DNA from: Coriobacteriaceae bacterium
GTDB taxonomy: Bacteria; Actinomycetota; Coriobacteriia; Coriobacteriales; Coriobacteriaceae
Assembly (NCBI GenBank): GCA_030525945.1
Contig: JAUNDT010000002.1
Coordinates: 124,001-188,000 of the forward strand
Length of the DNA: 64,000 nt
Direction: 5' to 3'
Shown here: positions 1 through 64,000 of the stretch, in pieces
How positions within the stretch are numbered: the first letter of the stretch is position 1
Layout: each line of letters begins with the position of its first letter
Made by a program: the position numbers and the translations under genes
Notes under the pieces: model-generated
What the model saw: only the letters and a program-made list of their open reading frames with translations
Databases searched by the model: none
What the model was told of the DNA's origin: nothing

Positions 1-199
1 ACCCGGCACGGCTGAACGCGTTGATGCTGCGGTCCTCAAGCTCATCTCCGAGGCCCATGAGCGTGCGATGCAGTTGCTTAAGGAAAACAAGTTCAAGCTG
101 CATGAGCTTGCGCATTACCTGTACAAAAAGGAGACGATCACCGGCGAGGAGTTCATGAATCTCCTCTCGCGTGAGAATCCCCTCATGCCCAAGGCGTAG
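1..199 (+). CDS. ftsH: ATP-dependent zinc metalloprotease FtsH (C-terminal fragment)
   Basis: The reading frame is open from base 2 to a TAG at 197-199 and gives the last 65 residues of an M41 peptidase. It contains the family's typical ending, ISEAHERAMQLLKENKF followed by HELAHYLYKKETITGEEF. In FtsH this helical segment closes the zinc protease domain. The AAA+ and HEXXH parts lie outside the window. FtsH is a membrane-anchored hexameric protease for misfolded and regulatory proteins. The next gene begins three bases after the stop, so co-transcription is likely. Confidence 0.85.
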   Translation, partial: PGTAERVDAAVLKLISEAHERAMQLLKENKFKLHELAHYLYKKETITGEEFMNLLSRENPLMPKA

Positions 200-202
200 A
201 TC

Positions 203-1111
203 ATGGCCGTTGATACCGATATGCGTTTCGCCGTGCTTATCGACGCCGATAACGTGAGCGAGAAGTACGTTAAAGTCGTGTTGGACGAGGTGGCTAACGC
301 CGGCGTTGCAACCTACAAGCGCATCTATGGGGACTGGACGAGCCCCCGTCTCGCCAGCTGGAAGGGCTGCCTGCTCGACAACTCCATCATCCCGATGCAG
401 CAGTACAGCTACACGTTCGGAAAGAACGCCACCGACTCCGCCATGATCATCGATGCGATGGACATCCTGTACTCCGGCACGGTCGACGGTTTCGTGATCG
501 TGAGCTCGGACTCCGATTTCACGCGCCTTGTCGCGCGCCTGCGTGAAAGCGGCATGGTGGTGATCGGCATGGGTGAGCAGAAGACACCCAAGCCGTTTAT
601 CTCCGCCTGCAACAGCTTCAAATATCTCGACCTGCTGTTCGCGCAGCATCGTGCGGAAGAGGAGGGCGAGGATGAGCTTGACGGCCCGTTCGCGTGCAAA
701 TCCCGCTCGCGTCGCCGCCGTCGTCCGGGTGATGCTGGCGGTAACGGGGAGCTCGCTACCTCCGGCCAGGACGGCGGTAGCGATGTGAGTGATGCCGATT
801 CGAATGACTCGGACCAGGGTGATGATGAGGTTGCGTTCGGCGAGATGAGCCGCGCCGACAAGCGCCGGCATCTTCGCGCCATTCGCTCCGCCATCAATGC
901 CATCATCGATGGCTTCTCCGACGAGGACGGATGGGTGAGCCTGGGGCAGCTCGGCGATCAGCTTGCCAAGCGCCTGCCGGATTTTGATGTGAGAAACTAT
1001 GGTTATAAGCGCCTTCGTCCGTTTTTGAAGTCGTTGGGTGTGTATGAGTTCGATGAGCCCACGGGCGAATCGGGCCGCCGCCAGATTTACGTTCGCTTGC
1101 GCGAGCAGTAG
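203..1111 (+). CDS. NYN-domain (PIN-like) putative ribonuclease with C-terminal OST-HTH/LOTUS domain
   Basis: 302 residues. Residues about 8-150 look like a NYN/LabA domain: an early FAVLIDADNVSEKY strand with acidic residues, DSAMIIDAMDILY, then FVIVSSDSDFTRLVARLRE. These are the clustered aspartates expected for a metal-dependent PIN-like nuclease. A charged, low-complexity linker rich in R, G, S and D follows (about 155-220). The last 75 residues (SAINAIIDGFSDEDGWVSLG... YGYKRLRPFLKSLGVYEF) resemble an OST-HTH/LOTUS RNA-binding fold. The gene starts three bases after ftsH. By family, a role in RNA turnover or quality control is plausible, but no substrate can be read from the sequence. A second in-frame ATG lies six codons in. 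Confidence 0.75.
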   Translation: MAVDTDMRFAVLIDADNVSEKYVKVVLDEVANAGVATYKRIYGDWTSPRLASWKGCLLDNSIIPMQQYSYTFGKNATDSAMIIDAMDILYSGTVDGFVIVSSDSDFTRLVARLRESGMVVIGMGEQKTPKPFISACNSFKYLDLLFAQHRAEEEGEDELDGPFACKSRSRRRRRPGDAGGNGELATSGQDGGSDVSDADSNDSDQGDDEVAFGEMSRADKRRHLRAIRSAINAIIDGFSDEDGWVSLGQLGDQLAKRLPDFDVRNYGYKRLRPFLKSLGVYEFDEPTGESGRRQIYVRLREQ

Positions 1112-1159
1112 GCCCAGCGTGCGGCCCTTTGATTCTGCGTGGAAAGCTCGAGATTTCTC

Positions 1160-1187
1160 TTGTTCGGCTCTGCTGGTCGTGTATACT
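1160..1187 (+). promoter_or_regulatory. Candidate sigma-A-type promoter for rplS
   Basis: TTGTTC (1160-1165), a 16-bp spacer and TATACT (1182-1187), about 68 bp upstream of the rplS start. The intervening leader has no gene. Confidence 0.5.
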
Positions 1188-1255
1188 ACGACTGTTTGTT
1201 CAACCTATGTGCCGGCGTACGCGTGCGGCACCTCTAGAAGAGTAAGGAATCTGTC

Positions 1256-1597
1256 ATGGATTACATCCGCGCAATTGAGCGTCAGCAGATCCGCGAGGAC
1301 ATGCCTCGCATCCTGGTCGGCGACAACGTCAAGGTGCACTACCGCATCAAGGAAGGCGATCGCGAGCGCGTTCAGGTCTTCCAGGGCGACGTCATCCGTC
1401 TCCAGGGCGCCGGTTCTCGTGAGACCTTCACGGTCCGCAAGATCTCCTATGGCGTGGGCGTCGAGCGCACCTTCCCGGTTCACTCCCCGAAGATCGCCAA
1501 GCTCGAGGTCGTGCGTCACGGTAAGGTCCGTCGCGCCAAGCTGTACTACCTGCGCGACAAGGTGGGCAAGGCTGCTCGCATCCCCGAGAAGCGCTAA
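1256..1597 (+). CDS. rplS: 50S ribosomal protein L19
   Basis: 113 residues, the normal length for L19. It has the family hallmarks [47 protein letters not shown] and a C-terminal [18 protein letters not shown] (listed in order, residues about 20-110). L19 sits at the 30S-50S interface of the large subunit. The ATG is preceded by AGAGTAAGGA as ribosome-binding site. It has its own likely promoter and is followed by a hairpin terminator, suggesting a largely monocistronic transcript upstream of rnhB, as in many Gram-positives. Confidence 0.97.
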
Positions 1598-1634
1598 TCA
1601 GCCAATTCTGGGATACAGATCCGTTTACGAAAGG

Positions 1635-1664
1635 CGGGCCGTCCATTGCGGGTGGCCCGTTTTT
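1635..1664 (+). terminator. Rho-independent terminator after rplS
   Basis: Inverted repeat CGGGCC (1635-1640) / GGCCCG (1654-1659) with a 13-base loop, followed by TTTTT (1660-1664). It lies between rplS and rnhB. Confidence 0.65.
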
Positions 1665-1678
1665 CTTTGGAGGTTGCA

Positions 1679-2467
1679 ATGGCAAACATGACAAGCTCCG
1701 CCAGCGCCGCATCTGTTGCGGCGGAGCTGGCAAGTGCTCCTTTGGAGCAGGTTGACGCCTTGCTCGAGCGCTACGCGGAAGATCCACGTCAGCAGGTTCA
1801 GAAGGCTTGCGATCGCGCACGCCGCCGTCGGGATAAGGAGCTGGCTGAGCGCGAGCGTGTCAACGAGATGTACCAAAACATGCTTGAGCTCGGTGGCGAT
1901 GGCGTCGTGGTCGGCGTTGATGAGGTGGGTCGTGGTTCTGTCGCCGGCCCCTTAACCGTTTGCGCCGTTTGTTTGCCGCCTGAGCCTCGTATCTGGGGCA
2001 TCAACGACTCGAAGCAGCTGTCTCCGGCCCGTCGTGAAATTCTCGCCTCCAAAATCGCAGAGGTCGCAACCGCGATTGGCATATGCCATATTGCTCCCGC
2101 CCGCATCGACGAGATTGGCATGGCTCGTGCTCTTCGAGAGGCGGTGGCCGGTGCCGTCGCCGATACGGGACTTACGCCGGATTGCGTTTTGATGGACGGC
2201 AATCCACTGGGGGCCGTCCCGAACGAGAAAGATGTTGTGAAAGGCGATGCCCATATCGCGTGCATCGCCGCCGCGTCGATCGTTGCCAAGGTGACTCGTG
2301 ACGATTTGATGGTTGAGCTGGATGCGGAATACCCCAGTTATCACCTTGCACAGTCGAAGGGGTATGCGAGCGCCGAGCATATCCAGGCGATCAAGGAACA
2401 GGGCCTAACGCCTGTTCATCGAGCGACGTTTTGCGGAAACTTTTTGGAGACCGGCCGTCTTTTTTAG
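1679..2467 (+). CDS. rnhB: Ribonuclease HII
   Basis: 262 residues from the ATG at 1679, chosen because GGAGG (1669-1673) sits five bases upstream; an upstream in-frame TTG at 1646 lies inside the preceding terminator. RNase HII removes RNA primers and misincorporated ribonucleotides from DNA. The catalytic pattern is visible: VDEVGRGSVAGPL (the DEXGRG motif), NDSKQLS, LMDGNP and HIACIAAASIVAKVTRD. About 75 N-terminal residues rich in charged helices precede the catalytic core, as in Bacillus RnhB, where a similar extension aids substrate binding (family knowledge). Confidence 0.95.
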   Translation: MANMTSSASAASVAAELASAPLEQVDALLERYAEDPRQQVQKACDRARRRRDKELAERERVNEMYQNMLELGGDGVVVGVDEVGRGSVAGPLTVCAVCLPPEPRIWGINDSKQLSPARREILASKIAEVATAIGICHIAPARIDEIGMARALREAVAGAVADTGLTPDCVLMDGNPLGAVPNEKDVVKGDAHIACIAAASIVAKVTRDDLMVELDAEYPSYHLAQSKGYASAEHIQAIKEQGLTPVHRATFCGNFLETGRLF

Positions 2468-2602
2468 CCGATGCCGGCTCGGTGCCGAAAAGAGTGAACC
2501 GCGCTTACCTGCCGTGATGGGCTTTCTGGCAGAAAAGCGCAAAAACGTACACAGGTGTTACGCCGAGTATTCCTGACAAGTTCGGGATATGCCGGGGTGA
2601 TA

Positions 2603-2629
2603 CTCCCTCCACCAACGCATAGGAGGGAG
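2603..2629 (+). promoter_or_regulatory. Perfect 8-bp inverted repeat burying the yraN ribosome-binding site
   Basis: CTCCCTCC (2603-2610) and GGAGGGAG (2622-2629) are exact complements with an 11-base loop. The right arm is the Shine-Dalgarno sequence of the gene starting at 2635. In RNA this hairpin would hide the ribosome-binding site, suggesting translational control; the ligand or trigger is unknown. The 167-bp gap between rnhB and yraN holds no other recognisable feature. Confidence 0.55.
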
Positions 2630-2634
2630 CTTGT

Positions 2635-3111
2635 ATGGGTGTCGACAGGAATCGTGCGCGTGCGCAGCGGGTTGTCGAGCAAGTGCTGGAAGGCGAGCTT
2701 GAGTCTTTTGACGACGGTCGGCTTTCCTCATTGTCGAACAAGATGGTCGGCTCGATTGGCGAGGAGTTCGCCGCGCATTATCTGACTGACCGCGGCTACG
2801 AGATCATCGACCGAAACTATCGATGCTGTGAGGGGGAGGCCGATCTGGTCGCTTTTGACCCCGACAGCGATGAGGTCGTTCTTATAGAGGTCAAAACGCG
2901 CCGTGGCGAAGAGCGCTCGCTTGACAGGTATCCCGAAGAGGCCGTGACGCCTGCAAAGCAACGCCGGTATCGCAGGATCGCGCTGCAGTTCGCCGCTGAA
3001 CACTACCCGGTTCCCTCCGTGCGTTTTGATGTGATTGCGGTCACCCTCGTGCCGAGTGCCCTGGGAAAGCTGCGGCACCTGTACGGTGCGTTTGACTGGG
3101 AGGCGCAGTGA
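2635..3111 (+). CDS. yraN: YraN family (UPF0102) putative endonuclease-like protein
   Basis: 158 residues. The core GEEFAAHYLTDRGYEIIDRN, then GEADLVAFD and VVLIEVKTRRG, matches the YraN/UPF0102 family, whose fold resembles Holliday-junction resolvases and restriction enzymes; the D...EVK residues correspond to that metal-binding pattern. About 40 extra N-terminal residues precede the domain. Function is not established for the family. It is followed directly by comM and dprA, a frequent neighbourhood linked to DNA uptake and processing. Its start is preceded by an RBS-masking hairpin. Confidence 0.85.
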   Translation: MGVDRNRARAQRVVEQVLEGELESFDDGRLSSLSNKMVGSIGEEFAAHYLTDRGYEIIDRNYRCCEGEADLVAFDPDSDEVVLIEVKTRRGEERSLDRYPEEAVTPAKQRRYRRIALQFAAEHYPVPSVRFDVIAVTLVPSALGKLRHLYGAFDWEAQ

Positions 3112-4643
3112 TGGGCGCGTCTTCCACAACGTTTTCGGTTCATGCCGCCTGTATTCGAGGTGTGGAGGCCTTTTCGGTCACGGTTGAGGTGTCGGCTTCG
3201 GGGTCCATCCCCGGTCTTTCAATTGTGGGTATGGCGGATGCTGCCGTGCTTGAGGCCCGCAGCCGCATTCGATGCGCGCTGCGCTCGGGCGGATTCGATG
3301 TGCCCCGCAGCGCGCTGACGGTCAGCCTGGCTCCCGGGGACATCCGAAAGACGGGATCCGGTCTCGATCTTCCCATCGCCCTGGCGATCCTGGCCCTTTC
3401 CGGTCAAATTCCCTTGAAGGGCCTTGACGACTGCCTGTTCGTCGGCGAGCTTGGGCTGGACGGCTCGGTGAGCGGGTGTAAAGGCGAAATTGCCTATCAG
3501 GTGCTTGCGCGCGATCAGGGGCTTTCATTTGTCGGTGGATCTTCCCAGGCTTCCGTTTCGTTGTCTGGTGTGCGCACTGGCTGCATCGAGCACTTAGAGA
3601 ACATGCGACTAGGCGTGGAGGCCGCCTTGAGGCCACTTTCTGAGGGCCACGTAAAGCCTGCGCGACGTCGTCCGATTCTCGACTTCGGGGACGTGGTCGG
3701 TCAGGAGGTCGCCAAGCGCGGCATCGCCGTTGCGGCCACGGGCGGGCTCGGACTTTTAATGGTGGGGTCGCCCGGGTCGGGAAAATCCATGCTCGCCCGG
3801 CGTATCACGGGCATTCTGCCGCCCATAGACGAGCGCGAGCAGCAGGAAGCGCTTTGTATCCACTCGGTTGTCGGCGAGCCAATCGAGGGTATTCTCGAGG
3901 GCGAGCGCCCCTTTAGAAGTCCCCATCACAGCATTTCGACTCCGGGGCTTGTGGGCGGTGGACGTCCTGTTCGCCCGGGTGAGATCAGCCTTGCGCACGG
4001 TGGGGTGCTTTATCTCGATGAGCTTGCCGAGTTTTCGAATCAAACGCTCCAAACCTTACGCCAGCCTCTCGAAGACGGTTCTGTCCGTATCGTTCGTGTG
4101 GACGGCTCCTACGTTTTTCCCGCACGGTTCCAGCTTGTCGCCGCGAGTAATCCATGTCCATGCGGGTATTTGGGCGATCGCGAAATCGCGTGTAAGTGCT
4201 CGGATGCGTCGATTGAGCGCTATCGGGCAAAGCTCGGCGGCCCCTTGGCGGACCGCATAGATTTGATTTTGCATATATCACGCCCGGATCCCGAGTTGAT
4301 TGTCCAAGGTGGCGAAGGGCAGACGACTGCCGATTTGAAAGAGCAGGTTGAGAGGGGAAGGGATTTTTGCGCGTGGAGAACGCGCGTTCAGTCGATTGAC
4401 GATGAGGACGGTGGGGATGAGCCATCGCTTGATTCCGCGGTGTCCCAATACCAGCTGGATGAATCGGGCAGGACGCGGCTCATCGACATATCTCATCGCA
4501 ATAACCTCACCGCGCGCGGAATCGTTCGGCTTTGCCGGATAGCCCGAACCATCGCCGACATGGCCGAGTCTGAGCGAGTAGGCGCAATTCACGTGCTCGA
4601 AGGAGCGCAGCTGCAGGGGAGGAGGGGCAATGATTGCGTGTGA
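3111..4643 (+). CDS. comM: ComM/YifB family Mg-chelatase-like AAA+ ATPase
   Basis: 510 residues from the ATG at 3111, which overlaps the yraN TGA by one base (TGATG); a GTG one codon earlier is possible. The N-terminal S5-like/LonC-like domain has SIPGLSIVGMADAAVLEARSR, the ATPase core has Walker A GSPGSGKSMLARRI, then PHHSIS, GGVLYLDELAEF and FQLVAASNPCPCG, and the C-terminal helical domain has the family's ARGIVRLCRIARTIADM. In naturally competent bacteria ComM is a hexameric helicase promoting branch migration during recombination of transforming DNA (family knowledge). Adjacent dprA supports a shared DNA-processing role. Confidence 0.93.
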   Translation: MGASSTTFSVHAACIRGVEAFSVTVEVSASGSIPGLSIVGMADAAVLEARSRIRCALRSGGFDVPRSALTVSLAPGDIRKTGSGLDLPIALAILALSGQIPLKGLDDCLFVGELGLDGSVSGCKGEIAYQVLARDQGLSFVGGSSQASVSLSGVRTGCIEHLENMRLGVEAALRPLSEGHVKPARRRPILDFGDVVGQEVAKRGIAVAATGGLGLLMVGSPGSGKSMLARRITGILPPIDEREQQEALCIHSVVGEPIEGILEGERPFRSPHHSISTPGLVGGGRPVRPGEISLAHGGVLYLDELAEFSNQTLQTLRQPLEDGSVRIVRVDGSYVFPARFQLVAASNPCPCGYLGDREIACKCSDASIERYRAKLGGPLADRIDLILHISRPDPELIVQGGEGQTTADLKEQVERGRDFCAWRTRVQSIDDEDGGDEPSLDSAVSQYQLDESGRTRLIDISHRNNLTARGIVRLCRIARTIADMAESERVGAIHVLEGAQLQGRRGNDCV

Positions 4644-5556
4644 CGCTCGGTGTGAGCTTTACCTGCCAGATAAGGAATACCCAGCTTCGGTTCGCCAGCT
4701 GGCATCGCCGCCTCCCGTCCTGTACGTTCGCGGCAACGTGTCGGTCTTCAATCTGCCTATGCTTGCCATTATCGGGTCCCGACGCGCGTCGCCCTACGGC
4801 CTTGCCCTGGCGGAGATGGCGGCGAAGATTGCCGCGGAATCCGGCGTCGCCGTGGTATCGGGCGGTGCGAGGGGATGCGATCAGGCGGCGGGGCGCAGCG
4901 CGTTGTCTGCCGGAGGAAAGCACGTCATGGTTTTGGGCACCGGAGCCGACGTCGCCTATCCATCCTCGGTACGGCCCCTCATCGAGCGAACGCTCAAGGG
5001 CGGGGGAGCGGTTGTGTCGATTGAGCCGTGGGGGACCCCTCCCATGCGGTGGGCTTTCCCCAAGCGCAATCGTGTGATAGCGGCGCTTTCTTCTGCTGTT
5101 CTGGTAACCGAGGCGGGTCTGCCGTCGGGTACTTTCAGCACCGCGGAGGCGGCTGAGGAATTGGGGCGTGAGGTGCTGGCGGTCCCCGGGTCGTTTTTCT
5201 CCCCTGAGTCCCGTGGGTCAAATTACCTGATCGCAAACGGCGCGTGCTGCATATCCGACGAGGAGGCTCTCGAAGTTGCAATTTCGAGGATTTTCGGGAC
5301 GCTGCGGTTCGAGCGGGGAGGGAGCGCCGGTGTTCCCGGTTTGGATTCTCAGTCGAAGCGCGTGCTGGATATGCTTGTCGCCAACCCCATGCGCCTCGAG
5401 GACATCGCCCTGGCGCTTCGCATGGGCGGCTCTGAGTGCATGCAGCTTATGGGGGAGCTTGAGGTGGCGGGTGCTGTTGAGCGGCTTGTGGATGGAAGAT
5501 TCTCGCCCTCAAAGACCGCCCTTCACGCTCTTACGCACTTGGGGCACAATGGGTAG
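4630..5556 (+). CDS. dprA: DNA-processing protein DprA
   Basis: 308 residues; its ATG lies 14 bases inside the end of comM, implying translational coupling. The Rossmann-like core is clear: IIGSRRASPYG, VVSGGARGCDQAAG, VLGTGADVAYPSS, FPKRNRVIAALSSAVLVTEA, SGTFSTAEAAEELGREVLAV and GSNYLIANGA. A C-terminal winged-helix segment follows (about 235-300). DprA loads RecA on incoming single-stranded DNA during transformation (family knowledge). Presence of dprA and comM does not prove competence; both are widespread in non-transformable bacteria. Confidence 0.94.
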   Translation: MIACDARCELYLPDKEYPASVRQLASPPPVLYVRGNVSVFNLPMLAIIGSRRASPYGLALAEMAAKIAAESGVAVVSGGARGCDQAAGRSALSAGGKHVMVLGTGADVAYPSSVRPLIERTLKGGGAVVSIEPWGTPPMRWAFPKRNRVIAALSSAVLVTEAGLPSGTFSTAEAAEELGREVLAVPGSFFSPESRGSNYLIANGACCISDEEALEVAISRIFGTLRFERGGSAGVPGLDSQSKRVLDMLVANPMRLEDIALALRMGGSECMQLMGELEVAGAVERLVDGRFSPSKTALHALTHLGHNG

Positions 5557-5585
5557 GCTACTAAGACGTACGAAGGGGAACTGCT

Positions 5586-6920
5586 ATGGCATTTGAGCGT
5601 GTGACGGTTATTGGCGGCGGGCTTGCCGGGTGCGAGTGCGCCTGCCAGCTTGCCGATCGCGGTGTTCCCGTACTGCTGCAGGAGATGCGACCCCAGGTGT
5701 CCGGCCCTGCCCATCAGACCTCCCATTTGGCTGAGCTCGTGTGCTCCAATTCGCTCAAGGCCACACGCATTGACTCTGCAGCTGGTCTTCTCAAAGAGGA
5801 GCTTCGCCGCATGGGTTCAGTTTTGCTCTCCTGCGCGGAGCGAGCTGCGGTGCCTGCAGGTGGTGCTCTTGCGGTTGATAGAGAGGCGTTTTCCAGGCTC
5901 GTCGAGGAGGAGATCGCGGCGCGACCGCTTATTGAGGTCGTTCGTTCTGAGGCGACTCGTATTCCCGAGGGGCCTTGCGTAATCGCTGCCGGCCCCTTGT
6001 GCTCCGAGGCGTTGTCCGAGTGCGTTTTGAGCCTCGTGGGCGGCGACGCGCTTTCCTTCTTCGATGCCGCCGCGCCGATTGTCGACGCATCGACTATCGA
6101 CCGTTCCATTGTCTTCTTCCAGTCCCGCTATGATGACGGGCAGGGCGGCGATTATCTTAATGCGCCGTTTACCAAGGAGGAGTACGACGCGTTTATCGAT
6201 GCGCTCGTGGGTGCCGAGCGGGTTATCCTCAAGGACTTTGAGCGCCGAGAGCTTTTCCAGGCATGTCAGCCCGCGGAGGAGGTCGCGAGGACGGGACATG
6301 ATGCCATCCGCTTCGGCGCGATGAAGCCCGTTGGCCTCGTGGATCCGCGCACCGGAAAGCGCCCGTGGGCGGCGGTTCAGCTTCGCGCCGAAAACGCTGA
6401 GGGAACGGCCTATAACCTTGTTGGCTTCCAGACCAATCTAACGTTTGGCGAGCAAAAGCGCGTGTTCCGCATGATTCCGGGACTGGAGAACGCCGAGTTC
6501 TTCCGCTACGGAGTCATGCATCGCAATACATTTGTCGACGCCCCTCGCGTGCTGGATGAAAGCTTTGCGGTTCCCGGTACGCAGGTTCGTCTTGCCGGTC
6601 AGATCACCGGTACGGAAGGGTATACCGAGGCGATCGCCACCGGCCTCCTCGCGGCGCTTAATGCTTTTGCCGATGCATCTGGTCTCGATCGGGTGGCATT
6701 GCCCACCACCGGTGCCCTGGGCTCGCTGGTAGCGTATGCCACCAGCCCTCAGACCGTCGACTACCAGCCCATGCATGTCAACTTCGGCGTCGTTCCCCCT
6801 CTTGAGGACGGCAAGCGCCGCAGTAAGCGCGATCGCTATGCCGCGTACTCCGAGCGCGCGCTGCGCGATTTGGACCGTTATATCTCGGGTCGTCATGACC
6901 TGTTCGCCACAGGCGCGTAA
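5586..6920 (+). CDS. trmFO: Folate/FAD-dependent tRNA (uracil-54-C5)-methyltransferase TrmFO
   Basis: 444 residues, typical length. It opens with an FAD-binding GXGXXG-type motif (VTVIGGGLAGCECACQLA), followed by the family signature LLQEMRP and TSHLAELVCSNSLKA. TrmFO uses methylenetetrahydrofolate and FADH2 to make ribothymidine-54 in the T-loop of tRNAs. The start has AAGGGGA as RBS. It is followed 20 bases later by a Xer recombinase gene, the same order as gid-codV in Bacillus. The topA gene that sits between dprA and trmFO in Bacillus is absent here. Confidence 0.96.
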   Translation: MAFERVTVIGGGLAGCECACQLADRGVPVLLQEMRPQVSGPAHQTSHLAELVCSNSLKATRIDSAAGLLKEELRRMGSVLLSCAERAAVPAGGALAVDREAFSRLVEEEIAARPLIEVVRSEATRIPEGPCVIAAGPLCSEALSECVLSLVGGDALSFFDAAAPIVDASTIDRSIVFFQSRYDDGQGGDYLNAPFTKEEYDAFIDALVGAERVILKDFERRELFQACQPAEEVARTGHDAIRFGAMKPVGLVDPRTGKRPWAAVQLRAENAEGTAYNLVGFQTNLTFGEQKRVFRMIPGLENAEFFRYGVMHRNTFVDAPRVLDESFAVPGTQVRLAGQITGTEGYTEAIATGLLAALNAFADASGLDRVALPTTGALGSLVAYATSPQTVDYQPMHVNFGVVPPLEDGKRRSKRDRYAAYSERALRDLDRYISGRHDLFATGA

Positions 6921-6940
6921 GGACGCAGGCGCGGTGTAGC

Positions 6941-7843
6941 ATGAACGCTGACACTGAGAGGCTCTACGAAGCCATAGATGGCTATGTAAGGCATATTTCT
7001 CACGTTGAGGGCTATTCTCCCGAAACTGTGCGAGCCTACACGCAGCATCTCGACGCTTATGTACGGTGGTGCGAACGCGCGGGTGTTGATGGGGTGTGCC
7101 CCACCTCGTCCCAGCTTCGCTCGTACCTGGCCGACATGCACAGCGCCCGCTATTCGCCTCGGACTGTGGCGGCGCACATCTCGGCTCTCCGTTCATTTTT
7201 TCGATGGGGGAGCATGGAGGGTATCGTTGAGGGTGCCGCCGTTGAGGCCCTTGCCGCGCCCAAGCTCGACAATCCGCTGCCGAAAACACTGGGGCCCGCT
7301 CAGTTAAATGCCCTCATGGATGCGGCGGACGCCACTCCAGATGGTTTGAGGGATCAAGCGATGCTCGAGCTGTTTTTCGCGTCTGGCGCCCGTATTTCCG
7401 AGTTGGCTCGTCTGCGATTGCGCGACGTGGACATCTCCGAGCAATCTATTCGCCTGTTCGGCAAGGGTTCTAAAGAGAGGATCGTGCCGTTGCATCGCCG
7501 CGCGGTGGAGGCCTACTGCGATTATCTAGAGCGAGGGCGCACATCTCTTTTAAAGGGCTCGACGTCCGATGCGGTGTTCATCTCGAGCCGAGGCAGGGTC
7601 ATGAACGCCGCGGCGCTTCGCTACCGGTTCGATGTCCTCAGACGTCGAGCCGGATTGTCATCGGACGTCACCCCGCATGTTTTGAGGCATACGTTTGCAA
7701 CCGAGTTGTTGTCGGGCGGGGCGGACCTTCGAAGTGTGCAGGAGCTTCTCGGGCACGCCAGCCTCTCAACGACCCAACTGTACACGCACGTGTCTCCCGA
7801 TCGCCTTTCCCAGACGCTTCGGCAGGCTCATCCGCGTGCCTAG
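6941..7843 (+). CDS. xerC: Tyrosine recombinase XerC/XerD family
   Basis: 300 residues, the standard Xer length. An N-terminal SAM-like core-binding domain (about 5-90) is followed by the catalytic domain with all expected residues: Arg in SGARISELARLRLRD, Lys in GKGSKERIVPLH, His and Arg in PHVLRHTFATELL, His in LLGHASLSTTQ and the Tyr in TTQLYTHVS. Xer enzymes resolve chromosome dimers at dif. Position after trmFO matches XerC/CodV, but XerC and XerD cannot be told apart with certainty here. No transposon ends flank it, so a housekeeping role is more likely than a mobile integrase. Confidence 0.93.
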   Translation: MNADTERLYEAIDGYVRHISHVEGYSPETVRAYTQHLDAYVRWCERAGVDGVCPTSSQLRSYLADMHSARYSPRTVAAHISALRSFFRWGSMEGIVEGAAVEALAAPKLDNPLPKTLGPAQLNALMDAADATPDGLRDQAMLELFFASGARISELARLRLRDVDISEQSIRLFGKGSKERIVPLHRRAVEAYCDYLERGRTSLLKGSTSDAVFISSRGRVMNAAALRYRFDVLRRRAGLSSDVTPHVLRHTFATELLSGGADLRSVQELLGHASLSTTQLYTHVSPDRLSQTLRQAHPRA

Positions 7844-7854
7844 TTTGTGAAGTC

Positions 7855-7883
7855 TTGGCAGACGGGGTGCGTCCTGTTACTAT
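7855..7883 (+). promoter_or_regulatory. Promoter for rpsB-tsf
   Basis: TTGGCA (7855-7860), a 17-bp spacer and TACTAT (7878-7883), just after xerC. It would give a leader of about 130 bases before rpsB. Confidence 0.65.
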
Positions 7884-7945
7884 TCTACAGGTTGCGAATC
7901 CGCAACGATCCATCATACACGCGCGACGACACGTCGACCGCGGTG

Positions 7946-7973
7946 CCCGAGACGAGGTAGCAAACAGCTCGGG
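7946..7973 (+). promoter_or_regulatory. Hairpin in the rpsB leader
   Basis: CCCGAG (7946-7951) pairs with CTCGGG (7968-7973) across a 16-base loop in the long leader of rpsB. Ribosomal protein leaders are often sites of autogenous control by S2; that role is inferred here from position only, and the fold was not compared with a known S2 leader family. Confidence 0.4.
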
Positions 7974-8021
7974 TGGCCGACGTGGATGACCCCGCGCGAA
8001 CGCAAAAACCGGGAGGTAAAC

Positions 8022-8768
8022 ATGGCTACCAAGATTAACATCCGTACGCTGCTCGAGGCTGGCTGCCACTTCGGTCACCAGACCCGTCGCTGGAACCCCA
8101 AGATGAAGCCGTTCATCTTCGGCGAGCGCAACAACATCTACATCCTCGACCTCAAGCAGACCATCGTCGAGGCCGACAAGGCTTACACCTTCCTCAAGGA
8201 GACCGCTGCCAAGGGCGGTAAGGTTCTCTTTGTGGGCACCAAGAAGCAGGCTCAGGAGGCCGTTAAGACCGCTGCTGAGCGCGCCAACATGCCTTACATC
8301 AACCAGCGCTGGCTCGGCGGCATGCTCACTAACTTCGTGACCATCCGCTCCCGCATCAACCGCCTCGAGGAGCTCGAGGGCATGGTTGCCGACGGCTCCA
8401 TGGCTCTGCGCGGCAAGAAGGAGCAGGCTGTCCTGGGCAAGGAGCTCGCTAAGCTTCAGGCCAACCTCGGTGGCGCCCGTGAGCTCAAGAGCACCCCTGC
8501 TGCTCTCTTCGTCATCGACACCAAGCGCGAGGAGAACGCCATCAAGGAGGCCAAGCGCCTCGGCATTCCTGTGGTCGCTCTCATCGACACCAACTCCGAT
8601 CCCGACGTTGTCGATTACGGCATCCCCTGCAACGACGACGCCATCTCCGCTATCCAACTCATGAGCGAGCTCTTCGCCGACGCTTGCCTGGCTGGTTCCG
8701 GCAAGGAGCAGATCTCCGAGGCCGAGATGGCCGCCGAGGCTCCTGCAACCGAGGCCGCTGCCGAGTAG
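8022..8768 (+). CDS. rpsB: 30S ribosomal protein S2
   Basis: 248 residues from the ATG at 8022, preceded by GGGAGG; an upstream in-frame ATG at 7986 would add 12 non-conserved residues. Family motifs: LLEAGCHFGHQTRRWNPKM, FVGTKKQAQEAV, NQRWLGGMLTNF, and PALFVIDTKREENAIKEA-type segment followed by VALIDTNSDPDVVDYGIP. The C-terminus is alanine- and glutamate-rich. S2 completes 30S assembly and helps bind S1 or mRNA. It forms the usual pair with tsf, 48 bases downstream. Codon use is strongly biased (AAG, CTC, GAG), as expected for high expression. Confidence 0.97.
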   Translation: MATKINIRTLLEAGCHFGHQTRRWNPKMKPFIFGERNNIYILDLKQTIVEADKAYTFLKETAAKGGKVLFVGTKKQAQEAVKTAAERANMPYINQRWLGGMLTNFVTIRSRINRLEELEGMVADGSMALRGKKEQAVLGKELAKLQANLGGARELKSTPAALFVIDTKREENAIKEAKRLGIPVVALIDTNSDPDVVDYGIPCNDDAISAIQLMSELFADACLAGSGKEQISEAEMAAEAPATEAAAE

Positions 8769-8816
8769 TTTCGCTCGATTCGCTTCTTACACGACGTCTC
8801 CCTGAAAGGAACGAAC

Positions 8817-9686
8817 ATGGCTCAGATTACCGCCGCTATGGTCAAGCAGCTCCGTGAGATGACCGACTCTCCGATGATGGAGTGCAAGAAGGCTCTCGTT
8901 GAGGCTGACGGCGACATTGACGCCGCCGTTGACATTCTCCGCAAGAACGGCCTCGCCGCTGCCGCCAAGAAGGCCGGCCGCGACACGAACGAGGGCGCTG
9001 TTGCCGCGTACATCTCCGAGGACGGCACCAAGGGCGCTCTGGCTGAGGTCGCCTGCGAGACCGACTTCGTTGCTTCCAACCCCAAGTTCACCGGCTTTGC
9101 CGCTGAGGTTGCCAAGGTTGTTTGCGACACCGACACCACCGATGTCGATGCTCTCATGGCTCTCGACATGAACGGCGAGACCGTCGAGGCTGCTCTCACC
9201 GAGATGATTCACGTCATCGGCGAGAACATGAAGATCTCCCGTGCTTCCGTCCGCAAGCCCGCTGCCGGTGGCGTTGCCAGCTACATCCACATGGGTGGCA
9301 AGATCGGCGTTCTCGTCGAGTTCTCCTTCGAGAAGCCCGAGACCGCTTCCGCCGAGGCCTACAAGACCTTCGCGCACGACGTTGCCATGCAGGTTGCTGC
9401 TACTGCTCCGATCGCCGCTGTTCGCGAGGACGTCGACCAGGACGTCATCGATCACGAGGTCGCCATCTACAAGGCTCAGGCCGCCGAGTCCGGTAAGCCC
9501 GAGGCCATCCAGGAGAAGATGGCCGTTGGCCGTCTCGAGAAGTTCTTCAAGGGCTTCGTCCTGAACGAGCAGGAGTTCATCAAGGATTCCAGCATGACCA
9601 TCAAGTCTTACGCTGAGAAGGTCTCCAAGGAGCTCGGCGACACCATCAAGGTTGTCGCTTTCGATCGCCTGGTCTGCGGCGAGTAG
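8817..9686 (+). CDS. tsf: Elongation factor Ts
   Basis: 289 residues. The N-terminal UBA-like domain reads VKQLREMTDSPMMECKKALV and the core has ACETDFVASNPKF, the contact region that displaces Mg2+ and GDP from EF-Tu. EF-Ts is the nucleotide exchange factor for EF-Tu in the cytosol. RBS GAAAGGAA precedes the ATG. A strong hairpin terminator follows, so rpsB-tsf probably forms a two-gene operon. Confidence 0.97.
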   Translation: MAQITAAMVKQLREMTDSPMMECKKALVEADGDIDAAVDILRKNGLAAAAKKAGRDTNEGAVAAYISEDGTKGALAEVACETDFVASNPKFTGFAAEVAKVVCDTDTTDVDALMALDMNGETVEAALTEMIHVIGENMKISRASVRKPAAGGVASYIHMGGKIGVLVEFSFEKPETASAEAYKTFAHDVAMQVAATAPIAAVREDVDQDVIDHEVAIYKAQAAESGKPEAIQEKMAVGRLEKFFKGFVLNEQEFIKDSSMTIKSYAEKVSKELGDTIKVVAFDRLVCGE

Positions 9687-9705
9687 CGTGACGCTTTAAC
9701 TTAAC

Positions 9706-9741
9706 GGCAGGTCGTGGGTTCGCGCCCACGGCCTGCTTTTT
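9706..9741 (+). terminator. Rho-independent terminator after tsf
   Basis: A GC-rich stem of about 12 bp (left arm 9707-9718, right arm 9725-9736, six-base loop) is followed by TTTTT at 9737-9741. Confidence 0.9.
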
Positions 9742-9781
9742 CATGTATAGAGGTTGCGCTCTAATGTCACACTGGCAACCC

Positions 9782-9790
9782 TGATAGAAT
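9782..9790 (+). promoter_or_regulatory. Candidate extended -10 promoter for pyrH operon
   Basis: TGATAGAAT is a TGN-extended -10 (TAGAAT at 9785-9790) lying after the tsf terminator and 29 bp before the pyrH start. No convincing -35 was seen. Confidence 0.45.
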
Positions 9791-9818
9791 AAAAGAAATT
9801 GCGTTAAAGGAGGATTCC

Positions 9819-10541
9819 TTGTCTGAGTACCAGTACAAACGCGTTCTGCTCAAAATATCCGGTGAGGCCCTCATGGGCAACGCCGAGTACGGCATCGATC
9901 CGGAGATCGTTGAGCGTATGGCGCTGCAAGTCAAGCAGCTCAATGACGAGGGCATCGAGGTGGCCATCGTCGTGGGCGGAGGAAATATCTTCCGTGGTGT
10001 TGCGGGTTCCGCCAAGGGCATGGAGCGCGCTCAGGCCGACTATATGGGCATGCTCGCCACGGTCATGAATGCGCTTGCTCTCCAGGACGCCATCGAGCGC
10101 ATTGAGTGCCCGTGCCGCGTCATGAGCGGTATTCAAATGAACGAGGTATGCGAGCCCTACATTCGCCGCCGCGCTATGCGCAGCCTGGAGAAGGGCGAGG
10201 TCGTCATTTTCGCTGCCGGTTCCGGCAACCCGTATTTCACGACCGATACCGCCGCCGCGCTTCGCGCGTGTGAGATCGGCGCCGATTGCCTGCTCAAGGC
10301 AACCAAGGTCGACGGCGTCTACGACATGGATCCCGTTAAGAACGAAGATGCCGTTCGCTTTGACAGCATCAGCTACCATGAGGTTCTGGTTCGCGGCCTG
10401 CAGGTCATGGATTCCACCGCAACCGCCCTGTGCCAGGATAATCATATGCCCATCATCGTTCTCAATATCGACGGTGATGACAATATCAAGCGTGCTCTTG
10501 CCGGTGAGCCGGTGGGTACTGTTGTTATGGAAGAGGAGTAA
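9819..10541 (+). CDS. pyrH: UMP kinase
   Basis: 240 residues. The start is a TTG at 9819, supported by a full AAAGGAGG Shine-Dalgarno (9806-9813) five bases upstream and by alignment of the first residues ([15 protein letters not shown]) with the family. Other motifs are [31 protein letters not shown] and [16 protein letters not shown]. PyrH phosphorylates UMP to UDP and is a homohexamer of the amino-acid-kinase fold, usually allosterically controlled by UTP and GTP. It is followed by frr three bases later, the classical pyrH-frr pair. Confidence 0.97.
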
Positions 10542-10544
10542 GAC

Positions 10545-11078
10545 ATGTCCGAGATTCGCGAGAACATGGATAAGACCCTTGAAAGCCTGAAGCACGACTT
10601 CTCCAAGGTTCGCACCGGTCGCGCCAATGCAAACATTCTTGCCGACATCACGGTTGATTACTACGGCGTTCCCACGCCTATTACCCAGGTTGCCGCCGTT
10701 AAGGTGCCGGAGGCCCATCTTCTTGTGATCGAGCCTTGGGACAAGGCGCTCGTCAATGCGATCGTTAAGGCCGTTACCGCCTCCGATCTTGGTATTACGC
10801 CCAACTCCGATGGCATCGTTGTGCGCCTGCCGTTCCCGGCGCCCACGGAGGAGCGTCGTCGTGAGCTCGTGAAGGAGTGCCGTGAGCTCGCCGAGCATGC
10901 GAAGGTCGCCATCCGCAACATCCGCCGCGATGCGAACAACAAGCTTGAGCGCGATGAGGAGCTCACTGAGGACGATGTCCGCCGTGAGCAGGCCAAGGTT
11001 CAGAAGGCCACGGATGAGTTCGTTGCCAAGGTCGACGAGATGCTCAAGGCCAAAGAGGCTGAGGTCATGGAGATATAA
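10545..11078 (+). CDS. frr: Ribosome recycling factor
   Basis: 177 residues, slightly short of the usual 185. Family signatures: DKTLESLKHDFSKVRTGRAN, VDYYGVPTPITQVA, IEPWDKALVNAIVKAV and IRNIRRDANNK. With EF-G it splits post-termination ribosomes. It lies three bases after pyrH and three bases before uppS, so the genes are tightly coupled. Confidence 0.97.
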   Translation: MSEIRENMDKTLESLKHDFSKVRTGRANANILADITVDYYGVPTPITQVAAVKVPEAHLLVIEPWDKALVNAIVKAVTASDLGITPNSDGIVVRLPFPAPTEERRRELVKECRELAEHAKVAIRNIRRDANNKLERDEELTEDDVRREQAKVQKATDEFVAKVDEMLKAKEAEVMEI

Positions 11079-11081
11079 TCC

Positions 11082-11867
11082 ATGAAATACGACGTAGATA
11101 AGTTCAACGCGTATTTTGCTGAGCATCCTGCGGACATTTCCATTGACGATATAGACATGGCGCGCATTCCGCGCCATGTCTCTTGCATCATGGACGGTAA
11201 TGGCCGCTGGGCTACGGCTCGTGGTCTCAGCCGCGGGGAGGGCCATAAGGCGGGCATTCTCGCTCTGCAAGAGGTCATCACCGCATGCGTTCGCATGGGT
11301 GTTGACGTGCTCTCGGCCTACGCTTTCTCCACTGAGAATTGGAATCGGCCTCAGGCTGAAGTCAATTTGCTCATGCATCTTTTCGCCAAAACGTTCGTTG
11401 ACGAGCTGCCGCTTCTCAAGCGCGAGAACGTTCGGGTTGAATTCCTCGGCGACATCTCCGCTTTGCCTAAGAAAACGCGGGATGTCTTCGAATACGGCTT
11501 GGAGCAGACGCGCAGCCATACCGGTATGACGCTGGCGCTTGCGGTGAATTACGGTGCGCGTGCCGAGCTCACGCGTGCTGCGCGGCTTATCGCCGAGGAT
11601 GTAGCCTCCGGGCGCTTGGCTCCTGAGGATGTCGATGATTCGGCAGTTGCCTCGCGTCTTTATACCTCGGACCTGCCCGATCCCGAGCTCGTTATCCGAA
11701 CCTCGGGGGAGATGCGCGTTTCCAACTATCTGCTGTGGCAGATAGCGTACTCAGAGTTTTATATCACGGATACCTATTGGCCCGATTTCGATCGCTGGGG
11801 ACTTGTTCGCGCAATCGCCGCTTTCCAGGGTCGCGATCGTCGTTTTGGAGGCCTCTCTGCCCAGTAG
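11082..11867 (+). CDS. uppS: Undecaprenyl (polyprenyl) diphosphate synthase, cis-prenyltransferase
   Basis: 261 residues. Conserved regions of cis-prenyltransferases are present: IMDGNGRWATARG with the catalytic Asp, YAFSTENWNRP, and the C-terminal ELVIRTSGEMRVSNYLLWQI then AYSEFYITDTYWPDFD. It condenses isopentenyl diphosphate units to the C55 lipid carrier used for peptidoglycan. It has about 25 extra N-terminal residues. It sits between frr and cdsA in the conserved order. Confidence 0.96.
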   Translation: MKYDVDKFNAYFAEHPADISIDDIDMARIPRHVSCIMDGNGRWATARGLSRGEGHKAGILALQEVITACVRMGVDVLSAYAFSTENWNRPQAEVNLLMHLFAKTFVDELPLLKRENVRVEFLGDISALPKKTRDVFEYGLEQTRSHTGMTLALAVNYGARAELTRAARLIAEDVASGRLAPEDVDDSAVASRLYTSDLPDPELVIRTSGEMRVSNYLLWQIAYSEFYITDTYWPDFDRWGLVRAIAAFQGRDRRFGGLSAQ

Positions 11868-11890
11868 CGGGCTCATGTGAGGAGTTAATT

Positions 11891-12751
11891 ATGCAGACTC
11901 AGTCTAACAACGCGAGCACGGAGGCCCAGCCGCAGGTCTCGGGTCGTTTCCATACGTTTGTCGTCCGCTCGGCGGCGGGTATCGTGTATGCCGTGCTCTT
12001 TATTGGCTCCTTGCTGCTCGGCGTTGTTCCCACAGCGCTGTTCACCGCTGTTATGGCTGGTCTGTGCTGCTATGAGTTCTACCGTATGGCGCGTATCGAC
12101 GGCAAGGTACCCAACGAGTTCGTCGGTCTTGTCGCGGCGGTCCTGTTTCCGCTCTCGGCACTTGTTGACGCTGTCTGGCTTACGGTCCTGAACTTCCTGC
12201 TGTTCCTGCTGCTCGGCCTTTGGTACGTGCAGAACTCGCGCACGCGCATGGCCGATGTCGCCATTACAGCGTTTGGCCCCCTCTACACCGGGTACATGCT
12301 TTCGGCCATTGTCCTGCTGCGCGAGGCGATCCCCGGCTTTGAGGGTGCCCTTCTGTCGATCGGCGTGTGCGCATCGCTTTGGCTGTCCGACTCTTTTGCC
12401 TATCTTGTGGGCAGTAAGTTCGGCAAGCACAAGATGGTTCCCAAGATCTCGCCCAAGAAGAGCTGGGAGGGCTTTTTCGGCGGCGTCCTCGGCTCCATTG
12501 CCGTGTGGTTGATCCTTTGGTCAACCGGGCTGTATGACCTCAACGTTTGGTTCGCTATCCTTTGCGGCGTCGTCGTTTCCATCATGGGCGTCTTCGGCGA
12601 TCTCATCGAGAGCCGCATCAAGCGCGGTGTAGGCGTTAAGGACTCCGGCAACTTGATTCCCGGCCATGGCGGCATGCTCGATCGCTCCGACTCGCTCATC
12701 ATCGGCGTCATCACCGCTTATATCATGTTGCACCTTGGGGGTGTCCTCTAA
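11891..12751 (+). CDS. cdsA: Phosphatidate cytidylyltransferase
   Basis: 286 residues from the ATG at 11891, chosen for the GGAG eight bases upstream; the frame stays open farther upstream into uppS but without support. Several hydrophobic segments make it an integral membrane protein (seven or eight predicted by eye). The signature region is present: LWLSDSFAYLVGSKFGKHKM, SPKKSWEGFFGG and PGHGGMLDRSDSLI. The enzyme makes CDP-diacylglycerol from phosphatidate and CTP, the precursor for both phosphatidyltransferases in this window. Its TAA overlaps the dxr ATG by one base. Confidence 0.95.
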   Translation: MQTQSNNASTEAQPQVSGRFHTFVVRSAAGIVYAVLFIGSLLLGVVPTALFTAVMAGLCCYEFYRMARIDGKVPNEFVGLVAAVLFPLSALVDAVWLTVLNFLLFLLLGLWYVQNSRTRMADVAITAFGPLYTGYMLSAIVLLREAIPGFEGALLSIGVCASLWLSDSFAYLVGSKFGKHKMVPKISPKKSWEGFFGGVLGSIAVWLILWSTGLYDLNVWFAILCGVVVSIMGVFGDLIESRIKRGVGVKDSGNLIPGHGGMLDRSDSLIIGVITAYIMLHLGGVL

Positions 12752-13929
12752 TGCAGCCGACCTTTGAGGGCCCCGTTCGGGTTCGCGTTGCGATCTTGGG
12801 GTGTACGGGCTCCATTGGTATGCAGGCTCTCGATGTTTGTCGCCAGCACTCGGATAAGCTCGAGGTCGTCGCGCTGTCTGCCCACTCTCGAACAAAGGAG
12901 CTCGTTGCTGCCGCGCGCGAGTTCGATGTTCACGCAGCCTGCGTGACGGACGAGACGCATGCCCAAGATCCCGTCCTCGGGGAGCTTCCCTCCGACTGCG
13001 AGTTGCTGGTTGGTCCGGATGGCGCGCCTGCGCTTGCACAGCGCGATGACGTCGACGTCGTGCTCGTTGCAATTGTCGGCGCAGCTGGCCTTGCGGCAAG
13101 CCATGCGGTTCTTAAGAGCGGTAAGCGTCTTGCGCTCGCCAATAAAGAATCCCTTGTTGTCGGCGGTGACTTGCTCATGCCTCTCGCCGCTCCCGGACAG
13201 CTGCTGCCGGTGGATTCAGAGCATGGTGCGATTTACCAATGCCTGATGGGCGAGAATCCCCGTGAGGCGCATTGCATATGGCTCACATGCTCAGGAGGTC
13301 CGTTTTACGGCCGTTCGATCAGTGAGCTTGCCCAGGTCACGCGCCACGACGCCCTTGCGCATCCTACGTGGAATATGGGTGCCAAGATCACCATCGACTC
13401 TGCAACGCTTATGAACAAGGGTCTCGAGCGTATTGAGGCTATGCACTTGTTCGGAATGGGCCTCGACCGTATCAAGGTTCTCATTCAACGAGAGTCCAAG
13501 ATTCATTCCATGGTCGAATTCGTCGACGGTTCTGTCATTGCCCATCTCGGGGCGTCCGACATGCGTATCCCGATTCAATACGCATTTTCGTATCCCGAAC
13601 GATGGGGCACACCGGCTCCTCGTGTGGACTTCCGCACCATCGGCCAGCTCACGTTCGGCGCGCCTGATATGGAGGCGTTCCGTTGCCTTAAGCTCGCCGA
13701 GGCTGCCGGTGAAGCCGGCGGTACTCTCCCTTGTGTTCTCAACGCCGCAAACGAAATCGCAGTTGATGCGTTTTTGCGTGACGAGCTGAGCTTCACGGGC
13801 ATTGCCGAGGTCGTCGAGGCGTGCATGGATGCCCATGACCGCTCTGATGTCGTCTCTTTCGAGCAGCTCTATGATGTCGACGCTTGGGCCCGTGCTCATG
13901 CGTCAACGCTTGTTGCCGCCCGCGGGTAG
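12751..13929 (+). CDS. dxr: 1-deoxy-D-xylulose 5-phosphate reductoisomerase
   Basis: 392 residues. The NADPH-binding GCTGSIGMQALDVC, the metal and substrate residues in ANKESLVVGGDLL and VDSEHGAIYQCL, and the DSATLMNKGLERIEAMHLFG block are all present. It catalyses the first committed step of the MEP isoprenoid pathway. The window also carries ispG and ispH, so the MEP route is in use here. It is translationally coupled to cdsA (TAATG). Confidence 0.97.
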   Translation: MQPTFEGPVRVRVAILGCTGSIGMQALDVCRQHSDKLEVVALSAHSRTKELVAAAREFDVHAACVTDETHAQDPVLGELPSDCELLVGPDGAPALAQRDDVDVVLVAIVGAAGLAASHAVLKSGKRLALANKESLVVGGDLLMPLAAPGQLLPVDSEHGAIYQCLMGENPREAHCIWLTCSGGPFYGRSISELAQVTRHDALAHPTWNMGAKITIDSATLMNKGLERIEAMHLFGMGLDRIKVLIQRESKIHSMVEFVDGSVIAHLGASDMRIPIQYAFSYPERWGTPAPRVDFRTIGQLTFGAPDMEAFRCLKLAEAAGEAGGTLPCVLNAANEIAVDAFLRDELSFTGIAEVVEACMDAHDRSDVVSFEQLYDVDAWARAHASTLVAARG

Positions 13930-13973
13930 CGTTGCTCTCGGTTTATCCGGGCGCTTTGAAACTGTTCACGTCT

Positions 13974-13995
13974 GGCCGCGTCCGCGCGGCCTTTT
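13974..13995 (+). terminator. Hairpin terminator or attenuator ahead of rseP
   Basis: GGCCGCG (13974-13980) and CGCGGCC (13985-13991), a four-base loop, then TTTT. It ends 14 bases before the rseP ATG, in the 80-bp dxr-rseP gap, so it could partially terminate the long upstream operon. Confidence 0.55.
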
Positions 13996-14009
13996 GATAG
14001 GGAAGATGC

Positions 14010-15443
14010 ATGGACGCCGTAATTGGATTTATTGCACCCATCTTCTGGGGCCTCGTTGTTCTTTCTGTTCTCGTGTTCGTGCACGAGGGCGGACATTTTC
14101 TCGCGGCGCGCGCATGCGGCGTCCGTGTTTTGGAGTTCTTTTTGGGTATGCCCTGCCGAATCCAGCTGAGTCGCACTTCGAAGCGCATCGGTACCAAATT
14201 CGGTATCACGCCGCTGCTTCTTGGTGGCTATGCGGAGATCTGCGGCATGGATCCGACTAAAGTTCCCTGTGCGCCCCGCGTGCTCACGTCCATCCATCGA
14301 CACGGTGTCTCGACGGTCGATGAGATCGCATCTGAGCTCGAGCTTTCCGTCCAAGAAGTGCAAGACGCGTGCATAACCCTGTACAACTGGGGCTCCATTG
14401 TCCCTCGCGAGTCAGGCTACGAGAGTCGCCCGGATGGATTTCCAGCTGCTTTCGCCTCCGTCCCTCGAGATGCTGCGGGCAATACGGTGTACGACGGCAA
14501 GGCATTTGACCGGGCACATGCCACCGCGGAAGGGGATCCATGGGAGCCTCCCATGGGGGAGATCGCGTTCTATAATCTCGAGCGCTCGCACACTTATCTC
14601 GGTGTTGGATTTTGGCGTCGGGCGTTCATGCTCATAGCTGGTATCGCCGTGAATATTGTCTGCGGCTTTTTGCTCGTGGTATCGGTGTATTCCGTTGTGG
14701 GCGTCGAAACCGTGCGCGACGTGAACGTCATCGGCTCCATTGAGCCCGATATGCCTGCCGAGGCGGCTGGGCTCAATCCCGGTGACCGCATCCTCAAGGT
14801 CAATGATGCCCAAACGAATACTTGGGTTGAGGTTGTTGAGGCTATCGACGGCTCTCCCGAAGGGAAGCCACTGAGCCTTTCCGTTTGGCGTCCGTCTGAT
14901 GCTTCCGATACGTACGACCACCTCGCCAACGACAATAATGCGGGATCCGATTCCTGGCTGAAAGAACACGGATCGTTCCACGCGATTGAGGTTTCACTCA
15001 CAAAGGACGGTATGTTGGGCATTAACGCCTCTGTTCAGACGGCTCGGTTGAATCCCATCGATTCCTGTCGCATTGCAGCAGACAACATCGCCGCCACGGC
15101 CGTGAACATCGCCCGGCTGCTCAACCCGAGCCACACCATGGAAATCCTGGACAACTCCACCTCGGTTGTTGGCATCTCCGTCATGTCCGCCCAGGCCGCG
15201 GCGGCTGGACCCGCGACGTTCCTCAACTTCGCCGCCATGATCTCCTTCTCTTTGGGCTTCATGAACCTGCTGCCCATTCCACCTCTTGATGGCGGCAAAC
15301 TTGTGATTGAGGTGATTCAGGCGGTGACGAAGCGGGAGGTTCCCCTTAAGGTTCAATCCGCCGTGTCCATCGCTGGCATCGTCTTGTTCGGCCTGTTGTT
15401 CATATACATGCTTCGCGCCGACATCCTCAGGTTCTTCCTGTAA
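14010..15443 (+). CDS. rseP: RseP/RasP-type site-2 zinc protease with inserted winged-helix-like region
   Basis: 477 residues. The HEXXH zinc motif is HEGGH at residues 25-29 in the first membrane segment, followed by GVRVLEFFLGM and LLLGGYAEICGM. A PDZ domain starts near GSIEPDMPAEAAGLNPGD, and the last zinc ligand region is NLLPIPPLDGGKL. These define an intramembrane metalloprotease that cleaves anti-sigma factors or signal peptides. Residues about 82-187, between the GGY strand and the FWRRAFMLIAGIAVN helix, form an unusual insertion of roughly 100 residues. Its first part (LTSIHRHGVSTVDEIASELE, then LSVQEVQDACITLYNWGSIV) reads like a winged helix. Position between dxr and ispG/proS is canonical. 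Confidence 0.9.
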   Translation: MDAVIGFIAPIFWGLVVLSVLVFVHEGGHFLAARACGVRVLEFFLGMPCRIQLSRTSKRIGTKFGITPLLLGGYAEICGMDPTKVPCAPRVLTSIHRHGVSTVDEIASELELSVQEVQDACITLYNWGSIVPRESGYESRPDGFPAAFASVPRDAAGNTVYDGKAFDRAHATAEGDPWEPPMGEIAFYNLERSHTYLGVGFWRRAFMLIAGIAVNIVCGFLLVVSVYSVVGVETVRDVNVIGSIEPDMPAEAAGLNPGDRILKVNDAQTNTWVEVVEAIDGSPEGKPLSLSVWRPSDASDTYDHLANDNNAGSDSWLKEHGSFHAIEVSLTKDGMLGINASVQTARLNPIDSCRIAADNIAATAVNIARLLNPSHTMEILDNSTSVVGISVMSAQAAAAGPATFLNFAAMISFSLGFMNLLPIPPLDGGKLVIEVIQAVTKREVPLKVQSAVSIAGIVLFGLLFIYMLRADILRFFL

Positions 15444-15457
15444 AGAGGGGAGTGGCT

Positions 15458-16519
15458 ATGGAAAAGCTTACCCGTGAACGTACTCGTCCCGTCCACGTTG
15501 GCGGCGTGCAGATCGGCGGCGGCGCGCCCGTCGCCGTCCAGTCGATGACCTGCACTCCCACGACTGACGCCGCCGCAACGCTCGCGCAGGTTCGTCAGCT
15601 CGCCGAAGCCGGATGCGACATCGTGCGCGTCAGCGTGCCGAACCAAGCTGCAGTTGAGCCCTTTGGCGTCGTGTGCCGCGAGAGCCCCGTGCCCATCGTC
15701 GCCGATATCCACTTCGACTATCGGCTCGCCATCGCGGCCGTTCGCGCTGGAGCGGCCAAGCTGCGCATCAATCCCGGCAATATCGGCAGTTGGGACCGGG
15801 TCGACGCCGTCATTGACGCTGCCGGAGAAGCTGGTGCCGCTATTCGCATCGGCGTGAATGCCGGCTCGCTTGATGAGGCCATTGCGCGCAGGGATGATTT
15901 GACGCAACCCGAAAAGCTCGTCGCCTCCTCGCTGCAGTTCGTCGAGCATTTCGAGCGCCGTGGTTTTACCGATATCGTGCTTTCCGCTAAGGCGCACAGT
16001 GTCCCCACTACGCTCGATACGTACCGTGCGCTTTCCCGAGAGCTGCCCCATGTGCCGCTCCATCTCGGCGTTACCGAGGCGGGCACGGTTCAGCAGGGCA
16101 CTATCAAGAGCGCGGTCGGCCTCGGTATCCTGCTTTCCGAGGGAATTGGCGACACCATGCGCGTTTCGCTTACGGCCGACCCTGTTGAGGAACCCCCGGT
16201 GTGCTGGGGCATCTTGCAGGCACTCGGCCTTCGCCGCCGCGGTCCGGAACTCGTGAGCTGCCCCACGTGCGGTCGCACCCAGGTTGATCTCATCGGCCTT
16301 GCCGAGAGCGTCTCCGAGCGACTTAAAGCCTGCGACAAGCCCATATCCGTCGCAGTTATGGGATGCGTCGTCAACGGTCCCGGTGAGGCGAGCGATGCCG
16401 ACGTTGGCGTTGCGTGCGGCAGGGGAGTCGGCATGGTCTTCCGTCACGGGGAGATCATTCGCAAAGTGCCCGAGGCCGGGATCGTCGATGCCCTCATGGA
16501 GGAGATCGATAGGCTCTGA
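15458..16519 (+). CDS. ispG: 4-hydroxy-3-methylbut-2-enyl diphosphate synthase (flavodoxin/ferredoxin)
   Basis: 353 residues from the ATG at 15458, five bases after the AGGGGAG ribosome-binding site; a GTG two codons earlier overlaps that site. Signatures: VAVQSMTCTPTTDA, VADIHFDYRLAI, LRINPGNIG, and the [4Fe-4S] ligands in LVSCPTCGRTQVDL and VMGCVVNGPGEASDADVG. It converts MEcPP to HMBPP in the MEP pathway, the step before IspH. Confidence 0.96.
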   Translation: MEKLTRERTRPVHVGGVQIGGGAPVAVQSMTCTPTTDAAATLAQVRQLAEAGCDIVRVSVPNQAAVEPFGVVCRESPVPIVADIHFDYRLAIAAVRAGAAKLRINPGNIGSWDRVDAVIDAAGEAGAAIRIGVNAGSLDEAIARRDDLTQPEKLVASSLQFVEHFERRGFTDIVLSAKAHSVPTTLDTYRALSRELPHVPLHLGVTEAGTVQQGTIKSAVGLGILLSEGIGDTMRVSLTADPVEEPPVCWGILQALGLRRRGPELVSCPTCGRTQVDLIGLAESVSERLKACDKPISVAVMGCVVNGPGEASDADVGVACGRGVGMVFRHGEIIRKVPEAGIVDALMEEIDRL

Positions 16520-16570
16520 TAATCCCTGTTATCATGTTCAAGTTACGTTCATTGCTATAAGGAGGCCGCT

Positions 16571-18298
16571 GTGTCCAAGACCCGCGCCATGAAAATGTCC
16601 AAGCTGTATGCGCCTACGCTCAAGGAGGATCCCGCTGAGGCGGAACTCGCGAGCCATCGCCTGATGCTCCGCGCCGGCCTTATCCGCAAGCAGGCTGCCG
16701 GACTCTATAGCTATCTGCCGCTTGCTTGGCGTTCCCTGCGCAAGATCGAGGACATCGTGCGCGACGAGATGGATGCCGCCGGCGCCCAGGAGCTGCTCAT
16801 GCCCATTATGGTCGACGCGCAGGTCTGGCACGAGTCCGGTCGCTACAATGCCTACGGCCCCGAGCTCATGCGCATCGATGATCGCCATCATCGCGAGTTC
16901 GTGCTTGGCCCCACGCATGAGGAGACCGTTACCGACCTCATTAAAAATGAGCTCAAGAGCTATAAGCAGCTGCCGGTGAACCTCTACCAGATTCAGGACA
17001 AGTTCCGCGATGAGATGCGCCCGCGCTTCGGCCTGATGCGCGGCCGTGAGTTCATCATGAAGGACGGCTACTCGTTCAACGCCACGCAGGAGTCCCTGCA
17101 GGAGACCTACGACGAGATGAAGCAGGCGTATGCGAACATCTGCGAGCGTTGTGGCCTCAAGGCCTTGCCGGTTGTCGCCGACTCCGGCCAGATCGGCGGC
17201 GACACCTCCGTTGAGTTCATGGCTCTCGCGGATGCCGGCGAGGCGGCGCTCGTGTACTGCGACGCCTGCGGGTACGCGGCTGATGACGAGGCCGCTTCCA
17301 CGCAGGTTGCCGTAAACGAGGGTCCCGGCACCGGCGAGCTCGAGAAGGTTCACACGCCCGGCCTCGGATCCATTGCGGCCGTCGCCGAGTTCTTCGGGTT
17401 CCCCGAGAACGGCACGCGCAAGGCCCTTGCCATTATCGATGCCGAGGGCAATCCGGTTGTCGCCATCGTTCCGGGCGATCATGAGCTGAACGACTGCAAG
17501 GCGGAGCACGCCTTTGGCGAGGGCTATCATTTGATGTCCGATGAGGAGCTTGAGCAGCATGGTCTGTTCAAGGGCTTCATCGGGCCGGTGAATCTGCCTG
17601 AGGGCATTCGCCTGGTTTGCGATGTCACGCTCAAGGACTCCAAGCAGTGGGCCTGCGGCGCTAACGAGGTTGATTACCACTTTACGGGCGCATGCCCCGG
17701 TCGCGACTTCACGCCTGATGCCTGGGAGGACCTTATCACGGTCGTCGCCGGCGATCCCTGCCCGCACTGCGGTCAGCCGCTTTCCGGCGCTCGCGGCATT
17801 GAGGTTTCGCAGGTGTTCCAGCTTGGCACGAAGTATTCCGAGGCCATGGGCGCCACGTTCGCCGACGAGAACGGCGAGGAGAAGCCCTTCCTTATGGGAT
17901 GCTACGGCGTTGGCGTATCTCGTACGCTCGCTGCATCCGTTGAGCAGCATCATGACGAGCACGGCATCATTTGGCCCGTCTCGATTGCCCCGTACGAGGT
18001 TTCCATCATGCCGCTCGACCCGACGATTGAGGAGTGCGCCGAGGTTTGCGACCGTCTGACCGCAGAGCTGTGCGAGGCTGGCATCGAGGTCATCGTCGAT
18101 GACCGAGATATCCGCCCGGGCGTCAAGTTCGCCGATAACGACCTCATGGGTTTCCCGTACCAGATTGTTCTGGGCAAGCGCGGCCTCAAGAACGGCACCG
18201 TTGAGCTCAAGGATCGTGCTACGGGGGAGCGCATGGATGTTGCCATCGATGAGGTTGCATCCAAGGTGGCGGAGCTCGTCGTCTCCCGGCGCCACTAG
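16571..18298 (+). CDS. proS: Prolyl-tRNA synthetase, bacterial type
   Basis: 575 residues, the length of ProS with the editing (INS) insertion. Start is the GTG at 16571, after AAGGAGG; the next in-frame ATG is six codons on. Class II motifs: YLPLAWRSLRKIEDIVRDEM, then FRDEMRPRFGLMRGREFIMK (motif 2) and GCYGVGVSRTLAASVEQHHD (motif 3 region). The insertion domain (about 230-400) and C-terminal anticodon-binding domain (SIMPLDPTIEECAEVC onward) are present. It charges tRNA-Pro, one gene for which lies at 36.3 kb. A strong terminator follows. Confidence 0.97.
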   Translation: MSKTRAMKMSKLYAPTLKEDPAEAELASHRLMLRAGLIRKQAAGLYSYLPLAWRSLRKIEDIVRDEMDAAGAQELLMPIMVDAQVWHESGRYNAYGPELMRIDDRHHREFVLGPTHEETVTDLIKNELKSYKQLPVNLYQIQDKFRDEMRPRFGLMRGREFIMKDGYSFNATQESLQETYDEMKQAYANICERCGLKALPVVADSGQIGGDTSVEFMALADAGEAALVYCDACGYAADDEAASTQVAVNEGPGTGELEKVHTPGLGSIAAVAEFFGFPENGTRKALAIIDAEGNPVVAIVPGDHELNDCKAEHAFGEGYHLMSDEELEQHGLFKGFIGPVNLPEGIRLVCDVTLKDSKQWACGANEVDYHFTGACPGRDFTPDAWEDLITVVAGDPCPHCGQPLSGARGIEVSQVFQLGTKYSEAMGATFADENGEEKPFLMGCYGVGVSRTLAASVEQHHDEHGIIWPVSIAPYEVSIMPLDPTIEECAEVCDRLTAELCEAGIEVIVDDRDIRPGVKFADNDLMGFPYQIVLGKRGLKNGTVELKDRATGERMDVAIDEVASKVAELVVSRRH

Positions 18299-18323
18299 AC
18301 CGTATCGTTCGTTTTGCCTATGA

Positions 18324-18358
18324 AGCCCTACCGCGCGCTGCGTGCGGTAGGGCTTTTT
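18324..18358 (+). terminator. Rho-independent terminator after proS
   Basis: AGCCCTACCGC (18324-18334) pairs perfectly with GCGGTAGGGCT (18344-18354), loop nine bases, then a T run to 18358. Confidence 0.93.
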
Positions 18359-18429
18359 GTATTGGGGGATTGAGACGATGCGGGGCCCTTGCACGGCGCC
18401 GCACTGCGCTGCACGGCTGACGTGTAAAG

Positions 18430-18455
18430 AAAAAGGCCAGACACGTGGTCTGACC
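18430..18455 (-). terminator. Terminator of the minus-strand tRNA unit
   Basis: On the minus strand GGTCAGAC/GTCTGGCC form an 8-bp stem (one G-U pair) with a five-base loop, followed by TTTTT. It lies 10 bases beyond the CCA end of the CAT tRNA. Confidence 0.85.
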
Positions 18456-18465
18456 TTCAAATTCG

Positions 18466-18541
18466 TGGTGGGCCCTCCGGGATTCGAACCCAGAACCCAG
18501 GGATTATGAGTCCCCTGCGCTAACCGTTGCGCCAAGAGCCC
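18466..18541 (-). tRNA. tRNA with CAT anticodon (tRNA-Ile2 or elongator tRNA-Met)
   Basis: 76 nt including encoded CCA. The acceptor stem GGGCTCT pairs with AGGGCCC (one G-U), the anticodon loop reads CTCATAA giving CAT, and the T arm CTGGG/CCCGG holds TTCGAAT. The discriminator is A. A CAT tRNA can be elongator Met or lysidine-modified Ile2; the C4-G69 pair favours Ile2 slightly, but this is not decisive. It lacks initiator features such as a mismatched first pair. Confidence 0.9.
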
Positions 18542-18561
18542 GTGGTGAAAGCTTCCATCTC

Positions 18562-18599
18562 AAAATAAGAAAAGCGCCCTTGGAAAACCAAGGGCGCTT
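18562..18599 (-). terminator. Strong hairpin terminator between two tRNA genes
   Basis: A perfect 12-bp stem, AAGCGCCCTTGG/CCAAGGGCGCTT (18572-18583 and 18588-18599), with an AAAA loop. On the minus strand it is followed by TTTTCTTATTTT. It sits 13 bases beyond the nearer tRNA-Ala and about 20 bases before the CAT tRNA. Confidence 0.85.
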
Positions 18600-18611
18600 A
18601 AATCTCATGGG

Positions 18612-18684
18612 TGGAGACGAGGGGGTTCGAACCCCTGACCTCTTGACTGCCAGTCAAGCGCTCTCCCAACTGAGCTACGCCCCC
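18612..18684 (-). tRNA. tRNA-Ala (GGC), copy without encoded CCA
   Basis: 73 nt. Acceptor GGGGGCG pairs with CGTCTCC, including the G3-U70 alanine identity pair; anticodon loop CTGGCAG gives GGC; T arm AGGGG/CCCCT. After discriminator A73 the genomic sequence is CCC rather than CCA, so the final A must be added by the tRNA nucleotidyltransferase. Otherwise identical to the next copy. Confidence 0.95.
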
Positions 18685-18706
18685 ATGAAGAGAGAAAAGA
18701 AGCAAG

Positions 18707-18782
18707 TGGTGGAGACGAGGGGGTTCGAACCCCTGACCTCTTGACTGCCAGTCAAGCGCTCTCCCAACTGAGCTACGCCCCC
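18707..18782 (-). tRNA. tRNA-Ala (GGC), copy with encoded CCA
   Basis: 76 nt including CCA. The tRNA body is identical to the copy at 18612-18684 (same G3-U70 pair and GGC anticodon). The two lie about 25 bases apart on the same strand and share the promoter upstream at 18798-18826. Confidence 0.95.
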
Positions 18783-18797
18783 TTGCAACGAAGAAGT

Positions 18798-18826
18798 ACT
18801 ATACGGGAACTCAATAGGTCTTGCAA
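18798..18826 (-). promoter_or_regulatory. Promoter for the minus-strand tRNA unit
   Basis: On the minus strand: TTGCAA (18826-18821), 17-bp spacer, TATAGT (18803-18798), 16 bp before the first tRNA-Ala. The bases just upstream of the -35 (18827-18847) are A/T-rich, as for an UP element. Confidence 0.8.
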
Positions 18827-18883
18827 GCACTTTTTCAAAAAAAGTTTGAGCAACTTTTATTTGAATCTGAGGCAAAAAAGTTC

Positions 18884-18913
18884 TTGCGTTGCGTGCTGGC
18901 ACCGTGTTAGTAT
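18884..18913 (+). promoter_or_regulatory. Promoter for tRNA-Val
   Basis: TTGCGT (18884-18889), 18-bp spacer, TAGTAT (18908-18913), ending 19 bp before the tRNA. It is divergent from the tRNA-Ala promoter. Confidence 0.6.
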
Positions 18914-18932
18914 TCATCTTGCTGAAAGGCAC

Positions 18933-19007
18933 GGGCGATTGGCTCAGGGGTAGAGCATATCCTTCACACGGATGGGGTCACAAGTTCGAATCTTGTATCG
19001 CCCACCA
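18933..19007 (+). tRNA. tRNA-Val (CAC)
   Basis: 75 nt including encoded CCA. Acceptor GGGCGAT/ATCGCCC is perfect, the anticodon loop TTCACAC gives CAC, and the T arm CAAG/CTTG contains TTCGAAT. It reads valine GTG codons. A promoter precedes it and a terminator follows at 19020. Confidence 0.95.
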
Positions 19008-19019
19008 TCACACAAACAA

Positions 19020-19044
19020 GGCTCCGGGTAACCGGGGCCTTTTT
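19020..19044 (+). terminator. Terminator after tRNA-Val
   Basis: GGCTCCGG (19020-19027) and CCGGGGCC (19032-19039) form a stem with one T-G pair, then TTTTT (19040-19044). Confidence 0.85.
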
Positions 19045-19077
19045 GCTATATAGGCTCTTTCCAAGCGAGGGTAGTGA

Positions 19078-21093
19078 ATGATTCTCCTAGTCGATAAGGT
19101 TGAAAAGTCATTCGGTGCGCGAACGCTCTTCAGCGGCGCCACGCTTCAGATCAATGCCGGTGAGCGATATGCGCTCGTGGGTCCCAACGGTGCCGGCAAG
19201 ACGACCATGCTCAAAATCATCATGGGCATCGACTCTCCTGATGCGGGAAATGTTACCTTTGCCAAGGATGCCAACGTTGGTTATCTCGAGCAGGAAATGA
19301 GCTTGGCATCTGATGTTTCGATCATTTGTGAAGTCATGGACGCAGCCGTTGAGATCAAGGCGATGGGCGAGCGCGCTGAGCTCTTACAGCAGAAGATCGC
19401 CGAGGCGGGGGAGCGCGGGGACGTGTCCAAGAATCTCCTCGACGAATACGGCCATGTCCAAGACCGCTTTGAACGCATGGGCGGCTATGAGCTTGAGAGC
19501 AACGCGCGCCAGATTCTCTCGGGCCTTGGGTTTAAGCCATCGGATTTCGATAAGCCCTGTTCGGAATTTTCCGGTGGCTGGCAGATGCGCATCGCGCTCG
19601 CCAAACTGTTCCTGCGCCACCCTGATGTGTTGCTGCTGGACGAGCCTACGAACCACCTCGACCTGGAAAGCGTCCAGTGGCTCCGCGGCTTCATCAGCGC
19701 CTATGAAGGGGCCGTTCTGATCGTATCCCACGACCGCGCCTTCATGGATGCCTGCGTCGACCATGTTGCGGCGCTCGAGAACCGACGCATTACCACGTAT
19801 ACGGGAAACTACAGCTCCTATCTCAAGCAGCGTGAGGATAACCTCGAGCAGATGCGTGCCAAGCGAGCCGCGCAGGAGCGCGAGATCGCCCACATGCAGG
19901 TGTTTGTGGACAAGTTCCGCTACAAGCCCACGAAGGCGGCTCAGGCGCAGGAGCGTATGCGCCGAATCGAGCAGATTAAAAGCGAGCTCGTCATCTTGCC
20001 CGAGGGCCACAAGCACGTTCACTTCAAATTCCCCGACCCTCCTCGTTCGGGCGACATGGTCATCAAGCTTGAGGACTTTGCCAAGCGTTACGACGAGAAG
20101 ACATTGTATGAGCATGCCGACCTCACTCTTTATCGCGGAGACCGCGTGGCCCTCGTGGGACCCAACGGCGCGGGCAAGTCGACGTTGCTCAAGCTTTTGC
20201 TGGGGAAGGAGGCGCCGAGCGAGGGCACACGCGAGCTGGGCGTGAACGTGGGCGTGGCGTATTATGCGCAGCATCAGCTCGAGGGACTCAACGAATCTCA
20301 TACCGTCCTGCAGGAGATCGACTCCGTTGCCCCGACATGGACCGTCCCGCAGCAGCGCAGCCTGCTCGGCGCGTTCCTGTTTGCCGGAGACGACGTCGAA
20401 AAGCGCGTCGGCGTGCTTTCGGGCGGTGAGCGCGCCCGCTTGGCGCTTGCCAAGATGCTCGTGGCGCCTGAGGCGCTCCTGTGCCTTGACGAGCCGACGA
20501 ACCATCTCGACATCGACTCGGTTGATATGCTCGAGGAGGCTCTTAAGAACTTCCCCGGAACCATCGTTCTCATCAGCCACGACGAGCATCTCGTTCGATC
20601 GGTCGCCAACCGCGTTGTGGATATCCGCGATGGCAAGATGACGGTATATGATGGGGATTACGAGTACTACCTGTTCAAACGCGAGGACTTGGCTCAGCGC
20701 TCCGCCGCTGAGGCGAATGGCGGGGGCGCGGTGTCCGTCAAGCGCGACAAGCCCCAGGCTGAGAATGCTTCCGCCTCCGCGCCGCAGCGTGAGGGCAAAA
20801 AGACCAAAGAGCAGAAACGAGCTGAGGCCGCTGCACGCGCGGAGCTCAACCGTCGACTCAAGGGGACGAAGGACCGCCTGAAGAAGGTCGAGGCCGATCT
20901 GGAGGTCATGAGGGCGCGCTACGACGAGCTCATGGCCCTCATGGCAAGTGAGGAACTCTACGCCGATCAGGACAAGTTCAGCGCAGCGCTTAGCGAGTAC
21001 AACGGGCTCAAACAGGAGCTGCCTTTGCTCGAGGACGAGTGGCTTGAGCTGTCGACGACCATTGAGGAAGAGACGGCTCGTGGACTCTCGTAA
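19078..21093 (+). CDS. ABC-F family ATPase (ribosome-associated, Uup-like)
   Basis: 671 residues with two ABC domains and no membrane segments. Walker A motifs are GPNGAGKTTMLK (about 33) and GPNGAGKSTLLK (about 360); the Walker B regions VLLLDEPTNHLDLESVQWL and ALLCLDEPTNHLDIDSVDML are both intact. A charged inter-domain linker (KRAAQEREIAHMQVFVDKFR, about 260-300) and a C-terminal coiled coil (about 570-671) complete the ABC-F layout. ABC-F proteins bind the ribosomal E site and act in translation or antibiotic protection. The long C-terminal coil fits Uup-like housekeeping members, but the exact subtype is unresolved. Confidence 0.9.
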   Translation: MILLVDKVEKSFGARTLFSGATLQINAGERYALVGPNGAGKTTMLKIIMGIDSPDAGNVTFAKDANVGYLEQEMSLASDVSIICEVMDAAVEIKAMGERAELLQQKIAEAGERGDVSKNLLDEYGHVQDRFERMGGYELESNARQILSGLGFKPSDFDKPCSEFSGGWQMRIALAKLFLRHPDVLLLDEPTNHLDLESVQWLRGFISAYEGAVLIVSHDRAFMDACVDHVAALENRRITTYTGNYSSYLKQREDNLEQMRAKRAAQEREIAHMQVFVDKFRYKPTKAAQAQERMRRIEQIKSELVILPEGHKHVHFKFPDPPRSGDMVIKLEDFAKRYDEKTLYEHADLTLYRGDRVALVGPNGAGKSTLLKLLLGKEAPSEGTRELGVNVGVAYYAQHQLEGLNESHTVLQEIDSVAPTWTVPQQRSLLGAFLFAGDDVEKRVGVLSGGERARLALAKMLVAPEALLCLDEPTNHLDIDSVDMLEEALKNFPGTIVLISHDEHLVRSVANRVVDIRDGKMTVYDGDYEYYLFKREDLAQRSAAEANGGGAVSVKRDKPQAENASASAPQREGKKTKEQKRAEAAARAELNRRLKGTKDRLKKVEADLEVMRARYDELMALMASEELYADQDKFSAALSEYNGLKQELPLLEDEWLELSTTIEEETARGLS

Positions 21094-21376
21094 GGCCGGC
21101 GCGGTCGCGCTTTCGATCGTTGCCGTTTGCTGCCGGGTTCTAGCCGTCGCCCTCTGTGCGCTTACGGTCGCCCTGTGTTTCAACGGCGTCCCCAGCCGCC
21201 TCAACATCGTCGCGTTCGTGGTCGACCTCACACGGGCGCTTCCCGATGTCATCGCCGGCTACGGGCTCATCCCCACGCCCTTTGGCGGTGTTTTCCGGTT
21301 CGACTTCGCGCTTATGGCCACTTCGTTGTTTTGCATCGACTACGCGTGCGCTCGCCTGTCACGCGTTTTGAGATAG
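21080..21376 (+). CDS. Small hypothetical membrane protein
   Basis: 98 residues from a GTG at 21080, 14 bases inside the end of the ABC-F gene; stop TAG at 21374. No RBS better than the local purine stretch is visible. Two hydrophobic stretches are seen, SIVAVCCRVLAVALCALTVA (near residue 12) and FDFALMATSLFCIDYACA (near 75), separated by a loop. I do not recognise a family. It precedes an M50 protease gene by eight bases, so it may be co-expressed with it. Confidence 0.5.
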   Translation: MDSRKAGAVALSIVAVCCRVLAVALCALTVALCFNGVPSRLNIVAFVVDLTRALPDVIAGYGLIPTPFGGVFRFDFALMATSLFCIDYACARLSRVLR

Positions 21377-21384
21377 GGGCTTGT

Positions 21385-22074
21385 ATGGACTTTCAGTACG
21401 TCATGTCGCTTGTGGTAAGTGCTGTTGCCGTGGTGATCGGCATCGTCGTGCACGAGAGCGCGCACGCCTTGGCTGCGTATGCGCTCGGGGATCGAACGGC
21501 CCGCGAGCGCGGTCGCGTGTCTCTCAACCCCCTCAATCACATCGATCCGTTCGGCACGGTCCTTTTGCCGATCCTCATGATCATGGCGGGCGGGCCGGTC
21601 TTTGCATTTGCCAAGCCAGTTCCGATTTATCTTGGCAACTTGAAGCATCCCAAGCGCGACGAGGCCCTCGTTTCGCTTGCCGGGCCGTTGTCGAACATCA
21701 TGCTCGCGTTCGTTGCGGCGCTTCTCGTTCGCGGTATCGGTACCAATCCGGCCCTCTTGTACGGCTTTGGCGGTTCTGAGACCATGCGCATTATCGTGCA
21801 GGGTCTCATCTCGTTCATGTCGGTCAACCTGTCGCTTGCGTTCTTCAACCTGATTCCGCTTCCCCCTCTCGATGGCTCGGCGCTGCTCGTGCCGTTTCTC
21901 AAGGGGCGCGCTCTGCAGACGTACTACGAAATCCAGCGGTACGCCATGCCGATTCTGATCGTGGTTCTGTACGTGTTGCCCAGTTTTTTGCATATTGACC
22001 TTGTCGGTCTGTTTTTCAGCTTCACTATGGAGCCTGTTTTCAGCTTTCTGCTTCAGTTCGCGTTCGCCTTGTAG
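21385..22074 (+). CDS. Site-2 protease family (M50) intramembrane metalloprotease
   Basis: 229 residues from the ATG at 21385, preceded by GATAGGGG; the frame is open upstream but the residues there are not membrane-like. HESAH at residues 23-27 is the zinc motif in the first membrane helix, and NLIPLPPLDGS holds the third ligand region. There is no PDZ domain, unlike RseP at 14.0 kb, which fits the short YwhC/S2P-like group. Several hydrophobic segments indicate an inner-membrane location. It precedes scpA-scpB in many Gram-positives. The substrate is unknown. Confidence 0.88.
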   Translation: MDFQYVMSLVVSAVAVVIGIVVHESAHALAAYALGDRTARERGRVSLNPLNHIDPFGTVLLPILMIMAGGPVFAFAKPVPIYLGNLKHPKRDEALVSLAGPLSNIMLAFVAALLVRGIGTNPALLYGFGGSETMRIIVQGLISFMSVNLSLAFFNLIPLPPLDGSALLVPFLKGRALQTYYEIQRYAMPILIVVLYVLPSFLHIDLVGLFFSFTMEPVFSFLLQFAFAL

Positions 22075-22123
22075 TGCGATACACTTTCCAGGGTAATCGC
22101 AGGGAACGTGAAGGGAGATCGTT

Positions 22124-22933
22124 TTGTCTTACCGCGTGAGCACGCAGGTATATTCGGGCCCCTTCGACTTGCTTTTACAGCTTGTAAGTAGGCAAAAAGT
22201 CGATATCGGATCCATTTCCATTGCCGAGGTCGCCGAGCAGTATCTCGCCGAGGTCGAGCGGCTCGAGTCACTTGATTTGGATATCGCGAGCGACTTTCTT
22301 CTCGTTGCCGCAACTTTGCTGGACATCAAGGCCGCGTCTCTGGTTCCGAGCGACACCGACCGTGCTGCCCTGCAATCCGACGACGATTTGGATGATGAGT
22401 TTCAGGGCATGGATGCGGACTCGCTGCGCGAGGTCCTTATCCAGCGGCTTATCGCCTATAAGCAATTTAAGGGCGCGGCGGCGGCCTTGGGAGCTCGCAT
22501 GGAGGCGGAGAGCCGCATGCATCCCCGCGTTGCCGGTCCGGACCCGGAGTTTCTCAATCTTATGCCGGATTACCTTTCGGGAATCACCCTTCGGGGACTT
22601 GCGGTTATCTGCGCCGATTTGGATGGTAAACGCGAGACCTTCCTTTTGGAGGCAGAGCATGTTGCGCCTCATCGCGTGCCGATTGAGCTTACGGTTGCAT
22701 CGGTTGACCGCGTGACGATCGCTCGCCCGCATACGACGTTCAGGGAGCTATTAGATGGAGACGCGACGACCGAACAGCTCGTTGCCACGTTTCTCGCCAT
22801 ACTCGAGCTCGCCAAGCGCGGATCGCTGATCCTTACCCAGGATGAGAATTTCGGAACCATTCAGATCGACCGTGTTGAGGGAGCGCCCGAATACCGTCCG
22901 GGAGACGGCTCTCTATTTGATGAGGAGGAATAG
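22124..22933 (+). CDS. scpA: Segregation and condensation protein A
   Basis: 269 residues from a TTG at 22124, with AAGGGAG ending six bases upstream and family similarity starting at once (YSGPFDLLLQLVSRQKVDIG). Further signature: EVAEQYLAEVERL and FLLVAATLLDIKAASLVP. ScpA is the kleisin bridging SMC dimers; with ScpB it forms the condensin needed for chromosome segregation. The scpB ATG follows the stop immediately. smc itself is outside the window. Confidence 0.94.
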   Translation: MSYRVSTQVYSGPFDLLLQLVSRQKVDIGSISIAEVAEQYLAEVERLESLDLDIASDFLLVAATLLDIKAASLVPSDTDRAALQSDDDLDDEFQGMDADSLREVLIQRLIAYKQFKGAAAALGARMEAESRMHPRVAGPDPEFLNLMPDYLSGITLRGLAVICADLDGKRETFLLEAEHVAPHRVPIELTVASVDRVTIARPHTTFRELLDGDATTEQLVATFLAILELAKRGSLILTQDENFGTIQIDRVEGAPEYRPGDGSLFDEEE

Positions 22934-23647
22934 ATGCAGCATCTCGATGTGCTTGAGCCGGAATCGCTCAAAGGTCCGCTCGAGGCATTGTTGCTCGTCT
23001 CGAGCGATCCTGTGAGCGCGAGTCAGCTTGCCCATGCTCTTTCAGCTACCCCGGGAGAGGTCGCTTCTCTTTTGGCTGAGCTCAAGGTTGAGTACGAGGA
23101 GGCCAATCGCGGCTTTCAGCTCCGTGAGGTCGCCGGAGGCTGGAGGCTTTTCACCCATCCGGCCTACCACGAGCAGGTGGAATCCTATGTTTTGTCCTGG
23201 GACACGCAAAAGCTTTCCCAGGCCGCGCTCGAGACGCTTGCCGTCGTTGCCTACCATCAGCCGGTTACGCGTGAAATGGTCAAGGGTATTCGCGGCGTGA
23301 ATTCTGACGGCGTTATCTCCTCGCTGGTCGACAAGGGCCTCATTCGCGAGATGGGCCGTGATGCCGAGCGCGGTCAGGCCATCCTATATGGAACGACGAA
23401 CGCCTTTTTGGAGAAGTTCGGCCTTCGCAGCACGAAGGATCTGCCCGACCTTGAGCAGTTCGCGCCCGATGAGCAGGCTCGGCAGTTCATTCGCGAGCGG
23501 CTCAGCGGCCGCACGATTCAGTCGACGCTCGACGAGGTCGAAGAGGATATCGAGGAGGAGCGCGAGCTCATCGAAGACGCCGATGCGGTTGAGATGGATG
23601 AGCTGAGCCTGCAGGGGTCCGAGTCTGCCGAGGGCGCCAATGAGTAA
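22934..23647 (+). CDS. scpB: Segregation and condensation protein B
   Basis: 237 residues. The tandem winged-helix core is recognisable: SLKGPLEALLLVSSDPVSAS, FQLREVAGGWRLFTHP, LSQAALETLAVVAYHQPVTR and GILYGTTNAFLEKFGLRS-like ending (AILYGTTNAFLEKFGL). The C-terminal 50 residues are acidic (VEEDIEEERELIEDADAVEM). Partner of ScpA in the SMC complex. It begins right after the scpA TAG and ends eight bases inside the next gene. Confidence 0.95.
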   Translation: MQHLDVLEPESLKGPLEALLLVSSDPVSASQLAHALSATPGEVASLLAELKVEYEEANRGFQLREVAGGWRLFTHPAYHEQVESYVLSWDTQKLSQAALETLAVVAYHQPVTREMVKGIRGVNSDGVISSLVDKGLIREMGRDAERGQAILYGTTNAFLEKFGLRSTKDLPDLEQFAPDEQARQFIRERLSGRTIQSTLDEVEEDIEEERELIEDADAVEMDELSLQGSESAEGANE

Positions 23648-24455
23648 CGCGGAAAAAACGACGTCACAAACGCCCAAAGTTCACCCCGATGACGAGCGTA
23701 TCGTGCCTATGCGCTTGCAGCGCTTTTTAGCGCGGGCGGGGGTGGCGAGCCGGCGCGGGTCCGAGACGCTTATGACCGAGGGCCGTGTTCGAGTGAACGG
23801 CGAGGTCAAATGCGAGCTCGGAACCAAGGTCGACCCCGCCGTCGATATCGTCACCGTCGATGGGGTCCCCGTCGTTCTCGGCGAGGGCGCAGCGTATCTC
23901 ATGCTCAACAAGCCCGCGGGGGTGCTCACCACCATGAGCGACCCGCACGGACGTCCGACTGTTGCCGAGGTCATGCCCATACGCATGTATCCTGGGTTGT
24001 TCCCCGTCGGCCGCCTGGATATGGACACGACCGGCCTTTTGCTCTTCACGACCGATGGAGACCTGGGTCACCAATTGCTGCATCCGTCACGCCATGTTTG
24101 GAAGACCTACATCGCTCTCGTTGACGGAATCTGCCGTGATGCGGATCTTGAGGCGCTGAGGCGGGGTATCACGCTTGACGACGGCCCGTGCCAGCCCGCT
24201 CGATGCTCAGTTCTTGCAGACGGCGCCGGGTGCGTTGCCCCTCATGGGGTCAAGCCGGGCACGACGGTCGTGCAGATTGAGATTAGAGAAGGCAGGAAAA
24301 ACCAGGTCAAGCGCATGCTCTCTAAGATCGGGCATCCCGTGCTGCGCCTGCATCGGGTTCGCTTTGGCCCGCTCGAGCTTGGGGATTTGCCGGTGGGCTC
24401 GTGGCGCGCGCTGACGCCGTCCGAAGTAGAGGCGCTTAGAACATCACCTGTTTAG
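23640..24455 (+). CDS. rluB: RluB/RsuA family 23S rRNA pseudouridine synthase
   Basis: 271 residues with ATG overlapping the end of scpB by eight bases. An S4 RNA-binding domain (MRLQRFLARAGVASRRGSE, near residue 23) is followed by the pseudouridine synthase domain with LMLNKPAGVLTTMSDPHGRP, GRLDMDTTGLLLFTTDG (catalytic Asp in GRLD) and EGRKNQVKRMLSKIGHPVLR. The arrangement scpA-scpB-rluB-cmk is classical in Gram-positives. The exact uridine target is inferred from synteny. Confidence 0.93.
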   Translation: MSNAEKTTSQTPKVHPDDERIVPMRLQRFLARAGVASRRGSETLMTEGRVRVNGEVKCELGTKVDPAVDIVTVDGVPVVLGEGAAYLMLNKPAGVLTTMSDPHGRPTVAEVMPIRMYPGLFPVGRLDMDTTGLLLFTTDGDLGHQLLHPSRHVWKTYIALVDGICRDADLEALRRGITLDDGPCQPARCSVLADGAGCVAPHGVKPGTTVVQIEIREGRKNQVKRMLSKIGHPVLRLHRVRFGPLELGDLPVGSWRALTPSEVEALRTSPV

Positions 24456-24468
24456 AGGAGAAGCACAC

Positions 24469-25149
24469 ATGATTATCGCTATCGATGGCCCCGCGGGGTC
24501 CGGAAAGTCAACGATTGCGCGCGAGGTATCGCGCCGCTTCGGCTTTGCCAAGCTGGATACGGGCGCTATGTACCGCTCCGTTGCGCTCACCGCGCTTCGA
24601 CGTAAGGTTGATCTCGCAGATGAGAACGCTGTCGCTGAGCTTGCCCAGTCCATCTCCATTACCTTTGGCGCCGAGTGCCATGGCAACGTGTCCGTTTTCG
24701 TGGACGGTCAGGACGTCAGCGATGCCATTCGCACGCCCGAGGTCGACCGCAACGTGTCCGCCGCTGCAGCGAATGCCGGCGTGCGTCGTGCCATGCTCGT
24801 TCCGCAGCGCCTGTTCGCCGAGGGCCGCGACGTGGTGGCCGAGGGGCGCGATATCGGCTCCGTCGTGTTTCCCCACGCCGAGCTCAAGCTCTTTCTGACG
24901 GCCGATCCCCGCGAGCGCGCTCGTCGCCGCGTGCTTCAGCGCCATGAGGGCGAGGCGGTGGATGAGGGTTTGCTGAGCGCGGAGATCGCGCAGACGCTTG
25001 CGGATATCGAGCGTCGCGACGCGCTCGATTCCCAGCGTGCCGCGGCACCCCTGGTGTGTCCCGACGACGCGGTGCGCATCGATTCGACGAGTTTTACTAT
25101 CGAGCAGATCGTCGACCAGATCGAGCGCCTGATTGAGGAGCGGAGGTAG
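24469..25149 (+). CDS. cmk: Cytidylate kinase
   Basis: 226 residues. Walker A IAIDGPAGSGKSTIAREVSR at the N-terminus, then KLDTGAMYRSVALTALR, FVDGQDVSDAIRTPEVDRNV, EGRDIGSVVFPHAELKLFLT and RRDALDSQRAAAPL. It phosphorylates CMP and dCMP. RBS GAGGAG precedes the ATG. The plsC start lies three bases after the stop. Confidence 0.96.
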   Translation: MIIAIDGPAGSGKSTIAREVSRRFGFAKLDTGAMYRSVALTALRRKVDLADENAVAELAQSISITFGAECHGNVSVFVDGQDVSDAIRTPEVDRNVSAAAANAGVRRAMLVPQRLFAEGRDVVAEGRDIGSVVFPHAELKLFLTADPRERARRRVLQRHEGEAVDEGLLSAEIAQTLADIERRDALDSQRAAAPLVCPDDAVRIDSTSFTIEQIVDQIERLIEERR

Positions 25150-25152
25150 CGC

Positions 25153-25896
25153 ATGGCCGGTGTTGTGCGCGTATCCGGCGCAGACCCCAAGTCGCATTAC
25201 GATGCCCCTATGGGCGACTTCCCGTGGTACGAGCGGGTGATTTACGCGCTCGTTATGGCGGTGCTGTGGCTGTTTTCGAAGGTGATGTGGCGTTGGGATG
25301 TAGCATGCGCCAGCAAGCTTCCCGACCCCCATTCGACGGGCGCCGGTTCGGTGATCATCTGCAATCACACCTCGATGGCGGAAGTCGTTTCCCTCGTCCC
25401 GTACCTGTGGGCGCGCGGCCATCGCGTTCGCCCCATCTTCAAATCCGAGTTCAACCGCATCGGCATCGCCCGCTGGGCTTTCGCGCTCGCCGGCGGCATT
25501 CCCGTTGAGCGCGGCGAGGCGGACATGGCGGCGCTTCGAGCTGCGCAGCATGCCTTGCAGCGTGGGGAGGACATCCTCATTTTCCCCGAGGGGACGCGCG
25601 TGCGAACTGATGATCAACCGGTTGAGATCCACGGCGGCTTCGCCCTTATCGCCCAGATGGGTAAGGCCGCCGTCGCTCCTATGGCGGTGTGCGGCTTTAG
25701 GGATGTCACGCCTGAGGGTAAGAAGCTCATGCGCCCGGTGCGCTGCTGGATGGCGGCGGGGGATTGCGTCTCCATGAACGACGCCCCCGAGGGCCTCAAG
25801 CGCCGTGAGCGTACGCAGTGGGTTGAGGACGAGGCGATTCGCCGTATGTTCGCCCTTCGGGATGAGCTGCGCGCGGCGCACCCCGGGAGGTATTGA
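25153..25896 (+). CDS. plsC: PlsC-type 1-acylglycerol-3-phosphate acyltransferase with HX4E variant motif
   Basis: 247 residues. One N-terminal hydrophobic segment (about 29-45) anchors it in the membrane. The acyltransferase blocks are AGGIPVERGEAD and LIFPEGTRV. Block I, however, reads NHTSMAE (residues 71-77), giving HX4E in place of the canonical HX4D catalytic pair. In the family this enzyme acylates lysophosphatidate to phosphatidate, the CdsA substrate. The conservative Asp-to-Glu change may preserve activity or shift the acceptor. It overlaps ispH by one base. Confidence 0.88.
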   Translation: MAGVVRVSGADPKSHYDAPMGDFPWYERVIYALVMAVLWLFSKVMWRWDVACASKLPDPHSTGAGSVIICNHTSMAEVVSLVPYLWARGHRVRPIFKSEFNRIGIARWAFALAGGIPVERGEADMAALRAAQHALQRGEDILIFPEGTRVRTDDQPVEIHGGFALIAQMGKAAVAPMAVCGFRDVTPEGKKLMRPVRCWMAAGDCVSMNDAPEGLKRRERTQWVEDEAIRRMFALRDELRAAHPGRY

Positions 25897-26750
25897 TGAC
25901 CCGCTTTACCATTGAGGTCGCTCGACATGCCGGTGTCTGCTATGGCGTGGAGCGCGCGTTGAGCCTGGCGTACGGCGCTGCGCAGGACGCTACGGGCCCC
26001 GTTACCACCCTTGGCCCTCTGATTCACAACCCGCTGGTTGTGCGTGAGCTTGAACACGCCGGCGTGAGAACCGCGGACGCTATCGACGATATCCCCGCTG
26101 GTACGGTCATTATCCGTGCGCACGGCGTCGTGCCGCACGTTATCGATGAGGCCCGCAAGCGGGGCCTAGCCGTTTTAGACGCCACGTGCCCCTACGTTAA
26201 AAAGGTGCATCTGGCTGCAGAAAAGCTGGTGCGAGAGGGATATCAGCTTATCGTCGTGGGCGAGGGCGGTCATCCCGAAGTCGAGGGAATCATGGGACAT
26301 GCGGACGAGCGCGCACTCGTCATCTCTTCTCCTGAGGAACTTGACGATGTCGAATTGGCGCGTAAGGTCGGCGTCGTGGTGCAGACCACGCAAACGCCCG
26401 CCGCGCTTTCCGCGGTCGTGTCCGCGCTTCTCGATTGCGCCCACGAGGTACGGGTGATCAATACGATCTGCGCCGCCACTCAGGAGCGCCAGGATAGCGC
26501 CGCCGAGCTCGCCGGTCGTGCAGATGTCATGGTCGTCGTTGGCGGTAAAAACTCGGGCAATACGCGCCGATTGGCTCAAATTTGCGCCGCACGCTGCCCG
26601 TCTACGCATCACATCGAAGAATCCTCCGAACTTACATCCGAATGGTTCACGGACGCCGCGCTCGTTGGCGTGACCGCCGGCGCCTCTACACCCGCCGCTC
26701 ACATCGAGAGCGCTGTCGACGTCATCCGGTCTTTCTCGGAGTCGCGATGA
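25896..26750 (+). CDS. ispH: 4-hydroxy-3-methylbut-2-enyl diphosphate reductase
   Basis: 284 residues from the ATG at 25896, overlapping the plsC TGA (TGATG). The three [4Fe-4S] cysteines are in ARHAGVCYGVERAL, VLDATCPYVKKVH and INTICAATQERQDSA. Also LGPLIHNPLVVRELE and VVGGKNSGNTRRLAQI. It makes IPP and DMAPP from HMBPP, completing the MEP pathway represented here by dxr and ispG. The cmk-plsC-ispH order is common in clostridia and Coriobacteriia. Confidence 0.96.
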   Translation: MTRFTIEVARHAGVCYGVERALSLAYGAAQDATGPVTTLGPLIHNPLVVRELEHAGVRTADAIDDIPAGTVIIRAHGVVPHVIDEARKRGLAVLDATCPYVKKVHLAAEKLVREGYQLIVVGEGGHPEVEGIMGHADERALVISSPEELDDVELARKVGVVVQTTQTPAALSAVVSALLDCAHEVRVINTICAATQERQDSAAELAGRADVMVVVGGKNSGNTRRLAQICAARCPSTHHIEESSELTSEWFTDAALVGVTAGASTPAAHIESAVDVIRSFSESR

Positions 26751-28201
26751 CGAGCTTTGAACTTGAATGCGACGGGCTGAGCGGGGGCGCCGCAGGTGGC
26801 AACTCGGCTCTGCAGGCCCCGACCGTTCCCGCGTATGCCTCCACCACGGCCCCCTACGGATCGCTTGCCCCCCAGACAGGGGAAGGCGCTCTCGTTGTCT
26901 CCGTGGCTCCGGAGTCTCCCGCGGACGACCTCGGCATCGAGCCCGGCATGCGCATTCTGACTGTCAATGCCCAACCGCTGACCGACATGATCGTGTGGAT
27001 GTGGGAGAGCGACGGCGATGCGGTCGACATCGAGGTGTATGACCCGCGCGACAACACCGTGACCCCTGCCGTTCTCGAGCGCTTTCCGGGCGAGGAATGG
27101 GGCCTCGAGTTCGACGGTGCCGTGTTTGACGGCATGCGTACCTGCGTGAACGCCTGCGTGTTCTGCTTTATGAACATGCTTCCCAAAGAGAGCCGCAGCA
27201 CGCTCACCATACGCGATGACGACTACCGCTTGAGTTTTTTGCAGGGCAATTTCGTCACGCTCACCAATATGAGCGATGCCGAGGTTGATGACGCGATCGA
27301 CAAGATGCTCTCTCCCATGAACGTGAGCCTGCATGCCATCACTCCGGAGTGTCGGCGCAAGCTCATCGGCCGCAACGCGCCGCGCGGTATCGAAGTGCTT
27401 GAGCGCTTCTTGGACGCGGGTATTGAGATCCATGCGCAGATTGTGCTGTGCCCGGGTTTGAATGACGGTGACGAGCTCCTTGCAACCCTTCAGTATGTGG
27501 AGGCGCACCCCGGCATCACCAGCCTGGCGATCGTCCCCCTGGGCTTTACCAGGCACCAAAAGCGTTTCAGCTCGTCCTACTCCAGCGACATTGAGGCGTC
27601 GCGCTCGGTCGTGCGCATGCTCGAGCCGTTCCAAGAGCGGGCGCGTGCCACGCGAGGGGCCACGGTTTTCCAGCTTGCCGATGAGTTCTACATCGATGCC
27701 GATTTGCCCGTCCCACCTGCGGAAACCTACGACGGCTTCCCGCAGTTTTACGACGGCATCGGGATGCTGAGGAGCTTTCTCGACGAGGTCGACGAGCTTA
27801 AAGGGGCACGCTCGGGTGATGTTGACGCCGTGGCCACGCGACTGGCGCGTGAGGGCGGTCGCGTCCTTGTTATTTGCGGTGAAGCCGCGCAAAGCACCTT
27901 CGACGCGTTTTGCCGGCTATTCGACCCCGCAGGAATCGTCTCGTCTCTTGCGATCCAAAACGACTACTTCGGCGGCAACGTGAACGTGACTGGCCTCATC
28001 TGCGCCTGTGACCTGCTTGCTCAGCTGCCCCGCGACCTCTCGAGCACGACGGTTCTCATTCCCGATGTGATGTTCAACTACGACTACCTGACCCTCGACG
28101 GCGTCTCCAAGCAGTCCATCACCGACGAGATCGAGCGCCGCGGCGCCGCTGTACGCTACGCGACCCCCGCCCCCAACCTGATGCTCGACGCACTTCTCTG
28201 A
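26747..28201 (+). CDS. DUF512 radical-SAM-like protein with N-terminal PDZ domain
   Basis: 484 residues from the ATG at 26747, four bases inside ispH. After about 45 poorly conserved residues comes a PDZ-like domain (VVSVAPESPADDLGIEPGMR, ILTVNAQPLTDMI), then a radical-SAM type cluster CVNACVFC (Cx3Cx2C), then MNVSLHAITPE and VLCPGLNDGDELLATL. The C-terminal DUF512 half includes IVPLGFTRHQ and DEFYIDADLPVP. The family sits beside der in many Firmicutes and Coriobacteriia and has no established function; a link to ribosome or tRNA biology is only a guess from context. Confidence 0.88.
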   Translation: MTSFELECDGLSGGAAGGNSALQAPTVPAYASTTAPYGSLAPQTGEGALVVSVAPESPADDLGIEPGMRILTVNAQPLTDMIVWMWESDGDAVDIEVYDPRDNTVTPAVLERFPGEEWGLEFDGAVFDGMRTCVNACVFCFMNMLPKESRSTLTIRDDDYRLSFLQGNFVTLTNMSDAEVDDAIDKMLSPMNVSLHAITPECRRKLIGRNAPRGIEVLERFLDAGIEIHAQIVLCPGLNDGDELLATLQYVEAHPGITSLAIVPLGFTRHQKRFSSSYSSDIEASRSVVRMLEPFQERARATRGATVFQLADEFYIDADLPVPPAETYDGFPQFYDGIGMLRSFLDEVDELKGARSGDVDAVATRLAREGGRVLVICGEAAQSTFDAFCRLFDPAGIVSSLAIQNDYFGGNVNVTGLICACDLLAQLPRDLSSTTVLIPDVMFNYDYLTLDGVSKQSITDEIERRGAAVRYATPAPNLMLDALL

Positions 28202-28202
28202 C

Positions 28203-28494
28203 CCGACCGCCCCGGGACCTGCGCATATCATCCCGTGCTCAAACAGCGCTGCACTTGCCTGCGCGCGGGACGATATGCTCCAGGGACAGGGCTGCGTATA
28301 TCGGGCACGAAATGCGTCATTTAGGGTCAGACCCTAAATGACGCATTCTTCTGTGTTGGCAGCTCCTGGGGCCGGAGCGCATCGTCCCGCGCGCAGTTCC
28401 GCACGAGCCGGAGGCCACTTAACGTGGCCTCCGTGCGAGCAGGACTGTTTGAGCACGGGATGATGCGCGCAGGGCCCAGGGGCGGGGCGGTCAG
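28203..28494. repeat. Nested palindromic non-coding element of about 290 bp
   Basis: This gene-free stretch between the DUF512 gene and der is built from nested inverted repeats. Outer arms: about 45 bp with gaps, including the 20-base block ATCATCCCGTGCTCAAACAG (28227-28246) exactly complementary to 28445-28464, plus a GACCGCCCC/GGGGCGGTC pair at the ends. Second layer: TGCGCGCGGGACGAT (28260-28274) complementary to 28381-28395. Core: a 37-bp palindrome (28311-28347). A side hairpin GGAGGCCAC/GTGGCCTCC lies at 28410-28432. It could be a MITE-like mobile element, a structured RNA or a terminator complex; no coding sequence is evident. Confidence 0.8.
28311..28347. repeat. 37-bp perfect palindrome, copy 1
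   Basis: AATGCGTCATTTAGGGTC (28311-28328), a single central A, then its exact reverse complement (28330-28347). The same sequence in inverted orientation (central T) occurs at 31635-31671, so it is a dispersed repeat rather than a chance hairpin. Confidence 0.9.
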
Positions 28495-28547
28495 ATTCGA
28501 TTGCGTATGCGTAGGTTCTGGGGGAATGGGGGAGATGCGCGGGGGCA

Positions 28548-28556
28548 TGGTAATAT
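28548..28556 (+). promoter_or_regulatory. Candidate extended -10 promoter for der
   Basis: TGGTAATAT gives a TGN-extended -10 (TAATAT at 28551-28556) about 31 bp before the der start and just beyond the palindromic element. No clear -35. Confidence 0.45.
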
Positions 28557-28587
28557 TTCTGCAGTTATGACTACTCAAGGAGTGCAG

Positions 28588-29922
28588 ATGTCTCGTCCTA
28601 TCGTCGCTATCGTCGGCCGCCCGAACGTGGGCAAGTCGACGCTTGTAAATCGTATTGCCCAGACCTCCGACGCCATCGTGCATCAGAGCCGCGGCGTCAC
28701 CCGCGACCGCAGCTACCACGTTGCCGATTGGAACGGCCGTGAGTTCATGCTCGTGGACACCGGCGGCATCGAGCCTATGAAGAGCGACGATGTCTTCGCC
28801 ACCTCCATTCGCGACCAGGCCTTGGCTGCAGCCGAGGAAGCCGCCGTTATCTTGTTCGTGGTCGACGGGTCGATCGGTGTTACCGAGGAGGACGAGAGCG
28901 TTGCGCGTATGGTGCGCAAGCTCAAAAAGCCCACGTTCCTGTTGGTCAACAAACTCGATAACCCCGAGCGCGAGAACGACAGCCTCTGGGAGTTCTACTC
29001 CCTGGGCGTCGGCGACCCCATCGCCATATCCGCGGTGCACGGTCACGGTACGGGCGATCTGCTCGATGATGTCGTGGCCCTGCTGCCCGAGGACACGGGT
29101 GAGGAGGACGAGCCCGATACCCTGCGCGTCGCCATCATCGGCCGCCCGAATGCCGGCAAGTCCTCGCTGTTCAACAAGATGATCGGCAACGACCGTTCCA
29201 TCGTGAGCAACATCGCCGGCACGACGCGCGACGCCATTGACACGGTTATCGAGCGCAATGGCAAGCGCTACCGCATGGTTGACACCGCGGGCATTCGCAA
29301 GAAGAGTACCGTGTACGAGAACATCGAGTACTACTCGATGGTTCGCGGGCTGCGCGCAATCGACCGCGCGGATGTCGCACTGCTTGTCGTCGATGCCTCC
29401 ACGGGCGTTACCGAGCAGGATCAAAAAGTCGCCAACCTCGCTATTGAGCGCGGCTGCGCCCTCGTCGTTTTGCTGAACAAGTGGGACCTGCTCAAGGACG
29501 ACTACGAGCGCAATGCGACTATCGAGACGATCGACCGCCGTATGACCATGGCGCCTTGGGCCGAGTACCTGCGCATCTCCGCCTTGACCGGCCGCAGCGT
29601 GCATAAGATCTGGGACATGATCGACGCTGCGGCGGAGCGTCGCGCCACGCGTATTTCCACCTCGCAGCTGAACAAGCTGCTGACGGACATGCGCGAGTTC
29701 GGTCATACGGTTACCGACGGCAAGCGTCGCCTGAAGATGAACTACGTGACGCAGACAGGCGAGAAGCCCCCGGCGTTCACGTTCTTCGTCAATCACACCG
29801 ATCTGGTGAGCGACAACTACAAGCGCTATATCGAGAACCGCATGCGCGCGACCTTCGACCTCAAGGGCACGCCCATTCGCCTGCGTTTCCGCTCCAAGCA
29901 GTCCGACAAGGACAAGGAGTAA
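28588..29922 (+). CDS. der: Ribosome-associated GTPase Der (EngA)
   Basis: 444 residues from the ATG at 28588, five bases after GGAG; an ATG seven codons upstream is less well placed. Two tandem GTPase domains: VAIVGRPNVGKSTLVNRIAQ with DTGG and NKLD, and VAIIGRPNAGKSSLFNKMIG with DTAGI and NKWD. A C-terminal KH-like domain ends in GTPIRLRFRSKQS. Der is required for 50S maturation. It starts the der-plsY-gpsA run. Confidence 0.97.
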   Translation: MSRPIVAIVGRPNVGKSTLVNRIAQTSDAIVHQSRGVTRDRSYHVADWNGREFMLVDTGGIEPMKSDDVFATSIRDQALAAAEEAAVILFVVDGSIGVTEEDESVARMVRKLKKPTFLLVNKLDNPERENDSLWEFYSLGVGDPIAISAVHGHGTGDLLDDVVALLPEDTGEEDEPDTLRVAIIGRPNAGKSSLFNKMIGNDRSIVSNIAGTTRDAIDTVIERNGKRYRMVDTAGIRKKSTVYENIEYYSMVRGLRAIDRADVALLVVDASTGVTEQDQKVANLAIERGCALVVLLNKWDLLKDDYERNATIETIDRRMTMAPWAEYLRISALTGRSVHKIWDMIDAAAERRATRISTSQLNKLLTDMREFGHTVTDGKRRLKMNYVTQTGEKPPAFTFFVNHTDLVSDNYKRYIENRMRATFDLKGTPIRLRFRSKQSDKDKE

Positions 29923-29925
29923 GGG

Positions 29926-30621
29926 ATGGACGCAACTTCCATCAGTCCCTTCTTGTTCCTGGGGTTCTGCTGCCTTGTCAGCTACGCGATCTGCAGTGTC
30001 CCCTTTGGCAAGATCTTTGCCAAGAGTCTTGCGAATATCGACCTGCAGAAGGTTGGGTCCGGGAACATCGGCACCACCAATGCGTTGCGCGCGGGTGGTC
30101 CCAAAGTTGCCGCCCTCACGCTTGCCTGTGACGTGCTTAAAGCGGTGTTCTGCATGAATGCCGCGTTGCCCCTGCTGAGCTCTAATGCGGTTTTCGCATG
30201 TGACATCTCGGAGTTTCATCCGGGCGGAACCTACGATTACGTGCTCGCCGTGCTTGGAATCTCCTGCGTGGTGGGACACATGTTCAGCTTCTACCTGCAC
30301 TTCAAAGGTGGTAAGTCCATCGCAACGGGCGTCGGCGTACTGTTTGCCATCAACGTTCCCTGGGCATTGCTACATCTGGGGATTTTCATCGTGCTCGTAG
30401 CGGCAACAAAGTTCGTGAGCGTCGGATCAATCGTGACCGCCGGTCTTGTGGGGGCTACGGCGTGCCTTTTGTTTCCCGGGGCATCCCTGGCGTTCAAGCT
30501 GATCATGGGCGCGCTCGGTCTGCTCGTGGTATGGGCTCACCGCGCCAATATCAAGAAGCTCTTGAGCGGCACCGAGTCAAAGCTCTCCTTTACCAAACGC
30601 GTCGACAAGATGGATGAGTAG
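29926..30621 (+). CDS. plsY: Acyl-phosphate:glycerol-3-phosphate acyltransferase
   Basis: 231 residues, polytopic. Family blocks: YAICSVPFGKIFAK, VGSGNIGTTNALRAGG and GHMFSFYLHFKGGKSIATG. PlsY makes lysophosphatidate from acyl-phosphate and glycerol 3-phosphate, supplying PlsC; the next gene makes its glycerol-3-phosphate substrate. It starts three bases after der and overlaps gpsA by eight. Confidence 0.95.
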   Translation: MDATSISPFLFLGFCCLVSYAICSVPFGKIFAKSLANIDLQKVGSGNIGTTNALRAGGPKVAALTLACDVLKAVFCMNAALPLLSSNAVFACDISEFHPGGTYDYVLAVLGISCVVGHMFSFYLHFKGGKSIATGVGVLFAINVPWALLHLGIFIVLVAATKFVSVGSIVTAGLVGATACLLFPGASLAFKLIMGALGLLVVWAHRANIKKLLSGTESKLSFTKRVDKMDE

Positions 30622-31630
30622 CATGCGCATCGCATTAATTGGAACAGGATCTTGGGGTACAGCCATGGCGGGGCTCGTTGCCTCGCGCGGCCATGATGTC
30701 GTCATGTGGTCGTATGAGGCTGAGCCTGTTGCCGAGATCAACGAGCACCACACAAACGCCTGCTTCCTTAAAGATTATGTTCTGCCGCCTACCGTAACGG
30801 CCACCAATTCCCATGAGGAGGCGCTCTCCGGCGCCGATGCGGCCATCTTTGCCGTGCCTTCGGCGTTTTTGCGCGGCGTCGCGCGTGACTGCGCGCCCTT
30901 CATGCGCGCCGATCTGCCGGTGCTGTGCCTTGCGAAGGGCATCGAGCTTGGCAGCGGACTTCTTATGAGCGATGTTATCGCCAGCGAGATCGGCCATCCT
31001 GAGCGTATTGCTGCGCTGTCTGGCCCCAATCATGCCGAAGAAATCTGTCACGGCTCGCTTTCGGCCTCGACCATCGCCTGCGAAAGTGTCGAGGTGGGCG
31101 AGTTCTTCAAGGAGCTCACGCTGAGCCCGAGTTTTCGCGTCTATCTGTCCTCTGACATGGTGGGCGTTGAGCTGTGCGGCGCCATGAAGAACGTCATGGC
31201 GATCATCTGCGGCATTGCCGCCGGCTCCGGCATGGGCGACAACGCGCTGGCACTCATTATGACGCGTGGCTTGGCCGAGATCAGCCGTCTGGTCCATGCA
31301 TGCGGAGGCGAGGCCATGACGTGCATGGGGCTTGCCGGCATGGGCGATCTTATTGTTACGTGCACCTCGCGGCACTCGCGCAACCGAACCTTCGGCGAAG
31401 CCTTCGCGCAGGGCGAATCTCTCGAGGAGTACCAGAACCGCCGTCATATGGTCGTTGAGGGCGCTGCCGCCGCGCGCAGCGTCAGTGAGCTCGCCCGATC
31501 CAAGGGTGTTGACGTGCCGCTCACTTTCGCACTCGAAAGCGTGCTTTTCGGGGATAAGTCGCTTGATCAAGTGCTCGAAACGCTCGTGAGCCGTATTCCC
31601 AGCGAGGAGTTCTACGGCCTCGACGACTAA
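30614..31630 (+). CDS. gpsA: Glycerol-3-phosphate dehydrogenase [NAD(P)+]
   Basis: 338 residues. The nucleotide-binding motif is IALIGTGSWGTAMAGLVASR, followed by FAVPSAFLRGVA, LAKGIELGSG, LSGPNHAEEI, VELCGAMKNVMAIICGIAAG (catalytic Lys), TRGLAEISRLVHACGG and CTSRHSRNRTFGEAFAQG. It reduces dihydroxyacetone phosphate for phospholipid synthesis. The ATG at 30614 overlaps plsY; an in-frame ATG at 30623 is an equally plausible start. A copy of the 37-bp palindrome begins four bases after the stop. Confidence 0.95.
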   Translation: MSSMRIALIGTGSWGTAMAGLVASRGHDVVMWSYEAEPVAEINEHHTNACFLKDYVLPPTVTATNSHEEALSGADAAIFAVPSAFLRGVARDCAPFMRADLPVLCLAKGIELGSGLLMSDVIASEIGHPERIAALSGPNHAEEICHGSLSASTIACESVEVGEFFKELTLSPSFRVYLSSDMVGVELCGAMKNVMAIICGIAAGSGMGDNALALIMTRGLAEISRLVHACGGEAMTCMGLAGMGDLIVTCTSRHSRNRTFGEAFAQGESLEEYQNRRHMVVEGAAAARSVSELARSKGVDVPLTFALESVLFGDKSLDQVLETLVSRIPSEEFYGLDD

Positions 31631-31633
31631 TAA

Positions 31634-31672
31634 AAATGCGTCATTTAGGGTCTGACCCTAAATGACGCATTT
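31634..31672. repeat. 37-bp palindrome, inverted copy 2 (possible bidirectional terminator)
   Basis: AATGCGTCATTTAGGGTC (31635-31652), central T, exact complement (31654-31671); one further A-T pair extends it to 31634/31672. It is exactly the reverse complement of copy 1 at 28311-28347. In RNA it would fold to a stem of about 17 bp with a short TCTGA-type loop, followed by only TTT, so termination is possible but unproven. Confidence 0.88.
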
Positions 31673-31706
31673 GCAGCAACCGCATAGTTTTTCGAAAGGA
31701 ACCGCC

Positions 31707-32384
31707 ATGTCAGCCATTAAAATCGCCCCGTCCATTCTCTCTGCCGACATGGCAAACCTCGCACACGACCTCGAGCGAATTTCAAACGCCGACTTCATCC
31801 ACGTTGACGTTATGGATGGTCATTTCGTGCCTAACCTGAGCTACGGTACGGCGATCGTAAAGGCCTGCAAGGGCGCGACCGACATCCCGCTTGACGTCCA
31901 TCTCATGATCTCGAACCCCGATAGCACCGTCGACTGGTACATCGACGCCGGCGCGGATCTCATCACGGTCCACTATGAGGCCTCGACCCATTTGAATCGC
32001 ACGATTTCCCACATCAAGCAGCGCGGCTGCAAAGCAGGCGTCGTACTTAACCCCGCCACGCCGGTAACGGTTCTCGAGGATATCCTCGATGAGCTCGACA
32101 TGGTTTTGCTTATGAGCGTCAACCCCGGCTTCGGCGGCCAGGCATTTATCGGCCGCACCCTCAGCAAAATCGAAGCTCTGCGCGTGCTTTGCGACCAACA
32201 TGGCGTCCGGCCGCTTATCGAGGTCGACGGCGGGGTTGGCGAGCCCAACGCTGAGGCGATTTGCCGAGCGGGCGCGAACGTGCTCGTCGCTGGCTCCGCC
32301 GTGTTCGGCGCCGAAGATCCGTCTGCCGCCGTTGAGGCCATCCGCTGCGCCGGCGAGCGCGGCCACCTCGCTTGCGGGGAGTAG
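31707..32384 (+). CDS. rpe: Ribulose-phosphate 3-epimerase
   Basis: 225 residues from the ATG at 31707, with GAAAGGA upstream; an earlier in-frame ATG lies inside the palindrome and is rejected. TIM-barrel motifs: IAPSILSADMANLAHDL, FIHVDVMDGHFVPNLSYG, DVHLMISNPD, VLLMSVNPGFGGQAF and LIEVDGGVGEPNAEAICRAG. It interconverts ribulose and xylulose 5-phosphate in the pentose phosphate pathway. A run of tightly packed genes up to coaBC follows. Confidence 0.96.
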   Translation: MSAIKIAPSILSADMANLAHDLERISNADFIHVDVMDGHFVPNLSYGTAIVKACKGATDIPLDVHLMISNPDSTVDWYIDAGADLITVHYEASTHLNRTISHIKQRGCKAGVVLNPATPVTVLEDILDELDMVLLMSVNPGFGGQAFIGRTLSKIEALRVLCDQHGVRPLIEVDGGVGEPNAEAICRAGANVLVAGSAVFGAEDPSAAVEAIRCAGERGHLACGE

Positions 32385-32386
32385 CT

Positions 32387-33553
32387 ATGCGCCCGGTCGA
32401 TATCGTCAACCTGGATTACGCCGCCTCCACGCCTCTCAGGCCCGAGGCGATTGAGGCGATGCGCGCCTACGACGTATCGCCTCTCGCCGGGGCGAACCCC
32501 AACTCACTCCATACGCTCGGCCGCAGCGCTGCCGCGGAGCTGGAGCGATGCCGTCGCACATTGAGCCGCACGTTCGGTGCGCATGTCCGCCCGAATGAGA
32601 TCGTGTTTACCGGCGGCGGAACGGAGTCCAACGTTCTCGCGCTGTTGGGCATCTCCGAGGGCGTGCGGGACCGCGACCGCCATCGTACTCGTGTAATCGT
32701 GTCCGCCATCGAGCATGACTCCATCTTGGACAACCTCGGTCTCCTTAAGGCCTCCGGCTTTGACGTTGAGCTCATTAAACCGCGTCGCAATGGAGCGGTA
32801 GACCCCGACGATCTCGCATCGCGTATGGGCGCGGACGTCGCGCTCGTCTCCATCATGTTCGCCAACAACGAGACGGGCATCATTCAGCCCATTGCGGAGC
32901 TGGCACGCGTCGCCCATGCGCATGGAGCGCGCTTCCATACCGATGCCGTGCAGGGATGGCTTCACGCCCCGTTCGATGTTTCCGAGCTTGACGTTGACGC
33001 CGCTTCCGTGGCGGGTCACAAAGTCGGTGGGCCGGTAGGCATCGGGGCTCTCTATCTCAAAAATCGTACGCCGATTCGCGCTCGCAGTTTTGGCGGCGGG
33101 CAGGAGAACGGCTTGCGTCCGGGCACGCAAGATCTTCGCGCCATCATCGGGCTTACCGCTGCTGCCGAGGCAATCGCCGCCAACGTGGAACGCGATTATG
33201 AGCGCCTCCTTTCCCTTTCAAACGACTTGTACGAACGTATTTGCACGCACCCCCGCATCCACGCGAGCGTTGGCTCGTGGGACGATGCGAGCCGTCTTCC
33301 TGGTATCGTGAACGTCTATGTCGATGGCATGGACTCCGAGGAGCTTATTCTGCAGCTCGATGGCCAGGGTTTCGCCGTTTCTGCTGCGAGCGCCTGTTCG
33401 AGCGGAAGTCTCGAGCCGAGCCACGTGCTCAAGGCAATGGGCATCCCGCGCGAGGACGCCCTGGGCTCGCTGCGCATATCGTTCGATGACCGGGTGTGCG
33501 CCGGTGACCTCACCGACTTCGCGGATGCCCTTCTTAAGGTGGTGGATAGATGA
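32387..33553 (+). CDS. Cysteine desulfurase, NifS/IscS family
   Basis: 388 residues from the ATG at 32387, following GGGGAG. PLP-enzyme hallmarks: NLDYAASTPLRPEAIEAM, IVFTGGGTESNVLALLG, IMFANNETGIIQPI, FHTDAVQGW, the PLP lysine in SVAGHKVGGPVGIGALYL, and the sulfur-carrying cysteine loop SAASACSSGSLEPSHVL. It would mobilise sulfur from cysteine for Fe-S clusters or tRNA thiolation. No iscU or mnmA gene adjoins it, so its acceptor is not indicated here. Confidence 0.92.
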   Translation: MRPVDIVNLDYAASTPLRPEAIEAMRAYDVSPLAGANPNSLHTLGRSAAAELERCRRTLSRTFGAHVRPNEIVFTGGGTESNVLALLGISEGVRDRDRHRTRVIVSAIEHDSILDNLGLLKASGFDVELIKPRRNGAVDPDDLASRMGADVALVSIMFANNETGIIQPIAELARVAHAHGARFHTDAVQGWLHAPFDVSELDVDAASVAGHKVGGPVGIGALYLKNRTPIRARSFGGGQENGLRPGTQDLRAIIGLTAAAEAIAANVERDYERLLSLSNDLYERICTHPRIHASVGSWDDASRLPGIVNVYVDGMDSEELILQLDGQGFAVSAASACSSGSLEPSHVLKAMGIPREDALGSLRISFDDRVCAGDLTDFADALLKVVDR

Positions 33554-34368
33554 ACGTGCGCGAGCTGGAGCGCTCCCTTCTTGAAGCGTTTCCCCGTAGC
33601 CAGGCCGAACCCTGGGACCGCGTGGGCCTGACCGTCGGTAATCCGCTCGAGGAGGTCGCCGGAGTAGCCGTCGCGCTCGATGCGACCACAGCAACGATCC
33701 GCGCGGCAAAAGAGCATGGCGCCAATGTTCTGCTCACGCATCATCCGCTCTATATCCAGGCTCCCGAGGCCTTTACTCCAGAGCTGTCTGAATTTCCCTC
33801 AAGTGGTTCTGCCCTGTATGAGGCGATACGCCTGGGCGTCAGCGTGATATCGCTGCATACCAACCTCGATCGCTCGTTTGAGGCCCGTGCTTGCCTGCCG
33901 AACCTGCTGGGACTTTCCTGCGAGTCCTCGCTCGAGTTCTCGCAGGAGCCAGAACGTCCAGGCCTGGGCTCACTTTGCGTGATGGGCGTATGCACGCTCA
34001 CCGAGTTCGCTCAGCACCTCGAGCGGGCGTTTGAAACGTCTGCATGTGTTTGGGGAGATCCGACCACGACGCTTCGACGCGCTGCATTCCTCGGCGGAAG
34101 CCTGGGGGATTTCGGTGAGCTCGCCATATGCGCCGGTGCCGATGCCATCGTCACCGGTGAGGCGGGGTACCATAGAGCACTGGATTTGAGCGCACGTGGC
34201 CTATCCGTTATCACCTTGGGCCATGATCGCTCCGAGCAGCCCTTCTGCTCAATCTTGTCGCGCGCCGCAACGAAGGCGGGCGTCCCCGAAGACTCTGTGT
34301 ATTGTTTACCTGTACCTGCCAACTGGTGGGTCCCAACCAAGGAGGCATCTGATGGGCCTAGGCTTTGA
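33550..34368 (+). CDS. NIF3/DUF34 family dinuclear-metal protein
   Basis: 272 residues; ATG overlaps the previous stop by four bases. Conserved NIF3 features: WDRVGLTVGNP, the metal-binding HH in VLLTHHPLYI, SVISLHTNLDRSFEA, and later GADAIVTGEAGYHRALDL followed by VITLGHDRSEQPF. The family binds two metals; GTP cyclohydrolase-like activity was suggested for homologs, but its role remains uncertain. Its last 17 bases overlap the next gene, an arrangement (NIF3 then zinc-ribbon coiled coil) widespread in bacteria. Confidence 0.9.
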   Translation: MNVRELERSLLEAFPRSQAEPWDRVGLTVGNPLEEVAGVAVALDATTATIRAAKEHGANVLLTHHPLYIQAPEAFTPELSEFPSSGSALYEAIRLGVSVISLHTNLDRSFEARACLPNLLGLSCESSLEFSQEPERPGLGSLCVMGVCTLTEFAQHLERAFETSACVWGDPTTTLRRAAFLGGSLGDFGELAICAGADAIVTGEAGYHRALDLSARGLSVITLGHDRSEQPFCSILSRAATKAGVPEDSVYCLPVPANWWVPTKEASDGPRL

Positions 34369-35065
34369 TCTCATTTCGCTCCAGCAAACCGATCTCGATC
34401 TCGTGCGCGTAAAGCAGGAGCTCCAGTCCATGCCGATTATCGCCGAGCTGGCGAAGAAGCGGACCTCGTATACCAAGCTCAAGGCGGAGGCCACGCGCAT
34501 CCTCGCCCAGCGAAAGGACGCTCAGACCGCGCTCGATGACATCGACGCGGGCACGCAGCGCTGCCATCGCGAGATCGCCGAGGCCAAGGCGCAGCCGATT
34601 GACCCCAGCGATTACCGTCAGGTCCAAGATCTTGAGGAGAAGCTCGGCCTGCTCGCCAAGCACCTGGACAAGCTCGCTTTCGACCGCCCCAACAAAGTCC
34701 AGGCGCTCGAGGAGATCCAGGAAAAAGAGACGAAGCTGCTCGCGTATATCAAGCGTTTTGAGGAATCCATCGTCGCCGACACCAAGGCCGCTCGCGCTCA
34801 GGCAGCCGAGCTCCAGGCCTCCATCGACGAGCTTCAGCGCCGTCGTGAGCACTTGCTCGGCAAGCTGCCCGAGGATGTGCGCGCAACGTATGAGCGCGGC
34901 CTCAAGCGCTTTAAGGGCCTGTGTGTTGAGCGCATCGAGGGCAACGTTCCCACGGTGTGCCGCACGGCGCTTCAGCCCGCGTCTATGGACATGCTGAAGC
35001 ATGCAGATCAGATCGCCGAATGCCCGTACTGCCATCGCATTATCGTGGTGTCGGAAGGGGAGTAG
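34352..35065 (+). CDS. Coiled-coil protein with C-terminal (degenerate) zinc-ribbon
   Basis: 237 residues from the ATG at 34352, which follows AAGGAGG by seven bases and overlaps the NIF3 end. Residues about 10-165 are long charged heptads consistent with a two-helix coiled coil. The C-terminus matches the family that follows NIF3, with ECPYCHRIIVV as second Cys pair. The expected first CXXC is replaced by VPTVCRTALQP with a single cysteine, so a normal four-Cys zinc site cannot form. Function is unknown. Confidence 0.82.
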   Translation: MGLGFDLISLQQTDLDLVRVKQELQSMPIIAELAKKRTSYTKLKAEATRILAQRKDAQTALDDIDAGTQRCHREIAEAKAQPIDPSDYRQVQDLEEKLGLLAKHLDKLAFDRPNKVQALEEIQEKETKLLAYIKRFEESIVADTKAARAQAAELQASIDELQRRREHLLGKLPEDVRATYERGLKRFKGLCVERIEGNVPTVCRTALQPASMDMLKHADQIAECPYCHRIIVVSEGE

Positions 35066-35068
35066 GCC

Positions 35069-36262
35069 ATGGGCAAGACGGTCCTGCTCTGCGTAACCGG
35101 TTGCATTGCCGCGTACAAGGCATGTGAGATCACCCGCGGTCTTCAGAAAGCGGGGGTGCGCGTTAAGGTCTGCATGACTGAGCATGCCACGGCGTTTGTC
35201 GGCCCCACCACCTTTCGCGCCTTGACGCATGAAGAGGTCGCCGTCGACTTGTTCGACAATCCGTCCGACCCCATTCACCACATTTCGCTTGCGAAGGAGC
35301 CCGACGTCGTATTGGTGGCGCCGGCCACGGCGAATGTCCTGGCGCAGATCGCGCATGGGGAGGCCCATGACCTGCTGACCACGACCGTGCTCGCCACGTC
35401 GGCTCCCGTTGTCGTCGCGCCCGCCATGAACGTGGGGATGTGGCAGGCCGAGGCGACGCAACGCAATGTATCCGAACTCGAGGTCCGCGGATACGACATC
35501 GTGCGCCCCGCCAGCGGGTACCTTGCGTGTGGGGACACCGGCGAGGGCAAGCTCGCCGAGGTCGACGAGATCGTTTCGAGGACGCTGCTCGCGCTTGAGA
35601 CCTCCTGTGCTCTTGAAGGCGAACGTGTGCTGGTAACGGCAGGAGGGACCCGCGAGGCCATTGATCCGGTGAGGTACATCGGCAACCGATCTTCTGGAAA
35701 GATGGGCCATGCCATCGCGCGCGCCGCAGCCGCTATGGGGGCTCAAGTAACGCTTGTGACTGCCGCGCAAGGGCAGAGCATTCCCTTCGGAGTGGAGGGG
35801 GTGCGTGTGGAAAGCGCGGCCGAGATGCATGATGCCGTGTCAAGCCGCTTTGATCAGTCTACCATGCTGGTCTGCGCCGCAGCGGTTGCCGACTACACGC
35901 CCGCTACCGTTGCGCCCGACAAGCTCAGCAAATCAGACGGCGAACTCACGTCGATCCCCCTTGTTAAAACCGCCGACATCCTCGCCGATATGTCTCACGT
36001 CAAGGGCGACCGAATCGTCGTGGGGTTTGCCGCGGAAACGAACAATCTTGTTGCGCGCGCGCAGACAAAGCTTGCGCGCAAGGGCTGCGACGCTATTGTT
36101 GCAAATGACGTATCGCGCACGGAGTCTACATTCGGGTCTGACACCAACGCCGTATGGTGGATTTCGGGCGACGAGTCTGTTGAGCTGCCATGCCAAGGGA
36201 AGCAAGCCCTCGCATTCGAACTGCTCAAGCGCGCAGCAAGGCTTCGTCAAAAAAAGTTTTAA
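35069..36262 (+). CDS. coaBC: Bifunctional phosphopantothenoylcysteine decarboxylase/synthetase
   Basis: 397 residues. The CoaC flavoprotein half (1-180) has VLLCVTGCIAAYKACEITRG, VLVAPATANVLAQIAHG, PAMNVGMWQ and the active-site Cys region SGYLACGDTGEGKLAE. The CoaB half (from about 190) has VLVTAGGTREAIDPVRYIGN, RSSGKMGHAIARAAA and CAAAVADYTPA, then VGFAAETN. It converts 4'-phosphopantothenate to 4'-phosphopantetheine for coenzyme A. The gene ends next to a tRNA-Pro promoter. Confidence 0.96.
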   Translation: MGKTVLLCVTGCIAAYKACEITRGLQKAGVRVKVCMTEHATAFVGPTTFRALTHEEVAVDLFDNPSDPIHHISLAKEPDVVLVAPATANVLAQIAHGEAHDLLTTTVLATSAPVVVAPAMNVGMWQAEATQRNVSELEVRGYDIVRPASGYLACGDTGEGKLAEVDEIVSRTLLALETSCALEGERVLVTAGGTREAIDPVRYIGNRSSGKMGHAIARAAAAMGAQVTLVTAAQGQSIPFGVEGVRVESAAEMHDAVSSRFDQSTMLVCAAAVADYTPATVAPDKLSKSDGELTSIPLVKTADILADMSHVKGDRIVVGFAAETNNLVARAQTKLARKGCDAIVANDVSRTESTFGSDTNAVWWISGDESVELPCQGKQALAFELLKRAARLRQKKF

Positions 36263-36270
36263 CTTTTTGC

Positions 36271-36299
36271 TTGCATACCCGCTCGCCTTTCTGTAAAGT
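36271..36299 (+). promoter_or_regulatory. Promoter for tRNA-Pro
   Basis: TTGCAT (36271-36276), 17-bp spacer, TAAAGT (36294-36299), 12 bp before the tRNA. Confidence 0.7.
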
Positions 36300-36311
36300 A
36301 TCTCCTTGCTT

Positions 36312-36388
36312 CGGGACGTAGCGCAGCTTGGTAGCGCACTTGCATGGGGCGCAAGGGGTCGCTGGTTCAAATCCAGTCGTCCCGACCA
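36312..36388 (+). tRNA. tRNA-Pro (GGG)
   Basis: 77 nt including encoded CCA. Acceptor CGGGACG/CGTCCCG is perfect and starts with C1-G72 as usual for bacterial tRNA-Pro; the anticodon loop ATGGGGC gives GGG; T arm CTGG/CCAG with TTCAAAT. It reads CCC and CCU. Confidence 0.96.
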
Positions 36389-36398
36389 TGAAGCACTC

Positions 36399-36424
36399 AG
36401 GGCGGCCATCTGGTCGCCCTTTTT
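36399..36424 (+). terminator. Terminator after tRNA-Pro
   Basis: AGGGCGGCC (36399-36407) and GGTCGCCCT (36412-36420) form a 9-bp stem with one G-T pair, followed by TTTT. Confidence 0.85.
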
Positions 36425-36442
36425 CTTTTATTGGCCCGGTGT

Positions 36443-36469
36443 TTGACTCCTGTTCGAAGCGGGTATCAT
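36443..36469 (+). promoter_or_regulatory. Candidate promoter for the pgsA-like gene
   Basis: TTGACT (36443-36448), a short 15-bp spacer and TATCAT (36464-36469), 36 bp before the GTG start. Good hexamers but sub-optimal spacing. Confidence 0.4.
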
Positions 36470-36505
36470 TCACCCAGTGTATGTATCGTCTACGGGGAGT
36501 TGCGC

Positions 36506-37249
36506 GTGGCGGCAGGCAAGATTAGGAAGAAGATCAAAAAGGAGCTTATCGGTACCTCCGATTATCCCTCCAACAAGGTCTTCACCATTTCGAACTTCAT
36601 CACCTTCACGCGGTTGATTCTCACCGGCGTGTTTTTGTACCTGTTCGTCACCGATGCGAACCGCTATGTCGCGCTTGTGATTTACGCCGTCGCGGCATCC
36701 ACCGACTGGCTTGACGGCCAGATTGCCCGCATGACAAAGACCGTGAGCTGGCTGGGAAAGCTTCTCGACCCGGTCGTCGACCGCGCGTTGCTCTTCACCG
36801 GCGTGGTTGGCTTGGTTGCCCGCCAGGAGCTGCCACTGTGGGTCTGTCTGGTGATCGTTGGACGCGACCTGTACCTGTTCTTGGGCAACTTCGTGGTCAA
36901 GCGCTACCACCGTCGCCCTATTGACGTCGTCTTCGTGGGTAAGCTTGCGACTGCGCTTCTTATGAGCGGGTTCACCCTCATGCTCCTGGGCATGCCCGTT
37001 CTCGACGGCCTCGGACTTGTTCCCGCATCCATTACGTGGCTGCCCGGCTTAAACGATGTTTCCGCCCCGCTCGGAATCTACTTTGTCTACGCAGGCGTCT
37101 GCTGCTCGGTCATTACCGGCCTCGTGTACACCGTAAAGGGCCTGTCCGCTATCCGCTCGGCGATTGCCCATCCGGAGGAAGAGGATGTCGACTTCCTTAA
37201 TCCCGAAATCGACGAGGCGGATGATGCGGAGACGTCTCAGGTTGCCTAA
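36506..37249 (+). CDS. CDP-alcohol phosphatidyltransferase (PgsA-like)
   Basis: 247 residues from a GTG at 36506, six bases after GGGGAG; the open frame runs farther upstream without support. After a basic N-terminus, the signature of the family is complete: DWLDGQIARMTKTVSW, then GKLLDPVVDR (D-x2-DG-x2-AR...G-x3-D-x3-D). Several hydrophobic helices place it in the membrane. It should transfer a CDP-linked diacylglycerol to an alcohol acceptor. A second member (57259-57903) is closer to standard PgsA, so this one may make a different phospholipid. It lies upstream of the FHA/MerR pair, echoing mycobacterial pgsA2-garA-Rv1828 order. Confidence 0.87.
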   Translation: MAAGKIRKKIKKELIGTSDYPSNKVFTISNFITFTRLILTGVFLYLFVTDANRYVALVIYAVAASTDWLDGQIARMTKTVSWLGKLLDPVVDRALLFTGVVGLVARQELPLWVCLVIVGRDLYLFLGNFVVKRYHRRPIDVVFVGKLATALLMSGFTLMLLGMPVLDGLGLVPASITWLPGLNDVSAPLGIYFVYAGVCCSVITGLVYTVKGLSAIRSAIAHPEEEDVDFLNPEIDEADDAETSQVA

Positions 37250-37332
37250 AGGCGGCAAGCAGCCTTTCATGCGGTAGAATAGAAAGAAGACTCAATGCGG
37301 GGTATCCCGTTTTTAGATAGTGAGGGGTTCTC

Positions 37333-37743
37333 ATGGCACATAACGAGCAGGCAGACGCCACGCGTGTATTTCGTATTCCGAGCAGCGACGCCACGGCTCC
37401 CGACCTTTTGAAGAGTGCATCGCTCGTTGTCCCCGTGCTTTCCATCATCAAGGGGCCGCAAACCGGTAACGTTTTTGAAATCGACGGCCCCGAGATCACC
37501 CTCGGCCGCGATCCTGCGAACACGATCTTCTTGAACGACATGACGGTTTCTCGCGCCCATGCGAAGATTTTGCGCAACGAGGCGGGCACCCTTATCGAGG
37601 ACCTTGGCTCACTGAACGGCACCTGGGTTGATGGCGCGATTGTCAACTCCGCCCCTCTGCACGATGGTTCGTCGGTGCAGATCGGCACCTTCACGCTGAT
37701 GTACCACGAGAGCACCGTGGAGCGCATCGAAACCGGTGAGTAA
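37333..37743 (+). CDS. FHA-domain protein, GarA/OdhI-like
   Basis: 136 residues. One FHA domain (about 55-120): ITLGRDPANTIFLNDMTVSR, SRAHAKIL and IEDLGSLNGTWVDG hold the G-R, S-R-x-H and N-G contacts for phosphothreonine. The short N-terminus contains DATRVFRI (Thr10), resembling the kinase-target segment ETTSVFRA of actinobacterial GarA/OdhI with one of two threonines. In those proteins phosphorylation makes the tail bind its own FHA domain and releases 2-oxoglutarate-metabolising enzymes. No Ser/Thr kinase is in the window. Next gene is an FtsR-like regulator, as in mycobacteria (Rv1827-Rv1828). Confidence 0.85.
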   Translation: MAHNEQADATRVFRIPSSDATAPDLLKSASLVVPVLSIIKGPQTGNVFEIDGPEITLGRDPANTIFLNDMTVSRAHAKILRNEAGTLIEDLGSLNGTWVDGAIVNSAPLHDGSSVQIGTFTLMYHESTVERIETGE

Positions 37744-38635
37744 CTTGGCTGAGCGCAGCTATCTCAGCATCGGTCAGGTCGTCAACCTGCTCAGAGGAAC
37801 GTACCCGGATCTCTCCAACTCCAAGATTCGCTTTTTGGAAGATGAGGGTCTCATCACGCCGCATCGTACGCCCAAGGGCTATCGACAGTACTCCAAGGCC
37901 GATGTTGATCGCCTTGAGGTTATTCTGCATCTTCAAAAGACGAGGTATATGCCGCTGTCCGCGATTAAGCAGAAGCTCGACTCCGCATCCGACCTCTCGG
38001 CGCTCGCGTACGAGGTGGGCCTGCTTACCGACGCGCCCATGAAGGTTGCGTCGAAGGAGACGAGGCAAAAGCTGCATCCCATTGAGGATGTCCCAGATCT
38101 CCTCGGTGTTGATATCGCCTTTTTGCGCGCGCTTTCCGATAACGACCTGATCCGCATTATTCGCAGCCCTCAGAATCGCGAGCTGATCGACGGCCGTGAT
38201 TTTGAGATCATTCGCCATTGCGCGGAGCTCAAGCGCTTCCACATTGAACCGAGGAATCTTCGCCAGTATGTCAATGCGGCGAACCGCGAATCGGCGCTCT
38301 TTGAGCAGGTGCTCATCGGCATGCTCGGCACAGACGATTCCGATGATGACCGTGAGGCCAAACTGGATCGCGCATTTAAGACGCTGCATGATTTGACCGA
38401 TGGCGTGCGAACGGCGCTGCTGCGCAACCGCGTGTTCGAATCGCTCAACGCGATTGTCGAAGATGCCGATGTCGATGCCATTGACGACGAGATCACCCGC
38501 GCGCAACAGGCCGCCGCTTCCTCGCAGGCCTCCACGCAATACAGAGCAGCTCCTGGGGGCGCTCATGCGGTGGCGGCTCTGGACGCCAGCGAGCTTGCCG
38601 CCCAGCCCATTCGAGTACGAACGCTCAACGTTTAG
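37736..38635 (+). CDS. MerR-family regulator, FtsR-like
   Basis: 299 residues from a GTG at 37736 that overlaps the FHA stop by eight bases; a TTG at 37745 after GGTGAG is an alternative. The N-terminal MerR helix-turn-helix reads LSIGQVVNLLRGTYPDLSNS, KIRFLEDEGLITPHRTPKGY, RQYSKADVDRLEVILHLQK. Unlike metal-sensing MerR proteins there is no cysteine-rich effector end; the C-terminal half is helical and acidic with an Ala/Ser-rich tail. Corynebacterial FtsR activates ftsZ; the same role here is inferred from synteny with the GarA-like gene. Confidence 0.85.
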   Translation: MSNLAERSYLSIGQVVNLLRGTYPDLSNSKIRFLEDEGLITPHRTPKGYRQYSKADVDRLEVILHLQKTRYMPLSAIKQKLDSASDLSALAYEVGLLTDAPMKVASKETRQKLHPIEDVPDLLGVDIAFLRALSDNDLIRIIRSPQNRELIDGRDFEIIRHCAELKRFHIEPRNLRQYVNAANRESALFEQVLIGMLGTDDSDDDREAKLDRAFKTLHDLTDGVRTALLRNRVFESLNAIVEDADVDAIDDEITRAQQAAASSQASTQYRAAPGGAHAVAALDASELAAQPIRVRTLNV

Positions 38636-38650
38636 GAGAAAGATTCAGCC

Positions 38651-39184
38651 ATGTCTTACTTTGATTACGAATCGTGCATCATTGACATCCCCGACTACCC
38701 CGAGCCGGGCGTCATCTTCAAGGATATCACCCCGCTATTTGCCAATGCCGCGGCGCTGCAGCATGCCGTACGCGAGATCGCCGACCATTTCCGCTCTGCG
38801 GGAATCACGAAGGTCGTTGGCCCCGAAGCACGCGGCTTTATGATCGGCGTACCCGTTGCCATGGAGCTCAGTGCGGGCTTCATCCCTGCCCGCAAGTCCG
38901 GCAAGCTCCCGCGCGAGACATTCTCCGCGAGCTACGAGCTCGAGTACGGTACCGATACGCTTGAAATCCACCAGGATGCAATTGAGCCCGGTGACCGCGT
39001 TCTTATCGTTGATGATCTGATTGCCACCGGCGGCACGGCTTCGGCCACCGGAAAACTTGTGCAAGATGTGGGGGCCGAACTTGTAGGGTATGCTTGTATC
39101 CTAGAGCTGGTGTTCCTCAACCCGCACGATGCTCTCGCGCAGGCGGGCGATCAGGAGCTGTTCAGCTTGGTGAAAGTTCGCTAA
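38651..39184 (+). CDS. apt: Adenine phosphoribosyltransferase
   Basis: 177 residues. Family regions: IDIPDYPEPGVIFKDITPLF, VVGPEARGFMIGVPVAMEL, FIPARKSGKLPRETF and the PRPP-binding loop VLIVDDLIATGGTASATGKL. It salvages adenine to AMP. The ATG at 38651 is 15 bases after the MerR stop, preceded by AGGAGAAAG. Confidence 0.96.
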   Translation: MSYFDYESCIIDIPDYPEPGVIFKDITPLFANAAALQHAVREIADHFRSAGITKVVGPEARGFMIGVPVAMELSAGFIPARKSGKLPRETFSASYELEYGTDTLEIHQDAIEPGDRVLIVDDLIATGGTASATGKLVQDVGAELVGYACILELVFLNPHDALAQAGDQELFSLVKVR

Positions 39185-39217
39185 CGAGCGCACTGCTGCT
39201 CGCCAAGGAGTTTTTAC

Positions 39218-40294
39218 ATGACGCACTTTAAACGTACTCTGTTTGCTCGACGTGCATGCATTGCCGGTCTTGCCGGCCTGATGCTCGCCACAGCCGTTCC
39301 GACTTTTGCTTTTGCCGACACTGAGGCCGACCTCGCGTCCGCCCGAGCAAAGCTCGAGGAAATCGGCCGTCAGTCCGATGCCATTACGGGTGAGCTCGCC
39401 GAGCTCACGTTCGAGCTTGAAAAGACGCGTGGCGAAATCGACGCCAAGAACAGCGAGATCGCCGAGAGGCAGGAAAAGCTCTCGTCCTTTGTCTCCTCTG
39501 AGTACAAGGGCGGGCTTGCCGGTCTGCTGCAGATTGTCATGAACGCTGAGTCGTTTGACGATTTTGTCTCCAAGGTCACCTATATGAACAAGGTGTCCAA
39601 CGCTCAGGCTGCGACCATCGACGATGTTAAGGTCCTTAAAGAGGAGCTCGCTGACAAGCAGCAGGAGCAGGAGAAGAACATCAAGGCAACCCAGAAGAAG
39701 GTTGACGAGCTCAACAAGCAGCGTGAGAGCGCTGCTGATCTGGTGAGCTCCCTTGACGCCAAGCTCCAGGAGGAGCTCGCTGCCGAAGCCGCCGCCAACG
39801 AGGCTTTGAAGCAAGCGTTGGAGGAGAGCGAGAAGGACAAGATCGACCATGTCGAGAACGTCAATCCTCCTGCACCGCAGCCTCAGCCGACTCCTGAACC
39901 CGAACCGCAGCCTCAGCCAGATCCGGGTCCCGCTCCTCAGCCCCAGCCCGATCCAGAGCCTGGCTACAACCCCGGTACGGGTAATGCGGTTGTCGATCGC
40001 GCCTGGAGCTGGGTTGGTAAAGCCGAGTACGTTTGGGGTGGCTGCGCACCTGGCCAGTTTGACTGCTCGGGTTTCGTAAGCTACTGCCTGACGGGTCAGT
40101 ATACGCGTCTCGGCACGACCTATACCTTCCTTGGTTGGCCTCGCGTGAGCAATCCTCAGCCCGGTGATGTTGCCGTGAACTCCGGTCACTGCGGTATCTA
40201 TATCGGTAACGGACAGATGATTCATGCCGCAACGTATGGTGTCGGCGTCATCGTCGGTCCCGTACAGCCCGGTATGGTTTTCGTTCGCTACTAG
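39218..40294 (+). CDS. Secreted NlpC/P60-type peptidoglycan hydrolase with coiled coil and Pro-rich linker
   Basis: 358 residues. A signal peptide is clear (MTHFKRTLFARR, hydrophobic GLAGLMLATAVPTFAFA, cleavage near residue 33). Residues about 35-200 are coiled coil (DLASARAKLEEIGRQSD... like PcsB/RipA N-termini). A P/Q/E/D-rich linker of PQPQPTPEPEPQPQPDP type follows (about 212-245). The C-terminal domain has the catalytic Cys in GQFDCSGFVSYCLTG and the His in VNSGHCGIYIGNGQMIHAA. It probably cleaves stem peptides during cell separation, with the coiled coil as regulatory region (RipA/PcsB knowledge). A terminator follows. Confidence 0.92.
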   Translation: MTHFKRTLFARRACIAGLAGLMLATAVPTFAFADTEADLASARAKLEEIGRQSDAITGELAELTFELEKTRGEIDAKNSEIAERQEKLSSFVSSEYKGGLAGLLQIVMNAESFDDFVSKVTYMNKVSNAQAATIDDVKVLKEELADKQQEQEKNIKATQKKVDELNKQRESAADLVSSLDAKLQEELAAEAAANEALKQALEESEKDKIDHVENVNPPAPQPQPTPEPEPQPQPDPGPAPQPQPDPEPGYNPGTGNAVVDRAWSWVGKAEYVWGGCAPGQFDCSGFVSYCLTGQYTRLGTTYTFLGWPRVSNPQPGDVAVNSGHCGIYIGNGQMIHAATYGVGVIVGPVQPGMVFVRY

Positions 40295-40316
40295 TTTTGA
40301 GCTAGCATTACGTTTT

Positions 40317-40349
40317 AGCGCCGACGGTTTAAATCCGTCGGCGCTTTTT
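40317..40349 (+). terminator. Terminator after the NlpC/P60 gene
   Basis: AGCGCCGACGG (40317-40327) pairs perfectly with CCGTCGGCGCT (40335-40345), seven-base loop, T run to 40349. Confidence 0.94.
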
Positions 40350-40383
40350 CTTTATGATCGTCTTCTCATTTCTAGCACAGAGC

Positions 40384-40389
40384 TATAAT
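40384..40389 (+). promoter_or_regulatory. Candidate -10 for the degV gene
   Basis: A consensus TATAAT at 40384-40389, 36 bp before the start and after the preceding terminator. The -35 region (about 40361) is poor. Confidence 0.4.
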
Positions 40390-40425
40390 TTTATACGTGT
40401 GTTCATTAAGTAGGAGGCGGTTGCT

Positions 40426-41310
40426 ATGACGTGGGCGCTTGTAACGGATTCGAGCTGTAATATGCGCAGCTACCAACCCAGAACAACGGACTGCATATTT
40501 GATGTCGCGCCTCTTAAGATTGAGGTGGCCGACACCGAATACGTTGATGATGCCACGCTTAATGTCAGTGAGCTCAACCGCCTTGTGGCAGATGAGCCCT
40601 CTGCGTCGGGCAGCGCGTGCCCCAGTGTAGGGGAGTGGTCGGACATTTTCTCCAAAGCTGACAACGTGATCGCCGTTACGATATCATCGCAGCTTTCGGG
40701 CAGCTATGACGCCGCCTGTATGGCGCGAAATCTCGTTATGGACGAGCATATGCGCGAGCACAACGGGGTTATTTCCGGTAAGAACATCTATGTTCTTGAT
40801 TCCAAGGCGGCGGGCGGCAAACTAGAGCTCATCATCGAACTGTTGGATAGGTACCTAAGTACTCATCCGAATGCTTCCTTTGACGAGGTAGTGCATGTTG
40901 CAAATCTACTTGAGTCGAAGTCACAGGTCCAATACTCCTTGAGTAGTTACGATAACCTGACAAAGAACGGCCGTATGCCCAAACTCGTCGGTAAGCTTGC
41001 CAGCGGTCTGAATATCCGTGTTCTGGGTACCGCGAGTCCACAGGGGACCATCAAGATCGTGGGTCCGACCCGCGGTGACAAAAAGACGTATCGCAAGATC
41101 ATCGATGTGATGAAAGCCGATGGGTACCGCGGTGGCCTGGTTTATATCGACCATGTGTCAAACGAGTCTGGGGCAGGCGCCTTAAAAGACGCGATTGCTG
41201 CCGAATGGCCGACTGCAACGATCAAGATTCTGCCGTGCGGAGGTCTGTGCTCGTATTACGCGGAGGCGACCGGTCTGATCATCGGATACGAATGGTGCGG
41301 GCTTTTGTAG
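40426..41310 (+). CDS. DegV family protein (FakB-like fatty-acid binding)
   Basis: 294 residues, typical length. The N-terminus WALVTDSSCNM matches the DegV TDS motif; ISSQLSGSYDAACMARNL and IYVLDSKAAGGKLELII follow. DegV/FakB proteins bind a fatty acid and present it to the kinase FakA for phosphorylation and entry into phospholipids. No fakA gene is nearby, so the pairing is family knowledge only. The start is preceded by TAGGAGG. Confidence 0.92.
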   Translation: MTWALVTDSSCNMRSYQPRTTDCIFDVAPLKIEVADTEYVDDATLNVSELNRLVADEPSASGSACPSVGEWSDIFSKADNVIAVTISSQLSGSYDAACMARNLVMDEHMREHNGVISGKNIYVLDSKAAGGKLELIIELLDRYLSTHPNASFDEVVHVANLLESKSQVQYSLSSYDNLTKNGRMPKLVGKLASGLNIRVLGTASPQGTIKIVGPTRGDKKTYRKIIDVMKADGYRGGLVYIDHVSNESGAGALKDAIAAEWPTATIKILPCGGLCSYYAEATGLIIGYEWCGLL

Positions 41311-41385
41311 GAGCTTGGCGTGTGCCTTATGGGTGATGGAACGCAAATTGACTGTTCGATCTCACATGCATATTTTCGACAAAGG

Positions 41386-41423
41386 AAAAATGGGCTGCAG
41401 CAATACCGCTACAGCCCATTTTT
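41386..41423. terminator. Bidirectional hairpin terminator between degV and trxB
   Basis: AAAAATGGGCTG (41386-41397) and CAGCCCATTTTT (41412-41423) are exact complements; A and T tracts on both sides let it serve degV on the plus strand and convergent trxB on the minus strand. Confidence 0.9.
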
Positions 41424-41458
41424 ATGGATTCTCGGGCGGGAGCCCTTCAACAAGATGA

Positions 41459-41510
41459 CAGGTGCTTGGTAACAAGGCTGGAGGACGCATCTGCAAATCA
41501 GACGCACCTG
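41459..41510. repeat. Small three-way-junction-like inverted repeat
   Basis: Outer stem CAGGTGC (41459-41465) / GCACCTG (41504-41510); inside are CTTG-gtaa-CAAG and TCTG-caaat-CAGA hairpins. It lies in the 251-bp gap between convergent degV and trxB, which otherwise holds the terminator above and an AT-rich palindrome (41537-41550). Function unknown. Confidence 0.4.
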
Positions 41511-41561
41511 AATATGAATCTTAAGCTCTACTTTACATAATATATATTATCTCGAGAACAA

Positions 41562-42515
41562 CTATAAAGACAGACCGAGGGTTTGTTCGACGTACTTGTA
41601 AGCCGAAACTCCGGCAATAGCGCCATCTGCGGCTGCAGTGATTACCTGGCGCAAGGATCCCGAACGCATATCGCCAGCGCAGAACAAGCCTGGGATGCGC
41701 GTTGCCATGGAATCGTCGACAATCACGCTTCCGTCATGGTCGAGCTCGACAAGATCGCGCACGAGCTCAGTTTCGGGTGTATGGCCGGTTGCCACGAAAA
41801 TGCCAACGGAGCCCGGATCAAATTCTTCAATGTTAAGTGTTCCCGTCTCATTGTTCTTGAATGTGATGGACGAGATAAAAGTCTCCCCCGATATTTCGGA
41901 AATGCTAGTAAGGTACCGAACAGAAGTATTCTTACAGGCTAGAACTCTGTTGACCATTCCTCGCGATGCGCGGAACTCGTCGCGGCGCAGCACAATCTGC
42001 ACCTCACGAGCGATATTCGAGAGGTATATGGCCTCCTCGCATGCCGAATTGCCGCCTCCGATCACAAAGACCTGCTTATCCTTGTAGAACATGCCATCAC
42101 AGGTTGCGCAATATGAAACACCTCTCCCGCGAAAAGTCTCCTCACCCGCAAAACCGGCTGTTCGAGGGGTTGCTCCCGTGGCAACAATCACCGAGCGCGC
42201 TTTATACGTGTCCACATCGGTAACGATGTCAAAAATGCCTTCCGACGAACGTGAAATATGGGAAACGGATCCATATTCAAGCAGTGCTCCAGCTTGCTGG
42301 GCGTGATCGGCCATACGCTGCCCAAGCTCGGCACCAGACAGATTTGGGATTCCGGGGTAATTGTCGATAAGATCTGAGGTTGCAATCTGACCACCGGGCA
42401 TTCCGCGCTCCAGGACCAAAGTGGAGAGACTCGCCCTGCTTGCATACAGCGCGGCGGTATAGCCCGCAGGGCCTCCGCCGACGACAACCGAATCGAACAA
42501 CTTCGTCTCACTCAT
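41562..42515 (-). CDS. trxB: Thioredoxin reductase
   Basis: 317 residues from the ATG at 42515, preceded by AAAGGA; an upstream in-frame ATG would add eight residues. FAD-binding VVVGGGPAGYTAALYASRA, redox-active CATC in GVSYCATCDGMFYKDKQ, NADPH-binding VFVIGGGNSACEEAIYLS, and the C-terminal FAD site GLFCAGDMRSGSLRQVITAA. It passes electrons from NADPH to thioredoxin. Base composition here is a little more AT-rich than neighbours. No trxA is adjacent. Confidence 0.95.
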   Translation of the reverse strand: MSETKLFDSVVVGGGPAGYTAALYASRASLSTLVLERGMPGGQIATSDLIDNYPGIPNLSGAELGQRMADHAQQAGALLEYGSVSHISRSSEGIFDIVTDVDTYKARSVIVATGATPRTAGFAGEETFRGRGVSYCATCDGMFYKDKQVFVIGGGNSACEEAIYLSNIAREVQIVLRRDEFRASRGMVNRVLACKNTSVRYLTSISEISGETFISSITFKNNETGTLNIEEFDPGSVGIFVATGHTPETELVRDLVELDHDGSVIVDDSMATRIPGLFCAGDMRSGSLRQVITAAADGAIAGVSAYKYVEQTLGLSL

Positions 42516-42625
42516 AATATGAGTCCTTTCGTACGTCATTTCTCTGCTCTCTTACCCCACATGAGGCATTTGCATGCAGAGGGTACGTACAATATTGGTA
42601 AGTGAGTTCGACGAGGGGCCGCGAT

Positions 42626-43906
42626 ATGGAAACTAACACGTATGATTACTCAGCCGATACGGCGGAGGTCACGCCCCAGCCTTCGCCGCACGCTCCCGTT
42701 ATCGCAGTCATTCACGCCTCCGTCGGCTCAGGTCACAAGGCGGCCGCCAACGCCATCGCGGAGGCTCTTGAACGCCTCCGTGGAACCGAGGGCGTTCTGC
42801 AGGATGTCGTTATCGATGTTTTGGATATTCTCGATTTTGGACGTATTCGATTCGACGGCAACAAAACGGCGGCGGCCTTCACGGGGCCGACTCGACCCAT
42901 CTACGACATTACGTGGCGTTATGTACTTACCGGCAGGTTCCTTTGGGGCGGCGGAACTGCTTGGTCTCGACTCATGTTTCCCGCATTCACAACGTATGTG
43001 CAGGAAAAGCGCCCTCTCGCGGTCATCTGCACGCACATCACTGCGGCGAATGTGGCAGTCGGAGCCCGTATGCTTACGGGCAGCTCATATCCGATTGTCT
43101 GCGTGCCCACTGATTATGAGATTGAGGGCTGGTGGCCTCACAAGGATGCCGACCTGTTCTGCGTGCCAACGGAATTCATGGCTGAGACCCTGCGACCCCG
43201 CAAAGTCGATGAGTCATCGATTGAAATCACCGGAATTCCCGTACGACAGGGCTTCGTGAAAACCCATGACCGCGCCCAATGCAGAGCGCAATTTGCATTG
43301 CCTGCCGATAAAACGGTGGTGCTCGTCATGGCGGGCGCAGCCCTTCCTCAGCCCTACGTTCGCTTTAGGGCAGCAATTGAGCAGACGCTCCCCTATTTAC
43401 GTAGCTTCGATCGCATGCATTTTGTGTTTCTACCTGGCAAAGACAAGGCGTATGCCGATCATCTGCGTGCCGTGTTCACCGGGATGAAGCTACCGAATGT
43501 CTCAGTATTGAATTACGTTGAGGATATGGCTGCGCTTATGCACGCCTGCGACTTGGCGGTGCTTAAATCAGGTGGCCTAACGACAACGGAATGCCTTTGC
43601 GCGGAGCTCCCCATGATCTTGTTGGGCAAGTCGTATGGGCAGGAGAAGGCCAACACCACGATGCTGACCGCCTTTGGCGCGAGCATGCATGCCACGACAT
43701 CGCGAGAGCTTATCATGCAGCTTCATCATCTGCATGAGCATCCGGAGGCACTTCGTGCTCTGTTGGTAAACGCCAGCGCCCTGCGAAGACCAGATGCCGC
43801 CGAAGATATTGTTCGCGCAACCATGAGACGTGTTGGGGCAACCGCACCGAAGTCGAAGCATTTCGCAAAGTTCTACTGGGGTGGAAAACCGGCTCATACG
43901 CGCTAG
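42626..43906 (+). CDS. MGDG synthase/MurG-like diacylglycerol glycosyltransferase
   Basis: 426 residues from the ATG at 42626, seven bases after GAGGGG. The N-terminal half has the MGDG-synthase pattern VIAVIHASVGSGHKAAANAI, and the C-terminal GT28 nucleotide-sugar region has DLAVLKSGGLTTTECLCAEL then MILLGKSYGQEKANTTMLT. The family (plant MGD, Bacillus UgtP) transfers glucose or galactose to diacylglycerol to make glycolipid, often a membrane anchor for lipoteichoic acid. Donor and product cannot be read from the sequence. It stands alone, divergent from trxB. Confidence 0.88.
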   Translation: METNTYDYSADTAEVTPQPSPHAPVIAVIHASVGSGHKAAANAIAEALERLRGTEGVLQDVVIDVLDILDFGRIRFDGNKTAAAFTGPTRPIYDITWRYVLTGRFLWGGGTAWSRLMFPAFTTYVQEKRPLAVICTHITAANVAVGARMLTGSSYPIVCVPTDYEIEGWWPHKDADLFCVPTEFMAETLRPRKVDESSIEITGIPVRQGFVKTHDRAQCRAQFALPADKTVVLVMAGAALPQPYVRFRAAIEQTLPYLRSFDRMHFVFLPGKDKAYADHLRAVFTGMKLPNVSVLNYVEDMAALMHACDLAVLKSGGLTTTECLCAELPMILLGKSYGQEKANTTMLTAFGASMHATTSRELIMQLHHLHEHPEALRALLVNASALRRPDAAEDIVRATMRRVGATAPKSKHFAKFYWGGKPAHTR

Positions 43907-44030
43907 GAGCCGCAAGGTCATCCATCTGAAGGACGATCCATCCCAGAATGGCCATTTATCCAACAGGGTCATCCGGCCGGTAGACCATCGGCAGTTCACC
44001 GTGCCTACCCAGCAAAATGCAGACGCCAGG

Positions 44031-44065
44031 TCGCAATGACGCCGCGAAGACCCGCGTCATTGCGA
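44031..44065. repeat. 12-bp inverted repeat in the 43.9-44.2 kb gap
   Basis: TCGCAATGACGC (44031-44042) and GCGTCATTGCGA (44054-44065), 11-base loop, without a T tract. The 279-bp gap around it (43907-44185) shows no gene, only this repeat and the minus-strand terminator at 44110. It contains GCGTCAT, as in the 37-bp palindrome, but no longer match. Confidence 0.6.
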
Positions 44066-44109
44066 GAGATAAGCCACGCATTCAATCTCGTGTTCGAGCA
44101 GGATGAATT

Positions 44110-44143
44110 AAAAAGGCGGCACCCTCGTCATGAGGGCGCCGCC
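44110..44143 (-). terminator. Terminator of the nrdR-dut-permease operon
   Basis: On the minus strand GGCGGCGCCCTC and GAGGGTGCCGCC form a 12-bp stem (one G-T pair), loop five bases, then TTTTT. Confidence 0.92.
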
Positions 44144-44185
44144 CAGCCACCGCTTAGAACATTGCGGGTGAAGGTCGCTTACTTG

Positions 44186-45499
44186 CTACACAAGCAGGAA
44201 GTAGGCCAGGAACGCAGCGGCGGCAACCCACATGAGCGGGCGAACCTTCTTAACGTTGCCGGTAACGATAGCAACGAGCACGTAGGCGATGAAGCCAAGT
44301 CCGATGCCGTTGGAGATCGAATAGGTAAACGGGATACCGATGATGATCATGAAGGTCGGGAAGCCCTCAAGAATGTTGGACCAGTCGATCTCGGTGACCT
44401 CGCTCATCATGAGGAAGCCAACGTACACCAGGGCACCGCACGTCGCGGCGGAGCTGATGCAGCTGATGACCGGAGAGAAGAAAGCGGCAAGCAGGAACAA
44501 GACGCCGGCAGCAACGGACGTGAGGCCGGAGCGACCGCCGTCGGCGGCGCCAGACGCGGACTCAACGAACGTGGTGATGGAAGAGGCGCCGAAAACGCCA
44601 CCTGCGGCAGCGGCAACGGAGTCGACCACAAGAATGGGCTTGATGTCCTCGACCTTGCCGTCCTCAGTAAGGAACTCGCCCTGCTTGGCCACCGCCATGG
44701 CAGTGCCCATGGTGTCAAAGAAGTCGCTCATCATCAGGGAGAAGGCGAACAGGAGCAGCGCGGGCGTGGTGAGGGCCTTGACGATACCCATGACGCCGTC
44801 AGCATCGGCCTGGAAGGGAGCGCCGAAGGTCGTGAAGTCCAAAGGAGCGACGATGCTCTCGGGAGTCGCCGTCACACCCAGGGGGATGCCGAGGATGGAG
44901 GCAATGACGATGCCCCAAAGCAGGGCACCCTTCACCTTCATGGAGGACAGAATGACGGTCGCGATGATTGAGATGAGGCCCACGAGGAACACCGGGTCGG
45001 TGACCTCACCAAGAGAAACCATCGTAGCCTCGTTTGCAACGATGATGCCGCCGTCCTTGAGGCCGATCATGGCAATGAACAGGCCGAGACCGATCGAGAT
45101 GCCGTGGCGCAGCGTAACGGGAATGGCATCCATGATCGCTTCGCGAAGGCCGCACAGCACGAGCAGAAGAATGGCGATGCCCTCAATGAAGATGATCGCC
45201 ATTGCGGTTTGCCAGCCAAGACCCATGGCGCCGCAGAGCGTGTAGGCGACGATGGAGTTGATACCCATACCGGATGCGCAGGCAAGCGGGCGGTTGGCGA
45301 ACACACCCATCGCGATCGTCATAATCGCAGCGCCGATACACGTGGCGGTGACGGCAGCGGAAACCGGCACACCGCCAGCGGACAGGATGAGCGGATTGAC
45401 GACAATGATGTAGGACATCGCGAGAAACGTCGTCAGCCCCGCGCGCAGCTCAGTGCCCACACTCGTTGAGCGCTCAGCCAACTTAAAGAAATGGTCCAT
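44186..45499 (-). CDS. NCS2/AzgA-type purine permease
   Basis: 437 residues with about 12 hydrophobic segments. The N-terminus TELRAGLTTFLAMSYIIVVN with NPLILSAGGVP is diagnostic of the AzgA adenine/guanine/hypoxanthine group of NCS2 transporters; GMGINSIVAYTLCGAMG, DFFDTMGTAMAVAKQG and FGASSITTFVESASGAADGG (segments in order) also match. It imports purines with protons. The start follows GAGGGGG. It is downstream of dut by 27 bases, so nucleotide-metabolism genes appear co-transcribed; no purine riboswitch was seen in front. Confidence 0.9.
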   Translation of the reverse strand: MDHFFKLAERSTSVGTELRAGLTTFLAMSYIIVVNPLILSAGGVPVSAAVTATCIGAAIMTIAMGVFANRPLACASGMGINSIVAYTLCGAMGLGWQTAMAIIFIEGIAILLLVLCGLREAIMDAIPVTLRHGISIGLGLFIAMIGLKDGGIIVANEATMVSLGEVTDPVFLVGLISIIATVILSSMKVKGALLWGIVIASILGIPLGVTATPESIVAPLDFTTFGAPFQADADGVMGIVKALTTPALLLFAFSLMMSDFFDTMGTAMAVAKQGEFLTEDGKVEDIKPILVVDSVAAAAGGVFGASSITTFVESASGAADGGRSGLTSVAAGVLFLLAAFFSPVISCISSAATCGALVYVGFLMMSEVTEIDWSNILEGFPTFMIIIGIPFTYSISNGIGLGFIAYVLVAIVTGNVKKVRPLMWVAAAAFLAYFLLV

Positions 45500-45526
45500 G
45501 TATTCCCCCTCGTAGTCGTGGACCGT

Positions 45527-45964
45527 TTATTTCGACCCGCTCGAACCGAAACCGCCCGTACCGCGGTCGGTTTCGTCGAGTTCATCGACTTCGATAAGGT
45601 GCACGGTCGGCACCTGCTGAATAACGAGTTGCGCGATACGCTCGCCACGCTCGATATGAATCGTCTCTTCTGCATTGAGATTGACGAGGATGATCTTGAG
45701 CTCACCGCGATAATGCGCGTCGATAAGCCCAGGGGTATTCGCAATCGTGAGGCCCCGTTTGAGCGCCATGCCGCTGCGGGGTTGAACGAACCCGGCATAT
45801 CCATCGGGAATGGCAATCGCCAGGCCCGTCGATACGAGGGCGCGCTCATATGGCGCGATGTCTACGGATTCGTTGGCTCGAAGATCGAGGCCGGCGTCTC
45901 CCTCGTAGGCATAGGAGGGAAGCTCGACGGAAGGATCCAGGCGTTTAATGGGAACGGAGATCAT
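45527..45964 (-). CDS. dut: Deoxyuridine 5'-triphosphate nucleotidohydrolase
   Basis: 145 residues. The five dUTPase motifs are visible: [51 protein letters not shown] and the C-terminal [12 protein letters not shown]. The trimeric enzyme hydrolyses dUTP to dUMP. It starts four bases after nrdR on the same strand, so deoxynucleotide regulation and sanitation are coupled. Confidence 0.96.
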
Positions 45965-45968
45965 GTAG

Positions 45969-46412
45969 CTACCTCAGCTTTCCGAGTTCGGACAGGAACT
46001 CGTTGATGTCTTGGAAATCTCGATATACGGAGGCAAAGCGGATATAGGCGACCTTATCGACTTTCTCCAAGCGCTTAAGAACCATATCGCCAATGTCATG
46101 TGAGCTCACGGTTGTTCGAACGCCGCCGCGGAGCTCCGCCTCGATGTCATCGATAAGCGCATTGAGCTGCGCTAAGTCTATATCGCGTTTGGACGTTGCG
46201 CGCATGAGGCCGGCGAGAAGCTTATTGCGGTCAAACGGTTGAGTAGTTCCATCACTTTTAAGCACTTCGATGGGATCTTCGCATCGTTCGAACGTAGTGA
46301 AGCGGTATCCGCAAGACCTGCATTCCCGACGGCGCTTAATTGAGTTAGAAGTGGACTGCATGCGCGAATCGATAACCCGCGTATCTTTATTACCGCATTG
46401 CGGACAACGCAT
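45969..46412 (-). CDS. nrdR: Transcriptional repressor NrdR
   Basis: 147 residues from the ATG at 46412, after GAGGGGAG; a GTG two codons upstream overlaps that region. The N-terminal zinc ribbon is [18 protein letters not shown] with [16 protein letters not shown]-like second half ([11 protein letters not shown]), followed by an ATP-cone domain ([20 protein letters not shown]). NrdR represses ribonucleotide reductase genes in response to nucleotides. A box resembling NrdR sites lies upstream at 46480-46495. Confidence 0.96.
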
Positions 46413-46479
46413 GCGCACTCCCCTCGTGATTGAGACAACTTATCTAGGATACCACGGATGGGGTCGAAACTTTCCCAGC

Positions 46480-46495
46480 ACACCATATATTGAGC
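46480..46495. promoter_or_regulatory. Candidate NrdR box upstream of nrdR
   Basis: ACACCATATATTGAGC resembles the known NrdR-box pattern of ACAC, an ATATAT core and a reverse half, lying 68 bp upstream of the nrdR start. NrdR boxes usually occur in pairs; only a weak second candidate (around 46504) was seen. Confidence 0.45.
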
Positions 46496-46524
46496 ACGGC
46501 ACTACAAGGTATCGATTGAGACGC

Positions 46525-47043
46525 TTACGATGCTCGCGGTACGCTGAGTTCCATCCCTGCGCGGATGAGTCCGCCTTCGAGATTGTTCCAATCCTGGATA
46601 ACGCGGACTGTATCGGCTGCGCTCATCCCGTCGATGGGATGAGCTTCCGCCAGAGACCAAAGACTCTCCCCAGCAGAGACCTCGATCGTTTCACGATTGG
46701 CGGAATTGACCATTTGGTCATATTGCGCGCCGCGTACGGTATCGATGGAATAGGAAAAGGCGGCGCAGGCAAAAAGAAGGGCTGCAAGGGAGAGGATGTA
46801 CGTCAGGCGACTGCCGCGGGTTCCGGAGTACGTAGCATGACGTCGATTGGCACGGGGTGCGGCACAGACATTTGAGCCGAGACTCTTGGGAGTGACCGAG
46901 CTATCAGCATACTTGGGAGTCGAAGCAGTCCCCAAGGACCTGTTTCCGCACTTCAAACCACCTTCGACAACGGTAAACAGCGGAGCATCCTGCTGCAAGG
47001 GAGCCAGTGCCAGGTTGCCGTACGTGCGCATCTGCGTATCCAT
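46525..47043 (-). CDS. SOS-linked LysM membrane protein (YneA/DivS-like division inhibitor candidate)
   Basis: 172 residues from the ATG at 47043, following AAGGAG by six bases. About 75 polar N-terminal residues precede one membrane segment (YILSLAALLFACAAFSYSI, about 80-100), then a C-terminal LysM domain (IEVSAGESLWSLAEAHPIDG ... IRAGMELSVP). The gene is divergent from lexA and shares a promoter region with LexA boxes. Bacillus yneA has the same placement and LysM plus membrane design and blocks division during SOS. The long N-terminal cytoplasmic-looking tail differs from YneA. Function is inferred. Confidence 0.75.
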   Translation of the reverse strand: MDTQMRTYGNLALAPLQQDAPLFTVVEGGLKCGNRSLGTASTPKYADSSVTPKSLGSNVCAAPRANRRHATYSGTRGSRLTYILSLAALLFACAAFSYSIDTVRGAQYDQMVNSANRETIEVSAGESLWSLAEAHPIDGMSAADTVRVIQDWNNLEGGLIRAGMELSVPRAS

Positions 47044-47112
47044 CAAGATCTCCTTCCAGGTGTTTCTTCTGTAACCGTTATATCGTGCCGACCGGACAAA
47101 ACTCTGGTACAA

Positions 47113-47124
47113 GAACGAGTGTTC
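47113..47124. promoter_or_regulatory. LexA (SOS) box 1
   Basis: GAACGAGTGTTC matches the Gram-positive/actinobacterial GAAC-N4-GTTC operator. It lies on the LysM-protein side of the divergent region, just downstream of that gene's -10. Confidence 0.85.
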
Positions 47125-47131
47125 GTGTATT

Positions 47132-47159
47132 ATTATCTTCGAACAGTTGTTCCTGTCAA
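47132..47159 (-). promoter_or_regulatory. Promoter of the LysM gene with LexA box 2 in its spacer
   Basis: Minus strand TTGACA (47159-47154), 16-bp spacer, GATAAT (47137-47132). The spacer contains GAACAGTTGTTC (47141-47152), a perfect GAAC-N4-GTTC box, so LexA would occlude polymerase directly. Confidence 0.85.
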
Positions 47160-47180
47160 TAGAATAACGAACAGATGTTT
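47138..47180 (+). promoter_or_regulatory. lexA promoter with LexA boxes 2 and 3
   Basis: Plus strand TTCGAA (47138-47143), 16-bp spacer, TAGAAT (47160-47165). LexA box 2 (47141-47152) overlaps the -35, and a near-match GAACAGATGTTT (47169-47180) follows the -10, consistent with LexA autoregulation. Confidence 0.65.
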
Positions 47181-47199
47181 GTATGTGAGGGGAATCGGG

Positions 47200-47838
47200 A
47201 TGGCACGTAAAATTACCAAGCGCCAGCAACAGATCTATGATTTCATCTGCGCCTACCAGAAGGAGAAGGGTTATCCGCCCAGCGTGCGCGAGATGGCTTC
47301 GGCTGTCGGGCTGTCCTCCCCTTCCACGGTTCACGCGCATTTAAGCGCGCTTGAAGACCATGGACTCATCAAGCGCGATAAGACCAAGCCACGTGCTCTT
47401 GAAATTTTCAATTCCGACGGAAGCTCCGTGCGTCCTGAGGAGAAAAATGAGGTGCCTGCACGCGGAACGGTTTCCCTTCCGCTCGTTGGGCGAGTTGCGG
47501 CGGGCATGCCCATCCTCGCTGAGCAAAATATCGAAGACACGTTCACGTTGCCGTCGGAAATCGCAACCGATTCAAGTTCCTTCATTCTCGAGGTGCACGG
47601 CGACTCGATGATCAACGCAGGTATATTCAACGGCGATTTCATTGTGGTTCGAGAGCAAAAGAGCGCCATGAACGGGGAGATCGTTGTTGCCATGATTGAC
47701 GGTGAGGCAACAGTCAAGACGTTTTACAAGGAGTGCGGGCGCGTTCGCCTTCAGCCTGAAAACGACTCCATGGATCCGATTTACGCCGACAATCCAGCGA
47801 TTCTCGGCAAGGTCGTCGCTCTTATGCGCCGGCTGTAA
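47200..47838 (+). CDS. lexA: SOS repressor LexA
   Basis: 212 residues from the ATG at 47200, after GAGGGGAA. The winged helix is SVREMASAVGLSSPSTVHAH with LEDHGLIKRD. The autoproteolysis site Ala-Gly is in VGRVAAGMPILAE, the catalytic Ser in EVHGDSMINAG and the Lys in VVAMIDGEATVKTFY. RecA filaments trigger self-cleavage, derepressing genes such as recA (56.5 kb, with its own box) and the divergent LysM gene. Confidence 0.97.
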   Translation: MARKITKRQQQIYDFICAYQKEKGYPPSVREMASAVGLSSPSTVHAHLSALEDHGLIKRDKTKPRALEIFNSDGSSVRPEEKNEVPARGTVSLPLVGRVAAGMPILAEQNIEDTFTLPSEIATDSSSFILEVHGDSMINAGIFNGDFIVVREQKSAMNGEIVVAMIDGEATVKTFYKECGRVRLQPENDSMDPIYADNPAILGKVVALMRRL

Positions 47839-47906
47839 GCGCCAGCATCTAATTCATGAGAGTCGATAGCCCGCGTGCAGCAACTAGCGGGAGTAAAAAT
47901 GTAGGA

Positions 47907-47958
47907 TAGCTCGTGCCGCCTTCCATGTACGCAATGCGCTGGAGTGCGGCACGAGCTA
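47907..47958. terminator. Hairpin between convergent lexA and hflX
   Basis: TAGCTCGTGCCGC (47907-47919) and GCGGCACGAGCTA (47946-47958) form a perfect 13-bp stem with a 26-base loop, overlapping the hflX stop codon. There is no immediate T tract (a TTTTT starts about nine bases on, on the minus strand), so terminator function is likely but not classical. Confidence 0.5.
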
Positions 47959-49242
47959 CACCTGAATTGCCTCGATCAGGCTCTTTATGCGAGCGGGGAC
48001 TCGGCAAACGAGATGCATGCCGTCGGGGCGATATTCTTCCTGGATGATATGTCCGTTTGTTCGAATATCACTGAGAAGAGAACCCTGGTCATACGGCAAA
48101 ATGCAGGATATGAGATAGTCTTTTGCGGTTGCTTCACGCGTTATGCGATCGCGAAGATCGTCGATCCCCTCCCCTGTCAGCGCGGAAAAGAAGACTGCGT
48201 GCGGCATGCGCCTTCGTATTGCGACAAGTTCCGCGGGATCAAGGAGATCGGTCTTGTTGAACACTGTAACCGCGGCATGCTCAGATGCACCGATTTCCGC
48301 CAGCACGCGCTCGACGGCATCGATCTGTCGTTGATGGTCCGGATCTGAAACGTCAACGACCTTCAGGATGAGATCGGCGTCCTTCACCTCTGACAACGTC
48401 GAGGTGAAGGCCTCAACAAGACCATGCGGCAGCTTTTGAATAAAGCCAACGGTGTCGGTGATGGTAAGCCGTCGTCCACCAGGCAACTCATAAGACCTCG
48501 TAGTGGGATCAAGCGTCGCGAAGAGCTTGTCCTCTGAGAGGACATCGGAATCCGTAAGGCGGTTAAGAAGGGTGGACTTACCGGCGTTGGTATAACCCGC
48601 AAGTGCAACGCGATATGAATCGGACAGCGCGCGCTGCTTGGATTGAACGCCGCGACGCTCCTGGAGCTCGCGAAGCTCTCTTCTCAATGAGGTGATCTTC
48701 CCGCGAATCATGCGGCGGTCAATCTCGAGCTGGCTCTCGCCCTGACCGAACCTGCTTCCGATGCCACCCCTCGTCTGCTCCTTAGCAAGATGGCTCCACA
48801 TGCCACGAAGGCGTGGAAGCAGGTACTGTAGCTGGGCAAGTTGCACTTGAAGCCTGCCTTCGCGCGTGCGGGCATGCAGTCCAAAGATATCCAGGATAAG
48901 GGCGGTTCGGTCAATGACCTTAGTGGGTTCGCCTAAAGCTCGCTCAAGATACGATTGCTGGGACGGAGATAGATCATCGTCGAAAATCACCACATCGGCA
49001 TCAAGCCGAGATACGAACCCCTTGAGCTCTTCAACCTTACCAGATCCGATATAGGACTTGGGAACCGGCCGATCCAGACGCTGTGTCAGCCGAGCAACCA
49101 CCTGTGCACCCGCCGTGTCAGCCAAGCGTTCTAGTTCATCGAGCGATCGGTCAATGGGCCATCCACCATCATGGAGATCAACGCCGACGAGTATCGCCCG
49201 CTCCGCAACAGGGGCCGTCGATACGGGCTCAAAGCGAGCCAT
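47956..49242 (-). CDS. hflX: Ribosome-splitting GTPase HflX
   Basis: 428 residues from the ATG at 49242, overlapping the miaA TGA (TGATG). The N-terminal HflX domain has RAILVGVDLH and PKSYIGSGKVEELKGF, then VIFDDDLSPSQQSYLERALG and VIDRTALILDIFGLHARTRE (in order), a coiled coil with GIGSRFGQGESQLEIDRR, and the G domain VALAGYTNAGKSTLLNRLT, DTVGFIQKLPHGLVEAF, NKTD. It splits stalled 70S ribosomes under stress. Its pairing with miaA is common. Confidence 0.96.
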   Translation of the reverse strand: MARFEPVSTAPVAERAILVGVDLHDGGWPIDRSLDELERLADTAGAQVVARLTQRLDRPVPKSYIGSGKVEELKGFVSRLDADVVIFDDDLSPSQQSYLERALGEPTKVIDRTALILDIFGLHARTREGRLQVQLAQLQYLLPRLRGMWSHLAKEQTRGGIGSRFGQGESQLEIDRRMIRGKITSLRRELRELQERRGVQSKQRALSDSYRVALAGYTNAGKSTLLNRLTDSDVLSEDKLFATLDPTTRSYELPGGRRLTITDTVGFIQKLPHGLVEAFTSTLSEVKDADLILKVVDVSDPDHQRQIDAVERVLAEIGASEHAAVTVFNKTDLLDPAELVAIRRRMPHAVFFSALTGEGIDDLRDRITREATAKDYLISCILPYDQGSLLSDIRTNGHIIQEEYRPDGMHLVCRVPARIKSLIEAIQV

Positions 49243-50159
49243 CAGAGGCCCATTTCTGCGCAAATTGCGTCAACTGCAGAGGAGACATCGTGTTCGTCCA
49301 TGGAAATCCAGCGAATGCGCTCATCTCTCCTGCACCAGGAGAGCTGTCGCTTGGCATACCTGCGAGAACGCTGCTTGATGAGAGAAACCGCCTCGTCCAA
49401 GCTCGTCTTCCCATCTAGGGCGTCGATGATTTCCTTATAGCCGATAGCCTGCCGGGCAGTGAGGGAATCCGCCACACCGCTGCTCACCAGGTTTTTAACC
49501 TCATAAAGAAGACCTTGATCCATCATGAGGTCGACGCGTTTGTCGATGCGCTCGTACAACCTGGATCGCTCCATGCTGAGCGCATACGACACGTAAGGAT
49601 ATACGGCGCGGGGAGTTGAAAACCCCGCTGCCTGCTCGGCATAGGAAGAGCCCTCATCGCACATTTCCAGCGCACGAATGACACGTTTGACGTTGTGAGG
49701 GTGGATCAATTCGGCACTTTTCGCATCGCGCTCGGCGAGCAGTCGATGAAGCTCTTCGGCGCCGAGGTCGGCCGCCATCTGGTTGTACTGCGAGCGCCGC
49801 TCATCACTCACTTCGCCCTTGGGAAACACCATGTCATCCAAGGCGGCCCTAAGATACAAGCCTGTTCCCCCGCAGAAGACGGGAACTTTTCCCTGCTTTT
49901 GCAGCCGATTAATTTCACTTCGTGCATCGCGCTGGTACAGCGCTGCCGAGTACGGCTCGTCGACATCGACGAGGTCAATCAGCCTCAGCGGGACGAGGCG
50001 CTCGGCAGCAGGTGTCTTGGCGGTGCCGATATCCATTCCCCGATATACCTGCATGGCATCAGCGGATAGCACCTCGGTGCCAAGACGGTGCGCGAGCTCA
50101 TCGGCAACGGCACTTTTCCCAACGGCAGTAGGCCCCGTGATGGCGATAATGGGCGTCAT
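49242..50159 (-). CDS. miaA: tRNA dimethylallyltransferase
   Basis: 305 residues. P-loop AITGPTAVGKSAVADELAHR, SADAMQVYRGMDIGTAKT, LVDVDEPYSAALYQRDA, FCGGTGLYLRAALDDM, ARQAIGYKEIIDAL and RYAKRQLSWCRRD. MiaA prenylates A37 of tRNAs reading UNN codons, using DMAPP from the MEP pathway seen in this window. MiaB, the next modification step, is encoded directly upstream with a four-base overlap. Confidence 0.96.
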   Translation of the reverse strand: MTPIIAITGPTAVGKSAVADELAHRLGTEVLSADAMQVYRGMDIGTAKTPAAERLVPLRLIDLVDVDEPYSAALYQRDARSEINRLQKQGKVPVFCGGTGLYLRAALDDMVFPKGEVSDERRSQYNQMAADLGAEELHRLLAERDAKSAELIHPHNVKRVIRALEMCDEGSSYAEQAAGFSTPRAVYPYVSYALSMERSRLYERIDKRVDLMMDQGLLYEVKNLVSSGVADSLTARQAIGYKEIIDALDGKTSLDEAVSLIKQRSRRYAKRQLSWCRRDERIRWISMDEHDVSSAVDAICAEMGL

Positions 50160-51517
50160 CGCGGGTCGCCTACCGATTCACCGGACAGGTACCACGTGCG
50201 AGCGGTATCGACGTGAACATCGAGGATTCGCCCGATGAGCGATGAGGAATCGCAGCCCTGAGGAACCGGGCAGTGCACCGTCTGATTCCACGGGCTTTTA
50301 CCCACGAGGACATCGTTGTTCTTCTTTGACGTGCCCTCGATGAGCATCGGAACCGTCGTGTTGAGGGCGTGTTGGTTGTAGTCAAACGCGGTCTGTTCAA
50401 CATGTTTGACCAACCGGTCAAAGCGCTGCTGAATAACCTCACGCGGCGTTGGGTCCTCAATCTCTGCGGCAGGGGTGCCAGCGCGCTTGGAGTAAATAAA
50501 TGTGAACGCTTGAGCGAACTTGGCTTCATCCACAAGAGATACGGTCTGCTCGAAGTTCTCTTCGGTCTCGCCCGGGAAGCCAACGATGATGTCCGTCGTA
50601 AGCGCGATGTGCGGAATCCGGTCACGAACCTGATGCACAAGATCGAGATACTGCTCGCGCGTATATTTGCGGTTCATCAACTTCAGAATGCGGGAAGAAC
50701 CCGACTGAACGGCCAAGTGAAGCTGCGGCATGACGGAAGGAACCTCGGCCATGGCGTCGATGGTCTCGGGCAACAGGTCCTTGGGGTGCGAGGAGGTGAA
50801 GTACACACGCTCAATACCCGTGTCTCCAACGCGGCGCAATAGCTCGGCAAAACGAGGAGCGGAGCCATGATCGCGACCGTATGAATTCACATTTTGGCCG
50901 AGCAGCGTAACTGACCTGACGCCCTGACGAGCAAGGCCGGCAACCTCGTCGACAATCTCATTCATATCGCGGCTTTTCTCGCGGCCGCGCACATAGGGAA
51001 CGATGCAGTAACTGCAAAAGTTATTGCATCCCGTCATGATAGGGACCCAAGCGTGATAGGCAGTTTCACGGTGCCAGGGCATATCGGTGGCGCTGCCCGA
51101 GTCAATCTCCTCGACACGAACGTGCAAATCTCCGTCGGCAAAGGCGTCGGCGAGAAGCTCAGCGACGTGAGCGATTGAATGCGTGCCGAAGATGACGTCA
51201 ACATTGTCAACGTTCGTCAGCAGGCCGCTGCCGTCACGCTGGGCGATGCAACCGCCAACGGCAACAATGCGCCGACCGCTCGGTGAGGGAGGCAAACTCT
51301 TGCAAGACGAGCACTGTCCATACAGACGGGTGTCAGCAGCCTCACGGACACAGCATGTCATGAATATGACGATATCGGCGTCCTCGGGAGCCGAGGCCTG
51401 AAGACAACCACAGGAATCGAGCAGGCCACTGACGCGCTCGGAATCATGCAGATTCATCTGACAGCCAAAGGTGCGAATGAAGTACGTCTTTCCCGAAAGA
51501 ACAGAAAGGTCGGACAT
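50156..51517 (-). CDS. miaB: tRNA-2-methylthio-N6-dimethylallyladenosine synthase
   Basis: 453 residues. UPF0004 domain YFIRTFGCQMNLHDSERVSG, radical-SAM cluster GCNNFCSYCIVPYVRGREKS (Cx3Cx2C), LLGQNVNSYG, LHLAVQSGSSRILKLMNRKY and IIVGFPGETEENFEQT, with a C-terminal TRAM region. It adds the methylthio group to i6A37 made by MiaA; the two genes overlap by four bases. spoVS lies eight bases upstream. Confidence 0.95.
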   Translation of the reverse strand: MSDLSVLSGKTYFIRTFGCQMNLHDSERVSGLLDSCGCLQASAPEDADIVIFMTCCVREAADTRLYGQCSSCKSLPPSPSGRRIVAVGGCIAQRDGSGLLTNVDNVDVIFGTHSIAHVAELLADAFADGDLHVRVEEIDSGSATDMPWHRETAYHAWVPIMTGCNNFCSYCIVPYVRGREKSRDMNEIVDEVAGLARQGVRSVTLLGQNVNSYGRDHGSAPRFAELLRRVGDTGIERVYFTSSHPKDLLPETIDAMAEVPSVMPQLHLAVQSGSSRILKLMNRKYTREQYLDLVHQVRDRIPHIALTTDIIVGFPGETEENFEQTVSLVDEAKFAQAFTFIYSKRAGTPAAEIEDPTPREVIQQRFDRLVKHVEQTAFDYNQHALNTTVPMLIEGTSKKNNDVLVGKSPWNQTVHCPVPQGCDSSSLIGRILDVHVDTARTWYLSGESVGDPR

Positions 51518-51525
51518 GAGAAAAC

Positions 51526-51837
51526 CTACTTAACGTCGTCAGAGATTACGAGAGAGTCCATAGAGCCCACAGTGATGTGATGGACGTAAATGGACAAGCG
51601 AATTGCCGTGCGTGACTCACCGTTAATAACGATGTCGGAAAAAATCGGTGCACACGAGATGTCAAACCCGGTGGGAATCAAAAAGCCGCGGGCGATGGCC
51701 ATGGCCTTAATCGCCTGGTTAACGGCGCCCGCTCCCACACACTGCATGTTAACGGGAACCCCATCCTTAACCATACCGGCGATGGCTCCCGCAACTGAGG
51801 CAGGTGACGATTTGCTCGAGACCTTTAGGTACTCCAT
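51526..51837 (-). CDS. spoVS: Stage V sporulation protein S (SpoVS) family
   Basis: 103 residues, slightly longer than the usual 86. The family signature is strong: EYLKVSSKSSPASVAGAIAG, VNMQCVGAGAVNQAIKAMAI and ARGFLIPTGFDISCAPIFSD. SpoVS is an Alba-like DNA/RNA-binding fold named from Bacillus sporulation but present in many non-sporulating bacteria. No sporulation genes are seen here. A promoter at 51852-51880 precedes it and miaB follows on the same strand. Confidence 0.93.
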   Translation of the reverse strand: MEYLKVSSKSSPASVAGAIAGMVKDGVPVNMQCVGAGAVNQAIKAMAIARGFLIPTGFDISCAPIFSDIVINGESRTAIRLSIYVHHITVGSMDSLVISDDVK

Positions 51838-51851
51838 GTGTGTTTCTCCAG

Positions 51852-51880
51852 CGTATAAAGTGCGTTTGTGCAGCTAGCAA
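51852..51880 (-). promoter_or_regulatory. Promoter for spoVS-miaB-miaA-hflX
   Basis: Minus strand TTGCTA (51880-51875), 17-bp spacer, TATACG (51857-51852), 14 bp before the spoVS ATG. Confidence 0.6.
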
Positions 51881-51915
51881 AAGACGATAGCGCATAGCCC
51901 CAGCCAGGGCAAGAA

Positions 51916-53004
51916 TCAGGCGTCCTCTTTGCCGATGTCAAAGGTAACGGTAATGCGATCTTTCGTGACGCGAATCTTGGGATCGTGAACCAAGGACAGG
52001 TAGTAGCGAGATGCAAGATCGGAGAAATCGCGTTCGAGCACGCGCGAAAAGGCCTCGAGGTCCTCATGGGCGATTTTGAGTCCGCGGCGATCTCGCGTCA
52101 AATCGATTGCGGCAGGCTCATGAGCCGCAGGAGCTTTTTCACGAAGAAGCTTGGAGGCAATGCTTCGCAAAGGGGCAATTGTTCCGGCCAAGATGCGATG
52201 CGCCGTACGCTCGGAGATATCGATGCCAAGTCGATGGACGATTCCGATGAAATCAGACGCATCCGCGGCGCACGCGAGCCTGTCAACGATGGGAAGCTGG
52301 TCTTCCGAGTCAATAAAGAGCAACTGCGACACATCAACGCGCTTCGCCGCATGTGCGAACAGAGTTGCGGCGATCTCCGTAGGGGTGCCGAGATACACGT
52401 CGCAGCCGTGAAGCTCCTCGCATGCAAATTCGCAGGCAGTACGGATGATGTTATGAGGGCCACGAGCACACACGAGCGCGCCGTCATCGTTTTTAGCGAC
52501 CTGAGGCCACGTTGACTGATCAGCACGCTCCGAGAGGGTCGTGGTATCAACCACGATCTTGAAGGATGTACCCAGCCCCTCACCAGAGGCGACGACCTCT
52601 GAGAGCTGGGTATTCTGACGGATGGAGAAGAGAGCCATGCCTCGGCCATGAACACCCCATCGGTCCATCTTCATGGACTCGAGCTTAGAGGTGACGCGAG
52701 CATCAAAGATACGCTCGCGCATATCATCGGGAACGCCTGTTCCGTCATCAAGGAAGAGGAGGGTGCGCAGACCCTCCTCTTTCATGGTCGCAACGTAGAT
52801 ATTTTGGGCACCGGCATCGCGAGCATTGCGAAGCATTTCGACAACAATGTCCTCAACGTGCTGGATATCGTGCTTGGCCTGACGGCGCTCTGCCTCCGAA
52901 ACGCGAAGGCGCACGAAACCGGCACCGAGGTTCTCCTCGACACGGAGATTGCCCTCTCCCGACATCGAGGCGATAAACGAGATCAGATCGTTGCCCTCAG
53001 CCAT
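51916..53004 (-). CDS. GHKL-fold ATP-binding protein of unknown function
   Basis: 362 residues, no membrane segment and no histidine-phosphotransfer domain. The Bergerat ATP site is recognisable: N box EDIVVEMLRNARDAGA (Glu56, Asn60), DDGTGVPDDM (86-95) and a lid-like DRWGVHGRGMALFSIRQ (about 112-128). This resembles MutL/Hsp90/gyrase-type GHKL proteins more than kinases. The C-terminal two thirds match nothing I know. It lies nine bases after rny and 78 bases before spoVS on the same strand; the association with RNase Y and SpoVS suggests RNA or nucleoid biology, but function is unknown. Confidence 0.75.
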   Translation of the reverse strand: MAEGNDLISFIASMSGEGNLRVEENLGAGFVRLRVSEAERRQAKHDIQHVEDIVVEMLRNARDAGAQNIYVATMKEEGLRTLLFLDDGTGVPDDMRERIFDARVTSKLESMKMDRWGVHGRGMALFSIRQNTQLSEVVASGEGLGTSFKIVVDTTTLSERADQSTWPQVAKNDDGALVCARGPHNIIRTACEFACEELHGCDVYLGTPTEIAATLFAHAAKRVDVSQLLFIDSEDQLPIVDRLACAADASDFIGIVHRLGIDISERTAHRILAGTIAPLRSIASKLLREKAPAAHEPAAIDLTRDRRGLKIAHEDLEAFSRVLERDFSDLASRYYLSLVHDPKIRVTKDRITVTFDIGKEDA

Positions 53005-53013
53005 GGTTGCCCG

Positions 53014-54570
53014 CTATTTGGCGATATCGAATGCGCGGCTCTCGCGGATAACGACCACGCGAACCTGACCGGGATACTCCATCTCCTCCTCGATCTGCTG
53101 GGCGATGTTGTGCGCCAGCACGGTTGCCTCGGAGTCGGAGACCTTATCAGGCTGAACCATAACATGGACCTCGCGGCCGGCCTGCATAGCGTACGTGCGC
53201 TCAACGCCATCGTAGGAGTTTGCGATCTCCTCGAGCTTCTCAAGACGCTTGATGTAGTTCTCTGCAGACTCGCGGCGTGCGCCGGGACGAGAGGCGGAAA
53301 TGGCATCGCCAGCCTGGACAAGCACATCCAGGACCGTGTTGGGATCGGTATCGCCGTGATGGGCCTCAATGGCATGAACGATAGCGGGCTTTTCGCCATA
53401 GCGACGGGCGAGCTCTGCACCGATGACGGCGTGCGGGCCCTCGACCTCATGGTCGATTGCCTTACCGAGGTCGTGAAGGAGGCCGGCGCGCTTGGCAGTC
53501 ACGACATCGACGCCAAGTTCAGCGGCCATGATAGCGCAAAGGTCGGCGACCTCAAGGCTGTGGCGCAGAACATTCTGGCCGAACGACGTGCGGTAACGGA
53601 GCGCACCGAGCGTGCGGACGATCTCGGGGTGAAGATCGTGAACGCCCGTATCGAAGGCAGCCTGCTCGCCCGCCTCGCGAACGCGCTGGGAGACCAGGTC
53701 CTCAGCCTTGCGATACATCTCCTCGATACGCGCGGGGTGGATACGGCCGTCGGCAATGAGGTTCTCGAGCGCGACGCGAGCCGTCTCACGGCGAACGGGG
53801 TCGAAGCTGGAGAGAATCACGGTCTCAGGTGTATCGTCAATCACGAGATTGACGCCGGAGATCTGCTCAAAGGTGCGGATGTTGCGGCCCTCGCGGCCGA
53901 TGATGCGACCCTTCAGGTCATCGGAAGGGATGTGCACGGAGGTCACCGTGACCTCGGCGGTGTGATCGGACGCGCAGCGCTGAATAGCCAGGGAAATAAT
54001 CTCCTGAGCGGTCTTATGGCACTCTGCCTTCACCTTCTGCTCGGACTCACGGATGATCGAGGCCGCCTCATGAGTCACCTCGCCGCGAACCTTGTCAAGC
54101 AGCTCAGCATGGGCGTCCTCACGGGTGAGCTCGGAGATCCGCTCGAGCTCGCTGTTTTGACGTGCGTACAGCTCATCGAGCTCACGGGTGCGCTTGTCGA
54201 GCTGGCCCTGCTGGCTGGAAAGCTGGTGCTCGCGCTTATCAAGGGCGTCGTTGCGACGATCGAGAGACTCCTCGCGCTGAATTACACGGTTCTCGAGAAC
54301 GCGGATCTCCTTCTTGCGCTGGGCCTCTTCGGCTTCGGCAGCCTGCTTGCTCTGAATAATCTGCTCCTTGGCCTCGAGCAGGGCTTCCTTTTTGAGGGTC
54401 TCAGCGGTTCGCTGCGCCTCGGCAACGACCTGCTCGGCCTGAGCCTGAGCGGACTGAACCTTGGATTCAGCCTCCTTGATGCTCCCGTTCTTGGCATTGC
54501 GCATCACCAGGGATGCGATACCTGCACCGAGAACGAGGCACACGACGCCAACGAGAATCTCGATAAGCAT
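53014..54570 (-). CDS. rny: Ribonuclease Y
   Basis: 518 residues from the ATG at 54570, six bases after AAAGGAG. An N-terminal membrane anchor ([20 protein letters not shown]) is followed by a long coiled coil (about 25-205), a KH domain with [20 protein letters not shown], and an HD domain with [20 protein letters not shown] and [18 protein letters not shown]. RNase Y is the membrane-bound endoribonuclease that starts mRNA decay in Gram-positives. RNase J is also present (63.8 kb). It has a strong promoter overlapping the recX stop. Confidence 0.96.
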
Positions 54571-54739
54571 GTGGTACTCCTTTTGGTGAACTAAGCATAA
54601 GAAACGTATGCCCACGGATGCAGGCACACGGGCATTTGCACGGTATGGTCCACCGAAGAGGGTATGAAATCGCACCGATAGAAAATATCGTCAATCTCAT
54701 CCAAGCCGGATGAGCGCATAACAAACAAATGACATGTCT

Positions 54740-54768
54740 ATCCTACGGTGTAGCAAGGGTTTTGTCAA
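54740..54768 (-). promoter_or_regulatory. Promoter for rny
   Basis: Minus strand TTGACA (54768-54763), 17-bp spacer, TAGGAT (54745-54740). The -35 overlaps the recX stop codon. The roughly 165-base leader carries two small hairpins (CTCATCC/GGATGAG at 54696-54714 and CGATA/TATCG at 54676-54690). Confidence 0.8.
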
Positions 54769-55445
54769 AAATCCTCATCCATGTCGTCATTGATCCGATC
54801 ACGAGCGGCACGAGCGGCCACTGAGTAGGAGAATCCTTTTGACATGAGATGTCGCACGAGCTTATCGAACGCGCGGCCATCCGGGATGGACTTCCTGCTC
54901 AAAAGCTCCCGCGCCCGCTCGAGATCATCATCCTCATCAAAATACTCATCAGGGTATCCAGGCAGCTGAGACGTCTCAACGCCGCGGCGTTTCAACTCCA
55001 GTTCAATTTTCCGTCTCCCCCATCCTCGGCGCTTGCGCTCATCAATGAAATACGATGCAAAGCGCTCATCGTTGAGGAACTTGAGGTCTACGGCGCGAGA
55101 GAGCGTCGGATCGACTTCCTCGATGCGAAAGCCGTAATCAAGCAGCTTGGATCGAGCTTCACCGATGGCATAGTCTCGTCGAGAGAGCATTTCGGTAAGC
55201 AGATTGAAGCAAACGCGAGCTTCGATCGCATGAATCGCGTCAAACGCCTCTTCCTCAGGGAGCGGCAAGGGCAAGCCTTCATTCATGAGCACACGCCCCA
55301 CACGGACGGGCACGACGATCTCGCGCACAGCGCCGTTGTCGATGTGGCAAGCAACGTGAGCTATGGGCTTTTTAGCAGAAAAGGAGCTTGAGGCGCGCCC
55401 CTTATCGGGTAGATGCACCTCAAGCTCGGTCATAGACAAGGACAT
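54765..55445 (-). CDS. recX: Regulatory protein RecX
   Basis: 226 residues. The three-helix RecX repeats are visible: ARVCFNLLTEMLSRRDYAIG with EARSKLLDYGF, then DLKFLNDERFASYFIDERKR and GWGRRKIELELKRRGV, then DKLVRHLMSKGFSYSVAARA. RecX modulates RecA filaments. Its ATG overlaps the recA TAA by one base, so it is translated with recA. About 55 extra N-terminal residues precede the core. Confidence 0.93.
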   Translation of the reverse strand: MSLSMTELEVHLPDKGRASSSFSAKKPIAHVACHIDNGAVREIVVPVRVGRVLMNEGLPLPLPEEEAFDAIHAIEARVCFNLLTEMLSRRDYAIGEARSKLLDYGFRIEEVDPTLSRAVDLKFLNDERFASYFIDERKRRGWGRRKIELELKRRGVETSQLPGYPDEYFDEDDDLERARELLSRKSIPDGRAFDKLVRHLMSKGFSYSVAARAARDRINDDMDEDF

Positions 55446-56557
55446 TACAGGCTGCTGGCAGAAGGCTCGTCAGCAGGCGCGTCGGCAAGCTCAACGATTT
55501 CACCGACGGGCTCATCCTCGAGCTCCAGACCACAGGCCACGCGGACCTTATGGTCAATTTCGGCCATAAGCGCGGGATTCTTACGCAACGTGTCCTTTGC
55601 CGCCTCGCGGCCCTGCCCCAGACGTTCGCCATCGTAGGTGTACCAGGCACCGGATTTCGTAGCGATCTCGTATTCGACGGCCATATCGAGAACAGAACCC
55701 TCTTTTGAGATGCCCGTGCCATACATGATGTCGAACTCGGCAGTTTTGAACGGAGCAGCGACCTTGTTCTTAACAACTTTGGCACGCACACGGTTGCCAA
55801 TGATTTCATCCTTATTCTTAATACTCTCGGTGCGACGGATGTCAATGCGAACGGAGGAGAAGAACTTCAGTGCGCGACCGCCCGTCGTCGTCTCGGGGTT
55901 GCCGAACATCACGCCGATCTTCTCACGCAGCTGGTTAATAAAGATGCAGGTGGTATTAGATTTAGAAAGTGAGCCGGCGAGCTTTCGAAGCGCCTGGCTC
56001 ATAAGGCGTGCCTGCAAGCCCACCGTCGTATCGCCGATTTCACCCTCAATCTCCGCGCGGGGAACAAGAGCGGCAACCGAGTCGATAACGACAACATCGA
56101 TGGCGCCCGAGCGAACGAGCATGTCGCAAATCTCCAACGCCTGCTCACCGGTATCGGGCTGTGAAATGAGGACCTCGTCGATGTCGACGCCAATGCGGGC
56201 CGCATACGTTGGGTCGAGCGCATGCTCGGCATCGATAAACGCCGCGACACCACCCATGGCCTGAGCCTCAGCCAAAATCTCAAGAGAGAGCGTCGTTTTA
56301 CCCGAAGACTCCGGACCGTAGATTTCGATGATGCGGCCACGCGGGACGCCACCGATGCCCAAAGCGGCATCGAGTGACAGCGCACCCGTTGGAATAGCCT
56401 CAACTTCAAGCTCAGGGCCGCCGTCGCCAAAGCGCATGATGGCACCCTTGCCAAACTTCTTATCGATCTCCGCCTTAGTGGCTTCGATCATCTTGTCGCG
56501 CTCGGCGCCCGTCGTGCGCTCATGGATGACGCGAGCGGGTCCAGAATTCTTTGCCAT
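55445..56557 (-). CDS. recA: Recombinase RecA
   Basis: 370 residues. Walker [101 protein letters not shown] and [17 protein letters not shown]. The C-terminus is acidic as usual. RecA drives homologous recombination and LexA cleavage. The start follows GGAGGAAGC. Its promoter contains a LexA box, so it belongs to the SOS regulon. Confidence 0.98.
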
Positions 56558-56584
56558 GCTTCCTCCTCAACGTAAGCCTCAATA

Positions 56585-56613
56585 ATAGTATGCGAACGGT
56601 TGTTCGTGGTCAA
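56585..56613 (-). promoter_or_regulatory. recA promoter with embedded LexA box
   Basis: Minus strand TTGACC (56613-56608), 17-bp spacer, TACTAT (56590-56585). The spacer holds GAACGGTTGTTC (plus-strand coordinates 56594-56605), a perfect GAAC-N4-GTTC operator. The rest of the 222-bp gap to pncC shows no gene. Confidence 0.9.
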
Positions 56614-56779
56614 GGCTGTTGAGACAATTGTAGGAAGAGCATTACATGGGTTCTCGCGCATGCTCTGAACAGAATCTGCCACGAAATACGGGCTCAACTG
56701 ACACTCGCAGGTCAAACGGCTACGGCAGAGCGAGGAAACAACACGGACGCATGTCAGACGCATTCAACTTTTAGAAAAG

Positions 56780-57253
56780 CTACAAAAGTCGAACGCGCTC
56801 CAAAAGACGATTGGCTGCAAACTCGCACGCTTGGCGACGTACATCGTTCCTCGAGCCCGCAAAGGAGCACCGGTGCACGAATACTCCCCCGTCGTCGCAG
56901 GTCGCAATATACACGGTGCCAGCGGGATCGGCTTCGGTGCCTCCGCCAGGACCCGCGTAGCCGGTAGCGCTTACGGACATCGTGGCGCAAAACAGCTCGC
57001 GCGACCGATCGGCCATTTCTCGTGCCGTCTGCTCGCTCACAGCTGTATAGGCGGCAAGTGTCTCGGCCTTAACGCCAAGCACGTCACGCTTGATTTCATC
57101 GCAATAGGTCACCGCGCCGCCGCGCAAGACGCTGCTCGCTCCGGGAATGTCGGCAAGGCTTGCGGCAATTAGTCCCGCAGTGCAGGACTCAGCCGTGCAA
57201 ATTGTGATGCCTCGTGCAGCGGCCTCGCGAACCAGGACCTCAAAGGGATTCAT
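56780..57253 (-). CDS. pncC: CinA C-terminal domain protein (nicotinamide-nucleotide amidohydrolase, PncC)
   Basis: 157 residues, the stand-alone CinA C-terminal domain without the N-terminal MoeA-like part. Motifs: ITICTAESCTAGLIAASLAD, GGAVTYCDEIKRDVLGV, VSEQTAREMADRSRELF and VSATGYAGPGGGTEADPAGT. PncC deamidates NMN to nicotinate mononucleotide in NAD salvage. Placement between pgsA and recA matches the pgsA-cinA-recA order of many bacteria. It lies five bases after pgsA. Confidence 0.94.
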   Translation of the reverse strand: MNPFEVLVREAAARGITICTAESCTAGLIAASLADIPGASSVLRGGAVTYCDEIKRDVLGVKAETLAAYTAVSEQTAREMADRSRELFCATMSVSATGYAGPGGGTEADPAGTVYIATCDDGGVFVHRCSFAGSRNDVRRQACEFAANRLLERVRLL

Positions 57254-57258
57254 GGAAC

Positions 57259-57903
57259 CTAGACCCTAAAAATCACGTGACGGGCGTTCCAGAAATACTG
57301 CAAGCCGGAAATCACCGTGAGGACGACCGCTGTAACCATCGTGGCCCAGGAGATGGTATGCAAAAGCCCCAGGGGTCCGAAGGACGGATCGCATGCGGCA
57401 ACGGCAATGGTGAGCAGGTAAGAGCACAGAGACACCATCGTGACGGCGGTCTTCGCCTTACCGAGCTTGTCGGCGGCGATGACCTCGCCGTTAGCGCTGG
57501 CGACCATACGCAGGGCGCTCACCAGGAACTCACGAAGCAGGATGATAAAGACGAACCAAACGTTCACCAGTCCGTGCTCGAGCAGGATGAGGAGAGCCGA
57601 GAACACGAGGAGCTTGTCGGCGATTGGGTCGAGGAACTTGCCGAAATCAGTCACCTCGCCCCTCTTGCGCGCAAGGTCGCCGTCCACCTTGTCGGTGGCG
57701 CTCAGCACAACATAGAGCACGAAGGCGATCGAGGCCCACACGCCCGCGGACATGCCCGCAACGAGATCCCCCGCGGACAGGGCGGCAAACGACACCTCAC
57801 TCGCAATCATAAACAGCGGAATGAAAACAATACGGACGCACGTGATAACGTTCGCCGGCGTCCAGATACTGGTGATCTCCTCGCCCTTGGCGTTGACAGC
57901 CAT
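57259..57903 (-). CDS. pgsA: CDP-diacylglycerol-glycerol-3-phosphate 3-phosphatidyltransferase
   Basis: 214 residues. N-terminal TPANVITCVRIVFIPLFMIA and the family signature DKVDGDLARKRGEVTDFG with KFLDPIADKLLVF are present, with four or more membrane helices. It makes phosphatidylglycerol phosphate from CDP-diacylglycerol (CdsA product) and glycerol 3-phosphate (GpsA product). Its neighbourhood with rimO upstream and cinA-recA downstream is classical for PgsA, more so than the paralog at 36.5 kb. Confidence 0.94.
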   Translation of the reverse strand: MAVNAKGEEITSIWTPANVITCVRIVFIPLFMIASEVSFAALSAGDLVAGMSAGVWASIAFVLYVVLSATDKVDGDLARKRGEVTDFGKFLDPIADKLLVFSALLILLEHGLVNVWFVFIILLREFLVSALRMVASANGEVIAADKLGKAKTAVTMVSLCSYLLTIAVAACDPSFGPLGLLHTISWATMVTAVVLTVISGLQYFWNARHVIFRV

Positions 57904-57906
57904 AAT

Positions 57907-59244
57907 CTACTCCTTAACAACTTCACCGATGAGCTCATAGCAGAAGCTGTCGGTGAAACGGACCTTGAGAATGTCTCCCACACGAGCCTCGGAAACATCA
58001 AGATGGACGGCACCGTCGGAGTCGGGAGCCTGGAACCAAGCGTGGCCGATGAGCTCGGCGCCCTCATTACTCTCTTCGATTCCGTCAACGATGACCTCCG
58101 CGACTTCGCCTACATGCGCGGCCGTTGCGGCAAAACCGAGCGACTCGGCAAGATCCATAGCCGCCTGGGTGCGCTCGAGCTTGATGTCCTCGTCTACCTG
58201 ACCGTCCATCTTGGCAGCGCGGGTGCCGTCCTCCTGGGAATAGGGGAACACGCTGGTATAGTCGAAGCCCTGCTCATCCATAAAGGCGAGCATCTCGGCT
58301 GCCTCCTCATCGGTTTCGGACGGGAAGCCCACGAGGCTTGTCGTGCGGATGACCATATTCGGGATCTCCGACCTGAGCTTGGCGAACAGCTCACGGAGTT
58401 CCTCTGTTGAACCGCTGCGGTGCATGGCCTTGAGAACGCGGGCATTGCAGTGCTGAACGGGAATATCGATATAGGGAAGCACCTCAGGCGTGTCGCGAAT
58501 GACGGCGATGAGCTCATCAGTCATACCCTCGGGCTGCAGGTAGAGCACGCGAACCCACACATGCTCGGGGCGCACTGCCTCCGCAACGGCCGAGATTAGC
58601 TCCGCAAGGTTTCGAGGACCTGCGACTTCGCCCTTAAAGTCGGTGCCCCAAATGCCGGTATCCTGGCCAATGAGCACGATCTCTCGAACGCCGCCGGCCA
58701 CCAAGTCGCGAACCTCGGCGAGGATGCTTTCGGCGGAACGCGAATGGTAGCGGCCACGAATGTAGGGGATCGCGCAGAAACTGCAATACCTATCGCATCC
58801 GTCGGAGATCTTCACATAGGCGACAGCACTTTCGACCGTGCGCTTAACCGTGGGGATGAACGGAAGAACCTCACGCTCAACACCGAGCACCTCATCGATG
58901 ACCGCGACGATGCCGTCCTCCTGGTCGGCGCGGACGAATGCCGCGACCTCGGGGAGCTCCGCGGGAAGTTCGTCGCCGTAACGCGAGGGAACGCATCCGC
59001 ACATGACGATCGGAGCCTGGCGGACACCATCCGCCACCTCCTCAGCCAACTGCAGCGTGGTTTCGATGCTCTCGGACGTCGCCGAGGCGAGGAATGAGCA
59101 GGTATTGATAATGACGGCGTCGGCGTCTTCGGCGGAGTCGACCTCGCCGTAGCCCGCGGCGTTCAGAAGCGAACGCATGCGGTCGGTATCGACCTCATTT
59201 TTTGCACAGCCGAGCGTAATGTAAAGAATCGAGGCGTGAGCCAT
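57907..59244 (-). CDS. rimO: Ribosomal protein uS12 methylthiotransferase RimO
   Basis: 445 residues. UPF0004 domain ILYITLGCAKNEVDTDRMRS and VIINTCSFLASATSES, radical-SAM cluster SDGCDRYCSFCAIPYIRGRY (Cx3Cx2C), VLIGQDTGIWGTDF, YIDIPVQHCNARVLKAMHRS and TTSLVGFPSETDEEAAEM, plus C-terminal TRAM. It differs from MiaB in the YIDIPVQH region. It methylthiolates an aspartate of S12. The pgsA start is three bases after its stop. Confidence 0.95.
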   Translation of the reverse strand: MAHASILYITLGCAKNEVDTDRMRSLLNAAGYGEVDSAEDADAVIINTCSFLASATSESIETTLQLAEEVADGVRQAPIVMCGCVPSRYGDELPAELPEVAAFVRADQEDGIVAVIDEVLGVEREVLPFIPTVKRTVESAVAYVKISDGCDRYCSFCAIPYIRGRYHSRSAESILAEVRDLVAGGVREIVLIGQDTGIWGTDFKGEVAGPRNLAELISAVAEAVRPEHVWVRVLYLQPEGMTDELIAVIRDTPEVLPYIDIPVQHCNARVLKAMHRSGSTEELRELFAKLRSEIPNMVIRTTSLVGFPSETDEEAAEMLAFMDEQGFDYTSVFPYSQEDGTRAAKMDGQVDEDIKLERTQAAMDLAESLGFAATAAHVGEVAEVIVDGIEESNEGAELIGHAWFQAPDSDGAVHLDVSEARVGDILKVRFTDSFCYELIGEVVKE

Positions 59245-59252
59245 GGGTGTTC

Positions 59253-59750
59253 CTATCGGTAGTTCGTGAACTGCAGAGGCTGACCGTAATCCTGATCGCG
59301 CAGGAAGCCGATGACCTGCTGAAGAGCATCTTTGGAGGGGCTCGTCACGCGAAGCTTATCGGATTCGATGGTGACCTTGACCTTGAGCTTCTGGTCTTTG
59401 ATGTCCTTGTTGATCTTCTTGGCAGTTGCCTGGTCAATGCCCTCGACAATGTGGCCGAGCACGCGAACGGTGCCGCCGGAAGCCGCCTGAGGGTCATCCC
59501 ACTTCACGGTCTTGATATCAACGCCACGCTTAATCAACTTGCCGGAGAGAACATCGATGATTTGACGAGCGACGAAATCGGCCGGCGCATTGAGGGTGAA
59601 GAGCTTGTCCGCCTTGGAAAGCTCGATGGTTGCACCGGAATCCTTGAGGTCGTAGCGCTGAGAAAGCTCACGCGAAGTCTGCTGGAAGGCGTTATCCACC
59701 TCCTGCATGTTGACTTCGGATACAACGTCAAAACTTGAATCTTTAGCCAT
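59253..59750 (-). CDS. yajQ: YajQ family nucleotide-binding protein
   Basis: 165 residues, family length. Signatures: SSFDVVSEVNMQEVDNAFQQ at the N-terminus, RYDLKDSGATIELSKADK, LIKRGVDIKTVKWDDPQAAS and VTSPSKDALQQVIGFLRDQD followed by PLQFTNYR. Two ferredoxin-like RNA/nucleotide-binding folds; a cyclic-di-GMP-binding role is reported for some members. It precedes rimO by eight bases. Confidence 0.95.
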   Translation of the reverse strand: MAKDSSFDVVSEVNMQEVDNAFQQTSRELSQRYDLKDSGATIELSKADKLFTLNAPADFVARQIIDVLSGKLIKRGVDIKTVKWDDPQAASGGTVRVLGHIVEGIDQATAKKINKDIKDQKLKVKVTIESDKLRVTSPSKDALQQVIGFLRDQDYGQPLQFTNYR

Positions 59751-59765
59751 GATGGGCTCCTTTCG

Positions 59766-61154
59766 TTACTGAGTCACAGGGGTAGAGCCTGCATCGGGCT
59801 CATCTACTTGAGGGTCGGGGATGGGCAGGCCGGCTTTTTCGGCCTCTTCGGCAGTCATGTCGGGCGTACCGTCTCCATCGCTGTCAACGACTTTGGTATC
59901 GTCCTCTTCCTTTTTGGGAGCGAAGATGGACACCTTGGCTACGCCGGAAACACGCGTATCGTAGCTGACCTTCTCACCGTTCTTGGTGATTTGGACATCG
60001 GCGGGTTTGTTGGTGGTGATGTCAATCTGGCGCTCGACGGTAAACTCCTGCTTGAAGGGGCCAAGCACCTCCTTGCCGATCACCGACTTGCCATCGAGCT
60101 TGACCTCAAGCCATGCCACCGCGCCCTTCTCCTTCACCGAGACAACGACGACCGTCTTTTCGGGCACCTTGTCTTTTTCCTTGTCCTTTTCGTCTTTGTC
60201 CTTTTCACCCTCGGAGTCATCCGCTGAAGACTCGTCTTCAGCTTCCGAGTCGTCGTCAGCGGACTTTTCATCGCTCTTCTTGTCGACCTCGGCGGCAGCG
60301 GGCTTGGAATTGTCCGCCGGCTGCTCGGCGGGCATGCAGCCGCGCAAGGCAAAGAAGCCGAGAACGATTACCAGTAGCGCGAGGAAGGCAATAAGGGCAA
60401 GGAGCACTTTTGGATCAAACGGAGACATCGGGGCGTTCGAAGACGCGCTCCCGCGACGCGGTGCCTGGTTGGACCTATCGCGATTGCGGGGATCTCGATA
60501 CTCCTGGCGGCGACCCTGGGGATCTCGAGAGACCGGTCGCTGGCGGCGAGAGCCGTCTGCCGGACGTCGCCCGTAGGACGGATCACGACGTTCGGAGGGG
60601 TTCTGGGACCGCCGTTGCCCCCGAGCTCCGGCATTGCCGCCGCGGCCGCCTGAACGCGAACGCAGCGATGCGTCGTACCCCTCATTCGAGCGACCATTTG
60701 CCACCGCCGCAGTCCTCACCCGGTCCGAAGGCCGCGGCTCATAATAGGATGATCCCTCGGAAACGTAGCCCGCCTGCTGCGGCCTTTGGGCAAAGCGCGA
60801 GACAGGAACGTTGTTCACAAGGTAGTAGCGGCCCGAGGCATTGGAGCTTCTCGGAAGGGCATCGGCAGCCGCATCCTGGAAGCGCCCCACGCGTCCACCC
60901 TCACTGGAATTCTGAAACTCATCAGACGCCTTGAAATAGGCTTCAACCATCATGCGCGAGTCAAGCCCCAGGAACTTCGCGTAGCTGGAGATGATTCCCT
61001 GCGCGTATCCACGAGGCGGCATTGCCTGAAAATTCTCGGTCTCGATATATTCGATAATCTGAGGGCGAATTTTAATGGCGCTTGCGACCTGTGAGAGGGA
61101 AAGTCCCATCTGGCGCCGCCGCTCGAGCATAATATCGCCAAAATGCTGCGTCAT
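59766..61154 (-). CDS. RodZ-like helix-turn-helix membrane protein
   Basis: 462 residues. An N-terminal cytoplasmic HTH (GDIMLERRRQMGLSLSQVAS, AIKIRPQIIEYIETENF, PPRGYAQGIISSYAKFLGL), a long R/G/S-rich basic linker (about 95-235), one membrane helix (VLLALIAFLALLVIVLGFFA), a very acidic D/E/K stretch (about 285-325) and a C-terminal beta domain of DUF4115 type (VVVVSVKEKGAVAWLEVKLD). RodZ links MreB to the cell wall in rods. In this window no mreB is seen. The arrangement ftsK-rodZ-yajQ/rimO-pgsA-cinA-recA is familiar from Gram-positives. Confidence 0.88.
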   Translation of the reverse strand: MTQHFGDIMLERRRQMGLSLSQVASAIKIRPQIIEYIETENFQAMPPRGYAQGIISSYAKFLGLDSRMMVEAYFKASDEFQNSSEGGRVGRFQDAAADALPRSSNASGRYYLVNNVPVSRFAQRPQQAGYVSEGSSYYEPRPSDRVRTAAVANGRSNEGYDASLRSRSGGRGGNAGARGQRRSQNPSERRDPSYGRRPADGSRRQRPVSRDPQGRRQEYRDPRNRDRSNQAPRRGSASSNAPMSPFDPKVLLALIAFLALLVIVLGFFALRGCMPAEQPADNSKPAAAEVDKKSDEKSADDDSEAEDESSADDSEGEKDKDEKDKEKDKVPEKTVVVVSVKEKGAVAWLEVKLDGKSVIGKEVLGPFKQEFTVERQIDITTNKPADVQITKNGEKVSYDTRVSGVAKVSIFAPKKEEDDTKVVDSDGDGTPDMTAEEAEKAGLPIPDPQVDEPDAGSTPVTQ

Positions 61155-63803
61155 TTACATCCCTCCCAAGATCTCTTCTTCCGAAAGCGGTTCCTCTATC
61201 GCTCGAAGCGCGGCGAGGCCCTCCTCATCCAAAAGGACCTCGCGCGGTTTGGAGCCATCGGGCGGGCCGACAATGCCCTTTTCCTCCAGCATATCCATGA
61301 TGCGCCCAGCTCGAGCATAACCGACCTTGAGACGTCGTTGCAGACCGGATGTCGAACCCAGCTGGGAATCGACGACAATCTGAGCGGCGTCCCACAGCAG
61401 AGGGTCGTCCTCAGTTGGCGCCTCATTGTAAAAACTGCCGCCCGAGGTCGTTGCGCCCATCTGCGCTGGGGCAACGGCGGAGAGGATCTCCTCGTGATAG
61501 TCCGGCGCGCCCTGCTCCTTCACGAACTCAGTGACCGCATTGATCTCGTCATCCGAAACGAAGCAACCCTGGATGCGCTTGGGCTTGCCCCAGTCAACCT
61601 TGGAGAACAGCATGTCGCCGTAGCCGGTGAGCTTCTCGGCGCCCATCTGGTCGATAATCACGCGCGAGTCGATGCCGGTGGCGACGTTGAAGGCGATACG
61701 GTTCGTGATGTTCGCCTTGATGAGGCCCGTCACGACATTCGAACTCGGGCGCTGCGTGGCCACAATGAGATGAATGCCGGCGGCGCGACCAAGTTGGGCG
61801 ATGCGCACAATCGACGCCTCGACGTCTTTGCCCGCGACCATCATGAGGTCGGAGAGCTCGTCGATGATGATAACGAGGTAGGGCATCTTCGCCGGCGGAT
61901 TGTCGTACTGCTCAAAAGCTCCCGCGGCCTGCTTCTCGTTGAAGGTCGAGATCTTGCGAACGCCGATGCGCTCGAAAACCTTGAGACGGCGCTCCATCTC
62001 GGAAACCGCCCACTGCAACGCACTTGCCGCCTGCTTGGGCTCCGTCACAACGGGAACATACAGATGCGGCAGGCCGTTATAGCCCGAGAGCTCAACGCGC
62101 TTGGGATCCACCATGATGAGCCGAACGTCCTCAGGCAGCGTGCGCATGAGCAGCGCCATAATGATCGAGTTGATCATCACCGATTTACCCGAACCCGTCG
62201 TACCGGCGATGAGCAAGTGGGGCATCTTGGCGAGGTCCGCCACGATGGGCTGACCCTCAGCGTCGCGACCAATTGCCAGCTCAAGGGGGCCGCCCTGAAC
62301 ATACGGCAGCACATCGCCGAGGTTGACGTTTTGGCGCTTGGCGTTGGGAATCTCGATACCCACGAGCGACGTGCCCGGGATAGGCGCGAAGATGCGGACC
62401 GACTGGGCCGCCAACGACAAAGCGATGTCGTCCTCGAGATTCGAAATACGACTCACGCGCTCGCCCTCGCCCGGCTGCACCTTGAACGTGGTGACAGTCG
62501 GACCCGAAATCCAGCCCACAACGCGGGAGTGAAGGCCGAACTCATTTAAGGTGGACTGGAGCGATTGAGCCGTTTGCTCGAGCTCGCTCTGAGACGATGC
62601 GGAAGACGCGGAATGGGGGTTGTGGCGAAGCATGCTGAGCGCTGGAAGCTGCATCTCGTCCCCGGCATCGGAATTTGAGTTGCCGTGCGCAGACTTGGCA
62701 GCACATGCACTCTGGGGCGCAGTCGCGCTCGAAGTCTGCACGGAAAGGAATGACGGGAGCGGGCTCTCCTCGTTACCTTCCGAAGCCGCGGTGTCAAACG
62801 GGGGAATCTCCTCGTCCTGAGTATCCGCCTGCGCATTATCTTTGGATGCGGCGGGCGCGTGCGCATCACCCTTAGCGACATGAGACTTGGCACTCGCGAG
62901 CAGCGCTGTTTTGGCTTGCTCCGCGGCAAGCTGATCGCTCACATCAATGAACGGGTCTTCATTTTCGTCCACTTCGGCGTCAGACAGCAGGATTGTCTTG
63001 TCCGTGCCAAGATCAACCGTCTCAAACGAATCGGCATCATCAAACAGGCTCGCCTGCTTGGGCTTGCGTGCCCTGCGGGGGAACCGAGGGGTAGGAGCCG
63101 CACTCAGCGCGTCCTCATCACCCCAAGGCGTTTCATTAACCTCAATGCGACGACGCTCGGCAGCGGCATGGGCACGATCCGCCGCAGCCTGGAAAAACGA
63201 GCTCACCGATACTCCGATGATCACGAGCCCGACAACGATAAGGCCAAGCAGGATAACAAGCGAGATTGATTTTCCAAGGGCGCCCTGGAGCGTGCTCGCA
63301 ATCCAGGCACCCAGATACCCGCCACCGTTCGAAAGCGCCTGAGGCTCGAACATCAATGCGGTCGCCTGATCGGTACCGGGGGTAAAAAGCGAAAGGATTG
63401 CAAGGATACAGGCAAAGATGACTCCCCCGCCCGCACAGGTGCGCAGGGAAAGCGGCGCCCGATCACGCAGGAAAAGACCGGCAGCGAACATGAGGATCAC
63501 GAACGGCAGGACATAGGCGCCCAAGCCGAACCCGAGGTGGTAAAAACTCGCGATTGCACCCGAGACCGGCGCGTTAGAGGGGGAAACAACGGCGATAAAC
63601 GACACAACGGCGAAAATCGCAAGGACAATGCCTGCGATATCCCGGCCGGCGCTCGCGTCAACAAGTACATCAAGGGAAGGCTCGCCCATACTGCGGCGAC
63701 CCTCGTTAGCACGAAGGCCGTGCTGCGGCGCCTTCGCACCTGCAGCACGCTTCGCTCCCCCGTTATGTTTTGCAGTATTAGATGTAGAGTTGGAGCGAGC
63801 CAA
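61155..63803 (-). CDS. ftsK: DNA translocase FtsK/SpoIIIE
   Basis: 882 residues from the TTG at 63803, six bases after GGAGG, which lies in the end of the RNase J gene. Four hydrophobic helices (about 55-215) are followed by an acidic, low-complexity linker (about 225-440), then the motor: alpha/beta domains with PHLLIAGTTGSGKSVMINSI (Walker A), LIMVDPKRVELSGYNGLPHL, YLVIIIDELSDLMMVAG (Walker B) and IHLIVATQRPSSNVVTGLIK. The C-terminal gamma winged helix is TSGLQRRLKVGYARAGRIMD. It pumps chromosomal DNA through the septum and activates Xer recombination. Confidence 0.96.
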   Translation of the reverse strand: MARSNSTSNTAKHNGGAKRAAGAKAPQHGLRANEGRRSMGEPSLDVLVDASAGRDIAGIVLAIFAVVSFIAVVSPSNAPVSGAIASFYHLGFGLGAYVLPFVILMFAAGLFLRDRAPLSLRTCAGGGVIFACILAILSLFTPGTDQATALMFEPQALSNGGGYLGAWIASTLQGALGKSISLVILLGLIVVGLVIIGVSVSSFFQAAADRAHAAAERRRIEVNETPWGDEDALSAAPTPRFPRRARKPKQASLFDDADSFETVDLGTDKTILLSDAEVDENEDPFIDVSDQLAAEQAKTALLASAKSHVAKGDAHAPAASKDNAQADTQDEEIPPFDTAASEGNEESPLPSFLSVQTSSATAPQSACAAKSAHGNSNSDAGDEMQLPALSMLRHNPHSASSASSQSELEQTAQSLQSTLNEFGLHSRVVGWISGPTVTTFKVQPGEGERVSRISNLEDDIALSLAAQSVRIFAPIPGTSLVGIEIPNAKRQNVNLGDVLPYVQGGPLELAIGRDAEGQPIVADLAKMPHLLIAGTTGSGKSVMINSIIMALLMRTLPEDVRLIMVDPKRVELSGYNGLPHLYVPVVTEPKQAASALQWAVSEMERRLKVFERIGVRKISTFNEKQAAGAFEQYDNPPAKMPYLVIIIDELSDLMMVAGKDVEASIVRIAQLGRAAGIHLIVATQRPSSNVVTGLIKANITNRIAFNVATGIDSRVIIDQMGAEKLTGYGDMLFSKVDWGKPKRIQGCFVSDDEINAVTEFVKEQGAPDYHEEILSAVAPAQMGATTSGGSFYNEAPTEDDPLLWDAAQIVVDSQLGSTSGLQRRLKVGYARAGRIMDMLEEKGIVGPPDGSKPREVLLDEEGLAALRAIEEPLSEEEILGGM

Positions 63804-63804
63804 C

Positions 63805-64000
63805 TTACACCTCCATAACAACCGGAATGATCATGGGACGCGTGCGGTTCGCGTTCCAAATGAAGTTAGACAGAGAGTCTCGGACGGCCTTGCGCAGCTC
63901 ACCAGTACCGGAGCTTGAGAAGTTGAACTTGCCCTTCTCAATGGCGCGCATAACGGCCGCGCTCGCGTCGGCGGCGAACGCGTCGTCGATGGGGAACGAC
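63805..64000 (-). CDS. rnj: Ribonuclease J (C-terminal fragment)
   Basis: The last 65 codons of a gene entering from the right edge, ending in TAA at 63807-63805. The translation contains AVMRAIEKGKFNFSSSGTGE, LRKAVRDSLSNFIWNANRTR and the diagnostic ending RPMIIPVVMEV of RNase J. RNase J is a metallo-beta-lactamase-fold 5' exonuclease and endonuclease in mRNA decay; its catalytic part is outside the window. The ftsK RBS lies in its final codons, so the two are coupled. Confidence 0.85.
   Translation of the reverse strand, partial: SFPIDDAFAADASAAVMRAIEKGKFNFSSSGTGELRKAVRDSLSNFIWNANRTRPMIIPVVMEV

Follow-up and report, generated by a model that had tools for sequence, protein, structure and literature searches.

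The question raised by this locus is what kind of element occupies the intergenic gap between the stop codon of a DUF512/radical-SAM gene (position 28201) and the start of der (28588), where about 290 bp of DNA fold onto themselves in several layers. Positions refer to the window, that is, the whole analysed stretch of 64,000 nucleotides; the closest named relative found in searches is Collinsella stercoris, with 84% identity of the DUF512 protein and 83% identity of the DNA. The original prediction offered three readings of the region: a MITE-like mobile element, a structured RNA produced along with the DUF512 transcript, or a protein-bound cruciform. The pairing that it described is present in the sequence. 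The outer layer (28227-28246 against 28445-28464) pairs perfectly, the second layer (28260-28274 against 28381-28395) can be extended by one pair, 28259/28396, the central palindrome (28311-28347) is perfect over its 37 bp (18+1+18), the side hairpin is formed as well, and no coding content is seen in the folded region. The folding energy of the 306-nt region is -219.7 kcal/mol, compared to -129.1 +/- 5.7 kcal/mol in 100 dinucleotide shuffles of the same region, none of which was as good as the native sequence (z -15.9), in agreement with the claim that the folding exceeds chance.

Although real, the layers do not testify separately to a single structure: the region contains two units of one dispersed repeat, placed in inverse orientation, and this is why the outer and second layers match perfectly. 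The search for dispersed copies yielded 102 local matches in the host genome (G000), including three further composites, and the alignment of the four composites resolves three dispersed modules, a truncated ("short") hairpin unit, the palindrome REP38, and a complete ("long") hairpin unit in the opposite orientation (Table 1). The short form is found also at C20:189654, C20:118829, C23:180484 and C1:1149 of the same genome. Folded separately, the short-unit half yields -46.6 kcal/mol, the long-unit half -92.3 kcal/mol, and REP38 -26.0 kcal/mol; as each half folds alone, the giant fold need not form. The 290-bp element is, almost certainly, a mosaic of dispersed repeats and not one purpose-built structure. 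Further copies and covariation (see below), which according to the original prediction a chance or decayed structure would lack, were both clearly found. Such a structure, devoid of family relations, can practically be dismissed, being already refuted by the z-score, the dispersed copies and the two-sided covariation.

Table 1. Modules, motifs and ends of the folded region, and the other REP38 copy of the window
Feature	Coordinates	Strand	Basis or remark
Truncated (short) hairpin unit; no side hairpin, core and arms as in the complete unit	28207..28295	+	Profile match 28220-28281
REP38 palindrome, RAYT-type REP/TIR	28309..28348		Copies of the centre and position around the Y1_Tnp gene
Complete (long) hairpin unit, opposite orientation	28359..28485	-	Covariance-model match 28373-28472 (111.4 bits); profile match 28374-28470 on the - strand
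Side hairpin of the complete unit	28407..28436	-	Fold and pair counts
Conserved core motif GTGCGGAACT of the unit	28395..28404	-	Near-invariant columns
Conserved core motif ACAGTCCTGCTCGCACG of the unit	28432..28448	-	Near-invariant columns
Left end of the composite, CGACCGCCCC	28204..28213	+	Homology of the four composites starts here
Right end of the composite, GGGGCGGTCAG; matches the left end in inverted orientation	28484..28494	+	Homology of the four composites stops here
Second REP38 copy of the window	31634..31672		4 nt past the stop codon of a gpsA-like gene

The hairpin unit was described by a covariance model built from 18 copies and containing 34 base pairs, 22 of which have changed on both sides. 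The core is near-invariant, the arms of 20-40 bp differ between copies, and the stem of the side hairpin differs in sequence among copies as well, with changes on both sides. Hairpin units are non-coding intergenic repeats whose core is conserved and whose arms are variable and self-complementary. In G000, the model yields 34 matches of at least 58.7 bits, plus weaker ones, and units are found in 39 of 58 genomes, G000 included. Throughout the Coriobacteriales, matches at E <= 1e-6 were observed in 138 of 297 genomes and 34 of 107 genera (in this survey, a per-genome count of 13 means at least 13); the E-values are rough, and since the palindromic model also matches its own reverse strand with up to about 44 bits, weak matches in distant genera should be read with caution. 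In a copy from a different family of this order (L191), the core is kept and the arms differ. Two Collinsella genomes (G001 and G026) have neither a unit match nor a Y1_Tnp match. The relatives compared are species representatives, many of them drafts, and three contigs (G010:C58, G061:C14 and G061:C37, corresponding to L502, L506 and L519) start or stop inside hairpin units, so that the repeats appear to break short-read assemblies.

The unit does not coincide with a known family. Rfam yielded no match, either for the window at the gathering cut-off or for five unit loci at E <= 0.1, and a known Rfam RNA family is rejected on this basis. No exact match to the core was seen in viral contigs, and there was no phage match; the sole "plasmid" hit is an 899,693-bp C. 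aerofaciens record, the same size as contig G007:C6. Apart from this record, the phage and plasmid searches yielded no copy, and a phage- or plasmid-borne element is rejected. In the open-licence papers searched, the repeats were not found described for Collinsella or Coriobacteria. A second, unrelated hairpin family, GACATATT.CCGTAGGGTGT...ACACCCGAGGGAATTATGTC, likewise has variable outer arms; it occurs in G000 near a REP38 copy, within L058, and fills the DUF512-der gap of C. intestinalis (L062, after position 3877). One hairpin unit, in L157 (1066-1446), has about 35 bp of perfectly matched arms and adjoins the RNase P RNA gene.

The 11-bp centre of REP38, GGGTCAGACCC, generally sits within AAAATGCGTCATTTAGGGTCWGACCCTAAATGACGCATTTT and has 41 copies in G000 (1.88 Mb), the reversed control having none. 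There is only one Y1_Tnp gene in this genome, a 249-aa ORF (L141, 1117-1866), and REP38 copies at 1077-1117 and 1927-1966 of the same locus lie just outside both its ends. Since REP38 bounds the sole Y1/RAYT gene on both sides, it is assigned to the RAYT-type REP/TIR sequences; it very probably belongs to the resident RAYT (Y1, HUH-type) transposase, which would have mobilised it. The arrangement, a short palindrome with ~40 copies placed at both ends of the Y1 gene, is the same as in REPtrons and TIRtrons, and REP38 contains GGGTCAGAC, which is close to the GGGGWSAS motif of TIRtrons (PMC2817692, PMC3733652). No GTAG end tag was seen in REP38, and GCGTC is situated inside the stem and is not unpaired; according to the RAYT literature, TIR-type palindromes need no tag (PMC2817692, PMC3733652). 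Coriobacteria are not named in PMC3733652. REP38 is a dispersed, high-copy, extragenic palindrome: the 30 copies read in context are mostly beside stop codons, and according to gene predictions many copies in the genome, including the second copy of the window, are only a few bases from a stop codon. The location downstream of genes is as in RAYT-associated REPs and TIRtrons (PMC2817692, PMC3733652), and its occurrence directly after stop codons suggests a preference in placement.

The hairpin unit is a family separate from REP38. It has no sequence relation to RAYT-associated REPs and TIRtrons, exceeds them in length, and is found also where there is no RAYT match: neither G033, with 28 units, nor G005, with 12 units, has a Y1_Tnp match. 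Therefore it is not simply an element of the RAYT, and its mobilisation by RAYT is not supported, given these two unit-rich genomes.

The same sites were compared between strains in three 400-kb syntenic segments of C. aerofaciens-group genomes, which are about 93.5% identical. At the first site, different strains carry different paired arm blocks. The second site contains a 389-bp two-unit insert, missing in G014. When alleles of other genomes were added, the first site showed several arm haplotypes and the second at least four, nearly all of them matched within the allele. One arm at the second site, CCCTTTTGCTATTCCCGGCGGG, repeats in inverted orientation the DNA immediately to the right of the insert, and G014 has that DNA as well. 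Further unit loci (n=100) formed 17 flank groups, 16 of them with at least two loci. At another site, each of the 15 genomes whose locus is intact has the unit; the arms are of two quite different types, and in G058 the core is flipped between the arms of one of these types. At a further site, the unit is found in five genomes, and in 13 genomes there is a short interval only, with a small hairpin where this interval was read, the absence of a unit at a locus depending on the profile used. G058 also has mosaic arms at two sites; as both mosaics and the sole inversion come from this one genome, an assembly error in the palindromes is possible. Given the two genomes with no match and the 13 genomes lacking the unit at one site, no site is essential.

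The suggestion of a MITE-like element was the closest of the three, inasmuch as the composites at four loci share their ends (CGCCCCG...CGGGGCGGTC), have a RAYT REP/TIR at the centre and consist of dispersed units, but the region is two repeat families combined in a mosaic and not one MITE. Like bacterial MITEs, the repeats are non-coding, 70-300 bp long, dispersed and strongly folding. The sites lacking the unit in relatives are consistent with an ordinary MITE-like element, that is, the composite or the unit being mobilised by a transposase through recognition of its ends, and so is the direct repeat CCGCCGG (7-8 bp) that bounds the 389-bp insert and is present as a single copy in G014. However, the site in G014 could be a deletion between short direct repeats and not an empty site, and RAYT is missing from two unit-rich genomes. 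Moreover, as the unit arms differ between copies, a transposase would have no common terminal repeats to act upon, and a search covering the Y1_Tnp family revealed no autonomous partner of the unit. In these two respects the hairpin unit differs from bacterial MITEs, and an ordinary element of this type seems unlikely.

At the four loci, the short unit on the plus strand, REP38, and the long unit on the minus strand alternate in a BIME-like manner, and further inverted unit pairs were observed. As in BIMEs, two inverted units have other repeat modules between them. Unlike BIMEs, the composites combine two unrelated families, and the unit arms are variable, with only the core conserved. The repeats of a BIME are REPs of one RAYT system, whereas the units are unrelated to REP38 and RAYT-independent.

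The units are intergenic and closer to the 3' ends of genes than to their starts. Between co-directional genes, seven are in the sense and 13 in the antisense orientation, the gene context being derived from a home-made codon score. Among 30 der gaps scanned in the genus, a unit is present only in this genome and in C. stercoris, and the arms of the two are different. That a structured RNA is produced along with the DUF512 transcript is not supported, given this small number of loci and the absence of a consistent gene orientation; a der leader or a DUF512-linked RNA is rejected, as few relatives have the unit there. The lack of a fixed orientation and the presence of the unit at two of 30 der loci argue for a DNA-level repeat over a fixed-strand RNA. 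As for intrinsic terminators, no T-run follows the units, and only the REP38 hairpin resembles a terminator, weakly so.

The next issue is whether the arms are kept complementary. Outer-arm differences between alleles were sorted at 13 sites, including cluster 2: 1076 pair-cells showed mirrored changes, 338 a one-sided change that still pairs, 495 a one-sided change that breaks the pair, and 104 other patterns. These numbers refer to allele pairs and not to events; the unit structures were derived from the same alignments as the pair counts. With cluster 2 left out, since it mixes two sites, variable pairs at the remaining 12 sites are Watson-Crick in 78% of cells, against 63% when the right arms are shuffled among alleles, and about five of the 12 sites pair at the shuffled level only. 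The arm divergence is 0.130, and that of the neighbouring intergenic DNA is 0.119, with the arms higher at only five of 12 sites, so the general statement that arms evolve faster than flanks is rejected. Overall, complementarity of the arms is maintained above chance, while the data alone do not separate templated correction from selection.

Selection might act on an RNA. If the unit were a structured RNA or a 3'-UTR element, such as a terminator, an RNase barrier or a protein-binding RNA, selection on its fold would keep the arms paired and the core conserved. The strong two-sided covariation, the conservation of the internal core, the position nearer to gene 3' ends and the mean arm divergence, which does not exceed that of intergenic DNA, all agree with this explanation. 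On the other hand, the antisense units outnumber the sense ones, within the genus the units are not attached to a constant set of genes, one strain has a flipped core, neither an Rfam match nor a T-run after the units was seen, and between strains both arms are replaced as whole blocks. We consider an RNA-level role of any of these kinds doubtful.

In our estimation, the chances are about even that template switching, and not selection on a structure, is what keeps the arms matched. This mechanism is preferred because of the mosaics, the inversion, the replacement of arms as whole blocks, and the published precedents (PMC8604942, PMC8794818). Template switching homogenises the arms of inverted repeats and inverts spacers (PMC8604942), and it creates and maintains hairpins (PMC8794818). 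In the case of the units, recombination between strains across the conserved core would swap one arm and thus yield mismatched arms; at replication, the nascent strand would fold back at the hairpin, and one arm would be copied onto the other, restoring complementarity. Switching of this type could also flip the core and lengthen the stem by copying neighbouring DNA in inverted orientation. The units resemble template-switch-corrected quasipalindromes (PMC8604942, PMC8794818, PMC7202029) in that arm changes are matched, whole blocks change and one core is inverted. These reports deal with single loci, with yeast or with RNA genes, whereas here the process is suggested for a repeat family at many orthologous loci. 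The best overall explanation is probably a mosaic of repeats with a RAYT-linked REP38 and with arms re-matched by template switching.

A further possibility, which we regard as rather unlikely, is that the units spread or renew themselves by fold-back copying, the end of the hairpin priming synthesis on its own flanking DNA. This would explain arms that are particular to the site and yet self-complementary, and it is consistent with the single site at which an arm copies the adjacent host flank in inverted orientation. If it does operate, it would be transposition or renewal without conserved ends.

The units may also be compared to functional DNA hairpins. A protein-bound cruciform or a nucleoid-organising DNA site, as proposed for REP and BIME elements, would fit repeats that are indifferent to orientation, intergenic, dispersed and conserved in the core, but no bound protein is known and no site is essential, and we consider such a role very unlikely. 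Integron attC sites are hairpins conserved in structure and variable in sequence, with conserved ends and a variable interior. The units are similar to them in having conserved structure and variable sequence. Unlike attC sites, they have variable outer arms and a conserved inner core, and no cassette arrays are seen at the loci read.

In summary, the hairpin repeat is new to the databases and papers searched and is present in many related gut bacteria, while REP38 is of a known kind. The repeats provide strain-level polymorphism. If the arms are indeed kept matched by template switching, the units would offer many orthologous loci in common gut bacteria as a natural series for watching this process. 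It would also caution that mutation alone can produce covariation, the usual proof of RNA structure.
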